From a virus: a stretch of DNA of 43,775 nucleotides. Shown here piece by piece: positions 1 to 43,775 of this stretch. Positions within the stretch are counted from its first letter, which is position 1; each line of letters begins with the position of its first letter. The DNA is taken from positions 1-43,775 of the IMG/VR virus record IMGVR_UViG_3300034018_001252, one strand, 5' to 3'. The position numbers were made by a program, and so were the translations under genes. The notes beneath the pieces are model-generated. The model made no database searches and was not told the DNA's origin. It saw only the letters and a list, made by a program, of their open reading frames with translations.

Positions 1-576
1 CGTGATCGCTTGGCGAAAACCCTAGAGGAAATGCTTTTAGCACAAGCAGGAACCGATCCCGATCTTGTTGAGGGGTACTCTCATTTTAAAAAGACAGCAT
101 TAAAGAACATGGTGGACACGCTGACATCTGCTGTTCAAAATTTAAATGATCGTATTGGTATTCTGAAGTCTAACAAGAAGCCGCGAAAGCAGAAACGCAA
201 GTCCCCAGAGTCTCAAATAAAGAGACTCCACTTCTTACAGAGAAGTGATGCTTTTGCTATTGACTCCATCAATCCAGTGGATATCATTGGGGCACAGAGA
301 CTGATCATGTACAACACAAAGAACAAGAAAGCCATCCTGCTTATTGCAGTTGAACCAAAAAGCGGACTTGCCGTAAAGGGGTCAACCATTATTGGATTTG
401 ATTCAGCAAAGTCTTTTGAAAAGACTATCAGAAATCCTGATGAGTTTCTGAAGAATCAGAATGACTGCCGAAAGACAGTTGTTACTGCTATTCGTTACCT
501 TACGGGATTGAAGACTAAGAGTAGCGAACCCACGGGTCGCGTAAACAGTAATTGCCTCATTCTACAGGTACAGTAA
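1..576 (+). CDS. Conserved phage protein of unknown function, 5'-truncated by the window
   Basis: The reading frame is open from base 1, so the true start is probably outside the window; a TTG at base 10 is the first possible internal start but no ribosome binding site is visible before it. About 190 residues are seen. A basic linker rich in K/R (around residues 54-65 from the TTG) separates an N-terminal helical part from a C-terminal domain with motifs such as INPVDIIGAQ, YNTKNKKA, VKGSTIIGFD and NGR-like VNSNCLILQV. I recall similar domains in T4-like aquatic phages, always as hypothetical proteins, and know no function. The stop overlaps the rnh start (TAATG), so it is translationally coupled to the replication operon. 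Confidence 0.7.
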   Translation, partial: RDRLAKTLEEMLLAQAGTDPDLVEGYSHFKKTALKNMVDTLTSAVQNLNDRIGILKSNKKPRKQKRKSPESQIKRLHFLQRSDAFAIDSINPVDIIGAQRLIMYNTKNKKAILLIAVEPKSGLAVKGSTIIGFDSAKSFEKTIRNPDEFLKNQNDCRKTVVTAIRYLTGLKTKSSEPTGRVNSNCLILQVQ

Positions 577-1424
577 TGATTCTCGTTGACAACACGCAGG
601 TATTGATGTCGTCTATCTTTGCACAACACAGAGATGTTGCAGCCATTGATGAAGACCTAGTTCGACACATGGTACTCAACACATATCGCATATATCGCAA
701 GAAGTTTTTCCGCGAATACGGCGAACTAGTCATCTGTGAAGACTCAGGCTCTTCTTGGCGGCGGCAGTTCTTTTCCCACTACAAGGGAAAGCGCAGACAA
801 GACCGCAAAGAGAACGAGGCTCAATGGACTCGGTTCTATGAGATAATGAATAAGATTAGGGATGAGGTTGCTCTGCATATGCCTTATCGAAATCTGGCAG
901 TTCAAGGCTGTGAAGCCGATGATCTTATTGCCTATCTTGTAAAACGATTTGCCCCAACAGAGAAGATGCTTGTGTTGAGTGGAGACAAAGACTTCTCTCA
1001 ACTGCTTATTCATCCAAGTGTGCGGCAGTACGCTCCCCTTCAGAAGAAGTTTGTTGAAGTAGACAACCCCAAGCAGTTTTTGCTTGAGCATATTGTCCGA
1101 GGAGACTCGTCTGATGGAGTTCCAAATATTCTATCGGATGATGACTGCTTCATGGTGGAGGACAAACGACAGAAGCCCATCACAAAGAAGCGTATGGATG
1201 AACTACTAAACTATTACGCGGAGCATGGAGTGGTGCAAGAAAAGCACCAAGCGAATTGGAATCGAAACAAGACACTTATTGATCTGCTCCATATCCCATC
1301 CGAGTACGAAGAAAAAATTGAAGTGAATTGGAATACACCTTTTACACCCTCTCGTAGCAAGATTCTTGGCTACATGATAGAGAAGGGTTTGCGTAACCTT
1401 ATTTCTGATATTGAGGACTTTTGA
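576..1424 (+). CDS. rnh: RNase H / 5'-3' flap exonuclease (T4 Rnh, FEN1-like)
   Basis: Removes RNA primers and short flaps from lagging-strand fragments at the phage replication fork. The 282-residue product has the FEN/RNase H acidic sites: D5 in MILVDNTQ, the cluster CEADDLIA (E113, D115, D116), SGDKDFSQL (D137, D139) and the helix-hairpin-helix region RGDSSDGVPNIL (D177, D180). These match the T4 RNase H acidic residues in order, and length is near T4's 305. The ATG at 576 is chosen because it overlaps the preceding TAA and gives the family N-terminus; an in-frame start at 552 would add an unlikely extension. It lies directly upstream of the clamp and clamp-loader genes. Confidence 0.95.
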   Translation: MILVDNTQVLMSSIFAQHRDVAAIDEDLVRHMVLNTYRIYRKKFFREYGELVICEDSGSSWRRQFFSHYKGKRRQDRKENEAQWTRFYEIMNKIRDEVALHMPYRNLAVQGCEADDLIAYLVKRFAPTEKMLVLSGDKDFSQLLIHPSVRQYAPLQKKFVEVDNPKQFLLEHIVRGDSSDGVPNILSDDDCFMVEDKRQKPITKKRMDELLNYYAEHGVVQEKHQANWNRNKTLIDLLHIPSEYEEKIEVNWNTPFTPSRSKILGYMIEKGLRNLISDIEDF

Positions 1425-1425
1425 T

Positions 1426-1608
1426 ATGTTTGAGCGCAACAACCGTGACTACGACAGTAGCGACCCGAACGCAAAGAAGGCTCGTAAGAGTGTGGAGCGA
1501 AAGCATAAGAGCAGCCGCCGCCACGATCAGAAAGAAATTTTGAAACGATTTGTGGAAGACTCTAATGCAGGAAAGCGAGAAGATTATGACAACGAAGACC
1601 AAGACTAA
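1426..1608 (+). CDS. Small highly charged protein of unknown function
   Basis: A 60-residue, strongly charged protein: a basic half (NAKKARKSVERKHKSSRRH) followed by an acidic tail (KREDYDNEDQD). The ATG at 1426 follows the rnh stop by one base and has GAGGAC upstream; an earlier TTG at 1411 is less likely. Its 3' end overlaps the start of the clamp gene by 23 bases in another frame. I do not recognise a family. Position between rnh and the clamp and lack of hydrophobic content suggest a nucleic-acid or replisome-associated peptide, which is inference only. Confidence 0.7.
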   Translation: MFERNNRDYDSSDPNAKKARKSVERKHKSSRRHDQKEILKRFVEDSNAGKREDYDNEDQD

Positions 1609-2287
1609 TGTGGTGAAGATTTCCAAGCGAACACTTGATATCCTCAAGAACTTTGCTAGTATTAATTCAGGAATTCTAGTGAACGAGGGTAACAAGTTGA
1701 ATACCCTGTCGTCCACAAAGAATATCCTTGCCGAAGCAAAGGTGGATGAAACCTTTGCGAAGTCGTTTGCTATTTGGGATTTGAACAAGTTCTTGGGAAC
1801 CGTGAGTCTGTTCAAGGATCCTGAGTTCGTGTTTGAGGACAACTACATCACCGTGAAGTGCGGAAACTCAAGTGTTCGCTATTACTATTGTGATCCTCGT
1901 CTAGTGACTTCCACAAGCAAGAAGATCAGTATGCCGTCCCCTGTGGTGCAGTTTGATCTGAAGTCGAAGGACTTTGCGGAGATCATCAAGGCGGCTTCGG
2001 TGCTTCAGGTAACACATCTGTGTGTGCGATCATCGGCAGACGGCAAGCACATTGAACTTGCAGCCACAGACAAGGCAGACAAGACTTCTAACTTCTATTC
2101 AGTTATTGTAGGAGAGAACGCTTCAGGTGCCACATTTGACTTTATCTTTGATGTGGATAATCTAAAGATTCTTCCAGGTGATTACGCTGTTGCGATTTCG
2201 GAGAAGGTGGTCAGTTCCTTCACGAATAAGAATGAACCTCTGACCTATTGGATTGCCCTGAACGCAGACTCAACATACAAGGCTTAA
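1586..2287 (+). CDS. 45: Sliding clamp DNA polymerase accessory protein gp45
   Basis: Trimeric ring that tethers gp43 to DNA and, in T4, also activates late transcription through the gp55/gp33 complex. The 233-residue product is close to T4 gp45 (228). Recognition rests on the N-terminal pattern SKRTLDILKNFASINSGI, on the two-domain clamp layout with WDLNKFLGTVSLF in the first half and PVVQFDLKSKDFAEIIKAASVLQVTH at the domain junction (given in parts: QFDLKSKDF, IIKAASVL), and on its place immediately before gp44. ATG 1586 is preferred because GCGAGAAG lies upstream; the upstream in-frame ATG at 1550 lies deep inside the previous gene. If late octamers elsewhere in the window are real, this clamp is expected to act there as well. 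Confidence 0.93.
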   Translation: MTTKTKTNVVKISKRTLDILKNFASINSGILVNEGNKLNTLSSTKNILAEAKVDETFAKSFAIWDLNKFLGTVSLFKDPEFVFEDNYITVKCGNSSVRYYYCDPRLVTSTSKKISMPSPVVQFDLKSKDFAEIIKAASVLQVTHLCVRSSADGKHIELAATDKADKTSNFYSVIVGENASGATFDFIFDVDNLKILPGDYAVAISEKVVSSFTNKNEPLTYWIALNADSTYKA

Positions 2288-2288
2288 A

Positions 2289-3242
2289 GTGATCTCAACT
2301 GAAACCGTGAAGGGATTGTGGTGCGAAAAGTATCGACCACAAACCGTTGCTGATTGTATTCTTCCATCCGAAACGCATGACCTGTTCCTGCAAATGGCAG
2401 AGCGAGGCGAACCGCAAAATCTACTACTGAGTGGAGGAGCGGGTTGTGGCAAGACTTCTATTGCTAGAGCCTTGTGTAATGATTTGGGTTGCGACTATAT
2501 TGTTGTGAACTGCTCTGAGGATGGAAACATTGATACTCTCCGCACTCGAATCAGAAACTTTGCGTCCACGGTGTCTCTCACCGAAGGCGTAAAGAAGGTG
2601 GTGATATTGGATGAGTTTGACTACTCCAATGCACAGTCCACACAGCCAGCACTTCGGGGGTTCATTGAGGAGTTCTCGACTAACTGTCGGTTCATTCTCA
2701 CCTGTAATTTCAAAAATAGAATCATTGAGCCGCTGCACTCCCGATGCACCTGTATAGATTTTCGTATACAGCAGAAGGAGAAGGCTCAGATTGCGGTAAA
2801 GTTCCTGAAACGAGCCACCGAGATTCTAGAAGCCGAGGGTATTGAGTACGAACCCAAGGTGGTGGCTCAACTCATTACAAAGTATTTTCCTGACTTTCGG
2901 CGTACCCTGAACGAACTTCAGCGATATTCTGTGAGCGGAAAGATTGATGTGGGTATTCTTCAGACCCTTGGGGATGTGCAGATCCGCGACTTGGTGAAGC
3001 ACATGAAGGCAAAGGAGTTTGCCAATGTTCGTAGGTGGGTGGTGGACAATCTAGACAACGATCAGACACGGGTGTACCGCGCAATTTACGATAGCCTGTG
3101 TGATACGGTTGAGGGTGGATCTATTCCTCAAGCCATTCTTATTCTTGCAGACTATCAGTACAAGGCGGCGTTTGCTGCGGATCACGAGATTAATCTCACG
3201 GCTTGCCTTGTGCAACTAATGATGGAGATCAAGTTCAAGTGA
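2289..3242 (+). CDS. 44: Clamp loader large subunit gp44 (AAA+ ATPase)
   Basis: ATPase subunit of the gp44/gp62 clamp loader, which opens gp45 and places it at primer ends. The 317-residue protein (T4: 319) has Walker A GGAGCGKTS (49-57), Walker B VVILDEFD (104-111), sensor 1 FILTCN (135-140) and the SRC arginine-finger motif (151-153), followed by helical lid and collar domains. The GTG at 2289 starts one base after the gp45 stop and gives the T4-like N-terminus (KYRPQTVADCILP). The 3' end overlaps gp62 by GTGA. Confidence 0.96.
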   Translation: MISTETVKGLWCEKYRPQTVADCILPSETHDLFLQMAERGEPQNLLLSGGAGCGKTSIARALCNDLGCDYIVVNCSEDGNIDTLRTRIRNFASTVSLTEGVKKVVILDEFDYSNAQSTQPALRGFIEEFSTNCRFILTCNFKNRIIEPLHSRCTCIDFRIQQKEKAQIAVKFLKRATEILEAEGIEYEPKVVAQLITKYFPDFRRTLNELQRYSVSGKIDVGILQTLGDVQIRDLVKHMKAKEFANVRRWVVDNLDNDQTRVYRAIYDSLCDTVEGGSIPQAILILADYQYKAAFAADHEINLTACLVQLMMEIKFK

Positions 3243-3631
3243 CCCATACCCTGAGTGATTATTTAAATGCGATCAATGTTTCAAAGGATCCGCTACTAGA
3301 CAGTAGCGAGTCTTACACCAAACAGTCGTATCCACCGTTCGTGGTTACCCGTTGTCTGTCGTACTTTCCTGATACCCTGTTCGCGGCAAACGAGATGAAT
3401 ACTCGTCCCCTTATAGATTCAAAAATGCACTTTGACTTCCTGCGGGGAGCAGTTCGTCCCCGTAAGCGGTTCTCCAAGTGGCTGAAGCGGGAGGACGATA
3501 GTCGTGTGGCGGCTCTAGTGGAGTACTACGGTATATCTTCCCGCAAGGCGCGAGAAGCCCTGTCTGTGCTGTCTGAAGCCGATCTAGAGGAGATTGTTGC
3601 CGCTGTAGATAAAGGTGGACGAAGCAAATAA
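3239..3631 (+). CDS. 62: Clamp loader small subunit gp62
   Basis: Small non-ATPase subunit that completes the gp44/gp62 pentamer. The product is 130 residues, shorter than T4 gp62 (187) but like the short forms of aquatic T4-like phages. Recognisable parts are LSDYLNAINVSKDPLLDS at the N-terminus, YPPFVVTRCLSYFPDT, ANEMN and RKRFSKWLK. The GTG at 3239 overlaps the gp44 TGA (GTGA), implying coupled translation; the longer frame beginning at 3203 would lie inside gp44 and is not favoured. Confidence 0.92.
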   Translation: MTHTLSDYLNAINVSKDPLLDSSESYTKQSYPPFVVTRCLSYFPDTLFAANEMNTRPLIDSKMHFDFLRGAVRPRKRFSKWLKREDDSRVAALVEYYGISSRKAREALSVLSEADLEEIVAAVDKGGRSK

Positions 3632-3639
3632 TCTAAATA
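3632..3639 (+). promoter_or_regulatory. Late-promoter-like octamer TCTAAATA
   Basis: TCTAAATA lies just after the gp62 stop and 40 bases before the chosen regA ATG. It resembles the T4 late consensus TATAAATA with C in place of A at the second base, the same variant found before several other genes here. regA is not a late gene in T4, so this copy may be chance. Confidence 0.35.
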
Positions 3640-3679
3640 CTTCCATGTGCGGTTCCGAATTATCAGGAGTGAGCAGAAC

Positions 3680-4117
3680 ATGGAAGCAGATGAACGATAT
3701 ATTGATCTTGAAACCACTGATCTGCTAGAGATCAGTCTACAGAAACCCGATGACTTTCTTAAAGTCCGCGAAACTCTGACGCGTATTGGCGTGTCGTCTC
3801 GCGCAGAAAAGAAGTTGTGGCAATCATGCCATATCCTGCACAAGAAGGGTAAATATTACATTGTGCATTTCAAGGAAATGTTTGCCCTAGACAGTTTGCC
3901 TACCTCCATAAATAGTGAGGACATTGGACGGCGTAACACCGTTGCGTGTCTCCTTGAGGAGTGGGGGCTGATTAAGATCGTGGACAAAACCAAGATTACA
4001 GAGAAAGTACCACTCAACAAAATAAAGATCCTTCCATTCAAGGAGAAGGGTGAGTGGGAGTTGTGTCCGAAATATCATATCGGTCGTTCCAAAAAGAACA
4101 TCAAGACCGAAGAGTAG
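3680..4117 (+). CDS. regA: RegA translational repressor of early genes
   Basis: RNA-binding protein that represses translation of many early phage mRNAs, including its own and those of replication genes in T4. The 145-residue product (T4: 122) contains the core LEISLQKPDDFLKVRETL, WQSCHILHKKGKYYIVHFKEMF, LLEEWGLI and PKYHIG, all closely matching T4 RegA in order. It carries about 14 extra N-terminal residues and a basic C-terminal tail. ATG 3680 has AGGAG at 3666-3670; an upstream GTG at 3647 has none. In T4 gene 43 follows regA, whereas here the next 17 kb is an accessory island. Confidence 0.96.
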   Translation: MEADERYIDLETTDLLEISLQKPDDFLKVRETLTRIGVSSRAEKKLWQSCHILHKKGKYYIVHFKEMFALDSLPTSINSEDIGRRNTVACLLEEWGLIKIVDKTKITEKVPLNKIKILPFKEKGEWELCPKYHIGRSKKNIKTEE

Positions 4118-4135
4118 ACAAAGGAAATTTATATT

Positions 4136-4843
4136 ATGAGCAGACTTGTGATCAAGTTCCCTACGCGGAACCGACCCGAAAAATTCAAAACCGTCTTTTC
4201 CCGCTACCTCACCTTTCTGAGTGGACGGCATGATGTTCGTTTCATCCTGACAATGGATGAGGATGACCTCACCATGAATAATCCTGAAATGCACCAGTGG
4301 ATTTCCACTCGTGCAGAGAACGCGCAGATTGAGTGTTTCTACGGGAACTCTAAGTCCAAGATTGAGGCTTGCAATGCCAACCTAGAGGGTGTTGACGGCG
4401 ATGTACTGCTGTTGGCATCAGATGACATGGTGCCCGTGCAGATGGGATACGATGATATAATCTTTGGTGCTTTCTCTCAAGCCTTTCCTGACTTTGATGG
4501 TGCAATCAAGTTTTGGGATGGTCTGCGTCCAAAGGAAGACCCGCTGATGACTCTCACAGTCATGGGCTTCCCCCTGTACAAGCAGTTCGGATACATTTAC
4601 AATCCTGAGTACAAGTCTCTGTACTGCGACAACGAGCAGACACAGGTTTGTGCCACGCTAAACAAGTTGCGCCGTTGCGACCTGTGCATTATTCAGCACC
4701 AGTGGACGAATGAGCCGTTTGACACCCTCCATGCTCGTAATGAGAACTCGGAGATGTACGATGTGGACGGTGAAACATTTAAGCGTAGATCCGAAAACAA
4801 ATTTAATATGGAGGCAATGTTCAATGCCAGTATCAGCAAGTGA
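4136..4843 (+). CDS. GT-A fold glycosyltransferase-like protein
   Basis: Probable sugar transferase, 235 residues. The N-terminal strand VIKFPTRNRPEKF and RFILTMDEDDLTMN, the helix with KIEACNANLEGVDGDVLLLASDDMVP and its acidic pair (SDDM) at the usual DxD site resemble family-2-like GT-A enzymes. No membrane segment is seen, so it is cytoplasmic. AAGGAA at 4121-4126 precedes the ATG. It is the first gene of the island after regA and overlaps the next glycosyltransferase by 20 bases. Donor and acceptor cannot be told from the sequence. Confidence 0.72.
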   Translation: MSRLVIKFPTRNRPEKFKTVFSRYLTFLSGRHDVRFILTMDEDDLTMNNPEMHQWISTRAENAQIECFYGNSKSKIEACNANLEGVDGDVLLLASDDMVPVQMGYDDIIFGAFSQAFPDFDGAIKFWDGLRPKEDPLMTLTVMGFPLYKQFGYIYNPEYKSLYCDNEQTQVCATLNKLRRCDLCIIQHQWTNEPFDTLHARNENSEMYDVDGETFKRRSENKFNMEAMFNASISK

Positions 4844-5465
4844 AATCAAGTTCAGCATTCTGATGCTGTCTATCCCCGAACGCATCGAATCCATGACTGC
4901 TGCGGTAAAGCATCTACAAGAGCAAGCCGATGCCGTAGGACAAGGCAAGGCTGTAGAAATCCTTGTACTACTCGACAACCGCTCTAAAAGCATTTCCGAA
5001 AAGCGCAACGACCTCTTGCAAATAGCACGGGGCAAGTACATTGCGTTCTTGGACGATGACGATGCAGTCAGTAAGGAATATATGGCAAAGATTTTTACAG
5101 CCATTGATACCCATGACGGTATTGACTGCATCTCATTTAATCAGTGGTGTAGTATTGACGGTGAACCAATGGATGTGGAGTTTGGCATTGGCAATCCCCA
5201 CGGGCAGTTGTGGCGGGATGAAGACGGTTTCCTTGGCAATATTAAGCGTCCTCCATACCATATGTGCCTGTGGCGCAGCGAAATTGCTAAGAGTGAGGCA
5301 TTTAATCCTGTGTACGGAGCCAATGGTCAGTCTTCTGAAGACATTGACTGGCTCATGCGCCTGTATCCCAAGATTCAGACGGAACATCACATTGATGACT
5401 CGCTGCACGGATACATCTACAGTTCACAGACAACCACTTCTCTTGTTCCGCAGGAGCAGCAGTGA
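4824..5465 (+). CDS. Family 2 glycosyltransferase
   Basis: A 213-residue GT2-type enzyme. It shows the N-terminal strand FSILMLSIPERIESM, the nucleotide-sugar region EILVLLDNRSKSISEKRNDLL, and ARGKYIAFLDDDDAVS with four acidic residues at the metal-binding DxD site. A later SSEDIDWLMRL has the ED pair typical of the catalytic base region. ATG 4824 is preceded by GGAGG (4811-4815); the longer frame from 4710 would overlap the previous gene extensively in another frame and is rejected. It ends in GTGA with the next gene. Confidence 0.85.
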   Translation: MPVSASEIKFSILMLSIPERIESMTAAVKHLQEQADAVGQGKAVEILVLLDNRSKSISEKRNDLLQIARGKYIAFLDDDDAVSKEYMAKIFTAIDTHDGIDCISFNQWCSIDGEPMDVEFGIGNPHGQLWRDEDGFLGNIKRPPYHMCLWRSEIAKSEAFNPVYGANGQSSEDIDWLMRLYPKIQTEHHIDDSLHGYIYSSQTTTSLVPQEQQ

Positions 5466-6172
5466 AAATTCTTCTTAACTATGCAGACGGTAAGTTCCTA
5501 GAATCTCAGTTAAAGAACAGCCAAAGTGGTCTTGCCGCAGGATTCAATGTGGTACACCAAATGAGTCGTTCTGAGATTGACTCAGAATTTGCAGTACGCC
5601 ATGATGGCATCTTGTCTCAAAAGAGAGGTGCTGGATATTGGTTGTGGAAATCTTATTTTATCAATAAAATACTACACAATATGGACAAGAATGATATCTT
5701 GTTTTATTCTGATTCTGGTTCTGTGTTTGTTCGCCGAGTTGAACCTATATTTCAAGCAGTGATGAATGATCCAAAGGGAATCATTGGATTTGCTCTTGCA
5801 GGTGGTCATTTAGAAAAGTATTACACCAAGCGTGATCTGTTTAATCATATGGGAATTAATACTACTGAGTATACAGATACACCACAGCGAATGGCTAGTT
5901 TTATGTGCTTTCGCAAAACTCCTGAGTCATTGGCGATAGCATTGGAATATTCTGAACTAGTCAGCAATCCCCACCTGATTACCGATACACCAAACAAGGA
6001 TGGATGGGTAGAACCAGGATTTATGGATCATCGACACGATCAATCTATATGGAGTCTATTGACAAAGAAGCACGGGATCACTATACTACCTGATCCCACA
6101 CAGTGGGGAGTTCAGCACGGAGAAAACACCGCTGAACACCAATACCTTTCTCATACACGAGATTCACGATGA
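5462..6172 (+). CDS. Glycosyltransferase-like protein (GYWLWK type)
   Basis: A 236-residue protein with GAGYWLWKSYFI near residue 57, followed by NDILFYSDSGSVFV, a DxD-like acidic strand. This layout is seen in small capsule and O-antigen transferases distantly related to GT32 or TcdA-type enzymes. Later DHRHDQSIWSLL resembles the conserved D-Q-S motif of that group. The GTG start overlaps the preceding TGA. It may transfer a hexose to the glycan assembled by this cluster; the exact family is uncertain. Confidence 0.7.
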   Translation: MKILLNYADGKFLESQLKNSQSGLAAGFNVVHQMSRSEIDSEFAVRHDGILSQKRGAGYWLWKSYFINKILHNMDKNDILFYSDSGSVFVRRVEPIFQAVMNDPKGIIGFALAGGHLEKYYTKRDLFNHMGINTTEYTDTPQRMASFMCFRKTPESLAIALEYSELVSNPHLITDTPNKDGWVEPGFMDHRHDQSIWSLLTKKHGITILPDPTQWGVQHGENTAEHQYLSHTRDSR

Positions 6173-6963
6173 CCACTCAAAACATACAGATGTTCTGCCT
6201 TTTCCACAAGGGGCTGCGTGAGGACATTTATGAACCGTATAAGGATTCTCCTCACAAGTTCACCTTTGTACGGGTGGGAAACCACGACTACACCGTAAAG
6301 AGTGATTGGATTCGTTCGGCTGTGCTTGACGCAAACACACTATCAGGATTTATTCCATATGGTCAGCGATGGGCTGAATACGAGTTTTTGTTGAACCTTG
6401 TGTCAGATCCGTCCACCTTTGATTCTGTTGTCACGGGTGATTGGATTGGGATGACTCAATACGATCACGGCATGGAGATTGGTTTTTCTCGTATGCCGCT
6501 GTTTGATTTCTTTGAGTGGAAACTGCAAGGCTCAAAGGGTATCAGCAGTAGTCGTGACTACTTTGCATTACGCACATTCCCTTTGCGGGAGTATGAACTA
6601 TCTGTGAATCGCACCTGCATGGACTACAGCGACCCACAGCGTTTGCAGGGTCAGCCGTCTTGCTATTCGGTCATGGCTGAACACTATAACGAGTACTACG
6701 AAACACGCAAAACACAGTACGATATATTCCTGCATGACGAAAACAAGTTGCCGTTTTGCTCTTCTTTCATCATGGGTAGGAACGAATTCAAAGATTTAGT
6801 GAACTATCTGCGTTGGGTTGCAGACAACAAGAACATTGACTGTTTTGATCCCGCAAAGACCTGTCGGCAGCAGGGTGGACTCATGGAGCGGTATCTTGCG
6901 TCTTGGTTTGTCTTCAGTGGCATGAGAATGTTTGACGCTTCGGTGAATGTAATACAACTCTGA
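6169..6963 (+). CDS. Probable glycosyltransferase (DUF4422-like)
   Basis: A 264-residue protein starting MTTQNIQMFCLFHKGL. It contains EYEFLLNL, DWIGMTQYDHGMEIG and a C-terminal GGLMERYLASWFVFSG, a combination that resembles the DUF4422 group of capsule glycosyltransferases, where YxH and a FMxER-type end are usual. No signal peptide or membrane helix is present. The ATG overlaps the preceding TGA (ATGA), keeping it in the same translational unit as the upstream transferases. Assignment is by pattern only. Confidence 0.55.
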   Translation: MTTQNIQMFCLFHKGLREDIYEPYKDSPHKFTFVRVGNHDYTVKSDWIRSAVLDANTLSGFIPYGQRWAEYEFLLNLVSDPSTFDSVVTGDWIGMTQYDHGMEIGFSRMPLFDFFEWKLQGSKGISSSRDYFALRTFPLREYELSVNRTCMDYSDPQRLQGQPSCYSVMAEHYNEYYETRKTQYDIFLHDENKLPFCSSFIMGRNEFKDLVNYLRWVADNKNIDCFDPAKTCRQQGGLMERYLASWFVFSGMRMFDASVNVIQL

Positions 6964-6983
6964 AATAAAAGAAGGAACTAAAA

Positions 6984-7613
6984 ATGCTACACATGGATTT
7001 CAAGACCCTGTTAGAAAAATACGGGTGTAACGACAGAAAAGGTATAATTCATATCGGCGGACACATTGGAGAAGAAATTCCAATGTACAAAGAATTAGGT
7101 TTCAAGAAGGTGCTGACCTTTGAACCTTTGTCTGTTCCTTTTTCACAAATCCCTACGGGAGAAGAAATATACAACGAACAGTGTGCGATAGGATCAGAAA
7201 ACAAGGAAGTGGAGATGTTTGTTGCAAACAACTATCAGTCTTCTTCTATACTGCAACCAGTGAATCACCTGATCTATCACCCGTCTATTGCGTTTGATGG
7301 AAAGGAACTAGTCAAGGTTGTGTCCCTAGATTGGTATTTTGAAAATAACAATCACGAATTAAAAGCAAGCGATTTTGATGTAATGGTGATTGACGCACAG
7401 GGATACGAAGGAGAAGTTGTTGCTGGTGCAGAAAAAACTTTACACCATATGAAGGTAGTTTACTCGGAAATAAATGCTGGCGAACTATACAAAGACTGCA
7501 TCCACATTTTTAAGTTAGATGAGATACTAAAAACTAAATATTCTCTCGACAGAAAAGAAACTTTATATAACCAACTCACCGCAGAAGGAGAAGCAATATA
7601 TGTCAGGAACTAA
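6984..7613 (+). CDS. FkbM-family methyltransferase
   Basis: SAM-dependent O-methyltransferase, probably acting on a sugar hydroxyl of the cluster's glycan. The 209-residue protein shows the FkbM pattern: KGIIHIGGHIGEEIPMY (SAM motif I, where FkbM proteins have a D/H-x-G-x-x-x-G loop), KVLTFEPLS (acidic residue after strand 2), ALGS-like CAIGSENKEVEMFV, VVSLDWYF and DFDVMVIDAQGYEGEVVAGA. AAGGAA at 6970-6975 precedes ATG 6984. The region from here to about 14494 is visibly more AT-rich than the flanking replication genes. Confidence 0.85.
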   Translation: MLHMDFKTLLEKYGCNDRKGIIHIGGHIGEEIPMYKELGFKKVLTFEPLSVPFSQIPTGEEIYNEQCAIGSENKEVEMFVANNYQSSSILQPVNHLIYHPSIAFDGKELVKVVSLDWYFENNNHELKASDFDVMVIDAQGYEGEVVAGAEKTLHHMKVVYSEINAGELYKDCIHIFKLDEILKTKYSLDRKETLYNQLTAEGEAIYVRN

Positions 7614-8262
7614 TTATCATACTGTTCAGAACACTAGCAACACGCCAAATGTTCGACACCCTGAAAATCTTCAAGGATACTTTCGTAATTTTGGATTGCA
7701 TCCAAACTACATTGCAGGATCATTGGCTAGTAAGAGACTTAACACATTTTTGAAGTTGGAATCCCTTCCACTATTCATTGAAACAGGAACAAACTACGGA
7801 AACGGTGTTCTGTGGGCTACTAAGCAGATAAACTTCACTAACATTATGTCTGTTGAACTTGATGAGAGCAGAACACAATACTGTAAGAATATGTTTGCAG
7901 ACAATCCGATTGTCAGCATTGAACAGGGTGATAGCGTTGATTACCTCAACAAGATTATTCCATCTGTAAACACTCCGTGCCTGATTTATCTTGATGCCCA
8001 CTATAGCGGGGGAATCAGTCCACACAATCCAAATCATCCTGTTCCTCTAGTTGAAGAATCAACTATCATTCTTGAAAAGTTTTATGATCTTTCGCAAGCA
8101 GTCATAATAGTAGACGATGTTGATTGTTGGGATCGTAGCATGATAGATGCTCTTATAGAGATGTACGCACACAAGAATATTTCAGGAAACTATCTTGATG
8201 ATTCCATTATATTCTGCCACGATTCATGGATACGAGATCAGTGGAAGGTTCTTCGTCAGTAA
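7600..8262 (+). CDS. Class I SAM-dependent methyltransferase-like protein
   Basis: A 220-residue protein with a Rossmann SAM-binding pattern: PLFIETGTNYGNGVLWA (motif I), IMSVELDESRTQYC (acidic end of strand 2), VSIEQGDSVDYL and CLIYLDAHYSGG (motif IV-like), then AVIIVDDVDCW. Similar proteins occur in surface-glycan clusters. The start lies inside the 3' end of the FkbM gene with AAGGAG upstream. Substrate unknown; it could methylate a sugar or act on a lipid-linked intermediate. Confidence 0.7.
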   Translation: MSGTNYHTVQNTSNTPNVRHPENLQGYFRNFGLHPNYIAGSLASKRLNTFLKLESLPLFIETGTNYGNGVLWATKQINFTNIMSVELDESRTQYCKNMFADNPIVSIEQGDSVDYLNKIIPSVNTPCLIYLDAHYSGGISPHNPNHPVPLVEESTIILEKFYDLSQAVIIVDDVDCWDRSMIDALIEMYAHKNISGNYLDDSIIFCHDSWIRDQWKVLRQ

Positions 8263-8291
8263 GACAAATCATTAAACTATAGAAATATACC

Positions 8292-9449
8292 ATGAATGAC
8301 ACCAAACATTGGAAACTAATGGATGATCGTGCGGTTAATCAGCAAGATCGTGAGAAATTGTGCGCGTTCATTATGAGCAATGAAAAACTCTCGTATGGAG
8401 AAAAATGCAAAGAGTTAGAACGGCTTTGGTCTGAATGGCTTGGTGTTAAGTATAGCGTGTTTGTTAATTCGGGATCCTCCGCCAATCTTATTCTTGTACA
8501 GGCTATGCATGATCTATACGGTCGTGGTGACTGGATTGCACAGTCCTGTACATGGGCAACCAACATTGCACCTATACTGCAACTGAAGAGTAGCAGCCAA
8601 GGTATTTACATGACCGATGTTGACATGAAGACTCTTGGACCAGATCTTGATAATGTAGAGCATTACATCAAGAAGCATAATGTACGATACATTTTTGTGA
8701 CTCATGTTCTGGGTATCCCTTCTATAAGTCAAAAATTGATTGACCTTTGTGACAAGCATAATATAATTTTGTTGGAAGATTGCTGCGAATCTCACGGAAG
8801 CACATGGAATGGTAAAAAGGTTGGTACATTTGGAAAAGCATCTACTTTTTCTTTCTTCTATGGACACCATATTACTTCCATCGAAGGGGGCATGGTATGC
8901 ACTGACGATGAAGAACTGTATCATCATCTTCTGCTGTTGCGTTCTCATGGAATGCTACGAGAGTTGCCAGAACAAGAACGGAGCAAGAGAAAGGTGGACG
9001 GAGTTGATGAACGGTTTACATTCCTGTGCAGTGGCTACAATGTACGAAACACTGATTTGAATGCTGTTCTTGGTATATCTCAAATGGCTCGTCTTGATAA
9101 ATCAGTTTGTGTTCGTGAACGAAATTTCAGAATATATCTTGACGGATTGGACTCATCCAAGTATCATTCGGACATGGTATGTGTAGGTACTAGTCTTTTT
9201 GCCTTTCCTATAATTAGATTAGATGGAAATATCCATAAGGTTTCGCAAGCACTGAAAGAAAACGGAATTGACAACCGACCACTCATTGCAGGAAATCTAT
9301 TTCGTCATCCAATGATGCACGGGGTGAATACATATGTGATTGAAGGAAAAGCAGATTTTATTCACGACAATAGCCTATATGTTGGAAACAGTGAGTTTGT
9401 GGAAATTGATGATGTGCAAAGACTAGTGGGAATTTTGAATGCAATATAA
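8292..9449 (+). CDS. PLP-dependent NDP-4-keto-6-deoxysugar 3-dehydratase-like enzyme (ColD/RfbH type)
   Basis: A 385-residue DegT/DnrJ/EryC1/StrS-fold protein. PLP-pocket features are NSGSSANL (59-66), the Asp of LLEDCCESHGS (D163) and TFSFFYGHHITSIEGGMV (185-202). In ordinary aminotransferases the position after FxFxxx is the Schiff-base lysine; here it is H192, giving HHI-x-x-x-EGG. This His substitution is the hallmark of ColD (GDP-4-keto-6-deoxymannose 3-dehydratase) and RfbH/E1 (CDP sugar 3-dehydrase), which remove the C3 hydroxyl. No Fe-S cysteine cluster was recognised, which favours ColD-like glutamate-dependent chemistry. It sits directly before the split transketolase and in the same island as an Fcl-like enzyme. 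Function is inferred from this residue and the family. Confidence 0.83.
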   Translation: MNDTKHWKLMDDRAVNQQDREKLCAFIMSNEKLSYGEKCKELERLWSEWLGVKYSVFVNSGSSANLILVQAMHDLYGRGDWIAQSCTWATNIAPILQLKSSSQGIYMTDVDMKTLGPDLDNVEHYIKKHNVRYIFVTHVLGIPSISQKLIDLCDKHNIILLEDCCESHGSTWNGKKVGTFGKASTFSFFYGHHITSIEGGMVCTDDEELYHHLLLLRSHGMLRELPEQERSKRKVDGVDERFTFLCSGYNVRNTDLNAVLGISQMARLDKSVCVRERNFRIYLDGLDSSKYHSDMVCVGTSLFAFPIIRLDGNIHKVSQALKENGIDNRPLIAGNLFRHPMMHGVNTYVIEGKADFIHDNSLYVGNSEFVEIDDVQRLVGILNAI

Positions 9450-10191
9450 TGATGATAGAAAAAAGATAGTTGCAAAAATTGTGAATCTTGCCTATTCTAG
9501 CAAAGAAGGGCATATTCCTAGTTCTCTATCAGTGCTTGATATAATATACGGAGTGTATCGAGAGTATATTACCAAAAACATAGACCACAAGTTTGTTCTC
9601 TCCAAAGGTCATGCTTCTCTTGGATTGTATGTTGTATTAGATCACTTTGGATTGCTGAATACAGATTTGAACTCCTTTTGCAAATTTGATTCTTTGCTTG
9701 GTGGTCATCCTACCTCGAAAATCCCGTCGATTGAAGCATCTACTGGTTCTCTTGGGCATGGTATGCCTATTGCTGTTGGTATGGCTATGGCAAAGAAGAT
9801 CCGCGGAACAGTTGGAACCGTGTTTGTATTGATTGGTGATGGTGAGGCAAACGAAGGAACTGTGTGGGAATCCGCTCTTTTAGCAAGTCATCATGGACTA
9901 GACAACCTTGTCTGTCTGTTGGATCACAACCATTCAACTGATAGGGCTGTGGGAATTGGTAATACTACTTCTAAATTTTCAGCATTTGGTTGGCAAACTC
10001 ATGAAATAGACGGGCACAACATTGATGCCATCACATCAATTCCAATGACTACAGGCAAGCCAACTTTTGTGCTGTGTAATACCGTTAAAGGAAAGGGAAT
10101 TGCCATAATGGAAAATAATCCTGAATGGCATCATAAGTCTCCTACCACAGAACAACTACAATCCATAATTGCAGAATTGGAAGCCCTTTGA
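9439..10191 (+). CDS. Transketolase N-terminal (TPP-binding) subunit
   Basis: First half of a split transketolase, 250 residues. Conserved parts are GHIPSSLSVLDI, LSKGHASLGLY (55-64), LGGHP (87-91), EASTGSLGHGMPIAVGMA (99-116) and the TPP/Mg site IGDGEANEGTVWE (132-144) through N164. The next gene supplies the C-terminal half, as in archaeal and many glycan-cluster transketolases. The ATG overlaps the 3-dehydratase gene by 11 bases, so the two are probably co-translated. A role in central carbon metabolism cannot be excluded, but the context suggests transfer of a two-carbon unit to a deoxyketo sugar. Confidence 0.92.
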   Translation: MQYNDDRKKIVAKIVNLAYSSKEGHIPSSLSVLDIIYGVYREYITKNIDHKFVLSKGHASLGLYVVLDHFGLLNTDLNSFCKFDSLLGGHPTSKIPSIEASTGSLGHGMPIAVGMAMAKKIRGTVGTVFVLIGDGEANEGTVWESALLASHHGLDNLVCLLDHNHSTDRAVGIGNTTSKFSAFGWQTHEIDGHNIDAITSIPMTTGKPTFVLCNTVKGKGIAIMENNPEWHHKSPTTEQLQSIIAELEAL

Positions 10192-10192
10192 A

Positions 10193-11071
10193 ATGAGAAA
10201 GCAATTTGTAAAAACTTTGCAGGATATTCTCTATTCTGATAGTCGAACGGTGTTGTTGCTCGGTGACATCGGTGTTTTTGGTTTTCGGGAGGAGATTAAG
10301 AATATTCCTTCTCGTGCACACAATATTGGTATTCTTGAACAGAGTACCATAGGAGTTGCAGCAGGTATGGCAAAGGAGGGATTGATTCCATTCGTACACA
10401 CCATTGCTCCATTTATTGTCGAAAGAGCGTTTGAGCAACTCAAGGTAGATTTTGGATATCAAGAACTGAATGGAAACTTCATTAGTGTTGGTGGATCATA
10501 TGACTATGCAGCATTGGGATGCACACATCATTGTCCCGCTGATGTTTCACTTATGACATCCATTCCAAATATGGAAATATTGATTCCTGGTACAGCATCT
10601 GAGTTGGATACTCTTGTAAAACAAACCTACAATAGTGGGAATCCAACCTACACTCGCATGAGTGAAACTCAGCATGACGAACAGATTGATGTCAAGTTTG
10701 GATACGGAAATATCATCAAGCATGGAAAATCTGGCACTATTTTGTGTTTTGGAACTATGCTAAAGCAAGTGATGGAAGCCACACGCAATATGGATGTGAC
10801 GGTTCTGTACTATAGCACAGTTTTACCTTTTGATGGCAAGATTCTGCTTGACAACTTCCACGAAACCATTATCATATGCGAACCCTTCTATGAAGGAACA
10901 GTTAATCACTTGGTTGATCTTGCTTTGGCTGGAAGGCGATATAGGAAGTTTAACATAGGTGTTCCCCGCAGATTTCTGACAAATTACGGAACAAAAACGG
11001 AACACGATTTTGATATTCGTGTTGATGCTGATTCTGTTAGAGAAAGGATTCAATCATGCATTCAGTCTTGA
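10193..11071 (+). CDS. Transketolase C-terminal subunit
   Basis: Second half of the split transketolase, 292 residues, with the pyrimidine-binding domain and the C-terminal domain. The catalytic glutamate that activates the TPP pyrimidine is expected at E49 in IGILEQSTIGVAAGMA; later GCTHHCPADVSLM and SIPNMEILIPGTASE match the family. It starts at ATG 10193, two bases after the stop of the N-terminal subunit; a TTG at 10169 is the alternative. Both halves look intact, so an active heterodimeric complex is likely. The 3' end overlaps the SDR gene by 16 bases. Confidence 0.92.
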   Translation: MRKQFVKTLQDILYSDSRTVLLLGDIGVFGFREEIKNIPSRAHNIGILEQSTIGVAAGMAKEGLIPFVHTIAPFIVERAFEQLKVDFGYQELNGNFISVGGSYDYAALGCTHHCPADVSLMTSIPNMEILIPGTASELDTLVKQTYNSGNPTYTRMSETQHDEQIDVKFGYGNIIKHGKSGTILCFGTMLKQVMEATRNMDVTVLYYSTVLPFDGKILLDNFHETIIICEPFYEGTVNHLVDLALAGRRYRKFNIGVPRRFLTNYGTKTEHDFDIRVDADSVRERIQSCIQS

Positions 11072-12066
11072 GTAATGACGCTGACATTGTTTTGAGCCGC
11101 ACCGATCTTTCCAAGATGCGCGATAAGCGAGTTCTTGTCACGGGAGCATCGGGACTTGTTGGTATCAACCTTGTATCCTGCATCAAGAAGATGAAAGATG
11201 AATATAACATAGAATTGTGGTGTTGGTTTCGTGAACAAATAGATCCGTGTTTTTCTGATGTGTTCACAGATTGCAACATCATTCGGGGAGACATCACAGA
11301 CACACAGATGTTCTCCAATCTACCGCAGTTTGATTTTATTATTCATTCTTCTGGATACGCACAGCCGTCCAAGTTTTTGGAAGACAAAATCAAAACCATT
11401 CAACTCAACACAATATCCACCATTTTTCTGTTAGAAAAGTTGAACAAGGATGGAACCTTTTTGTTTGTCAGCACTAGCGAAATTTACAGCGGCTTGGACC
11501 ACCACAACATACAAGAGAATCAGGTTGGAACTACCAACACAGATCATCCACGGTCTTGTTATATTGAAGGAAAGAGGACAGGAGAGGCTATTTGCCATGC
11601 GTATGTTCAGAAGGGATACAACATCAAGATTGCTCGTTTGAGTTCTGCATACGGTGCTGGTGCAAAAAAGAACGACAAGCGAGTTCTGAATATCCTCATA
11701 GACAGAGGGCTAACTGAACAGTCCATCAAACTGATGGATGACGGTTCCGCGATACGGACATTCTGTTATATCAGTGATGTCACCGAAATGCTGTTTACCA
11801 TTATGCTATTCGGTAAGGATGTGACATACAATATCGGAGGAATTTCTGAACTTTCCATATACGAATTGGCTTGCAAGATAGGAACTATTCTAGAAAAGGA
11901 AGTCACAGTTCCGCAAAATAGTAACTCTATGGCAGGTAATCCAAAAATTGTAAATGTCAGTATTCAGAGATACATGGACGAGTTTGGAAAATCATCAAAA
12001 AACTTTGTTGATTTTGATGAAGGATTGAATCGAACAATAGAATGGCAAACACAATTTGTTGGTTAA
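11056..12066 (+). CDS. NAD-dependent sugar epimerase/dehydratase (extended SDR)
   Basis: A 336-residue extended short-chain dehydrogenase. The nucleotide-binding loop is GASGLVG (30-36), the active-site Ser/Thr region VSTSEIY (137-143), and the catalytic pair is in CYIEGKRTGE (Y168, K172), reminiscent of the YDEGKR signature of UDP-glucuronate decarboxylases and related dTDP/UDP-sugar SDRs. RTFCYISDV near residue 235 is the usual sugar-binding strand. It could reduce or epimerise the product of the 3-dehydratase/transketolase pair just upstream. AAAGGA precedes the ATG inside the transketolase gene. Confidence 0.85.
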   Translation: MHSVLSNDADIVLSRTDLSKMRDKRVLVTGASGLVGINLVSCIKKMKDEYNIELWCWFREQIDPCFSDVFTDCNIIRGDITDTQMFSNLPQFDFIIHSSGYAQPSKFLEDKIKTIQLNTISTIFLLEKLNKDGTFLFVSTSEIYSGLDHHNIQENQVGTTNTDHPRSCYIEGKRTGEAICHAYVQKGYNIKIARLSSAYGAGAKKNDKRVLNILIDRGLTEQSIKLMDDGSAIRTFCYISDVTEMLFTIMLFGKDVTYNIGGISELSIYELACKIGTILEKEVTVPQNSNSMAGNPKIVNVSIQRYMDEFGKSSKNFVDFDEGLNRTIEWQTQFVG

Positions 12067-12091
12067 ACCGACATACTAAAAGGAATTTGAT

Positions 12092-12682
12092 ATGGCTAAA
12101 TTAATAGAAATGCGTGGATCGTCTAATATGGTTACGGGATTGCAGAAACTATGTCTTGGCACAAAAAATTTGCTAGGCAAAAGAGAAGACCTGAACATAG
12201 TAGAAATTGGATGTTACTGTGGTCATTCGACACTTATTATTAATAGTTGTTTCATAAATGCTACGATAAATTGCGTTGATCCTTGGGCGATGTATCGGGA
12301 AGAAGGATCGACATATGATTTGGATAATCAGGCAGAGGAATTGAGAGAAGCCGAAGAGATATTTGACGCAAATATCAAATTACATAAAAACATCAAGAAG
12401 AACAAGATGGCAAGTGTGGAGTTTGCTGTTTCTGTTGAAAACGAATCACTTGATCTGGCTTACATTGATGGTGATCATTCATACTCCGCTGTAAAACAAG
12501 ACATCCTCACATGGATGCCAAAGGTTAAAGTTGGTGGGGTGATTGCTGGACATGATGTTAGTTGTGATGCTGTTCGTAAAGCGTTGAGTGAAATTTTTTC
12601 TTGCGATCCCGATGGAACATTCGAGGATGACAGTTGGGCTTATATCAAGACTCAACAAATGAAAGATTCTTTTGGAGAATAA
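12092..12682 (+). CDS. Class I SAM-dependent methyltransferase (Methyltransf_24-like)
   Basis: A 196-residue methyltransferase with VEIGCYCGHSTLII (SAM motif I), INCVDPWAMY (acidic residue after strand 2), LAYIDGDHSYSAVKQDI (motif IV with the metal-site-like DGDHSY) and GGVIAGHDVS. This DGDHSY pattern is typical of sugar and natural-product O-methyltransferases of the Methyltransf_24 group. AAAGGA lies upstream of the ATG. It is the third methyltransferase of the island and probably methylates a glycan hydroxyl. Confidence 0.85.
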   Translation: MAKLIEMRGSSNMVTGLQKLCLGTKNLLGKREDLNIVEIGCYCGHSTLIINSCFINATINCVDPWAMYREEGSTYDLDNQAEELREAEEIFDANIKLHKNIKKNKMASVEFAVSVENESLDLAYIDGDHSYSAVKQDILTWMPKVKVGGVIAGHDVSCDAVRKALSEIFSCDPDGTFEDDSWAYIKTQQMKDSFGE

Positions 12683-12683
12683 T

Positions 12684-13589
12684 ATGCTACTATCAATACT
12701 GATTGGTGGAAAAAATGACAATTATGCAGCAGATGATAATGGAAAAGGTGGAGTCAACAAGCGACTCGAACTCACATTAAACAAAATGGTAGATAATTTA
12801 AAGCGTTTAGGAAAATCCGATGTTGAAGTTGTCGTTTGTGACTGGGGAAGTGAAATAAAGATTTCAGATGAATTGGTCAAGGAGAGACATCCAAACTTGA
12901 AGTTCGTATATGTGTCCCCTGATATCACCAAGAAGTATAATCGTGGAACATCATATTCCATCGTGCATCCTTACAATGTGTCATATCGTAATAGCAAGGG
13001 TGAGTATGTTGTTTTCTGGGACTCTGACTGCTTTATGCCTTACGAGGAGATAGAGCGTCTATACAATTTTGTAAAGGCATTATCGGATAATAAGGAAAAG
13101 AAGTTCTATCAGGGATCTCGTTTTCATATTCCCCGAATAGGATATGTTGATGCTGAATCATATAAAGATGTGGATGAGTTTTTGAAGACTTGCGTTATTG
13201 ATCCTGTTAACGCTAAACAACCTACTGTAGATGCAGACAATTTTGTTGACGAGCATATGCTTCGTCATAATAAAATCAGTGTTGACTATTTTAGTGGTGG
13301 TGCTATGGCAGTATTGATGCATAGAGAAATAGCAGAGGAAAGTAGTTGCTGGTGGGAAGAACTTACTTATTGGGGATGGCAAGATATTGAACTCCATACT
13401 CGCCTCAAGAGAAGATATCCGTGTGGAGGAGATCTAGAAGATTTTGGCATCAAGTTTTTTCATCTATATCACTACGAAAATTTCAATAAGAATAAGCCTG
13501 TTATGAATGACTCTTTGATCACTAATAGATTTCATGCAAATGAAAAAAACTGGGGACTTGCTGACGAAAAATTAGAGGTGATTTCGTGA
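12684..13589 (+). CDS. GT-A glycosyltransferase with C-terminal galactosyltransferase-like motif
   Basis: A 301-residue transferase. The N-terminus LLSILIGGKND, the region VEVVVCDWGSE, GEYVVFWDSDCFMPYEEIERL (DSD at the metal site) and WWEELTYWGWQDIELHTRL (the WGWxDxEL motif of chondroitin-polymerase and galactosyltransferase C-domains) define the fold. ATG 12684 has GGAG at 12674-12677; the TTG at 12672 is rejected. It overlaps the Fcl-like gene by GTGA. The local DNA is AT-rich (18 G/C in bases 12661-12720). Confidence 0.82.
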   Translation: MLLSILIGGKNDNYAADDNGKGGVNKRLELTLNKMVDNLKRLGKSDVEVVVCDWGSEIKISDELVKERHPNLKFVYVSPDITKKYNRGTSYSIVHPYNVSYRNSKGEYVVFWDSDCFMPYEEIERLYNFVKALSDNKEKKFYQGSRFHIPRIGYVDAESYKDVDEFLKTCVIDPVNAKQPTVDADNFVDEHMLRHNKISVDYFSGGAMAVLMHREIAEESSCWWEELTYWGWQDIELHTRLKRRYPCGGDLEDFGIKFFHLYHYENFNKNKPVMNDSLITNRFHANEKNWGLADEKLEVIS

Positions 13590-14494
13590 ATACTTTAATA
13601 CTAGGCGGTCATGGTATGTTGGGTTCATCTATTGATTTTGGATTGAAGCCAACAAAGAAAGAAGTGAATCTGTTGGATTATAGTTCCTTAGATCGGTATA
13701 TTCGCGAGCATGATGTTGATGAGATTGTTCATGCTGCTGGTATTGTTGGTGGGGTGAAAGCCAATAATGATTTTATGTATGACTTTTTCATTAACAATCT
13801 CTATATGAATGCAAATATCATCCGAGCCTGTAAGGATCATAATATAAAGAGATCCACTTTTTTCCTATCCACTTGCGTGTTTCCTCAATCTGCTCCTCTG
13901 CCTCTAGTAGAAAGCAGCATACACGATGGAGAACCACATCCAACTAATTTTGGATACGCATACTCAAAGAGAATGTTAGAAGTCGGATCTAGAAGTCTTA
14001 TGAGACAGTATGGAATACGCACATCATGTATTGTTCCGTGTAATATGTACGGAAAAAACGACAACTACCATTTGGAAAATGGTCATGTTATTCCGAGTCT
14101 CATACACCGCTGCTATCTTGCAAAGCAAAACGGAACTGAGTTCTTGGTATGGGGTTCTGGAAAAGCAGAACGAGAATTTGTATATGCAGATGATATGGCT
14201 TCTATCGTTAAGAGTATTCACACCGAACAAATGAATGATCTTCCTCCGTTGATGATAGTATCTCCTGGATATGTACATACCATCGCTGAAGTTGTTGAGG
14301 TGATTGTGAAGCATATGAAATTCACTGGAAGAGTTGTTTTTGATGCCACAAAATCGGAAGGCATAATGCGAAAGAATACGGACAATTCTTTGTTCCGAAG
14401 TCGATTCTCCGACTTTAAGTTTACCGATCTAGATACAGGACTGGCAAAGACTATTGAATATTTTGTAAAAAACTATGAAGCAGTACGAAAGTAA
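13586..14494 (+). CDS. fcl: GDP-L-fucose synthase / ColC-like epimerase-reductase
   Basis: A 302-residue extended SDR close to Fcl: NAD(P) loop GGHGMLG (7-13), AAGIVGGVKANN (50-61, cf. VGGIxAN of Fcl), active-site strand FFLSTCVFPQ (S95, C97), catalytic Y124 and K128 in YAYSKRM, and CNMYGKNDNYHLENGHVIPSLI (in parts: MYGKNDNYH, HVIPSLI). Fcl converts GDP-4-keto-6-deoxymannose to GDP-L-fucose by 3,5-epimerisation and 4-reduction; ColC does the equivalent 5-epimerisation/4-reduction in colitose synthesis. Its substrate could come from the GMD encoded at 26663. The GTG overlaps the preceding TGA. Fucose and colitose cannot be told apart by sequence alone. Confidence 0.9.
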   Translation: MNTLILGGHGMLGSSIDFGLKPTKKEVNLLDYSSLDRYIREHDVDEIVHAAGIVGGVKANNDFMYDFFINNLYMNANIIRACKDHNIKRSTFFLSTCVFPQSAPLPLVESSIHDGEPHPTNFGYAYSKRMLEVGSRSLMRQYGIRTSCIVPCNMYGKNDNYHLENGHVIPSLIHRCYLAKQNGTEFLVWGSGKAEREFVYADDMASIVKSIHTEQMNDLPPLMIVSPGYVHTIAEVVEVIVKHMKFTGRVVFDATKSEGIMRKNTDNSLFRSRFSDFKFTDLDTGLAKTIEYFVKNYEAVRK

Positions 14495-14571
14495 AACATA
14501 TCAAAGCAAAAGAACATCTTGGATGGATTCCCCAAGTTCGTCTTGAAGAGTGGATTGCCAAGCATAAATAA
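14479..14571 (+). pseudogene. C-terminal stub of a deleted sugar epimerase gene
   Basis: In a frame different from the Fcl-like gene, about 30 codons read KVKHIKAKEHLGWIPQVRLE then EWIAKHK and a stop. KAKEHLGWxPxxxLEE is the typical C-terminal end of extended sugar SDRs (epimerases and dehydratases). There is no start codon and the frame is closed by TGA at 14476-14478. It therefore looks like the remnant of a second SDR gene lost by deletion between 13586 and the next gene. A short chance similarity is possible. Confidence 0.5.
14563..14570 (+). promoter_or_regulatory. Late-promoter-like octamer CATAAATA
   Basis: CATAAATA differs from the T4 late consensus TATAAATA by one base and lies 21 bases before the ATG of the TPR glycosyltransferase, leaving room for a short leader that contains AAGGAG. 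It overlaps the stop codon of the SDR stub. Confidence 0.5.
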
Positions 14572-14591
14572 CCGTACAAGGAGATCGTGAA

Positions 14592-15800
14592 ATGTCTACA
14601 GTATGCCTCTCAATGATCGTTAAGAATGAAACGCACATTATCCATGAATGCCTCAATTCAATGTGGCAAAACATTGACTATTGGGTGATCGTGGACACAG
14701 GATCCACAGACGGAACCCAAGACCTTATACGCACCTTCTTTGCAGAGAAGGGAATTCCTGGCGAACTCATTGAGAAGCCTTGGGTAGACTTTGGCTACAA
14801 CCGTAGCGAAGCCCTTGCTCTATGTGATGGCAAGGCAGACTACGCTTGGATGATTGATGCCGATGACAAGATCACAGGAAATTTTGCGTATCCCAACGGC
14901 AAGAATCTCATACACGATGCGTATGCTCTCAAATGCGGACGAGACGGGTGTGTGTGGTGGCGCAATCAAATCTTTAAGACAGGTATTGGTTGGAAGTACA
15001 TTGGCGTTCTCCACGAGTACGCCCATTGCGAAAAACAGCCACTAAATCAATTCCGTATTGAAGGTGACTACGCTCTTGAGGCGCGTACACTTGGTGCGCG
15101 TAATGTAAATATTACACAGGTAGAGAAGTACACAAAGGATGCAGAGATGCTGGTCAAGGCTCTAGAAACAGAGCCAACGAACTCTCGCTACCAGTTCTAC
15201 CTTGCTCAGTCGTATTTTGACTCACAGCAGTGGGACAACGCCATTGCAGCGTACTACAAGCGTGTGGAGATGGGTGGATGGGAAGAAGAGTGCTACTACT
15301 CCCTGTTCCGTATTGCCCTGTGTGAAATCTCAAAGAATTCTGATTGGTCAATTGTTCAGCAGAAATTCCTTGACTCGTATGACTACCGTCCGTGCCGTGC
15401 AGAACCGCTTCACGCTATTGCACGATTCCTTCGCATGAACGGTCGTCCACGCGCTGCGTACCTGTTTGCCAAGGAAGCCGCACAACTCCCGTACCCACAG
15501 CAGGACATTCTGTTTATTGATACGAATGTGTATAAGTGGATGGCGTTGGATGAACTAGCGGCTACAGCATTCTTTACCCACGATTTCAAGATTGGCTACT
15601 CCGCTTGCGAAACCCTGCTAAAGCAGAGCCGTTTGCCAGAGAGTGAAATTGAACGAGTTCAGAAGAACCACGCTGCGTACCTTGAGAAAGTCAAGGAAGT
15701 GGATGCGATGACACAGAAACTCGCCAAAGACACCAATATGCCCCCACTTGCTCCCGTGCTAAATACAAAGCAGCACACCTTTAAAAAGCGGAGAAAGTAA
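14592..15800 (+). CDS. Family 2 glycosyltransferase with C-terminal TPR-like helices
   Basis: A 402-residue protein. The N-terminal third is a GT2 domain of the SunS/TPR type: VCLSMIVKNETHIIHECL (strand 1), WVIVDTGSTDGTQDLI, DFGYNRSEALAL and YAWMIDADDKI with the DADD metal site. The remainder is helical with TPR-like units (RYQFYLAQSYFDSQQWDNAI, AIAAYYKRVEMGG, AYLFAKEAAQLP). Such proteins often glycosylate proteins or lipids in phage and bacterial clusters. A strong AAGGAG precedes the ATG. G/C content is much higher than in the preceding genes (36 G/C in bases 15421-15480), suggesting a different origin from the AT-rich island. The stop overlaps the next start (TAATG). Confidence 0.85.
   Translation: MSTVCLSMIVKNETHIIHECLNSMWQNIDYWVIVDTGSTDGTQDLIRTFFAEKGIPGELIEKPWVDFGYNRSEALALCDGKADYAWMIDADDKITGNFAYPNGKNLIHDAYALKCGRDGCVWWRNQIFKTGIGWKYIGVLHEYAHCEKQPLNQFRIEGDYALEARTLGARNVNITQVEKYTKDAEMLVKALETEPTNSRYQFYLAQSYFDSQQWDNAIAAYYKRVEMGGWEEECYYSLFRIALCEISKNSDWSIVQQKFLDSYDYRPCRAEPLHAIARFLRMNGRPRAAYLFAKEAAQLPYPQQDILFIDTNVYKWMALDELAATAFFTHDFKIGYSACETLLKQSRLPESEIERVQKNHAAYLEKVKEVDAMTQKLAKDTNMPPLAPVLNTKQHTFKKRRK
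15758..15765 (+). promoter_or_regulatory. Late-promoter-like octamer GCTAAATA
   Basis: GCTAAATAC lies inside the end of the preceding gene, 34 bases before the ATG at 15800 of a probable structural gene. It has the same CTAAATAC core as the copies at 3632 and 29326. Confidence 0.45.
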
Positions 15801-16225
15801 TGGCATCAGGATACTACGATATTAACGCACAGCAGTACTCCACATTTAATTTTCATGTGGAGTACTACGATGAGAACGGCAATCGCGTAGACTTAACCAA
15901 TTACACCGCACGGTTCCATGTGCGTCCGTTCGCCAATAGTTCGGTGAAGTACATGGAGATTAGTACTTCGGGTGTTACTAGTGGTGGTATCACAGGCGAG
16001 TACACAGGCACTGCTGGCATTAGCGGAGCAGGTCGTGTTTACATGAACAAGGGCGAGACGGGTGCGGCTCTCACGGGTGGCATTCTTATTACTGCGGATG
16101 CCACCACAATGGGATACATTCGCACAGGCTCGTGGAAGTACTCCATTGATCTTGTTCAAAGCGGTGTCACCACCGATGAATTGCTTTACGGTCAATTCAT
16201 TGTTACTCCCAAAGCCACGAGATGA
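15800..16225 (+). CDS. Probable virion-associated beta-rich protein
   Basis: A 141-residue protein of the type MxxGYYDxxxxQxxTFNFxVEYxDxxGNxVDLTNYTARFHVRP, which I recall from many tailed phages as a small beta-sandwich protein near tail or baseplate genes. The pattern (polar strand, NG turn, then LTNYTARFHVR) and a Gly/Thr-rich second half with LTGGILITAD support a structural role. No transmembrane segment or signal peptide. It follows a late-type octamer, consistent with virion morphogenesis, and overlaps the next ORF by ATGA. Function not proven. Confidence 0.6.
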   Translation: MASGYYDINAQQYSTFNFHVEYYDENGNRVDLTNYTARFHVRPFANSSVKYMEISTSGVTSGGITGEYTGTAGISGAGRVYMNKGETGAALTGGILITADATTMGYIRTGSWKYSIDLVQSGVTTDELLYGQFIVTPKATR

Positions 16226-16437
16226 GAATAAAGGTTTTTGAAACCGCTCACACAGTAAAGCCCAAACAAAAAAAGGGTAAACTTGTGGCTCCTGCATATA
16301 CGGTGGGGGTTAAACCAAAACCTGGTGGGGTGGTTTTGAATTTATCAAAATACGACAATGTGATGAAAACAGACCGTAGTCGTGGTGTGATTATTCAAAA
16401 AATTAAGAACACCAAAATTATCAAGCAGTGGGATTGA
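16222..16437 (+). CDS. Small basic hypothetical protein
   Basis: A 71-residue, lysine-rich protein with KPKQKKGKL and KPKPGGVVLNLSKYD. Its ATG overlaps the stop of the preceding gene (ATGA). I recognise no family. Basic character suggests nucleic-acid contact, which is speculation. Confidence 0.6.
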   Translation: MRIKVFETAHTVKPKQKKGKLVAPAYTVGVKPKPGGVVLNLSKYDNVMKTDRSRGVIIQKIKNTKIIKQWD

Positions 16438-16461
16438 CTCTGCTCTGAGTTGTGCTATACT
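16434..16461 (+). promoter_or_regulatory. Sigma70-like (early) promoter
   Basis: TTGACT (16434-16439), 16-base spacer, TATACT (16456-16461). Each hexamer has one mismatch from consensus. Transcription would begin near 16468, just before the dUTPase ribosome binding site and ATG at 16482. It begins at the very end of the preceding gene. Confidence 0.6.
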
Positions 16462-16481
16462 CCTCTTTAGGAGATTTCATT

Positions 16482-16988
16482 ATGAGTACTGAGACGCTAG
16501 GCATTTATATTATTCCCGATTCGGGTGCAGAACTGCCGCAGTTTGCCACCAATGGTTCTGCGTGTTTTGATATCTGTGCTCGACTATACAAACCAACAAT
16601 TGCATACGGTCCTCAGAATGTGCAAGTCGAAATTGACGGCACAGACGGATTCGTAGACATTCCTTCGGGGTGGCGAGTGCTTGTGCCCACTGGAATCATT
16701 CTAGATATCCCACAGGGATTCTCTGTGCGTCTACACTCTCGTAGTGGACTTGCTCTGAAGGAAGGGCTTATCCTTGCAAACGCAGAAGGTGTAATCGACT
16801 CAGACTACACAGATGAACTCATGGTTATGGTTACACCTATCAGTGGCAGCATTGTCACCGTTAATGACGGTATGAGAATATGTCAAGGCGAACTAGTTCG
16901 TAATCAACCCGTTGCCTTTACTCGCAGTGAATTCCCACCCCAACAAAAAACCGACCGCGTTGGCGGATTCGGTAGCACAGGAGTATAA
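16482..16988 (+). CDS. dut: dUTP pyrophosphatase
   Basis: Hydrolyses dUTP to dUMP and pyrophosphate, keeping uracil out of phage DNA and providing dUMP for ThyX. The 168-residue protein contains the five trimeric dUTPase motifs: GSACFDICA (25-33), RLHSRSGLA (83-91), GVIDSDYTDEL (103-113), RICQGEL (132-138) and RVGGFGSTG (159-167). A 10-15 residue insertion around residues 38-58 (NVQVEIDGTDGF) is seen in other phage forms. ATG 16482 has AGGAG at 16469-16473; an upstream ATG at 16452 would sit inside the promoter. Confidence 0.96.
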   Translation: MSTETLGIYIIPDSGAELPQFATNGSACFDICARLYKPTIAYGPQNVQVEIDGTDGFVDIPSGWRVLVPTGIILDIPQGFSVRLHSRSGLALKEGLILANAEGVIDSDYTDELMVMVTPISGSIVTVNDGMRICQGELVRNQPVAFTRSEFPPQQKTDRVGGFGSTGV

Positions 16989-16989
16989 C

Positions 16990-17406
16990 ATGACACGAGA
17001 CGAACTACTAGCATTTCACGCAGAACTCTGCGCCGAAGCCCGTGATCTAATGAGCCTAAAGAACCGCGACTACGCTGGCAAGGAAGGCACAGAGCCGTTT
17101 GCCAACTTTACCCGCGTGGAAGCAATGGGAATATGCACAACAGAGCAAGGCTTCATGTGCCGCCTAACGGATAAGATGAGCCGTCTGTCTTCCTTTGTTC
17201 ACGCAGGAAAGATGAATGTGCAGGACGAGTCCTTTATGGATACTTGTGTGGATGTAATTAATTATATGGTTTTACTTGCGGCGTACTTAAATGATAAAGA
17301 AGCGCAGAAGAAAGCCGCTCGGATCGCCGCCGCTCCCACAATCAAATATACAAGCACACCTATTCCTGTTGATTCAAATATAGGTGGTGGTAAACTAGGG
17401 GCATGA
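16990..17406 (+). CDS. Nucleotide modification-associated domain 1 (Nmad1/DUF1599)-like protein
   Basis: A 138-residue alpha-helical protein: LMSLKNRDYAG (20-30), EPFANF (35-40), RLTDKMSRL (58-66) and VQDESFMDTCVDVINYMVL (in parts: DESFMDTC, DVINYMVL). This KNxDYxx...RLxDKxxRL...DExxxDTxxDxxNY pattern is that of DUF1599, named Nmad1 because of its links with nucleotide metabolism and modified phage DNA; it resembles all-alpha NTP pyrophosphatases of the MazG type. GGAG precedes ATG 16990. Placed between dUTPase and UV endonuclease, so a nucleotide-pool role is likely. Confidence 0.8.
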   Translation: MTRDELLAFHAELCAEARDLMSLKNRDYAGKEGTEPFANFTRVEAMGICTTEQGFMCRLTDKMSRLSSFVHAGKMNVQDESFMDTCVDVINYMVLLAAYLNDKEAQKKAARIAAAPTIKYTSTPIPVDSNIGGGKLGA

Positions 17407-18335
17407 TACGACACCTTGGCTACGCCTGTATGAATCTGTCCTTGTCAGAAGGACAGAAAAAAGTAGATCGGTTCTTCACAGATCGAACTCTACGGATGGA
17501 TCGCTTTACCCTTGAGCGTGTGGGAGAACTCGGTGCGCGGAACGCCGCCGATCTTCTTCCCATTCTCAAGTGGAATGCCGCCAACGGCATCCACTTCTTC
17601 CGTATTGGCAGCGGAATGTTTCCGTTCATGGATCATCCCACGCTTGGGTACGGGATGGGTGCGCTATCCCCAAAACACAGCGATTCTATTGTTAACAGCC
17701 TTGCAGCAGCGGGTGCGTATGCCAAAGAGCACGGCATTCGCTTGTCATGCCATCCTGGTCCATACACTTGCATTGCTTCACCTAACCACGATATAGTAGA
17801 CAAAAGCATTTTATGTTTGCGGATGCACTCCCTTATTGCCGACCTGTTGGGCTGCGGTGATGAGTTTGCCATTAATATTCATGTGGGTGGCGTGTACGGC
17901 GACAAAACAGACACAGCAAAACGATTCACTGATGCTTTTAATTCCCTACCGCTAAACATTCAGAATCGTTTAACAGTTGAGAACGATGACAAAGCGTCTA
18001 TGTGGAGCATGAGCGATCTGTATGAACTACTGTGGTCACGATGCCAACGCTTAAAGTTGGTGTTGGATGTGCACCACCACCGCTTCTGCAAACGGGAGTC
18101 TCTGCACCACGCAGCAGACATGGCGTTCACCACATGGGACGGCTTTTGTGAAATTCCAAAGGTACACTACTCGGAATCAAAAGCAGGTGCTAGACCCCAA
18201 GCCCACTCAGACTATATTCTTGAGCGGATTCCTGAACTGTCAAGTACCGTTGAGTACGATGTAATGATTGAAGCCAAGGCAAAAGACTTGGCACTTCTCC
18301 AATACCGAAAGGCTTACGCCCCATGCTTGCTGTGA
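17403..18335 (+). CDS. uvsE: UV damage endonuclease (UVDE/UvsE-like)
   Basis: TIM-barrel endonuclease that nicks 5' of UV photoproducts and abasic sites. The 310-residue protein begins RHLGYACMNLSL, contains GIHFFRIGSGMFPF, RLSCHPGPYTCIASP, INIHVGGVYGDK, RLTVENDD, LKLVLDVHHHRFC and KVHYSESK, the metal-binding His/Glu/Asp series of the family. The start ATG overlaps the previous stop by ATGA. A repair gene of this type is known from other T4-like aquatic phages and suits a sunlit habitat. Confidence 0.94.
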   Translation: MIRHLGYACMNLSLSEGQKKVDRFFTDRTLRMDRFTLERVGELGARNAADLLPILKWNAANGIHFFRIGSGMFPFMDHPTLGYGMGALSPKHSDSIVNSLAAAGAYAKEHGIRLSCHPGPYTCIASPNHDIVDKSILCLRMHSLIADLLGCGDEFAINIHVGGVYGDKTDTAKRFTDAFNSLPLNIQNRLTVENDDKASMWSMSDLYELLWSRCQRLKLVLDVHHHRFCKRESLHHAADMAFTTWDGFCEIPKVHYSESKAGARPQAHSDYILERIPELSSTVEYDVMIEAKAKDLALLQYRKAYAPCLL

Positions 18336-18760
18336 TTCTTGCTACCGTAATTTGCTCTGCCGCCACCTTTAAGGATGTAACGGTTCGCCCCCGCGAGAAT
18401 CCTGTGAAGATTATTGATTTTCACACCGTTGACCAATTGCTTAATGCCATGTACACTGTTGAGTCCAACCGTGGGCTGATTCTTGTGGGAGATGAGGGCA
18501 AGGCAATTGGTCCTTATCAGATTTGGAAGGCGTATTGGCAGGACGCTGTAGAGTTTGACAAGTCTATTGGTGGAGAGTACCAAGACTGCATGAAAAAGGC
18601 GTATGCCGAAAAGATTGTTCGTGCGTATTGGAAGCGATACGCTCCCAAGAGTGCAACGCTTGAGCAGTTGGCACGAATTCATAACGGTGGTCCGCGTGGA
18701 CACCTTAACCCGAACACAATTAAGTATTGGAACAAAATCAAAAAGGAGTTAGTCAAATGA
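18323..18760 (+). CDS. Secreted destabilase/i-type-lysozyme-like endolysin
   Basis: A 145-residue protein with a short hydrophobic N-terminus (MLAVILATVICSAAT) that looks like a signal peptide or signal-arrest segment, then a lysozyme-like domain: TVESNRG (E47), VGDEGKAIGPYQIWKAYW (D57; GPYQI 63-67), AEKIVRAYWKRYAP, LARIHNGGPRGH (116-127) and TIKYWNKIKKEL. The spacing E - D - GPYQI - YW - Y(M/W)xRY - ARxHNGGP - YWNK is that of destabilase lysozymes, but the many disulphide cysteines of animal enzymes are absent. Likely degrades peptidoglycan for release after export by the host Sec system. It overlaps the UVDE gene. Holin not identified. Confidence 0.75.
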   Translation: MLAVILATVICSAATFKDVTVRPRENPVKIIDFHTVDQLLNAMYTVESNRGLILVGDEGKAIGPYQIWKAYWQDAVEFDKSIGGEYQDCMKKAYAEKIVRAYWKRYAPKSATLEQLARIHNGGPRGHLNPNTIKYWNKIKKELVK

Positions 18761-19152
18761 GTAAACCATTCGGATATTCGTATTACCTTGATATGTACAC
18801 CTGTCGCATTGGTGCAGCCGATGACTTGGAATTGCACTACCGCTTTCTTGAGCGCGTTGTGGACAAGATCGGTATGACCCGTATGTCACAGCCTGTTGTC
18901 ATGCATGGTCCAACTAAAAATGGACTTGAGATTTATCCCGACAAGGCAGGGGTAAGTGGTTGGGTTCCGCTTATTGAGAGCGGCATTCAGATTCACTCAA
19001 TGGAACCAAAGCGGTTCATTACTCTTGATGTGTACTCCTGCAACAAGTTTGACAAGAATATTATTCTTGACTACGCACGGGAGTGCTTTGGCTTTGAAGA
19101 GCACGAAGAAAACTTCTTTACTCGTGGTACGGGCTACGGCGATATTGCCTAA
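18757..19152 (+). CDS. speD: S-adenosylmethionine decarboxylase-like protein (SpeD/SpeH)
   Basis: A 131-residue protein of the pyruvoyl-dependent AdoMet decarboxylase family, which makes the aminopropyl donor for spermidine. Recognisable parts are FGYSYYLDMYTC, GVSGWVPLIESGIQIHSM (in parts: GVSGWVPLIES, IQIHSM) and FITLDVYSCNKFD. The self-cleavage pair E74-S75 is present, H80 and C95 match catalytic positions, but the usual His after Ser (ESH) is Gly. Phage versions with altered cleavage sites are known from aquatic T4-like phages. AAGGAG at 18743-18748 fixes ATG 18757. Whether it self-processes cannot be told. Confidence 0.85.
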   Translation: MSKPFGYSYYLDMYTCRIGAADDLELHYRFLERVVDKIGMTRMSQPVVMHGPTKNGLEIYPDKAGVSGWVPLIESGIQIHSMEPKRFITLDVYSCNKFDKNIILDYARECFGFEEHEENFFTRGTGYGDIA

Positions 19153-19167
19153 TTTGGGAGGTGAAGT

Positions 19168-19899
19168 ATGGCAAGAGATCCTGAAAAAAAGAAGGCATCA
19201 GATAGGGCTAGGTATCAATCACGCAATCCTGAAAAACAGAATGCATTAGATAGGGCTAGGTATCACCGCAATCCTGAAAAAAAGAAGGCATCGTGTGCAA
19301 AGTATCGTGAACAGAATCGCAAAAAGATAGCAGCAGTGAATAAGGTTTATCGTGAACAGAATCGCGAAAAGGTAGCAGCATCCAAAAGAGATAGTAATAA
19401 ACGCAACTACAAACGGATTTCATCATACACCAAGGCTTATCGTAAACGCAACCATGAACGCTATCGTGAACTACACGCAGAAGGGTCAAGAAGACGAAGA
19501 TGTAAAAAGAAAAATTCGTCAATTTATTTGACTGCGAATGAAAAAGAGAAAATTCTCTTGCTGGAACGCACTCGCCAAGAAATTCAAACCGAAACGGGAC
19601 GAGCCTATCACATTGATCACATACTTCCCCTTTCTCACGGTGGTATTCACCATCCCGTTAATTTAAGAATACTTGACGCTGTAGAAAACATTTCAAAATG
19701 GAATAAACTCCTTCCTGAAGCGATTGCACTTGCGCCTGAACACTTCCGCTTGTATAGTGAGCGTGTTAGTCCTGAACGCGCATGGGAGTTCGTGCGGCAA
19801 CTTGCAGCAGGATTAGGATTGAGTGAGGAAGATTTGGACGCGCTAATCACAGGCAAGCCGCTGAAGAACAAGCCAACACTAGAGGATTTTATGCTATGA
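19168..19899 (+). CDS. HNH endonuclease with N-terminal tandem basic repeats
   Basis: A 243-residue protein. The first ~105 residues are seven degenerate repeats of about 15 residues (NPEKKKASxxxRY, YREQNRKKIAAVNK, YREQNREKVAASKR), highly basic and helical, as in many free-standing HNH nucleases. The HNH domain follows: YHIDHILPLSHGG (147-159; H148, D150, H151) then HHPVNLRIL (161-169). A GGGAGGTGAAG ribosome binding site precedes the ATG. It ends in ATGA overlap with a DNA methyltransferase, so it may be either a homing-type nuclease or the nuclease half of a restriction-like pair. Confidence 0.9.
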   Translation: MARDPEKKKASDRARYQSRNPEKQNALDRARYHRNPEKKKASCAKYREQNRKKIAAVNKVYREQNREKVAASKRDSNKRNYKRISSYTKAYRKRNHERYRELHAEGSRRRRCKKKNSSIYLTANEKEKILLLERTRQEIQTETGRAYHIDHILPLSHGGIHHPVNLRILDAVENISKWNKLLPEAIALAPEHFRLYSERVSPERAWEFVRQLAAGLGLSEEDLDALITGKPLKNKPTLEDFML

Positions 19900-20849
19900 A
19901 CACACACCACATCATTCTTGGCGATTGTATTACGGGCATGAAGACGCTATCCGACAAATGCGTTCAGACTTGCATTACATCTCCTCCGTACTTCGGCTTG
20001 CGTGATTACCAAGGAGGAGAAGCCGAGATTGGTCAAGAAGACACCGTTGAGGGCTATGTGCAGAAGATGGTCGAGGTGTTCCGTGAGGTGCGCCGTATTC
20101 TTCGTAATGACGGTACGCTGTGGCTAAACCTTGGCGATTCGTACATGAGCGCAAAGAACTGCGTACCACCACCACAAACGCAAGGCGGTCAGCGTGGAAT
20201 GCCTTCAGACTTTATTCCTGCAAACCGCAAGGATCAGAAGGGGCTGAAGACCAAAGACATGATTGGTATTCCGTGGCGTGTGGCGTTTGCGCTGCAAGCA
20301 GACGGATGGTATCTGCGTCAAGACATTATTTGGAGCAAGCCCAATCCCATGCCTGAAAGCGTGGCAGACCGCTGCACCAAGTCGCATGAGTACATCTTCC
20401 TGTTGTCCAAGAAGCCCCACTACTACTACGATCACGAAGCCGTAAAGGAACCTGCTCGTAATTGGGGAACGCGTGATCGCTCTGAAATGCGGGACGGAAC
20501 CACTGATCCCAAACTAAAGCACCACGGACTACAGGGCAAAGAGTGGGAAGAGAATCCACTAAAGAACAAGAGATCAGTATGGACGGTGAATGCGAAGGGC
20601 TATAAGGGCGCACACTTTGCGGTGTATCCTGAAGAACTAGTAACGCCGTGTGTGCTTGCAGGATGCCCCGCAGGAGGCACCGTGTTTGATCCATTCACAG
20701 GCAGTGGAACAACTGCTGTGGTGGCTTTGAAGAACGGACGGAATTATATTGGGACTGAATTGAATCCTGATTATATTAAGATTGCAGAAGCGCGTATTAA
20801 AGAATCAGTTCCACAAACTCTAGAGGAGATTTTAAATGAGCAAGTTTAA
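19896..20849 (+). CDS. DNA methyltransferase (N4-cytosine/N6-adenine, beta class)
   Basis: A 317-residue SAM-dependent DNA methyltransferase. The catalytic motif IV TSPPYFGLRDY (28-38) comes first and the SAM-binding motif I VFDPFTGSGTT (263-273) comes last, the order of the beta class. TSPPY favours N4-cytosine, though N6-adenine enzymes of this class share it. IIWSKPNPMPESVADR and THE-like KSHEYIFLLSKKPHYYYD are typical. It likely protects phage DNA from host restriction or from the adjoining HNH nuclease, with which it is coupled by ATGA. Confidence 0.94.
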   Translation: MNTHHIILGDCITGMKTLSDKCVQTCITSPPYFGLRDYQGGEAEIGQEDTVEGYVQKMVEVFREVRRILRNDGTLWLNLGDSYMSAKNCVPPPQTQGGQRGMPSDFIPANRKDQKGLKTKDMIGIPWRVAFALQADGWYLRQDIIWSKPNPMPESVADRCTKSHEYIFLLSKKPHYYYDHEAVKEPARNWGTRDRSEMRDGTTDPKLKHHGLQGKEWEENPLKNKRSVWTVNAKGYKGAHFAVYPEELVTPCVLAGCPAGGTVFDPFTGSGTTAVVALKNGRNYIGTELNPDYIKIAEARIKESVPQTLEEILNEQV

Positions 20850-21099
20850 GCCAATTGGAAAATGGATTTGGGTGCAGTCTGAACTTGGTGGGCAAACCGA
20901 AACCGAAGCAGGAATCATTTACAATGAAGTAATACGATCTCGGAACATTTGGGCGCGGGTTGTCGCAATTGGTGATAAGATAACGGAAGACATTCGTGTG
21001 GGCGACCGTATTCTGTGGGACAGAACACTGAACAAGGGTCAAGGACACGAAGGCAAAGACATGGTTCATCAGGATTGGATTGCACTCGTAGAACGATAA
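20836..21099 (+). CDS. GroES-like co-chaperonin (gp31 analogue)
   Basis: An 87-residue protein with the Cpn10 layout: KPIGKWIWVQ (first strand), ETEAGIIYNE (mobile loop end with GII), ARVVAIGDKI, IRVGDRILWDR and VHQDWIALVER at the C-terminus, matching GroES's GEVLAVG, VKVGDIVIF and ILAIVE in order. In T4, gp31 replaces GroES for capsid protein folding. The mobile loop is short here. GAGGAG lies before the ATG, inside the methyltransferase gene. It directly precedes gp43. Confidence 0.85.
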   Translation: MSKFKPIGKWIWVQSELGGQTETEAGIIYNEVIRSRNIWARVVAIGDKITEDIRVGDRILWDRTLNKGQGHEGKDMVHQDWIALVER

Positions 21100-21107
21100 G
21101 GACACCA

Positions 21108-23663
21108 GTGGACTTCTATACTTCCGTTGACATTCGTGGTAAGAACATTCTCTATCGTGGTTGGAAGAATGGACAGCGGCAACACTTGCGCGTTCCGTTT
21201 TGCCCCACGCTCTATATTCCTGGCAAGGATAAGAGTGGAGAGTCTACGCTTACTACGATTCACGGTCAGCCTGTACAGCCCATGCAGTTTGAGGATATGC
21301 AGGAAGCACGGGGGTTCATTGATCAGTTCAAGGATGTTTCTAATTACGCAATCTACGGCAACACGAACTATGTGTATCAGTATCTTTACAAGGAGTTTCC
21401 CCACGAAGTCGAATACGATTTCAAAAGCCTCCGCGTAGCAAACTTTGACATTGAGACATCTTGTGACGGCGGTTTTCCCACGCCCGATTCTCCGACTGAA
21501 AGGATTATCGCGATCACAATCTCAATGGGTGAAAAGACCTATGTGCTAGGCTTGGGAGACTTTCACATTGAGGGAGAGGGAGTTCAGATCACCCCGTATG
21601 ATGACGAGCGAGAACTACTAGAAGGCTTTATCGCCATTTGGAAATTCCTTGACCCCGACATCGTGACAGGATGGAACATTCGCTTTTTTGATATTCCGTA
21701 CCTTGTGGCGCGGATGAACTATCTTGAAGACGGGTGGGCGAACTCCCTCTCTCCTTGGGGGAAGATGCGGGAAATGACTGTGAACCGCATGGGGCGGGAT
21801 CAACAAGCACACATCATTAGTGGTGTGGCTACGCTTGATTACTTTGAGTTGTACCAAACCTTTACTTATGTAAAGCAGGAATCGTACTCACTCAACCACA
21901 TTTCCAAAATGGAATTGGGTGAGGAGAAACTGTCCTACGGTGAATACGAAACCATTCAAGAGTTCTACACCAAAGACTTTCAGCGATTCATGGAGTACAA
22001 CCTACAGGATGTGCGGCTTGTGGATAAGTTGGAGTCTAAACTTAAACTCATGGAACTAGCGGTGGCGTTGGCGTATTCTGCGCGAGTAAACTTTGAGGAT
22101 GTGTTCTCTCAGGTTCGCACATGGGATGCCATTATTCACCATCACCTGATGAGCAAGGGCATGGTGATTCCACAGAGAACAAGCAACAAGAAGGACGATC
22201 AGTACGCGGGTGCGTATGTGAAGGATCCACTTGTGGGCAAGCACGATTGGGTTGTGAGTTTCGACTTGAACTCTTTGTATCCAATGTTGATTGCGGGTTA
22301 CAATATTAGTCCCGAAACAATGGAGCAGAATCCTGTTTGGAAACGCGGAAGCATTAGTCCTGATTCCATTTTGAGCAGGAACCGCGCAGAGCCTGTTTCG
22401 GAGTTCCTTGACCCTGCGGAATATTTGAGCGAAGCCAAGCGGTGCAATCTTTCTATTGCTGCTAATGGAGTTGCTTTCAGAAAAGACAAGCAAGGCTTTC
22501 TTGGAGAACTCATGGAGAAGATGTATGCGGAACGCAAACACTTCAAGGGGTTGATGATCCAAGCACAGAAGCGGCTTGTGGAATTGGATAAGTCTGCTCC
22601 CGCCGAAGAGCGGCAGCGGATTGAGTACGAGATTTCCAAGTACCACAATTTCCAATTGGTTCGCAAGATTCAATTGAACTCCATGTACGGCAGTCTTGGC
22701 AATCAGTACTCCCGATGGTTTGATGTAGCCCTAGCAGAAGCCATTACACTATCAGGTCAGTTAAGCATTCAATGGATTGGTGACGGTATTAATCGCTTTC
22801 TCAACAAGGTGTTGAAGACCGATGGGGAAGACTATGTGATTGCGTCCGATACTGATTCCGTGTATCTGCGTCTTGGTGGTGTGGTGGCAATGAGCAAGAA
22901 GCATCAAGCGGACGATCAGGTAGACTTCCTGAATGATTTCTGTGAGCGAGTGCTACAGCCGTACATCAACAAGCAGTTCGCCGAACTTTCATCTGTAATG
23001 AATGCGTATGCAAACAAGATGGCAATGGGACGCGAAGTTATTGCAGAGAGCGGCGTGTGGACTGCCAAGAAGAGGTATATGCTTTCAGTTTGGGATAGTG
23101 AGGGTGTTCGGTACAAGACTCCAAAGTTCAAGATCATGGGCATGGAGACTGCTAGATCGTCTACCCCTGCATATGTTCGTAAGGCTTTGAAAACTGCCAT
23201 TGAAATGGTTCTTGTTGGCGATGAAGTAACGCTTCAAAAGTTTGTTGTAAAGACCGAGCAGGAGTTCAAGTCCCTGCCTGTGGAAGAAGTGGCTTCTCCC
23301 CGTGGCGTATCTAATATAGACGAGTACTCTGACTCTCTGACTATTTACAAGAAGTCTACACCCATTGCTGTTAAGGCTGCGCTGCTTCACAACAACATGA
23401 TCAAGCAATTAAAACTTGGTCGCAAGTATCGGCTTATTGGTGAGGGTGAGAAGATGAAGTTCATCTATCTGAAGACACCCAATCCTATTCACGAAGGTGT
23501 TATTGGATTTCCTGTTACCATGCCTAAAGAGTTTGATCTTCAAAAATACATTGACTACGATACTCAATTCAAAAAGACTTTCCTTGAGCCTCTACGCACA
23601 ATCACCAATGCGGTGGGGTGGAGTCCTGAAGAAAGAAATAGTCTTGAGTCTCTGTTTGCTTGA
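21108..23663 (+). CDS. 43: DNA polymerase gp43 (family B)
   Basis: Replicative polymerase with proofreading, 851 residues (T4: 898). Exonuclease sites: Exo I ANFDIET (D114, E116), Exo II GWNIRFFDIPYL (D195), Exo III YNLQDVRLVDKLE (D301). Polymerase sites: motif A SFDLNSLYP (384-392), motif B KIQLNSMYGSLGN (520-532), motif C SDTDSVYL (580-587). The C-terminus ends SLESLFA, like the T4 clamp-binding tail. The GTG at 21108 gives the T4-like N-terminus DFYTSVDIRG; the longer frame from 21015 lies within the GroES-like gene. No intron or split is seen. Confidence 0.97.
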   Translation: MDFYTSVDIRGKNILYRGWKNGQRQHLRVPFCPTLYIPGKDKSGESTLTTIHGQPVQPMQFEDMQEARGFIDQFKDVSNYAIYGNTNYVYQYLYKEFPHEVEYDFKSLRVANFDIETSCDGGFPTPDSPTERIIAITISMGEKTYVLGLGDFHIEGEGVQITPYDDERELLEGFIAIWKFLDPDIVTGWNIRFFDIPYLVARMNYLEDGWANSLSPWGKMREMTVNRMGRDQQAHIISGVATLDYFELYQTFTYVKQESYSLNHISKMELGEEKLSYGEYETIQEFYTKDFQRFMEYNLQDVRLVDKLESKLKLMELAVALAYSARVNFEDVFSQVRTWDAIIHHHLMSKGMVIPQRTSNKKDDQYAGAYVKDPLVGKHDWVVSFDLNSLYPMLIAGYNISPETMEQNPVWKRGSISPDSILSRNRAEPVSEFLDPAEYLSEAKRCNLSIAANGVAFRKDKQGFLGELMEKMYAERKHFKGLMIQAQKRLVELDKSAPAEERQRIEYEISKYHNFQLVRKIQLNSMYGSLGNQYSRWFDVALAEAITLSGQLSIQWIGDGINRFLNKVLKTDGEDYVIASDTDSVYLRLGGVVAMSKKHQADDQVDFLNDFCERVLQPYINKQFAELSSVMNAYANKMAMGREVIAESGVWTAKKRYMLSVWDSEGVRYKTPKFKIMGMETARSSTPAYVRKALKTAIEMVLVGDEVTLQKFVVKTEQEFKSLPVEEVASPRGVSNIDEYSDSLTIYKKSTPIAVKAALLHNNMIKQLKLGRKYRLIGEGEKMKFIYLKTPNPIHEGVIGFPVTMPKEFDLQKYIDYDTQFKKTFLEPLRTITNAVGWSPEERNSLESLFA

Positions 23664-23705
23664 TCCCGTCCCTACATACAGTAACCCCTAACAAAAGGAT
23701 TCATT

Positions 23706-24026
23706 ATGGCTACAAAGATCGTGAAGGTGCTGACTGGCGAAGAAATTATTGCAATGATTACGGAGAACTTTGAGGGCGACAAGATTGTGTCGTATACTTT
23801 AAAGAATCCGTGCATGGTTGTGCCTGTGCCAAGCAAGGGCGGCGGTACAAATATTGCAGTCGTGCCGTGGATGGCATCAGTCAAGGACACAAAGGTTACA
23901 GTTCCTGCATCGTATGTAATGTTCACTGCTGATCCTGCCACGGATCTTGCAAATGAATTTAATGGTGCATTCAATGGACTAGTTGTTCCGTCCACTGGCT
24001 CTTCAGGACTGAAACTCTCTACCTGA
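23706..24026 (+). CDS. Small LSm/Hfq-like phage protein
   Basis: A 106-residue protein beginning KIVKVLTGEEIIAMITENFEG, followed by alternating strands (YTLKNPCMVVPVP, NIAVVPWMAS, KVTVPASYVMF). I recall proteins of this pattern (V-KL-TGEEVIA ... LKNP ... VPxxP ... V-MF) in aquatic T4-like phages and bacteria, annotated as Sm-like or hypothetical. An RNA-binding role is only suggested by the strand pattern. AAAGGA precedes the ATG. The stop overlaps the next start by TGATG. Confidence 0.7.
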   Translation: MATKIVKVLTGEEIIAMITENFEGDKIVSYTLKNPCMVVPVPSKGGGTNIAVVPWMASVKDTKVTVPASYVMFTADPATDLANEFNGAFNGLVVPSTGSSGLKLST

Positions 24027-24211
24027 TGCAAACCTTAAACATCGAATATTTGAAAGGTCTTCTCCAAAAAAGAAAAGACCTGCTTCGACATGAAGTAAAG
24101 CAGATGATCGTTGACAAACTCACTCCTCTTGATACAATTAGGAGTTGTGAGGCAGAGATGGAATTGATTGACACTCAACACAAGGCATTAAGACATTATG
24201 AAACTGAATGA
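24026..24211 (+). CDS. Small helical protein of unknown function upstream of uvsX
   Basis: A 61-residue, charged, probably all-helical peptide (LKGLLQKRKDLLRHEVKQMI, CEAEMELIDTQHKAL). It starts by TGATG overlap and its 3' end overlaps uvsX by 14 bases. A sigma70-like promoter sits inside it. I recognise no family; it could be a real coupled gene or a leader. Confidence 0.65.
   Translation: MQTLNIEYLKGLLQKRKDLLRHEVKQMIVDKLTPLDTIRSCEAEMELIDTQHKALRHYETE
24111..24138 (+). promoter_or_regulatory. Sigma70-like (early) promoter upstream of uvsX
   Basis: TTGACA (24111-24116), 16-base spacer, TACAAT (24133-24138). The -35 is perfect and the -10 has one mismatch. Start would be near 24145, about 55 bases before the uvsX ATG. 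It shares the 16-base spacer and a TAGGAG just downstream with the promoter at 16434. Confidence 0.6.
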
Positions 24212-25247
24212 TATTTTGAAGGCGGCAAACAACAAGTACGCAACCATTGCAGCAGACGGATTGGAGGGCAGCGATGTCAAGGGATTTATTTCCACGGGAT
24301 CGTATTCTTTTAATGCTCTGCTGAGTGGTTCAATCTACGGCGGCATTCCCGACAACAAGATTATTGCTCTTGCGGGTGAACAAGCCACGGGCAAGACTTA
24401 CTTTGCGCTGAATGTGGTTCGTGAATTTCTTGATAGTGATCCCACGGCAATGGTGCTGTATTTTGATACGGAGCAAGCCATCACTAGTGAAATGCTTGAC
24501 TCTCGCGGAATTGATCGTTCGCGGGTGGCTGTGCTGCCTGTTGCCACGGTGGAAGAGTTCCGTCACCAATGTGTTCTCACCGTGGACAAGTATTTGGAGA
24601 CAGACAGCAAGTCTCGTCCACGCATGATGATTGTGCTTGACTCTTTGGGAATGTTGTCCACAGAGAAGGAAATGAACGACACTGCCGAAGGCAAGGGAAC
24701 CCGTGACATGACTCGCGCACAGGTTCTCAAGGCTACCTTCCGTGTGCTTACCATCAAGTTGGGCTACGCTCGTATTCCACTCATTCTTACAAACCACACT
24801 TACGATGTTGTGGGTGCGTATATTCCAATGAAGGAAATGGGCGGGGGCAGCGGTCTGAAGTACGCTGCATCCACTATCATCTACCTGTCCAAGAAGAAGG
24901 ACAAGGTTGACAACGAGGTGGTGGGCAATATCATTCACTGCAAGACCAACAAGAGCCGTATGACGAAGCAGGACAAGATGATTGATGTGCAGTTGAATTT
25001 TGAAACAGGACTCAACAAGTACTACGGTCTATTGGATGTGGCAATCAAGTACGGCATCTTTACCAAGGTGTCCACAAAGATTCAGTTGCCCACAGGCAAG
25101 ACGGCTTTCGAGTCACAGATTAATCGGGATCCTGAGAAGTACTACACTCCCGATGTGCTTGCAGCAATTGAAGTTGCCGTAAAGAAGGAGTTCTGCTACG
25201 GAACAGACGAGAAGCCTGAGCCTGAAGCCACAACAGACGAGGAGTGA
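24198..25247 (+). CDS. uvsX: UvsX recombinase (RecA-like)
   Basis: Strand-exchange protein for recombination-dependent replication and repair, 349 residues (T4: 391). It has GSIYGGIPDNKIIALAG, Walker A GEQATGKT (60-67), ALYFDTEQA-like VLYFDTEQAIT, Walker B RMMIVLDSLG (142-151), the loop MNDTAEGKGTRDMT and LTNHTYDV. GSGLKYAAS is the conserved late motif. The C-terminus is an acidic tail (PEPEATTDEE), as in RecA/UvsX proteins. It is followed within two bases by gp41. Confidence 0.97.
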   Translation: MKLNDILKAANNKYATIAADGLEGSDVKGFISTGSYSFNALLSGSIYGGIPDNKIIALAGEQATGKTYFALNVVREFLDSDPTAMVLYFDTEQAITSEMLDSRGIDRSRVAVLPVATVEEFRHQCVLTVDKYLETDSKSRPRMMIVLDSLGMLSTEKEMNDTAEGKGTRDMTRAQVLKATFRVLTIKLGYARIPLILTNHTYDVVGAYIPMKEMGGGSGLKYAASTIIYLSKKKDKVDNEVVGNIIHCKTNKSRMTKQDKMIDVQLNFETGLNKYYGLLDVAIKYGIFTKVSTKIQLPTGKTAFESQINRDPEKYYTPDVLAAIEVAVKKEFCYGTDEKPEPEATTDEE

Positions 25248-25248
25248 T

Positions 25249-26661
25249 ATGAGTCAGACGGAACGAACGATCCTATCGGGACTGCTTAATGATTCTGAAT
25301 TCTGCAAGAAGACTATTCCATTCTTGCAAGAGGAATACTTTATTGATCGGGTAGACAAGACGGTTTTTCGTTCTGTTCAGAAGTTTGTGGAAGAGTACAA
25401 GGGGGTGCCAAGCAAAGAAGCCCTGCTGATTTCCATTGAGGGAGACAAGAGTATTAGTGAGGATGAATTCTCACGATGCAAGACTCTTGTTGGAGAGATG
25501 TGCAAGTCTACAAAACAGGATACTGATTGGTTGGTGAAAACCACCGAGAAGTTCTGTCAAGACAAGGCTATCTACAATGCTATTCTTGAGTCAATTCAAA
25601 TTATTGACGGCAAAGACAAGACACGCACCCCCTTGGCTCTTCCCGAAATTCTATCAAAGGCACTTGCTGTTTCCTTTGATACCGATGTGGGTCACGACTT
25701 TCTTGAGGACTACGAAGAGCGGTACGAGTTCTACCACAGGGTAGAGAAGCGTATTCCGTTTGACTTGGAGATGTTCAACACCATTACCAAGGGTGGCATA
25801 TGCTCCAAGACCTTGAATATTTTCATGGCAGGAACGGGTGTAGGTAAGAGTGCGTTTATGTGCCATCACGCTGCGGCTTGTCTCATGCAGAACAAGAATG
25901 TGCTATACATTACTCTTGAAATGGCAGAGGAACGCATTGCTGAACGCATTGACGCAAACATCATGGATATTTCAATGGAAGACATGACTGACTTGTCTTT
26001 GGAAATGTACAAGAAGCGGTTGCAAGCGCACACACGGGGAGTCAGCGGTAAACTCATTGTTAAAGAGTATCCCACATCGTCTGCGAATGCAAATCACTTT
26101 CGTATTCTGTTGGACGAGTTGCGAATGAAGAAGCAGTTCGTTCCCGACATTATATTCATTGACTATATTAATATCTGCTCGTCTTCCCGCTTCAAGAGCG
26201 GTGGCACAATTAATTCATACGGATATATTAAGGCTATTGCCGAAGAGTTGCGTGGCTTGGCAATGGAACGGGATGTTCCTATCATCTCTGCCACACAGAC
26301 TAATCGTGGTGGCTTCTCGTCTACCGATGTGGACTTGACCGATACTGCGGAATCGTTTGGACTTCCTGCAACAGCAGACTTGATGATTGCCCTTATCACC
26401 ACCGATGAATTAGAAAAATCGGGACACATCTTGGTGAAGCAGTTAAAGAACCGATACAATACGAAGGCAGCAAACAAAAAGTTTATTGTGGGCTTGAACT
26501 ACTCCAAGATGAAGTTCTTTGATGTGGACAGCAGCGAGTCGGAAGACTTGATGGACGCAAACATCAACAAGAAAGAAACAGACGGCTTTGGAAGTGGTTA
26601 CGGCAAGGACTTAAAGAGTAAGTTTGATACTAAGCGTGATACCTCTGATTGGAGTGTTTAA
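25249..26661 (+). CDS. 41: Replicative DNA helicase gp41 (DnaB-like)
   Basis: Hexameric 5'-3' helicase that pairs with the gp61 primase, 470 residues (T4: 475). The N-terminal helical domain (1-165) is followed by the RecA-type motor: Walker A AGTGVGKS (194-201), LYITLEMAEERIAERIDAN (in parts: YITLEMAEE, RIDAN), Walker B IIFIDYINIC and SATQTNRG. The tail after residue 430 is charged and Gly-rich. GAGGAG precedes the ATG. A sugar dehydratase gene is inserted between gp41 and gp61. Confidence 0.96.
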   Translation: MSQTERTILSGLLNDSEFCKKTIPFLQEEYFIDRVDKTVFRSVQKFVEEYKGVPSKEALLISIEGDKSISEDEFSRCKTLVGEMCKSTKQDTDWLVKTTEKFCQDKAIYNAILESIQIIDGKDKTRTPLALPEILSKALAVSFDTDVGHDFLEDYEERYEFYHRVEKRIPFDLEMFNTITKGGICSKTLNIFMAGTGVGKSAFMCHHAAACLMQNKNVLYITLEMAEERIAERIDANIMDISMEDMTDLSLEMYKKRLQAHTRGVSGKLIVKEYPTSSANANHFRILLDELRMKKQFVPDIIFIDYINICSSSRFKSGGTINSYGYIKAIAEELRGLAMERDVPIISATQTNRGGFSSTDVDLTDTAESFGLPATADLMIALITTDELEKSGHILVKQLKNRYNTKAANKKFIVGLNYSKMKFFDVDSSESEDLMDANINKKETDGFGSGYGKDLKSKFDTKRDTSDWSV

Positions 26662-26662
26662 T

Positions 26663-27658
26663 ATGAAGACAGCAATTATTACAGGCGTAAACGGACAAGA
26701 CGGCTCGTACCTTGCGGATCTATTGATCTCCAAGGGATACTTTGTGATTGGATTGAAGCGGCGTACTTCGCTCATTAACACAGAACGGGTTGACCACATC
26801 TATAATGATGCAATTTCAAACTCACAGTTCACGATGTGTTACTATGATCTAACTGATGGTGGGGCATTCACCAATCTTCTTATGAAATATAAGCCTGATG
26901 AGGTGTACAATCTTGCAGCACAGTCCCATGTGGCAGTTTCGTTTGATGTTCCTGAGTACACTAGTGACGGCATTGCAGGTGGAACGCTGAAGATACTTGA
27001 AGCCATTCGTTCGGTGTCTCCTCACACTCGCTTCTATCAGGCTTCGTCTTCGGAAATGTACGGAGACTCCAAAGATTACGGAACCACAGGCTACACCGAA
27101 AACAGCCGTATGAGTCCTGTATCGCCGTATGCAGTAGCCAAACTCCACGCACACCATATGACCCGTGTGTATCGTGAAGCCTACGGACTCCACGCAAGTT
27201 CAGGCATTCTGTTCAACCACGAAAGCCCACGGCGTGGCGAAACATTCGTGACCCGCAAGATTACCATTGCAGCCGCTCGTATTGCACAAGGCAAGCAACA
27301 GAAACTGCTGCTTGGCAATATTGATGCCAAGCGCGATTGGGGATTCGCAGGAGACTATGTGGATGCCATGTGGCGAATGCTGCAACAGCCGCAGGGCGAT
27401 GACTATGTGGTGGCTACCAACCGCACCTATTCTGTGCGTGAATTTTTAGAAGTAGTATTTCAGTACGCAGGACTTGGTGACTACACCAAATATGTGGAAA
27501 CTGATCCGCGTCTGTTTCGCCCCAACGAGGTTCCGTATCTGCTTGGTAATCCTGAAAAAGCCAAACAGGTGTTGCAATGGGAGCCGCAGCATGATATGAT
27601 CGCGCTTGCACAGATGATGTACGATTCCGACCACAAGCGAGAACAGCATAAACAGTAA
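26663..27658 (+). CDS. gmd: GDP-mannose 4,6-dehydratase
   Basis: Converts GDP-D-mannose to GDP-4-keto-6-deoxymannose, the precursor of GDP-fucose, colitose, rhamnose and perosamine. The 331-residue SDR has ITGVNGQDGSYLADLL (6-21), LKRRTS, NLAAQSHVAVSF (83-94), SSSEMYG (128-134), SPYAVAK (154-160; Y156, K160), FNHESPRRGETFVTRKIT and RDWGFAGDYV, all hallmark GMD motifs. ATG 26663 is used; earlier in-frame positions lie inside gp41. The stop overlaps gp61 (TAATG). It lies 12 kb from the glycan island yet supplies the obvious substrate for the Fcl-like and ColD-like enzymes there. Confidence 0.96.
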   Translation: MKTAIITGVNGQDGSYLADLLISKGYFVIGLKRRTSLINTERVDHIYNDAISNSQFTMCYYDLTDGGAFTNLLMKYKPDEVYNLAAQSHVAVSFDVPEYTSDGIAGGTLKILEAIRSVSPHTRFYQASSSEMYGDSKDYGTTGYTENSRMSPVSPYAVAKLHAHHMTRVYREAYGLHASSGILFNHESPRRGETFVTRKITIAAARIAQGKQQKLLLGNIDAKRDWGFAGDYVDAMWRMLQQPQGDDYVVATNRTYSVREFLEVVFQYAGLGDYTKYVETDPRLFRPNEVPYLLGNPEKAKQVLQWEPQHDMIALAQMMYDSDHKREQHKQ

Positions 27659-28650
27659 TGTCTGCCTACATCGACAAAAAATATATCAACATGGTGTCGC
27701 CGCAACTACAGCGGTTCAAGTGGAAGAGCGCGGAACTAGCGAACTGCCGATGTCCTCTTTGCGGAGATTCTCAACGCAACAAGACAAAGGCTCGTGGTTT
27801 TTTCTTTCCCAAGAAGAACGACTACTTTTTTAAATGCCACAACTGTGGTATTGGGCACTCCATGTATCGGTTCTTGCAGTTCGTGGCTCCTGCTCTTGCA
27901 CACGAGTACGCGCTTGAGCGGTGGCGTAACGGCGAGAACGGAAAAAGTAATTATGTAAAGCCTGACGAGCAAATTCTTGCCCTGCCAAAAGCGGATATCA
28001 GTCTGCCAAAAATTGCATCGCTTCTCACCGATCATCCCGCATACAAATATTTGGAGTCCCGCAAGGTTCCACACCTTGACCGTTTCTATTTTTCAAATAG
28101 TTTTGGTGATTGGGTCAGATCCATCGACCCTACATATCTTACCGTTCCGAATGACGAGCGTATCGTTATACCGTTCGTGAACAAAGCAGGGGATCTCGTA
28201 GCAGCGCAAGGGCGCAGTCTAAGTGGTTCCAAGAATGCCATTCGATACATCACCGTGAAGTTCTGCAAAGACGGCAGAGCCATTTACGGCGAAGATCGTT
28301 TGGACTACTCTAGGAGAGTCTATGCAGTTGAAGGTCCGATTGATTCTGTATTTTTGGATAATAGCATTGCTTTGGCAGGTTGCGAACTCGCCCACGCTAC
28401 TAAACTCTTTAGTGATTGCGTCATTGTATATGATAATGAGCCTCGCAACACGGAGATTGTTGCCAAAGTGCAAGAAGCCATCTCCGCAGGGTACACCGTA
28501 TGCGTGTGGTCTGACAGCGTAGACGAGAAAGACATTAATGACATGGTGCTTGCAGGACGCACACCACAAGAAGTTCAGAAGTTAATTGATGAGTGTTCGT
28601 GTAGTGGTCTTGTTGCCCATGCACGGTTTTCACAATGGAGGATGCGATGA
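27658..28650 (+). CDS. 61: DNA primase gp61
   Basis: Synthesises RNA primers for lagging-strand DNA with gp41. The 330-residue protein (T4: 342) has an N-terminal zinc ribbon, CPLC (C32, C35) and CHNC (C60, C63), a linker, and a TOPRIM domain with VYAVEGPIDS (221-230; catalytic E) and VIVYDNE (255-261), then DEKDINDMVL. The ATG overlaps the GMD stop, so the inserted gene is fully integrated into the operon. It overlaps thyX by ATGA. Confidence 0.95.
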   Translation: MSAYIDKKYINMVSPQLQRFKWKSAELANCRCPLCGDSQRNKTKARGFFFPKKNDYFFKCHNCGIGHSMYRFLQFVAPALAHEYALERWRNGENGKSNYVKPDEQILALPKADISLPKIASLLTDHPAYKYLESRKVPHLDRFYFSNSFGDWVRSIDPTYLTVPNDERIVIPFVNKAGDLVAAQGRSLSGSKNAIRYITVKFCKDGRAIYGEDRLDYSRRVYAVEGPIDSVFLDNSIALAGCELAHATKLFSDCVIVYDNEPRNTEIVAKVQEAISAGYTVCVWSDSVDEKDINDMVLAGRTPQEVQKLIDECSCSGLVAHARFSQWRMR

Positions 28651-29330
28651 AAGAAGTAAAGGTTCTTGATAACGGATTCGTGCAGTATGTTTCTCATATG
28701 GGAAATGATTTAACTGTTGCAAATGCAGCGCGTGTATCGTTTCACAAGATTAGCGAAGAGTTCACCGACAAAGACGGTAAACTTATTAACTATCTTGCCA
28801 AGCACAAGCATTGGACTCCTTTCGCGCATCCACAGATCACACTGCGAATCAAGGCTCCCATCTTTGTTCGCACCCAACTATTTAAACATAAAGTTGGAAT
28901 GACGGAGAATGAAGTAAGCCGCCGCTATGTTTCCGATCCACCCGTGGTGTACCTTCCTCGTTGGCGTGGCAAGCCTACAGGTGGAGCAAAGCAAGGCTCC
29001 GAAGACTTTATGCCTATAGATGACGATTACAACACTGTGAATCGACACTACGAAATGGCGGTGCGGGAATGCCTACTAACCTATGAGCAACTACTGAAGC
29101 GTGGTGTGGCTCCTGAACAGGCTCGTGCTGTACTGCCACAAGGAACCTATACCGAATGGTGGTGGACAGGATCGCTTTCGGCATTCGCAAGAGTGTACTC
29201 ACAACGCAGTGATTCTCATGCACAATGGGAATGCCAAGAGTACGCCTCCGCAATAGCAGCAGTAATCTCTCCACTATTCCCCCATTCTTGGGGTGCTTTA
29301 ACCGCCAAGCCACCCATCTGCCTCGCCTAA
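28647..29330 (+). CDS. thyX: Flavin-dependent thymidylate synthase ThyX
   Basis: Methylates dUMP to dTMP with FAD and folate. The 227-residue protein has ANAARVSFHK, LAKHKHWTPFAHPQITLRIKAP (in parts: HKHWTPFAHPQ, LRIKAP), FVRTQLFKHKVG and MTENEVSRRYV, the phage version of the ThyX RHR-x7-S motif region (80-93), and RAVLPQGTYTEWWWTGSL near the C-terminus. ATG 28647 follows GGAGG (28637-28641) by five bases and overlaps the gp61 TGA; ATG 28635 is less likely. Together with dUTPase it forms a dUTP-to-dTMP route. Its TAA lies within a late-promoter-like octamer. Confidence 0.96.
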   Translation: MKEVKVLDNGFVQYVSHMGNDLTVANAARVSFHKISEEFTDKDGKLINYLAKHKHWTPFAHPQITLRIKAPIFVRTQLFKHKVGMTENEVSRRYVSDPPVVYLPRWRGKPTGGAKQGSEDFMPIDDDYNTVNRHYEMAVRECLLTYEQLLKRGVAPEQARAVLPQGTYTEWWWTGSLSAFARVYSQRSDSHAQWECQEYASAIAAVISPLFPHSWGALTAKPPICLA

Positions 29331-29333
29331 ATA
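29326..29333 (+). promoter_or_regulatory. Late-promoter-like octamer CCTAAATA
   Basis: CCTAAATAC overlaps the thyX stop codon and ends five bases before the ATG of the collagen-like fibre gene, at the boundary between replication and structural genes. In T4 the start site lies about six bases past the octamer, so the transcript would begin near the ATG. Confidence 0.5.
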
Positions 29334-29338
29334 CGGGG

Positions 29339-31000
29339 ATGACCGATTTACCTAGTTCAAACTCACCCACAGAGCCGCGCCGAACTGCTGCCATTTCCAG
29401 TGGTAAGTATTCATCGGGTTCTGTATTTCGTTTAGTACGGGAGATCCGTGGTTCCGCGTACTCTGTGGGTGACGAGTTTATTCTTTCAGAAGAGCAGGAC
29501 TGCTTTAATCCTAGCATTCTTAGGCTTGGTGGCGTTGGCGAAAACTATTTTGCTGACCCAAGTGGTCGCCCTCTTAAAATTGAAGCGGGAGACAAGCAGA
29601 TTGATTCTATCTTTCAGTTGGTAGAACCCACTGCTGTACCATTACTAGAAGAAATCAAAGTAGTTTCGCCTCCTGTCCGAAATGTTTCAGAGACAGAGTT
29701 TTCTGCATTCCGTTCAGGTTTGGCTGATCTACTCACTGAGATTTCTGCTGTTACTTCCGCACAAGGTGAACGGGGCGAACGGGGCACTCGTGGATACACA
29801 GGTGTTCAGGGAGCAAAGGGCGATAAGGGTGAACAGGGAAATCAGGGAGAACAAGGACAAGCAGGAATCACTGGTGAACGGGGACAGCAAGGTGAGCAGG
29901 GAGTTGCTGGCGTTCAGGGTGATAAGGGAGACAAAGGCGATACGGGTAGTAGTGGTGCTGATGGAGTGCAAGGAGTTCAAGGCAACAAGGGTGATAAGGG
30001 TGATCGCGGAGATCAGGGGCTGCAAGGAGTTCAGGGCAAGAAGGGCGACACGGGAGTTGCAGGTAAAAAGGGAGACAAGGGCGACAAGGGAGATCGCGGT
30101 GAGCAAGGACTTCGCGGTGTTAGTGGTGCGCGAGGCGAAGCAGGAGTAGCAGGAGTAGCAGGTAAACGCGGTGCTGATGGTGCTGACGGCAAGGCAGGAG
30201 TCAAGGGAGTCCGAGGAGCCAAGGGAGATAAAGGCAGCACTGGCGATTCAGGTATTGTTTCCGCCAAGTTTCCACTTGTTTATGACGCAGCCGAAAAAAC
30301 CATCTCAATTGATGAAGCACGGCTAGACAAAATTCTCAAGAAGATTCTTGGCGGCGGCAAGGTGTCTCCACAAGACATGGGTTGGCTTGCGTCCACGGGT
30401 GGTGGCGGCAAGGTGGCTGTATACATTAACGGCTCCAAGATTACTCCTGATGTTCGCACACTAGACTTTACAGGCGCAGGAGTCTCGGCTACAAAGGTGG
30501 GCGGGAAGGTTACCGTTAACATTACAGGTACAGGTGGTGGAACCGCCGCAGCAGGAACAAACTTCTACTATCAAGAAAATCCACCTGCTGCAATTGATGG
30601 AGTTACCATTGGTTCTCGGTGGATGGACTCCGACAACGGACAAGAGTACATCTATATTAATGACGGAAACACCCAACAGTGGGTACAGCCAGCAATTCCG
30701 AATGTAATATCAAGTGTTGTTCACACCGTTGTGACTATTAGTGCCGCAACTTATGAAGCAAGCAACCTAGACTATTATATTGGGGTTAGTTCTGGAGTAC
30801 CATCAACTATTACTCTTCCTGAAGGACCAGCATACGGGCGAGAGGTAATAATTAAAGATGAATCAGGGCGGTCAAACACATACCCCATCACGGTGATTGG
30901 TGCAGATTCGGCTCTCATAGATAATCAGGCGGGTGTTACTATTGATACCAACAATAGAGCAATTCATTTTATATACAATAGTGGATGGAGAATAATATAA
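29339..31000 (+). CDS. Collagen-like tail fibre protein
   Basis: A 553-residue probable fibre. Residues 1-142 form an N-terminal domain (RLVREIRGSAYSVGDEFIL, GGVGENYFADPSGRPLKIEAGD) likely to attach to the virion. Residues about 143-305 are some 54 consecutive G-X-Y triplets rich in GDKGDKG, GEQG and GVQG, expected to form a bacterial-type collagen triple helix. The C-terminal part has a short coiled-coil-like stretch (EARLDKILKKILGG), Gly-rich linkers and a beta-domain ending IHFIYNSGWRII, probably the tip. ATG 29339 lacks a ribosome binding site; translation may follow from thyX termination eight bases upstream. Confidence 0.88.
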   Translation: MTDLPSSNSPTEPRRTAAISSGKYSSGSVFRLVREIRGSAYSVGDEFILSEEQDCFNPSILRLGGVGENYFADPSGRPLKIEAGDKQIDSIFQLVEPTAVPLLEEIKVVSPPVRNVSETEFSAFRSGLADLLTEISAVTSAQGERGERGTRGYTGVQGAKGDKGEQGNQGEQGQAGITGERGQQGEQGVAGVQGDKGDKGDTGSSGADGVQGVQGNKGDKGDRGDQGLQGVQGKKGDTGVAGKKGDKGDKGDRGEQGLRGVSGARGEAGVAGVAGKRGADGADGKAGVKGVRGAKGDKGSTGDSGIVSAKFPLVYDAAEKTISIDEARLDKILKKILGGGKVSPQDMGWLASTGGGGKVAVYINGSKITPDVRTLDFTGAGVSATKVGGKVTVNITGTGGGTAAAGTNFYYQENPPAAIDGVTIGSRWMDSDNGQEYIYINDGNTQQWVQPAIPNVISSVVHTVVTISAATYEASNLDYYIGVSSGVPSTITLPEGPAYGREVIIKDESGRSNTYPITVIGADSALIDNQAGVTIDTNNRAIHFIYNSGWRII

Positions 31001-31004
31001 TTCC

Positions 31005-31436
31005 ATGCCACTAGATTTCCCCCCATCACCAAGCGTAAACAATACCTACTCCTTTGGCGGAAAAACATGGAAGTGGAATGGTGCTGCATGGGAGGTATTT
31101 TTCAGTATTGATAGCGGTGCTGCTGTCGTGGGCACCTCATTTGAAGTGGAAGTAACTGCTGGAGCAACTCAATACATCATTGGACTGCCTAATGATGTGG
31201 TATTAGGCGGTGGAATCAGCACAAATTATTTGAATTTTGCTAATGGAGCCACATTTTCGGGAAACTCTTCAGGAGTAACTCTTTCTAATACTTTGAATGT
31301 TTCGGGTGATCTAAATATAGCAGGACGACTCCTCGTAGATGGAGTCATTGTCAGCAAATCAGGATTCAGTGGATTTACTGGAAACGGTATAGTTGAGCCA
31401 GTAACTGATGTAGACCTAGACGGAGGAGAATTCTAA
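31005..31436 (+). CDS. Small tail-fibre-associated protein
   Basis: A 143-residue protein. The N-terminus PLDFPPSPSVNNTYSFGGKTWKWNGAAWE is a module common in aquatic T4-like phage fibre genes (key parts: FPPSP, WKWNGAAWE). The rest is Gly/Ser/Asn-rich with beta-repeat character (NVSGDLNIAGRLLVDG). It ends LDGGEF, the C-terminal tag shared by three other fibre genes here. It is separated by four bases from the collagen-like gene. Confidence 0.75.
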   Translation: MPLDFPPSPSVNNTYSFGGKTWKWNGAAWEVFFSIDSGAAVVGTSFEVEVTAGATQYIIGLPNDVVLGGGISTNYLNFANGATFSGNSSGVTLSNTLNVSGDLNIAGRLLVDGVIVSKSGFSGFTGNGIVEPVTDVDLDGGEF

Positions 31437-31437
31437 A

Positions 31438-32976
31438 ATGGCAATTATCCGTATAAAACGATCAACAGGAACCAATTTACCATCAGGTCTTACCTTTGGC
31501 GAGTTGGCGTTTGTGCAAGGCAGTGGAGCCACCGCAAATCGTTTGTATATTGCAGGTAGTTCAGGTGGAACCGCATGGGTTGGCGCAGAGATTCTCAATT
31601 CTCCCGTCTATTGGAGTGGACTAACTGCACAAACCACTCTTGCAACCGTTTCTGCAACCGAAAACCGAATCGTTGCTGGTGGTGGTGTAACATTTGCATC
31701 AGATATAACAGTAAATATTAGTGCAGGTAAGTATTTTGGAAAGTATACTCGCGGAGACATTATTCCCGCAACAGGAAAAACTGTTAAAGAAGTGGTAGAG
31801 TTGTCACTTAGTGAAGTAATTGCTCCAACTATGAGTCTTACCACAGTGGGTCAATCTGTTACTTTCGGACAGACATCTGGATCTCTCAGCATTACTGTGG
31901 GATACACCATTAAAACCGCAGGAGCAAGCGCAGCAGGTTCTACACTAGAGTTTAGGTACGGAAGTGGAACATGGACAACCCTTTCTTCTGCTCTCAAGGA
32001 CGATGCCAAGGGAACAGATGTAGCGTACAGTTCTGTATTCGCGCACACCACATGGAATCGCAGTGTTGATGCGGAATCAGGTGGTGGCTACTCAACCACG
32101 GCATTAAACTACCGATACACCGTTCATGACACATTCGGTGCAAGCGCATCCGCAACAGGAACCATAGGTGCAGGAGGAGCAGTACTTCCTAGTGTATCAT
32201 TTGCTGCTGGAATAACTGCACCCACATTGAGAACGGGTTCATTCGCTGCGCCAAGCGGAACAGAAACACACACATTCCGAGAAAAGGGAAACACATTCAC
32301 AACAGTAAATTTTGTTGTTAGTAGAGCAAATTCATATGTTCCCCTTACAAACTATGTGTTACAGGCTCAAGAACTAGTAAATAATTCCCTTGGTGGATGG
32401 ACAACAATAAAGAGTGAGGCTATCTCAGGAAATCCTGGAACGGTTACTAAAGGATTAACATACTCTCCATCTGCAAGCGGAGCAAGTCTTGACCAATTGC
32501 AGTTCCGTGTAAGAGTAAATGATCAGTACAACAATACTCTTGGAACAACTACAGATAGTGCAACACAAACTGTGTATTTTGATTACATGATATTCTTTGG
32601 AGCAACCACAAATGTTCCCACAACATCAGCCGATATTCGCGGACTGTCTTCAGGAATTATAGCAGGAAATCCCGCAGTGTTTGGTAGCGGTGGCGGTGGA
32701 ACTTCAATCAGCAATCCGTTTACGGGATTGGTTGGAGGAGCAAACAACAAGTTTATTGTTGCCCTCCCCGACTCTGTTACTCCGACCACGATAGTTGATA
32801 GTGCTACATTCGCAGATGTTAGTCCTTCGTTTATTCTAAGCGCAACCCTAACTGCTGTAAATGACAGAAGTGGTTCACCAAAGAATTACAATGTTTACAT
32901 TATGGACAACACCAATCCATATAACGATTCTAGAACTCATACTGTAACACGAACGGGATCGGTTTCACAGCCGTAA
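31438..32976 (+). CDS. Tail fibre/adhesin protein
   Basis: A 512-residue protein with the N-terminal module IIRIKRSTGTNLPSGLTFGE and LAF, shared with other fibre genes in the array. The middle (about residues 130-300) consists of beta-strand-rich repeats resembling Ig-like or fibronectin-like folds (TLEFRYGSGTWTTLS, NYRYTVHDTFGASASATG, QFRVRVNDQYNN). The C-terminal region has ADVSPSFILSATL and NVYIMDNTNPYNDS. No enzymatic motif seen. A strong GGAGGAG lies upstream. Likely a receptor-contacting structural protein. Confidence 0.75.
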   Translation: MAIIRIKRSTGTNLPSGLTFGELAFVQGSGATANRLYIAGSSGGTAWVGAEILNSPVYWSGLTAQTTLATVSATENRIVAGGGVTFASDITVNISAGKYFGKYTRGDIIPATGKTVKEVVELSLSEVIAPTMSLTTVGQSVTFGQTSGSLSITVGYTIKTAGASAAGSTLEFRYGSGTWTTLSSALKDDAKGTDVAYSSVFAHTTWNRSVDAESGGGYSTTALNYRYTVHDTFGASASATGTIGAGGAVLPSVSFAAGITAPTLRTGSFAAPSGTETHTFREKGNTFTTVNFVVSRANSYVPLTNYVLQAQELVNNSLGGWTTIKSEAISGNPGTVTKGLTYSPSASGASLDQLQFRVRVNDQYNNTLGTTTDSATQTVYFDYMIFFGATTNVPTTSADIRGLSSGIIAGNPAVFGSGGGGTSISNPFTGLVGGANNKFIVALPDSVTPTTIVDSATFADVSPSFILSATLTAVNDRSGSPKNYNVYIMDNTNPYNDSRTHTVTRTGSVSQP

Positions 32977-32982
32977 ACAACT

Positions 32983-34941
32983 ATGCCTCTCCACATATAC
33001 ACACCTGGCGTAAAAGTTCCGAGCGGTTTAGAACCAGTAAATCCCATTCCAGTTGACTCTTGGTCTGGTCCTTATGTTGGTAGTTCCACTGCTGCTGCTA
33101 TTTCACTGGCAAACAGCACAATTCCTGCTTCCCTGCGATTCTTGTCACTTGAAGCACGAATTCTTGCTCCCGATCCAGACAATGCTGGTCAAACTCTTGC
33201 ATACAAGTACTGGTATCGTGGAAGTACAGCAAATGATGGACTTGTAGAATTCTCTTCTGCTTCTTCCACTTCCACTGGTTCTGGTGTAACACTAGCAGTT
33301 GCTGGCGCAGGAATTGTGCTGTCTCCCGCAGGAGGAACAGGAACAGTTACATTCATCAATAATGGTGTGTTGTCGTTCAACGGCAATACAGGTGCTGTTA
33401 CAGGTGCATCGCTTGGTGCAAACACCTTTACGGCAAGTCAAACAATTTCGGGTTCATCTGCTTCCTTAACAGTTACAAACACTAACAATACTGCGACTTC
33501 AGAGTATACTAGCAGCGGTATAAATGTATCTTATGGTCCTGGTTCACAAACGATAGCGTATGGTCTTTCAGTTCCTGGAAATACTGTAACATTTCCTGCA
33601 TATTCAACAGTACTTGCAGGACTTGCAGGAACACAGACCTTCAGTGGAACAAATACTTTTACTGCAATTTCAAATTTTAATGCAGGTATCACTACAGCAT
33701 CCATCTACTCTTCCACAGGATCCACATTTGCTGGAACCCTAAAAGTAGTTGGCGGAGCCACCTTTGATGCACGAGTTGATGTTGGTGGTGTTCTTGAGGT
33801 TGCTGGTGGTGTCACATTAGAACACACTCTTAATGTGACTAGTGTGGCTAAATTCCATAGCAATGTTATTCTCGGCGATGAGATTACGGATAGCATAACC
33901 GCAACAGGAACTTTTCTAGGTCTAACTTCTAGTGGTCTGCTTATAGCAAATGCAGGTATTACTACAGCATTCATCTACGCTTCTACAGGTTCTACTTTTG
34001 CTGGAACCCTGAAAGTAGTTGGTGGAGCAACATTTGACTCTACTACGGATCATGGTGGTGTTGCACGATTTACCGCAGGACTCACTACTTCCTCCCTTGA
34101 TGTTCAGGGTGTTTCCAAGTTTGCAGGTGGAGCAACATTCGCTTCGTCTGCTAATTTTGCTGTGGGTCTTACCTCTAGCGGAGATGTGGTTGTTGGTTCT
34201 GCTGGCACCGTACTCAAGACAAACGGCGATGTCACCATTGGTGCCACCCTCACGGTGAACGGCAACTTCTTTGTTGCAGGAACACTGACCACGGTTAACC
34301 AAACCACTCTTCAAATTGACGACAAGACTATTACTCTTGGTAGAACCCTTGACAATGATAATCTTGCAGACGGCGGCGGACTGATTCTGAACGCGAATAC
34401 AGACAGAACACTCCTCTGGAATTCAGTCAGTGATGCGTGGACTAGCAGTGTTAATTATAATGTTGCCACTGGATACGGCTACAAGATAAACAACACCACA
34501 GCCCTTGCTTCAGGCATGGTTCACGGGTTGAGTGCTTCGGCAGGAATAATTACTGGTGGTACATGGCAAGGAAACTCAATTGGTCTTGCCTACGGTGGAA
34601 CAAACAAGGATCTTGCTGCTGTGGGTGCCTCTGGTGGTGTGGTGTACAAAGACGGAACAGGACTAACGATTACCGCTGCGGGAACAGTTGGTCAGATTCT
34701 CCAAGCAAACAGCAGTGGTGCACCTGTATGGGTTAACACTACTTCCCTCACAGGAATCACAGCCGACAGAGTTAAAACCAACGACACGAATTCGGGCATA
34801 TACTACCTTACATTCGTGGCGGGTGCTTGTGCTTCCACAGATCTGCTTGTTGATACCGCCGCAGGAGTAACTTACAATGCTGCATCGGGTGTACTGTCTT
34901 GTGTACAGTTGGAAGCACTTGTTGACGGTGGTACATTTTGA
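32983..34941 (+). CDS. Tail fibre protein with repeated beta modules
   Basis: A 652-residue protein. The N-terminus HIYTPGVKVPSGLEPVNPIP differs from its neighbours. The body is built of short modules of the type FNGNTGAVTGASLGANTF, ASIYSSTGSTFAGTLKVVGG (twice, once as AFIYASTG), ARVDVGGVLEVAGGVT and VSKFAGGATF, and the late domain NGNFFVAGTLTTVNQTTL followed by IDDKTITLGRTLDNDNLADG is shared with the gene at 36136. It ends LVDGGTF. A 49-base stretch (33768-33816) is identical to 37413-37461. No ribosome binding site is obvious before the ATG. Confidence 0.78.
   Translation: MPLHIYTPGVKVPSGLEPVNPIPVDSWSGPYVGSSTAAAISLANSTIPASLRFLSLEARILAPDPDNAGQTLAYKYWYRGSTANDGLVEFSSASSTSTGSGVTLAVAGAGIVLSPAGGTGTVTFINNGVLSFNGNTGAVTGASLGANTFTASQTISGSSASLTVTNTNNTATSEYTSSGINVSYGPGSQTIAYGLSVPGNTVTFPAYSTVLAGLAGTQTFSGTNTFTAISNFNAGITTASIYSSTGSTFAGTLKVVGGATFDARVDVGGVLEVAGGVTLEHTLNVTSVAKFHSNVILGDEITDSITATGTFLGLTSSGLLIANAGITTAFIYASTGSTFAGTLKVVGGATFDSTTDHGGVARFTAGLTTSSLDVQGVSKFAGGATFASSANFAVGLTSSGDVVVGSAGTVLKTNGDVTIGATLTVNGNFFVAGTLTTVNQTTLQIDDKTITLGRTLDNDNLADGGGLILNANTDRTLLWNSVSDAWTSSVNYNVATGYGYKINNTTALASGMVHGLSASAGIITGGTWQGNSIGLAYGGTNKDLAAVGASGGVVYKDGTGLTITAAGTVGQILQANSSGAPVWVNTTSLTGITADRVKTNDTNSGIYYLTFVAGACASTDLLVDTAAGVTYNAASGVLSCVQLEALVDGGTF
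33768..33816 (+). repeat. 49-base direct repeat, copy 1 (copy 2 at 37413-37461)
   Basis: Bases 33768-33816 in one fibre gene and 37413-37461 in another are identical by eye and encode ARVDVGGVLEVAGGVT in both. The spacing is 3645 bases, so recombination between them would fuse the two genes in frame. Confidence 0.85.
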
Positions 34942-34982
34942 TCACCTAGTTTAATCGCCTAGATAGAGTGAAAGGCTTTACT

Positions 34983-35198
34983 ATGAACGAACCAAATTAC
35001 AATGAGACTGTTGTGATTCCGTTGCTTCAGAAGAAGTTTCAGGAACTCACCAACGCAAATCTAGTATTGGAGGCTAATCTTCTTGTGGAAAAGGAGAAAA
35101 ATGCCTATTTACAAAAGCAGATAGCGTACATTCGTGGCGACACACCACCAAAGAAAAAGAAAAAAGATGACTTGGTGATAGACGGCAACGCTGTCTAA
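34983..35198 (+). CDS. Small coiled-coil protein, paralogue of the protein at 38562
   Basis: A 71-residue helical protein: NETVVIPLLQKKFQEL, NANLVLEANLLVEKEKNAYL, then a lysine run (PPKKKKKDDL) and VIDGNAV. Its first ~40 residues align with those of the gene at 38562 (NETxxIPLLxK....L..AN...EA.LL), and both lie immediately before a fibre gene. ATG 34983 has AAAGG upstream; GTG 34968 is less likely. It could be a fibre trimerisation chaperone or a small connector; function unknown. Confidence 0.75.
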   Translation: MNEPNYNETVVIPLLQKKFQELTNANLVLEANLLVEKEKNAYLQKQIAYIRGDTPPKKKKKDDLVIDGNAV

Positions 35199-35206
35199 AA
35201 TATTTA

Positions 35207-36085
35207 ATGGCACAAATAATCACAAAATATTCAACGACTTCTAGCACTTCGCCAGTTGGCTTGACCACTGGCGAGTTGGCTGTGAATATTTCAGACAAAA
35301 AACTGTATGTTGGTGGTGCAGCAGGATCGGTAGGATCGGTAAGTCTGTCTGATTCGTATGTAACCTCGTTTAATGGTAGAACAGGTGCAGTTCAGGGTGT
35401 GTCTGCCGCTAACGGACTTACAGGTGCTGTTACATGGGCAGCGGGTACAGGTCTAGATGTTTCTTCTGGTGGTGGAGCCATTACCTACGGAATTGGTGCG
35501 GGATTCGCACTGCTACGCTCTGTTGGAAACACAGCCGCCTTGGATAATATATCTAATCCGAACATTGGTGACTTGGTGTTTGTGCAGGATCGAGGAACTT
35601 ACTACTACTGGGATTACTACGCCGCAGGAGGGACACTCGCGTGGATTAACATTAGTTTAATTTCAAGTGCACTGCAAGGAGATCTGAACGGTGACGGATC
35701 CGTTAATGGTGCAGACCTCGGCATTTTGCTTAATAGTTGGTCTGTACTATCTGGTAGCAATTCCTTGACTATCGGTGTTAAAGACGGCATAACAGGTGCT
35801 TTTAAAATATTTGCAGATGGAAGTGGCAATCCCAAGAAGCAAGACATGGTTGTGGTGTCAACCGAAGGCTTGACATCAGAATTCTCAGTAAACACAGACG
35901 ATATTTATCTTACGGGAGTAGTTCATATAAATGGAGAGGGTGAAGAGATTGCACTCGAAGTCTTAAATGGAAGCACTCATGTTGGCAATTTGGTAGTGGG
36001 TTCAGGAATTGATTTATATAGTGGTTTAAATATTATTAGTGGTGGCATATCGGGTGGATTTATAGACGGCGGGACATTTGTATAA
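35207..36085 (+). CDS. Tail fibre protein with a dockerin-like calcium-binding repeat
   Basis: A 292-residue protein. The N-terminal module (SPVGLTTGELAVNISDKKLYVGG) and TSFNGRTGAVQGVSAANGLTG match the other fibre genes in shortened form. Residues 159-178 read DLNGDGSVNGADLGILLNSW, the DxNxDGxxxxxDLxxLL pattern of a type I dockerin EF-hand-like Ca-binding repeat; only one copy is present. An adjoining domain has DRGTYYYWDYYAAGGTLAWI. It ends FIDGGTFV. The start follows the coiled-coil gene by eight bases without a clear ribosome binding site. Confidence 0.78.
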   Translation: MAQIITKYSTTSSTSPVGLTTGELAVNISDKKLYVGGAAGSVGSVSLSDSYVTSFNGRTGAVQGVSAANGLTGAVTWAAGTGLDVSSGGGAITYGIGAGFALLRSVGNTAALDNISNPNIGDLVFVQDRGTYYYWDYYAAGGTLAWINISLISSALQGDLNGDGSVNGADLGILLNSWSVLSGSNSLTIGVKDGITGAFKIFADGSGNPKKQDMVVVSTEGLTSEFSVNTDDIYLTGVVHINGEGEEIALEVLNGSTHVGNLVVGSGIDLYSGLNIISGGISGGFIDGGTFV

Positions 36086-36135
36086 TTACCTATATAGTAA
36101 CAGCATACTTTACTAGTAACTTTTAAGGACACTAC

Positions 36136-38475
36136 ATGGCAACTCAACTAACTTTCCGCAGAGGCACATCCGAACCAACTCAAGCATCAGGGCTGACTCT
36201 TGGTGAACCAGCGTTTAATACCGCGCTGAGTACTTTCCATATTGGACGAGGAGCAGGTGTCACGGCTGCTTGGGTTGGTGCACAAATCAGTGGTCTGTCT
36301 ACGGGGATTGCTGCGGGACTTACCTTGCAGGTTCCAACCATGTCTGCGGTTAAAGACTATGTTGCAAGCACCACATCTGGTGTTGCCACTCTAAACAGTT
36401 TAACAGGTGCAGTTACCATTGTTGGTGGCACTAATATTGGAGTTACCAGTGCTAGTGGAAGTATTACTGTTACGAACTTGGGTGTGCGAACCTTTAACGG
36501 ACTCACTGGTGCACTTCAAGGTGTGTCTGCTGCTGTTGCAGGAACAGGCATCTCCGTATCAGGTGCAACAGGCTCTGTTACCATTACAAATATTGGTGTT
36601 CAATCTTTCAACGGAAACACAGGTGCAGTCACAGGAGCATCGCTTGGTGCAAACACCTTTACCGCACTCAACACATTCAACGCAGGTATTAGTGCTGCTG
36701 GTGGTGTGACTTTTGCGGGTGACATTGCAGTCAATGGTGGTGATATCATAACCACAAGTGCTACTGCAACGGTATTCAACACAACTGCAACCACATTGAG
36801 TATTGGTGGTGCTGCTACTACTTTGGTAATGGGTGCTACTACTGGTGATGCCGCAATACGGAATCCTACTTTGACATTAGGCGATACGGGTGCTGCTATC
36901 ATTAAAGCAAAAAATGGAGGACTTCTATTACAATCATCAACTGGCACATCTCCGAGCGGCAGTCTACCAAATATTACAATAGATAATACTGAGAACGGTC
37001 TTGGTTTTGTAAGTATTATGGGTGGTAATCTATACCTTGGCTATAAACTAGATAATGTTGCCGCGACAACGCCAGTAAATATAGTGTTTGAAGGAGCAGA
37101 CACTGACGAATTTGAAACCACATTAACTGTAGACAACCCAACAGCAAATAATACAATCGCCTTACCTAATGCTTCTGGTACTGTTGCACTCACAAGCCAG
37201 TTGATGGGGGCAGTGAACGGCTCAACGGCTGCAACCAATGCAGTGACTTCTTTCAACGGACGCACGGGTGCGGTTACAGGTGCATCACTTGGTGCAAACA
37301 CCTTTACTGGACTCAACACATTCAACTCAGGTATAACCACATCGTCCATCTACTCTTCCACAGGATCCACTTTCGGTGGAACTCTGCAAGTAAACGGTGG
37401 AACAACACTTGGTGCACGAGTTGATGTTGGTGGTGTTCTTGAGGTTGCTGGTGGTGTCACAATGGAATCCACTAGTGATCATGCTGGTGCTGCCAGGTTT
37501 GCTTCAACAGTTGTTTCTACAGGTTCAGTAACCGCGAATGGTGGATTGACTGCTTCCACCCTTGATGTGAGTGGTGCTGCTCGTTTGGCTAGTACACTTG
37601 CTGTTACTGGTATTCTGACACAAACAGGAGGTGCTACCTTTGCATCCACCACTGATCATACGGGTGCTGCCAGATTTGCTTCAACAGTTGTTTCCACTGG
37701 TTCAGTAACTGCCAACGGTGGATTGACTGCTTCCACACTTGATGTTTCGGGAGCGGCTCGTACCACAGGAGATGTTACTGTTGGTGCAACTCTAACAGTC
37801 AACGGAAACTTCCAAGTTTACGGAACGCTTACTACTGTTAACCGCACAGACCTAAACATTGACGACAAAACCATCACGATGGGTCGCACCCTTGCAAATG
37901 ATGCTCTTGCAGACGGCGGTGGTTTAAGCCTGTCGGGAACTGCTGCTCGTACATGGACATGGAGCAATACTCGTTCAGCATGGGAAAGTAATCAAGGCGT
38001 AAATGTTGCTTCAACTTACGGGTATGCCGTAAACGGTACAAGTGTTCTTACAAGTAATACACTGGGCAGCGGTGTTACTGGTTCTAGTCTTACCAAAGTT
38101 GGAACACTGACAACAGGCGTATGGCAAGCCACAGCGATTGGTGCAACCTACGGTGGTACGGGAATTATTTCATACACCATTGGTGATGTGCTGTACGCAA
38201 ACGGCACAAGTTCTCTTGCTAAACTTACTACTACCACGGCAGGATATCTGCTGTCGGCAAACGGTGCTGGTGCTGCTCCTGAGTACAAGCAGTTGCTTGT
38301 TAAAGACGGTGGCGGAACCTCTATTGCCACGGTCACTTCTGGATCAGGAACTCTTAGTGCTACTATTCAGTATGCCACGGCATCACTCAAGGGAGTTGCA
38401 TCGTTTGATAACACTAACTTTACTGTTAGTACTGGAGCAGTTACGATTACAGGAGTAGACGGTGGCACTTACTGA
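36136..38475 (+). CDS. Large tail fibre protein with internal duplication
   Basis: A 779-residue fibre. N-terminal attachment module QLTFRRGTSEPTQASGLTLG then EPAFNT; repeated FNGxTGAVTGASLGANTFTALNTFNAGIS units; a module GVTFAGDIAVNGGDIITTSA shared with the gene at 39102; and a duplicated 59-residue unit (DHAGAARFASTVVSTGS and DHTGAARFASTVVSTGS, each followed by VTANGGLTASTLDVSGAAR). The late domain VNGNFQVYGTLTTVNRTDLN with IDDKTITMGRTLANDALADG matches the gene at 32983. It ends VDGGTY. AAGGA precedes the ATG. Confidence 0.8.
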   Translation: MATQLTFRRGTSEPTQASGLTLGEPAFNTALSTFHIGRGAGVTAAWVGAQISGLSTGIAAGLTLQVPTMSAVKDYVASTTSGVATLNSLTGAVTIVGGTNIGVTSASGSITVTNLGVRTFNGLTGALQGVSAAVAGTGISVSGATGSVTITNIGVQSFNGNTGAVTGASLGANTFTALNTFNAGISAAGGVTFAGDIAVNGGDIITTSATATVFNTTATTLSIGGAATTLVMGATTGDAAIRNPTLTLGDTGAAIIKAKNGGLLLQSSTGTSPSGSLPNITIDNTENGLGFVSIMGGNLYLGYKLDNVAATTPVNIVFEGADTDEFETTLTVDNPTANNTIALPNASGTVALTSQLMGAVNGSTAATNAVTSFNGRTGAVTGASLGANTFTGLNTFNSGITTSSIYSSTGSTFGGTLQVNGGTTLGARVDVGGVLEVAGGVTMESTSDHAGAARFASTVVSTGSVTANGGLTASTLDVSGAARLASTLAVTGILTQTGGATFASTTDHTGAARFASTVVSTGSVTANGGLTASTLDVSGAARTTGDVTVGATLTVNGNFQVYGTLTTVNRTDLNIDDKTITMGRTLANDALADGGGLSLSGTAARTWTWSNTRSAWESNQGVNVASTYGYAVNGTSVLTSNTLGSGVTGSSLTKVGTLTTGVWQATAIGATYGGTGIISYTIGDVLYANGTSSLAKLTTTTAGYLLSANGAGAAPEYKQLLVKDGGGTSIATVTSGSGTLSATIQYATASLKGVASFDNTNFTVSTGAVTITGVDGGTY
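37477..37760 (+). repeat. 177-base in-frame tandem duplication within a fibre gene
   Basis: Two copies begin at 37477 and 37654, with their best matching parts ending near 37583 and 37760. The encoded units are nearly identical over 36 residues, while third-base differences show that the duplication is not recent. Confidence 0.85.
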
Positions 38476-38494
38476 TTGAAAATATTACAGTGGT

Positions 38495-38526
38495 TGGGTA
38501 GCAGAGCGTAAAGGCTCTGCTGTCCA
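38495..38526 (+). terminator. Strong intergenic stem-loop between fibre genes
   Basis: AGCAGAGC (38500-38507) pairs perfectly with GCTCTGCT (38514-38521) across a six-base loop GTAAAG; five more outer pairs (two of them G-U) give a 13-base-pair stem. No T-run follows, so it may be a processing or mRNA-stabilising hairpin rather than an intrinsic terminator. The flanking 38476-38561 has no gene. Confidence 0.5.
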
Positions 38527-38561
38527 CATACATACTACAGCCTCTTGAAAGGAGATATATT

Positions 38562-39080
38562 ATGGAAAGCAAGAACCCGAACGAAACTATTTTGATTCCC
38601 CTTCTAAACAAGCGACTCACTGATCTTGTTGTTGCAAATATTTTAACTGAAGCCAAGTTACTGTACTGCGAAGAAGAGAAAACAGAACTAAAAACACTGT
38701 TGGAGAAAGAGCAGACTGCGGCAAAGCAGTTTGTTGAAGACAACTCATCTGCTTTCTCCAAAGCACTGCAAGAGCAAACACAAAGCATTCGTGATACCTG
38801 TGAGCAGGAAAAAAATGCTGTGCAACAGGCTGCTGAACACAGCAAGCAAGAAATTGCTAAAAATTGGGCGCAAGAACTTGCAACCCAAACAGGAAACCTG
38901 AATGCAAGGATTAGTGCCTTAACGGCAGAACTCCAATCATCCAATCAAATGGTTAGTTCTCTTCGCAAAGAGATCGAGGAGTTAACGGTACCAGTCGTTG
39001 TTGTGGAGGAAAAAACTACCCCACAACCGAAGCGAAACAGCAAAAAACTGGCTCCTGCAATGAGTAGTGATACCTACTAA
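38562..39080 (+). CDS. Coiled-coil protein, longer paralogue of the protein at 34983
   Basis: A 172-residue protein. Residues about 6-40 (NETILIPLLNKRLTDL, ANILTEAKLLY) match the 71-residue protein at 34983. Next comes a long Glu/Lys/Gln-rich coiled coil (TELKTLLEKEQTAAKQFVED, EQEKNAVQQAAEHSKQEI, ISALTAELQSSNQMVSSLRK), then a basic, Pro-containing tail (TTPQPKRNSKKLAPA). AAAGGAG precedes the ATG. Its stop codon is part of a late-promoter-like octamer before the next fibre gene. Likely an oligomeric rod or assembly factor; function unknown. Confidence 0.78.
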   Translation: MESKNPNETILIPLLNKRLTDLVVANILTEAKLLYCEEEKTELKTLLEKEQTAAKQFVEDNSSAFSKALQEQTQSIRDTCEQEKNAVQQAAEHSKQEIAKNWAQELATQTGNLNARISALTAELQSSNQMVSSLRKEIEELTVPVVVVEEKTTPQPKRNSKKLAPAMSSDTY

Positions 39081-39083
39081 ATA
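39076..39083 (+). promoter_or_regulatory. Late-promoter-like octamer ACTAAATA
   Basis: ACTAAATA overlaps the stop of the coiled-coil gene and lies 18 bases before the TTG start of the large fibre gene, with TAGGAG between them. The sequence is the CTAAATA core seen elsewhere in the window. Confidence 0.5.
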
Positions 39084-39101
39084 GGGGTAGGAGAATTTAC
39101 A

Positions 39102-42100
39102 TTGGCAACACAAATTCAAATCAAGCGTGGCTCTACCACTCCAGCAGGACTAACTGTTGGCGAAAGTGCCATGAACACGAGCACCAACCAAATCTACTTG
39201 GGTGGAACGGGTGGAACTGTTTTGGTTGGTGGACAAGTCACGGGTGGTGTAGACATGGGTGCAGGTTCGGCTGTTTCTGCCAATCGCATTCCCACACAGA
39301 GTGGTGTCTACAACTATGTTCGCAATAGTACTGTTACTTCGTTTAATGGACTCACAGGAGCCGTGGGTGGTGTGTGTGCAGCGCAAGCAAACACCTTTAC
39401 CGCACTACAGACATTCACGGCAGGTATTTCCGCTGCGGGTGGCATGACGCTTGACGGCGGCAAGGTGTGGCACTCCCTAAATGACGGAATCACATCTGGT
39501 CTTGATGCAGGATTGGTTCACGGCGTGTGTGGTTCTAGATTCTTGGAGAACCTACAGACAGGTCTGCTGTACGGTGGACTCATTAGTGTGAACGCAGGAA
39601 ATACTGCACAAGTGAATATTACCGCAGGTGCAGGAATGGTTGTTTCTCCTGGAGCATCACTCACAGCATACCCCATTCCCACAGTTACACCTGTTACATG
39701 GGCAGCAAAAACAGGGGTCACCCTTGCTGGATTGACTAGTAGTGACGAAACATGGCTTGCTATTGATAGCAGTGGCAATCTTGTACAAACGCTTGTTGCA
39801 TTTACTGATGCACAGTACTCTTCACAGATTCCCCTTGGCGCAGCACTTCACTCGTCGCGCACAAACATTCAGTTGATCAAGGGATATCCCCATGTTTCAT
39901 ATGGGCAACCAGAGCAGTTTGATCCGTTTATTCGTGCATTCGGAAACTTGAAACTATCGGGACACGAAATCTCTGCAAACGGAGCAAACCTAAATGTGAA
40001 TCGCAGCGCAGGAAAAGCGTATGCGATGGGAAGAAACTACAGCAACGATCCAAACAATCCCAACATTGTTACCGATACGAGTGCTGCTCCTGCAACTGGA
40101 ATATATCGTTTCTATCGCAACGGAAGTGGTGCATTCACTACCGTTATCAACTCAGCAATTGATCCAAGCAAGTACGATAACGGAACAGGCACTCTTGCCA
40201 CCACCACTTCTGCAAAGTTTACGATTCAGCGACTGTTCTATCTGCCTGATCAGCCAACTTTGTTGGGTGTGTATTACGGAAGACAAGAGTACAATTCCAT
40301 TGCGGATGCACAGGCAAACATTCCATTTGAATCGTTTTCCGAAAGTGAGTCTACGGCAACACAGGGCATTTTCTGTGGATGGCTCATAGTTCAAGGAAAC
40401 TGCACAGCCTTAAACGACACAGCCGATGCCAAATTTGTTAATGCAGGGCTGTTTCGAAACACTGCAAATATTGGTGGTGGTGGTCTTGCAATTGCGTCTA
40501 TTGACGACTTGAATGATGTTACAACAACCACACCATCCAACAACCAAGTGCTTCGATGGAACAACGGCACAGCACAGTGGGTAAACAGTGATGTTTCTTC
40601 CTTGGCTGTTTCGTCCTTTAATGGACTCACTGGCGCAGTTACAGGTGTCACGGTGGGTGGTGCAAACACCTTTACAGCACTCAATACTTTTAATGCAGGT
40701 ATCTCTGCTGCGGGTGGTGTAACCCTTGCAGGAACCCTCCAAGGAACGACAGGATCATTCTCTAAACTGCTGACTCTTTCTGATGGATTGAGTGCTGCGG
40801 GTGGTTTTACAGTTGGTAACGATATTTCTGTTTTTGGTATTAGAGTTGGCAGAGGAAATCGAGGTGCTTCCGCAGGAGGAGATACAAATCTTGCTGTGGG
40901 AGCCAATGCTCTTAAATCTGTTATTCCAAATCCAGGCTCATATGCAGGAATACAAAATTTAGCATTCGGAACGAGTGCATTAGAATTGACGACATCAGGT
41001 GGATATAATTCTGCATTTGGTACTGAGGCATTATATACCAATACTAGTGGTAATGGTAATATTGCTTTCGGTGTTCATGCACTAAGACTAAACACATCTG
41101 GAGCAGAGAACTGTGCTTTTGGTGGTGGACCAATGTATCAGAACACAACTGGTGGATACAATACTGCCATTGGAAGTTTAGCATATTATTACAAAAGTAC
41201 AGGCAGTTATAATGTTGCCGTAGGATTTCAGGCAGGATATAATTTTGGTACTCCAAGATCTGGTAGTAATGTAACATCTGCAACTAACTGCACACTAATC
41301 GGTACTTATGCTACTCCTTTGACCAGCGGATCAACAAATGAAATTGTCATTGGTTATGATGCAATTGGTAAGGGCAGTAACACGGTTTCGATTGGAAACA
41401 GTTCAATTACTGCTACACACCTAACAGGACTTGTAAATATTTCTTCTGGTCTGAGTGCAGCAGGTGGTGCAACCCTCGGTTCACGAGTTGATATTACTGG
41501 TATTCTTGATGTTGTTGGTGGTGCCACAATGGAATCCACTCTTGATGTGGTGGGTGTTTCTAGATTTGCTGGTGGCGTGACTTTTGCAGGAACACTTCAA
41601 GGAACAACAGGCTCATTCTCTAAACTGCTGACTCTTTCCAATGGATTGAGTGCTGCGGGTGGAGTAACATTTGCAGGTGATATTGCAGTCAACGGTGGTG
41701 ATATTACTACTACAAGTGCCACTGCAACTCTTTACAACACAACTGCAACTACTGTAAATATCGGTAATGCTGCTAGTACAGTAGGTGTAATGGGTGCAAC
41801 AGCAGGTGCTAGATTGAACATTGGATCTAATTCTTATGTTAAAACTGGTTCTAAAAATACAACCACTACAACAAAACAAGAGATTTTTTCGTATATAGCG
41901 GTAGCACCACCCCTTGCCGACACATATTTTGCTGACATAATTATTACTGCCAACTACGGTGGTAGTATTGCTGGTAGTATTAGTTCACAAATTACAAAAA
42001 TGTTAGTTGCTACCTCTTATAATACAGCCATAAACCATACAGAATATGGAAATGTCAATACTGCTGGAAATTTGGCAGTATACACCGCTGAAATATCTGG

Positions 42101-42215
42101 AAATAATGTAATCATCTACGCAACACCCACTTCTTCGAGCCCAGTCTACCCAACGGTATTTAATACTTATGCTACTCTTATAAAAGGATCTCTGGGTGCT
42201 AACACCGAGGAATAA
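39102..42215 (+). CDS. Giant tail fibre/adhesin with YadA-like head repeats
   Basis: A 1037-residue protein, the longest in the window. It starts at TTG 39102, supported by AGGAG at 39089-39093 and by the family N-terminus QIQIKRGSTTPAGLTVGESA. The first half includes a long beta-rich domain (about 130-460) with no recognised enzyme motif. Residues about 585-770 contain YadA/Hep_Hag-type repeats: NLAVGANAL, NLAFGTSAL, NSAFGTEAL, NIAFGVHAL, NTAIGSLAY, NVAVGFQAG, expected to form a left-handed beta roll trimer. Later parts repeat modules of other fibres (GVTFAGDIAVNGGDITTTSA). The C-terminal 110 residues (NTTTTTKQEIFSYIAVAPPL) are unique. Confidence 0.82.
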   Translation: MATQIQIKRGSTTPAGLTVGESAMNTSTNQIYLGGTGGTVLVGGQVTGGVDMGAGSAVSANRIPTQSGVYNYVRNSTVTSFNGLTGAVGGVCAAQANTFTALQTFTAGISAAGGMTLDGGKVWHSLNDGITSGLDAGLVHGVCGSRFLENLQTGLLYGGLISVNAGNTAQVNITAGAGMVVSPGASLTAYPIPTVTPVTWAAKTGVTLAGLTSSDETWLAIDSSGNLVQTLVAFTDAQYSSQIPLGAALHSSRTNIQLIKGYPHVSYGQPEQFDPFIRAFGNLKLSGHEISANGANLNVNRSAGKAYAMGRNYSNDPNNPNIVTDTSAAPATGIYRFYRNGSGAFTTVINSAIDPSKYDNGTGTLATTTSAKFTIQRLFYLPDQPTLLGVYYGRQEYNSIADAQANIPFESFSESESTATQGIFCGWLIVQGNCTALNDTADAKFVNAGLFRNTANIGGGGLAIASIDDLNDVTTTTPSNNQVLRWNNGTAQWVNSDVSSLAVSSFNGLTGAVTGVTVGGANTFTALNTFNAGISAAGGVTLAGTLQGTTGSFSKLLTLSDGLSAAGGFTVGNDISVFGIRVGRGNRGASAGGDTNLAVGANALKSVIPNPGSYAGIQNLAFGTSALELTTSGGYNSAFGTEALYTNTSGNGNIAFGVHALRLNTSGAENCAFGGGPMYQNTTGGYNTAIGSLAYYYKSTGSYNVAVGFQAGYNFGTPRSGSNVTSATNCTLIGTYATPLTSGSTNEIVIGYDAIGKGSNTVSIGNSSITATHLTGLVNISSGLSAAGGATLGSRVDITGILDVVGGATMESTLDVVGVSRFAGGVTFAGTLQGTTGSFSKLLTLSNGLSAAGGVTFAGDIAVNGGDITTTSATATLYNTTATTVNIGNAASTVGVMGATAGARLNIGSNSYVKTGSKNTTTTTKQEIFSYIAVAPPLADTYFADIIITANYGGSIAGSISSQITKMLVATSYNTAINHTEYGNVNTAGNLAVYTAEISGNNVIIYATPTSSSPVYPTVFNTYATLIKGSLGANTEE
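40755..40780 (+). repeat. 26-base repeat, three copies in two fibre genes
   Basis: The same 26 bases, encoding the SFSKLLTLS unit, occur at 40755-40780, 41613-41638 and 42350-42375, each inside a longer, less exact match (GTLQGTTGSFSKLLTLS-xGLSAAGG). They lie in the genes at 39102 and 42218. Confidence 0.85.
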
Positions 42216-42217
42216 TA

Positions 42218-43141
42218 ATGGCTATACAAAGATTTAATGCCGTAGGTGGATACTCAACAGGACTCACCGCAACTGCCGTGATTGATGACACTGGTAATAT
42301 TACTGGTGTTGGTGCAACATTCACAGGAACCTTTAGTGGTGCAACAGGATCATTCTCTAAACTGCTGACTCTTTCTGGTGGATTGAGTGCTGCTGGTGGA
42401 ATTACATTCTCAAGTGCAATAGTATTGCCAATCAACGCTGCTCCCGCAATCACAATTGGAACTCATTCAACAAGAAATCTTATTCTGTCATGCGTTGATA
42501 GTGCGGGACTCATAGAAGTAGGAGGAAATACATCAGCATCACTAACAGTTCGTCAGGCAAGTGGTGGGGCTGTTGTAATTGGTGGAGGAATGGGCAACGC
42601 ATATCTTTCAATATATGATGAAACTGGTAATGCCTATTTACAAAGCACAAATCTATTTATTGGAGATGGTGATGGTGTGGCAAATGGTAACTACATTCAT
42701 ATTGATGATGCGTCTACGACCATCACCGCTATTTGTGGTAGTTTTGGTGTGAGTGGTCGTCTTGATATGAATGGGGGATACTCCGAAGCGGGTGCCACGG
42801 CTACACAGGCAACAAACACCATAACATTTAATGCTGCTTCAGGAAACACACAAAAATTTGTTCCTAGTGCAGTGACCAATACCGTTAATTTTACTAATAT
42901 AAACACCACCCCAACACAGTGCACATCCGCAACTCTAATATTCCTGCACGGTGCAACTCCTTACGGACTTACTACGGGAACATTCTCTGTGCAACTAGCG
43001 GGAGTAACCAAAACTGTGAAGTGGTCTGGCGGATCTGCACCAACGCTAACAAACACTGCAAACAAAACAGATATTCTTAACTTCCTGACATATGATGGTG
43101 GAACTACTTGGCTTGGATTTGTTGGAGGTCTGAATTTCTAA
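42218..43141 (+). CDS. Tail fibre protein
   Basis: A 307-residue protein. It opens with IQRFNAVGGYSTGLTATAVI, different from the IKRG module, followed by GATGSFSKLLTLSGGLSAAG, a unit also present twice in the gene at 39102. A middle Gly-rich beta region is followed by a C-terminal domain (ATLIFLHGATPYGLTTGTFS, KTVKWSGGSAPTLT, DGGTTWLGFVGGLNF) of the type found at the ends of aquatic phage tail proteins. GAGGAA precedes the ATG. The stop overlaps the next start (TAATG). Confidence 0.75.
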   Translation: MAIQRFNAVGGYSTGLTATAVIDDTGNITGVGATFTGTFSGATGSFSKLLTLSGGLSAAGGITFSSAIVLPINAAPAITIGTHSTRNLILSCVDSAGLIEVGGNTSASLTVRQASGGAVVIGGGMGNAYLSIYDETGNAYLQSTNLFIGDGDGVANGNYIHIDDASTTITAICGSFGVSGRLDMNGGYSEAGATATQATNTITFNAASGNTQKFVPSAVTNTVNFTNINTTPTQCTSATLIFLHGATPYGLTTGTFSVQLAGVTKTVKWSGGSAPTLTNTANKTDILNFLTYDGGTTWLGFVGGLNF

Positions 43142-43542
43142 TGTTTCCATCAAAGGTAGGTTTTCACTCCTCTATTCTTACTCCGAGGCTGACCAGTACT
43201 CTTGTGGCTTTGAGCAGAAGCGTAAACAATTACGGTACGATTGGGTATGTTCTCATCGGTAACATAAACAAGCGTGAAAGATTTTTCGTAACAACAACGA
43301 ATGCTAACATTACAGTTCAAATAGAAACTACAAGCACATCAGCAAATCCCTTTTTTGTGATTACAGGAACAAATGCGTTTGCTACTCCTATTGAATTAAA
43401 AATCAACAATGGAGAGTATATTCATATTGGTGTAAAAGGATCCGTTGTAGGTACTGGAACTTTATCCTTGCGTTCAAATAGTTCTACAGGAACAGTTTTG
43501 GCAAGCGTTGCATACACCGTTATCACTGGTGGCAGACCCTAA
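43141..43542 (+). CDS. Small probable structural protein
   Basis: A 133-residue protein starting FPSKVGFHSSILTPRLTSTL, with strand-rich GTIGYVLIGNINKRERFFVT, TVQIETTSTSANPFFVITG and EYIHIGVKGSVVGTGTLSLR. It looks like a beta-sandwich. The ATG overlaps the stop of the preceding fibre gene, so it is co-translated and may bind or cap that fibre. I do not recognise the family. Confidence 0.7.
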   Translation: MFPSKVGFHSSILTPRLTSTLVALSRSVNNYGTIGYVLIGNINKRERFFVTTTNANITVQIETTSTSANPFFVITGTNAFATPIELKINNGEYIHIGVKGSVVGTGTLSLRSNSSTGTVLASVAYTVITGGRP

Positions 43543-43562
43543 ACCAAATAATCATCCGAATA

Positions 43563-43579
43563 TTTCTCTTGTAGAGAAA
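43563..43579 (+). other. Weak AT-rich hairpin at the end of the fibre operon
   Basis: TTTCTC (43563-43568) and GAGAAA (43574-43579) are complementary around a five-base loop TTGTA. There is no T-run, so terminator activity is doubtful. It lies in the 85-base gap before the next late-type promoter. Confidence 0.3.
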
Positions 43580-43592
43580 GACAATTTGAACC

Positions 43593-43622
43593 TTGACTAA
43601 ATTTCTTCTTACGGTATAAATA
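43593..43622 (+). promoter_or_regulatory. Late promoter TATAAATA with a sigma70-like -35 upstream
   Basis: TATAAATA (43615-43622) is an exact T4 late-promoter octamer. A TTGACT sits at 43593-43598, 16 bases before its first base, so the site could also be read by host sigma70 (TTGACT - 16 - TATAAA). The ATG of the last ORF begins five bases past the octamer. Confidence 0.6.
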
Positions 43623-43627
43623 ATAGT

Positions 43628-43775
43628 ATGACTACCCACCACCACATCACAGAAACACCAGAAATTCGTCTTCAGAATGACATTAGTGCAATGTACGACA
43701 GTGTAAATTTGATAAACGAATTAATAGCAAACAATCAACATTCTGATGAAATCCATGATACTATTAGCAGAAATG
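43628..43775 (+). CDS. Start of an unidentified protein, cut by the window end
   Basis: An open frame starting at ATG 43628 runs off the window; 49 codons are visible: TTHHHITETPEIRLQNDISA, then MYDSVNLINELIANN and QHSDEIHDTISRN. It is helical and polar. No ribosome binding site lies before the ATG, but a perfect TATAAATA does. I recognise no family; following the fibre array, a late virion-related role is plausible. Confidence 0.6.
   Translation, partial: MTTHHHITETPEIRLQNDISAMYDSVNLINELIANNQHSDEIHDTISRN

Follow-up and report, generated by a model that had tools for sequence, protein, structure and literature searches.

A phage gene cassette combining a split transketolase with a ColD-type 3-dehydratase: a possible route to GDP-linked branched sugars

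The window (the whole stretch of DNA that was analyzed, 43,775 nucleotides) comes from a virus of bacteria, a T4-like phage. It holds a tight gene order in which a gene for a ColD-like 3-dehydratase is followed by the two halves of a split transketolase (TktN and TktC) and an SDR gene, with the ColD gene overlapping that of TktN (Table 1). A GDP-mannose 4,6-dehydratase (GMD) gene lies 12 kb beyond this cassette, flanked by helicase and primase genes. An earlier note on this DNA had combined the GMD, the ColD-like enzyme, and an Fcl-like enzyme into a route to a GDP-3,6-dideoxyhexose such as L-colitose; the split transketolase and SDR genes fall within the span that it covered and went unmentioned there.

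Table 1. Genes of the cassette and associated nucleotide-sugar genes in the window
Feature	Coordinates	Strand	Remarks
ColD-like PLP/PMP-dependent nucleotide-sugar 3-dehydratase	8292..9449	+	385 aa; PF01041 DegT/DnrJ/EryC1/StrS, 196 bits; predicted catalytic His192
TktN, ThDP-binding half of split transketolase	9439..10191	+	250 aa; Transketolase_N, 109 bits
TktC, pyrimidine-binding half of split transketolase	10169..11071 (listed ORF)	+	Transket_pyr, 71 bits
SDR, proposed NAD(P)H reductase of branch ketone	11056..12066	+	336 aa; Epimerase/SDR Pfam
Methyltransf_24-type methyltransferase	12092..12682	+	PF13578; same ORF cluster in 12/42 loci
GT2-type glycosyltransferase	12672..13589	+	PF00535; same ORF cluster in 14/42 loci
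Fcl/GDP-fucose-synthase-like epimerase-reductase	13586..14494	+	302 aa; GTG start; GDP-L-fucose synthases best in PDB
GT2-type glycosyltransferase, flanking the cassette	14592..15800	+	PF00535
GMD, GDP-mannose 4,6-dehydratase	26663..27658	+	331 aa; TIGR01472; GMD chains best in PDB

The ColD-like protein contains an FFYGHHI motif, the first His of which is residue 192. This residue aligns with the ColD His188 position, where chain 2r0t has Lys and 3b8x, a PDB entry whose title gives H188N, has Asn. Both H192 and H193 are invariant in an alignment of 49 phage and cellular homologues, from which one locus (L050) was left out because of in-frame stops. The nearest solved folds to the predicted structure (pLDDT of 93.6) are four ColD entries, with structural Z scores of 48.9 to 50.0, compared to 46.7 to 46.8 for RfbH and 44.8 for the best other chain among those listed, and the sequence scores are 204 bits for ColD versus 125 bits for RfbH. 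RfbH/E1 enzymes have a cysteine loop that binds [2Fe-2S]. At the positions aligned with the Cys-rich loop of 3bcx (RfbH), the window enzyme has no Cys, and it scores 188.6 bits against NF011936, below the cutoff of 423, so an RfbH/E1 identity was rejected; an aminotransferase identity was rejected because H192 stands in place of the Schiff-base Lys. The assignment as a ColD-type 3-dehydratase, neither RfbH-type nor Lys-type, is thus supported. The earlier note had already read His192 as replacing the Schiff-base Lys, and the check that it named, structure prediction with alignment against ColD and RfbH, confirmed the residue and placed ColD nearest.

The GMD, which the earlier note had also identified correctly, scores 424.5 bits against TIGR01472, above the curated cutoff of 415. 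Because GMD and a ColD-type 3-dehydratase are both encoded by the phage, a GDP-3,6-dideoxy intermediate is, judged from the sequences, their likely product. The GMD gene is circumstantial evidence that the ColD-like enzyme, like ColD with its glutamate-dependent PMP renewal, acts on a GDP sugar. The Fcl-like epimerase-reductase was likewise found as an intact ORF where the earlier note had placed it, and its Ser/Cys/Tyr/Lys/His set (S95, C97, Y124, K128, and H167) is intact at what we take to be the catalytic positions of GDP-fucose synthases. Its score against the GDP-fucose synthase model NCBIfam NF047922 is 206 bits, below the cutoff of 500; the Fcl proteins of Synechococcus phages S-CAM7 and ACG-2014f also fall below the cutoff but are far nearer to the model, with 422 and 420 bits. 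In the Fcl phylogeny that the earlier note had called for, the window protein groups with Fcl genes of transketolase cassettes in a clade of 11 rows, three of them from loci without a ColD ORF; the tree contained no reference ColC, and one gene of locus L101 was entered twice under two labels. ColC identity is therefore not established by this placement. Acting on the same product of GMD, the enzyme most probably forms GDP-L-fucose or an intermediate in its L-form.

The two ORFs that follow the ColD gene give Transketolase_N and Transket_pyr in Pfam, and a YerE-like single-chain ThDP enzyme of the decarboxylase superfamily was rejected on this basis. A ThDP half and a pyrimidine half thus lie in adjacent ORFs, as in split transketolases, and the catalytic Glu is kept as Glu57 of TktC (numbering of the listed ORF), with an ILEQ motif; the roles of these residues are those that we assume for transketolases. 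The nearest solved chain to TktN (160 bits) is 6yak, from a split-chain transketolase of which it is the N component. No PHROG family matched TktN or TktC. The likelier start of TktC is the ATG at 10193, and the other phage TktC ORFs compared mostly start at the corresponding MRKQF-like stretch.

For the SDR, assignment as a reductase is not clear-cut, as UDP-xylose synthase (UXS) is slightly ahead by profile and the structural Z scores are tied or nearly so. Residues S141, E142, R166, Y169, K173, R209, and R234 are invariant in 29 rows. The predicted structure (pLDDT of 92) gives Z scores of 36.2 to 36.6 with CDP-6-glucitol synthase chains and 35.5 with UXS, while the profile scores are 171 bits for UXS versus 166 bits for the reductase. 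The Ser-Glu, Tyr-Lys, and substrate Arg of UXS (the last presumably R277) are kept, and the Arg, Tyr, and Lys positions are also found in HS5.17. R209 was rejected as proof of a decarboxylase, since HS5.17 has Arg208 there. A UXS/ArnA-like decarboxylase yielding UDP-xylose or UDP-4-ketopentose, with a transketolase that branches this pentose or is unrelated to ColD, would fit the invariant Ser-Glu, Tyr, Lys, and Arg of UXS-like motifs and the top rank of UXS chains by sequence and profile. We consider it improbable, given the positions shared with HS5.17, whose fold is narrowly the nearest, and the location of the cassettes, often near GMD, Fcl, or ColD genes and, in genome G159, near RfbF-RfbG-RfbH; in passing, no UDP-glucose dehydrogenase was noticed. 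HS5.17, the Campylobacter jejuni CDP-6-D-glucitol synthase (8v4g/8v4h), reduces CDP-6-fructose (PMC10918830). It resembles the cassette SDR in fold and in having a helix before the Rossmann fold but shares 25% identity with it, acts on an open-chain CDP-ketose, and leads UXS by a Z score of about 1 or less.

We investigated the cassette in 42 viral loci besides the window, which form 31 TktN clusters at 95% identity and come from fragmentary records. TktN, TktC, and SDR occur in this order in 40 of the 42 loci by tblastn and in 37 by ORF clusters, often amid glycosyltransferase, GMD, Fcl, or ColD genes. Such ordering with a nucleotide-sugar-type SDR, in such surroundings, makes it highly improbable that the transketolase feeds the host pentose phosphate pathway as an ordinary auxiliary metabolic gene, a role with which the conserved ThDP residues in its halves would agree. 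At one locus (L094/G036), TktN is present with no SDR beside the block, and a Lys-type DegT lies elsewhere in the record; the DegT matches of L053 and L094/L125 were rejected as ColD because they are Lys-type. A ColD ORF was found in 20 of the 42 loci and directly adjoins the block in 18 of these 20, before TktN in 8 and after SDR in 10, the 10 being reduced to 5 once TktN copies more than 95% alike are merged. The other 22 have no ColD ORF, so the transketolase is not strictly dependent on a 3-deoxy substrate; 18 of these 22 carry c5, a methyltransferase-like gene. L103, counted among the loci without ColD, has a ColD fragment at the contig end, G041 has a C-terminal ColD fragment only, and G024 (L082) has broken frames. 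An intact GMD ORF is present in only 15 of the 42. No report of the TktN-TktC-SDR cassette was found among the matches listed in a search of openly licensed literature, nor was any paper there on apulose and transketolase.

Searching with the window ColD identified 26 viral loci, 23 of which have no TktN or TktC match within the stretch examined, and in several transketolase-less loci an Fcl gene directly precedes ColD. Nine changes of the transketolase label are needed on the ColD tree (18 rows with and 27 without transketolase; L012, L018, L032, and L045, which have little flank, and three RfbH rows were unlabeled), and the pairing of ColD with transketolase has therefore been gained or lost repeatedly. 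These lone ColD loci suit a plain 3,6-dideoxyhexose route, L-colitose-like, in which the Fcl-like enzyme acts as ColC while a different sugar is the business of the transketolase and SDR; so do the presence of all three enzyme types with intact catalytic residues and the contiguous GMD-Fcl-ColD genes of S-CAM7 and ACG-2014f. Nevertheless, such a route appears unlikely for the window, where ColD overlaps TktN rather than Fcl and the Fcl belongs to the transketolase-cassette clade with its three loci lacking a ColD ORF; moreover, L101 carries a second, distant Fcl that adjoins its ColD. The reading in the earlier note is thus supported in part: it stands for GMD and for the ColD-type enzyme, but colitose is not singled out, with TktN, TktC, and SDR adjoining ColD; its ColC step retains an intact Fcl-like enzyme, set against the clade of that enzyme. 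The window shares with the colitose pathway (GMD, ColD, and ColC) a GMD, a His-type ColD-fold 3-dehydratase without the RfbH cysteine loop, and an Fcl-like gene nearby. It differs in being phage encoded, in having the two halves of a split transketolase and an SDR gene next to its ColD, and in an Fcl that groups with those of transketolase cassettes.

The earlier note knew of no characterized phage route of this kind. We found no paper characterizing the cyanophage GMD-Fcl-ColD set in openly licensed literature, but the gene set itself is already present in the two Synechococcus phages, and the idea of a first phage three-gene set was dropped. The GMD of both passes the curated cutoff, and their ColD proteins are 37 to 40% identical to that of the window. 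Unlike in the window, the three genes are contiguous, and no TktN match was obtained in the whole S-CAM7 and ACG-2014f records in a search run without a positive control.

Among cellular His-type ColD loci, TktN and TktC are nearby in 4 of 29 (L027, L029, L031, and L033). A CDP twin of the cassette, with RfbF, RfbG, and RfbH, occurs in five Cyanobacteriota genomes. In four of them (G248, G105, G068, and G096), RfbF, RfbG, RfbH, TktN, TktC, and SDR stand in a row, with one additional gene each in G068 and G096; these four genomes are relatives (RfbH sequence identity of 82 to 93%), and their SDR differs in kind from the phage SDR. The order in G159 is RfbF-RfbG-RfbH, one gene, SDR, FkbM, TktN, and TktC, and its SDR retains 32 of the 41 invariant columns. 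Across 292 Cyanobacteriota genomes, RfbH and TktN lie within 5 kb of each other in 5 of the 35 genomes having both, with 0.19 expected, in a test of this single phylum designed after the first case had been noticed. The TktN search also covered 398 Proteobacteria genomes; the RfbH search covered Cyanobacteriota.

From sequence and gene context, we give about an even chance that the genes described here form a GDP-linked pathway to a branched sugar rather than simply to colitose. By strong homology, GMD would convert GDP-mannose to GDP-4-keto-6-deoxymannose, and the ColD-like enzyme would remove the 3-hydroxyl with PMP and His192 to give GDP-4-keto-3,6-dideoxymannose. TktN/TktC may then take a two-carbon ketol unit from a ketose, carry it on ThDP, and add it to the ketone at C4, which would become a tertiary alcohol bearing a 4-C-hydroxyacetyl branch; the SDR may reduce the branch ketone to give GDP-3,6-dideoxy-4-C-(1,2-dihydroxyethyl)hexose. 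Glycosyltransferases and methyltransferases of the cassette could place the branched sugar on a host or virion glycan. We counted for this pathway the ColD step, the gene order, the viral recurrence, the repeated gain or loss of the ColD pairing, the cellular ColD loci with TktN and TktC, the CDP twin, the SDR fold, and the YerE and miharamycin precedents. Against it we counted the frequent occurrence of ColD without transketolase, the 22 of 42 cassettes without a ColD ORF, the GMD count of 15 of 42, the fragmentary records, the ambiguous SDR, the other kind of SDR in the four CDP rows and the relatedness of their genomes, the late design and single phylum of the co-location test, and the L094/G036 record.

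A probable acceptor substrate is indicated by the cassettes of the phages and by the RfbF-RfbG-RfbH-TktN-TktC-SDR rows of the bacteria, both of which are compact enzyme sets. The wider proposal, to which we assign slightly less than an even chance, is that phages and, with the CDP twin, some bacteria use a split transketolase on a nucleotide-sugar C4 ketone to make 4-C-(1,2-dihydroxyethyl)-branched 6-deoxy or 3,6-dideoxy sugars. Such chemistry would take ketone-accepting transketolases beyond Streptomyces and would be a branched-sugar pathway encoded by viruses. If so, some phages would produce branched sugars possibly absent from their hosts, a point of relevance to phage glycan remodeling. 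A phage "transketolase" is not necessarily a pentose phosphate auxiliary gene, and caution is needed in annotation.

The yersiniose A pathway genes are RfbF, RfbG, RfbH, YerE, and a reductase. Its logic is shared with the pathway proposed here: an NDP-4-keto-3,6-dideoxyhexose, then a ThDP enzyme, and then an SDR. The yersiniose A pathway uses CDP and the decarboxylase-family YerE and yields an acetyl branch, whereas the window has GDP and a split transketolase, and a hydroxyacetyl rather than an acetyl branch is therefore expected. According to a 2025 review, YerE adds a two-carbon unit to CDP-4-keto-3,6-dideoxyglucose, and a split-gene transketolase is proposed to add a hydroxyacetyl unit to a keto sugar in miharamycin and amipurimycin biosynthesis; the ketone-accepting split transketolases listed there are only from Streptomycetes, with none assayed (PMC12247030). 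The miharamycin and amipurimycin systems build antibiotic sugars in Streptomyces, whereas the split transketolase described here belongs to the T4-like phage window and to 42 further viral loci, many of which also have a 3-dehydratase.

The open reading frame (ORF) that the earlier note had read as a ColD-like enzyme (the His-type 3-dehydratase of the colitose route), with His192 replacing the Schiff-base Lys, is supported in that reading by alignment, invariance and score. Residue 192 is the first His of FFYGHHI and aligns with the His188 position of ColD, occupied by Lys in 2r0t and by Asn in 3b8x, and the counterpart of the Cys-rich loop of RfbH has no Cys. Neither His192 nor His193 varies in 49 aligned sequences from phages and bacteria, or among the 14 distinct full-length ORFs that transketolase cassettes contributed. 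The nearest chains to the AlphaFold model (pLDDT 93.6) are four ColD entries (Z 48.9-50.0, rmsd 1.9-2.2 over 372-376 residues), followed by RfbH/E1 (Z 46.7-46.8) and then aminotransferases (44.8 or less). The ColD chemistry was thus read correctly, and the GDP-mannose 4,6-dehydratase (GMD) proposed with it was also confirmed. Strong homology predicts the steps as far as GDP-4-keto-3,6-dideoxymannose.

Sugar-related features of the window
Feature	Coordinates	Remarks
ColD-like enzyme	8292-9449	matches ColD at 204 bits, RfbH at 125 bits; end overlaps TktN
TktN	9439-10191	Transketolase_N
TktC	10169-11071	Transket_pyr; likelier start ATG 10193, right behind TktN stop
SDR	11056-12066	overlapped by TktC end
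Fcl-like	13586-14494	best PDB matches are GDP-L-fucose synthases
GMD	26663-27658	over curated GMD cut-off

The virus record of 43,775 bases carries T4-type replication genes for a DNA polymerase (phrog_262, 1027 bits), clamp loader, UvsX, DnaB-like helicase and primase, and we take it to be a T4-like phage from these sequences. Of 3,100 deposited phage records that match the helicase, those ranked highest include Methylophilales phage Melnitz, Synechococcus phage S-CREM1 and Pelagibacter phage HTVC008M, at 56-58% identity. GMD is flanked by the genes for the replicative helicase and the primase, remote from the other sugar-cassette genes. At 29225-31000 lies a gene for a collagen-like (Gly-x-y) protein that matches tail-fibre families.

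Overlapping the ColD end, and missed in the earlier note, is the first half of a split transketolase (TktN and TktC), which adjoins a short-chain enzyme (SDR). Among solved structures, the N component of a split-chain transketolase is nearest to TktN, and the ThDP and catalytic residues of the enzyme are conserved. The later TktC start is favored because most of the other phage TktC ORFs compared start at the corresponding MRKQF-like stretch. Neither half has a PHROG family. TktN matches occurred in 37 of 50,697 deposited phage records, none named Synechococcus and every one below 60% identity (up to 39.5% where more than 80% of the query was covered), in a search from which records very close to the window were possibly omitted. 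At one position in the stretch behind GDxG, Phe or Tyr stands in the 12 TktC rows from phages that were compared, whereas five of nine cellular rows have Ser and the rest Gly, Pro or Lys, a difference to which we attach little weight. Passages of a review (PMC12247030) propose transketolases as uncharacterized enzymes for branching keto sugars, and the 13 candidates they list are all from Streptomycetes and all split-gene. No phage or RfbH-linked branching transketolase was among the hits listed in searches of openly licensed papers.

IMG/VR scans gave 39 loci with TktN and 7 with TktC, or 42 when each contig is counted once; L059, among these, has the same protein sequences as the window across the cassette. 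By ORF clusters, 41 loci have TktN, 40 have TktC and 39 have a member of the SDR family, which in L094 lies far from the block; TktN falls into 31 clusters at 95% identity. The order TktN-TktC-SDR holds in 37 of the 42 loci by ORF clusters and in 40 by tblastn, the exceptions to the latter being L094 and L095, whose stretch ends shortly past TktN. A ColD ORF is found in 20 of the 42 and directly adjoins the block in 18 of these (17 by ORF order, and L061, where a long ORF masks TktN, by tblastn), ahead of TktN in 8 and behind SDR in 10; since L064-L066 and L073-L076 are near-copies, the 10 represent five clusters. Whole records have a ColD match in 22 of 42 cases, including a Lys-type DegT (G036) and a terminal fragment (G041).

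The pairing is not fixed. Presence of the transketolase beside ColD requires nine changes on a 52-row ColD tree (18 rows with and 27 without transketolase counted), so the pairing was gained or lost several times. Among 26 viral loci found with the window ColD, three (L001-L003) have a TktN/TktC match and 23 have none within the stretch searched; in several of the 23, Fcl lies directly upstream of ColD. Conversely, a ColD ORF is absent from 22 of the 42 cassette loci. Of these, 18 carry c5, an ORF cluster (L104 9891-10808 and 19 other loci) for a protein of about 305 residues, mostly behind SDR where ColD is missing; one of the 18, L103, has a ColD fragment at the contig end. One of two c5 members scanned matched Pfam, below cut-off (23.6 of 27 bits), which is thin evidence that c5 may be methyltransferase-like. 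Because c5 and a ColD ORF occur together in just 2 of 42 loci, they may be alternative tailoring enzymes for a shared 4-keto-6-deoxy precursor. An RmlC-type epimerase occurs in 8 of the 42.

The earlier note had described the Fcl-like gene as Fcl/ColC-like, ColC being an Fcl relative, and had proposed the three enzymes as a phage route to a GDP-3,6-dideoxyhexose such as L-colitose, or to both fucose and a 3-deoxy sugar. The ORF is Fcl-like, keeping Ser, Cys, Tyr, Lys and His at the catalytic positions of GDP-L-fucose synthase, but at 206 bits it scores far below the NCBIfam cut-off of 500. A 37-row tree, in which one L101 gene was entered twice, places it within an 11-row clade (100/100) made up of Fcl genes that come from transketolase cassettes. 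The clade includes L062, L072 and L104, where the locus lacks a ColD ORF and the whole record, itself partial, gave no ColD match. L101 has two Fcl genes, one of the window type and a second, distant one that adjoins ColD. The window gene is therefore not established as ColC, and colitose is not singled out as the product. Moreover, GMD, Fcl and ColD already stand in a row in the deposited Synechococcus phages S-CAM7 and ACG-2014f (L057 10085-13143 and L056 10050-13167), with GMD over the curated cut-off (540 and 555 bits), no TktN match in the whole records, and glycosyltransferase genes and, farther along, a tail-fibre gene downstream. As candidates for a colitose-type route in phages, these sets are cleaner. 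What had been observed in the window stands and its interpretation holds in part, but the region is better supported as a branched-sugar cassette than as a plain colitose set.

The model of the SDR (pLDDT 92.0) is nearest to 8v4h (Z 36.6) and 8v4g (Z 36.2), the Campylobacter jejuni CDP-6-glucitol synthase HS5.17. By chemical reasoning, HS5.17 reduces groups of the hydroxymethyl ketone type, to which a hydroxyacetyl branch belongs. Arg164, Tyr167, Lys171, Arg208 and Arg233 of HS5.17 read in the alignment as R166, Y169, K173, R209 and R234. A less likely, decarboxylase-like role is suggested by human UDP-xylose synthase (UXS), which is tied or nearly so in fold (Z 35.5), and UXS is slightly ahead in profile score (171 bits versus 166). 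Passages of PMC10918830 describe HS5.17 as reducing CDP-6-fructose to CDP-6-glucitol with NADPH and as having an unusual helix that precedes the Rossmann fold; in the window SDR, too, residues 2-15 form a helix ahead of the first strand. The Ser141-Glu142 pair of the window SDR resembles the Ser-Glu given in the same passages for a GDP-4-keto-6-deoxymannose reductase, unlike the Asp-Glu or Asp-Lys of 4,6-dehydratases; UXS, too, has Ser-Glu. On sequence and model, a reductase fits better, though unproven.

Of 29 cellular loci retrieved with ColD, four have transketolase halves close to a His-type ColD: L027, L029, L033 and, with the halves on the other strand, L031. L027, L031 and L033 also hold putative GHMP sugar kinases and nucleotidyltransferases, judged from first residues alone, and are perhaps a GDP-heptose version. 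In Cyanobacteriota G336 (L163 7364-11169), TktN/TktC lie directly behind a 688-aa protein weakly similar to TktN, perhaps a fused dehydrogenase E1; SDR-like genes are present, and its TktC shares motifs with phage TktC. The ColD match of an uncultured bacterium (L050 10001-11128) has 17 stops under table 11, perhaps reflecting an alternative genetic code.

A CDP counterpart, which carries more weight, was found in Cyanobacteriota. In G159, RfbF-RfbG-RfbH, all over their cut-offs, are followed by one more gene, a phage-type SDR that is 29% identical and retains 32 of 41 invariant columns, an FkbM methyltransferase, TktN and TktC. Four further genomes (G248, G105, G068 and G096) have RfbF, RfbG, RfbH, TktN, TktC and an SDR of a different kind in a row on one strand, with an extra gene between RfbF and RfbG in G068 and between TktC and SDR in G096; RfbH is over the curated cut-off, and RfbF and RfbG are named by 43-48% identity to their G159 counterparts. 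Among 292 Cyanobacteriota genomes, TktN (E up to 1e-45) occurs in 132, RfbH (E up to 1e-100) in 63 and both in 35. Five of these 35 have the two within 5 kb, where random placement would give 0.19 (Poisson P about 2e-6, in a test run after G159 had been found). As the four are related (RfbH 82-93% identical to each other, 53-55% to G159), this amounts to about two independent cases.

The phage and bacterial sets have in common a predicted nucleotide-4-keto-3,6-dideoxyhexose, combined with a split transketolase and an SDR. Gene order, the bacterial twin, fold neighbors and precedent suggest that TktN/TktC would add the branch and the SDR would then reduce it. RfbF, RfbG and RfbH lead to CDP-4-keto-3,6-dideoxyglucose, the substrate of YerE. 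For yersiniose A, as passages of PMC12247030 describe, YerE adds acetaldehyde to this same sugar.
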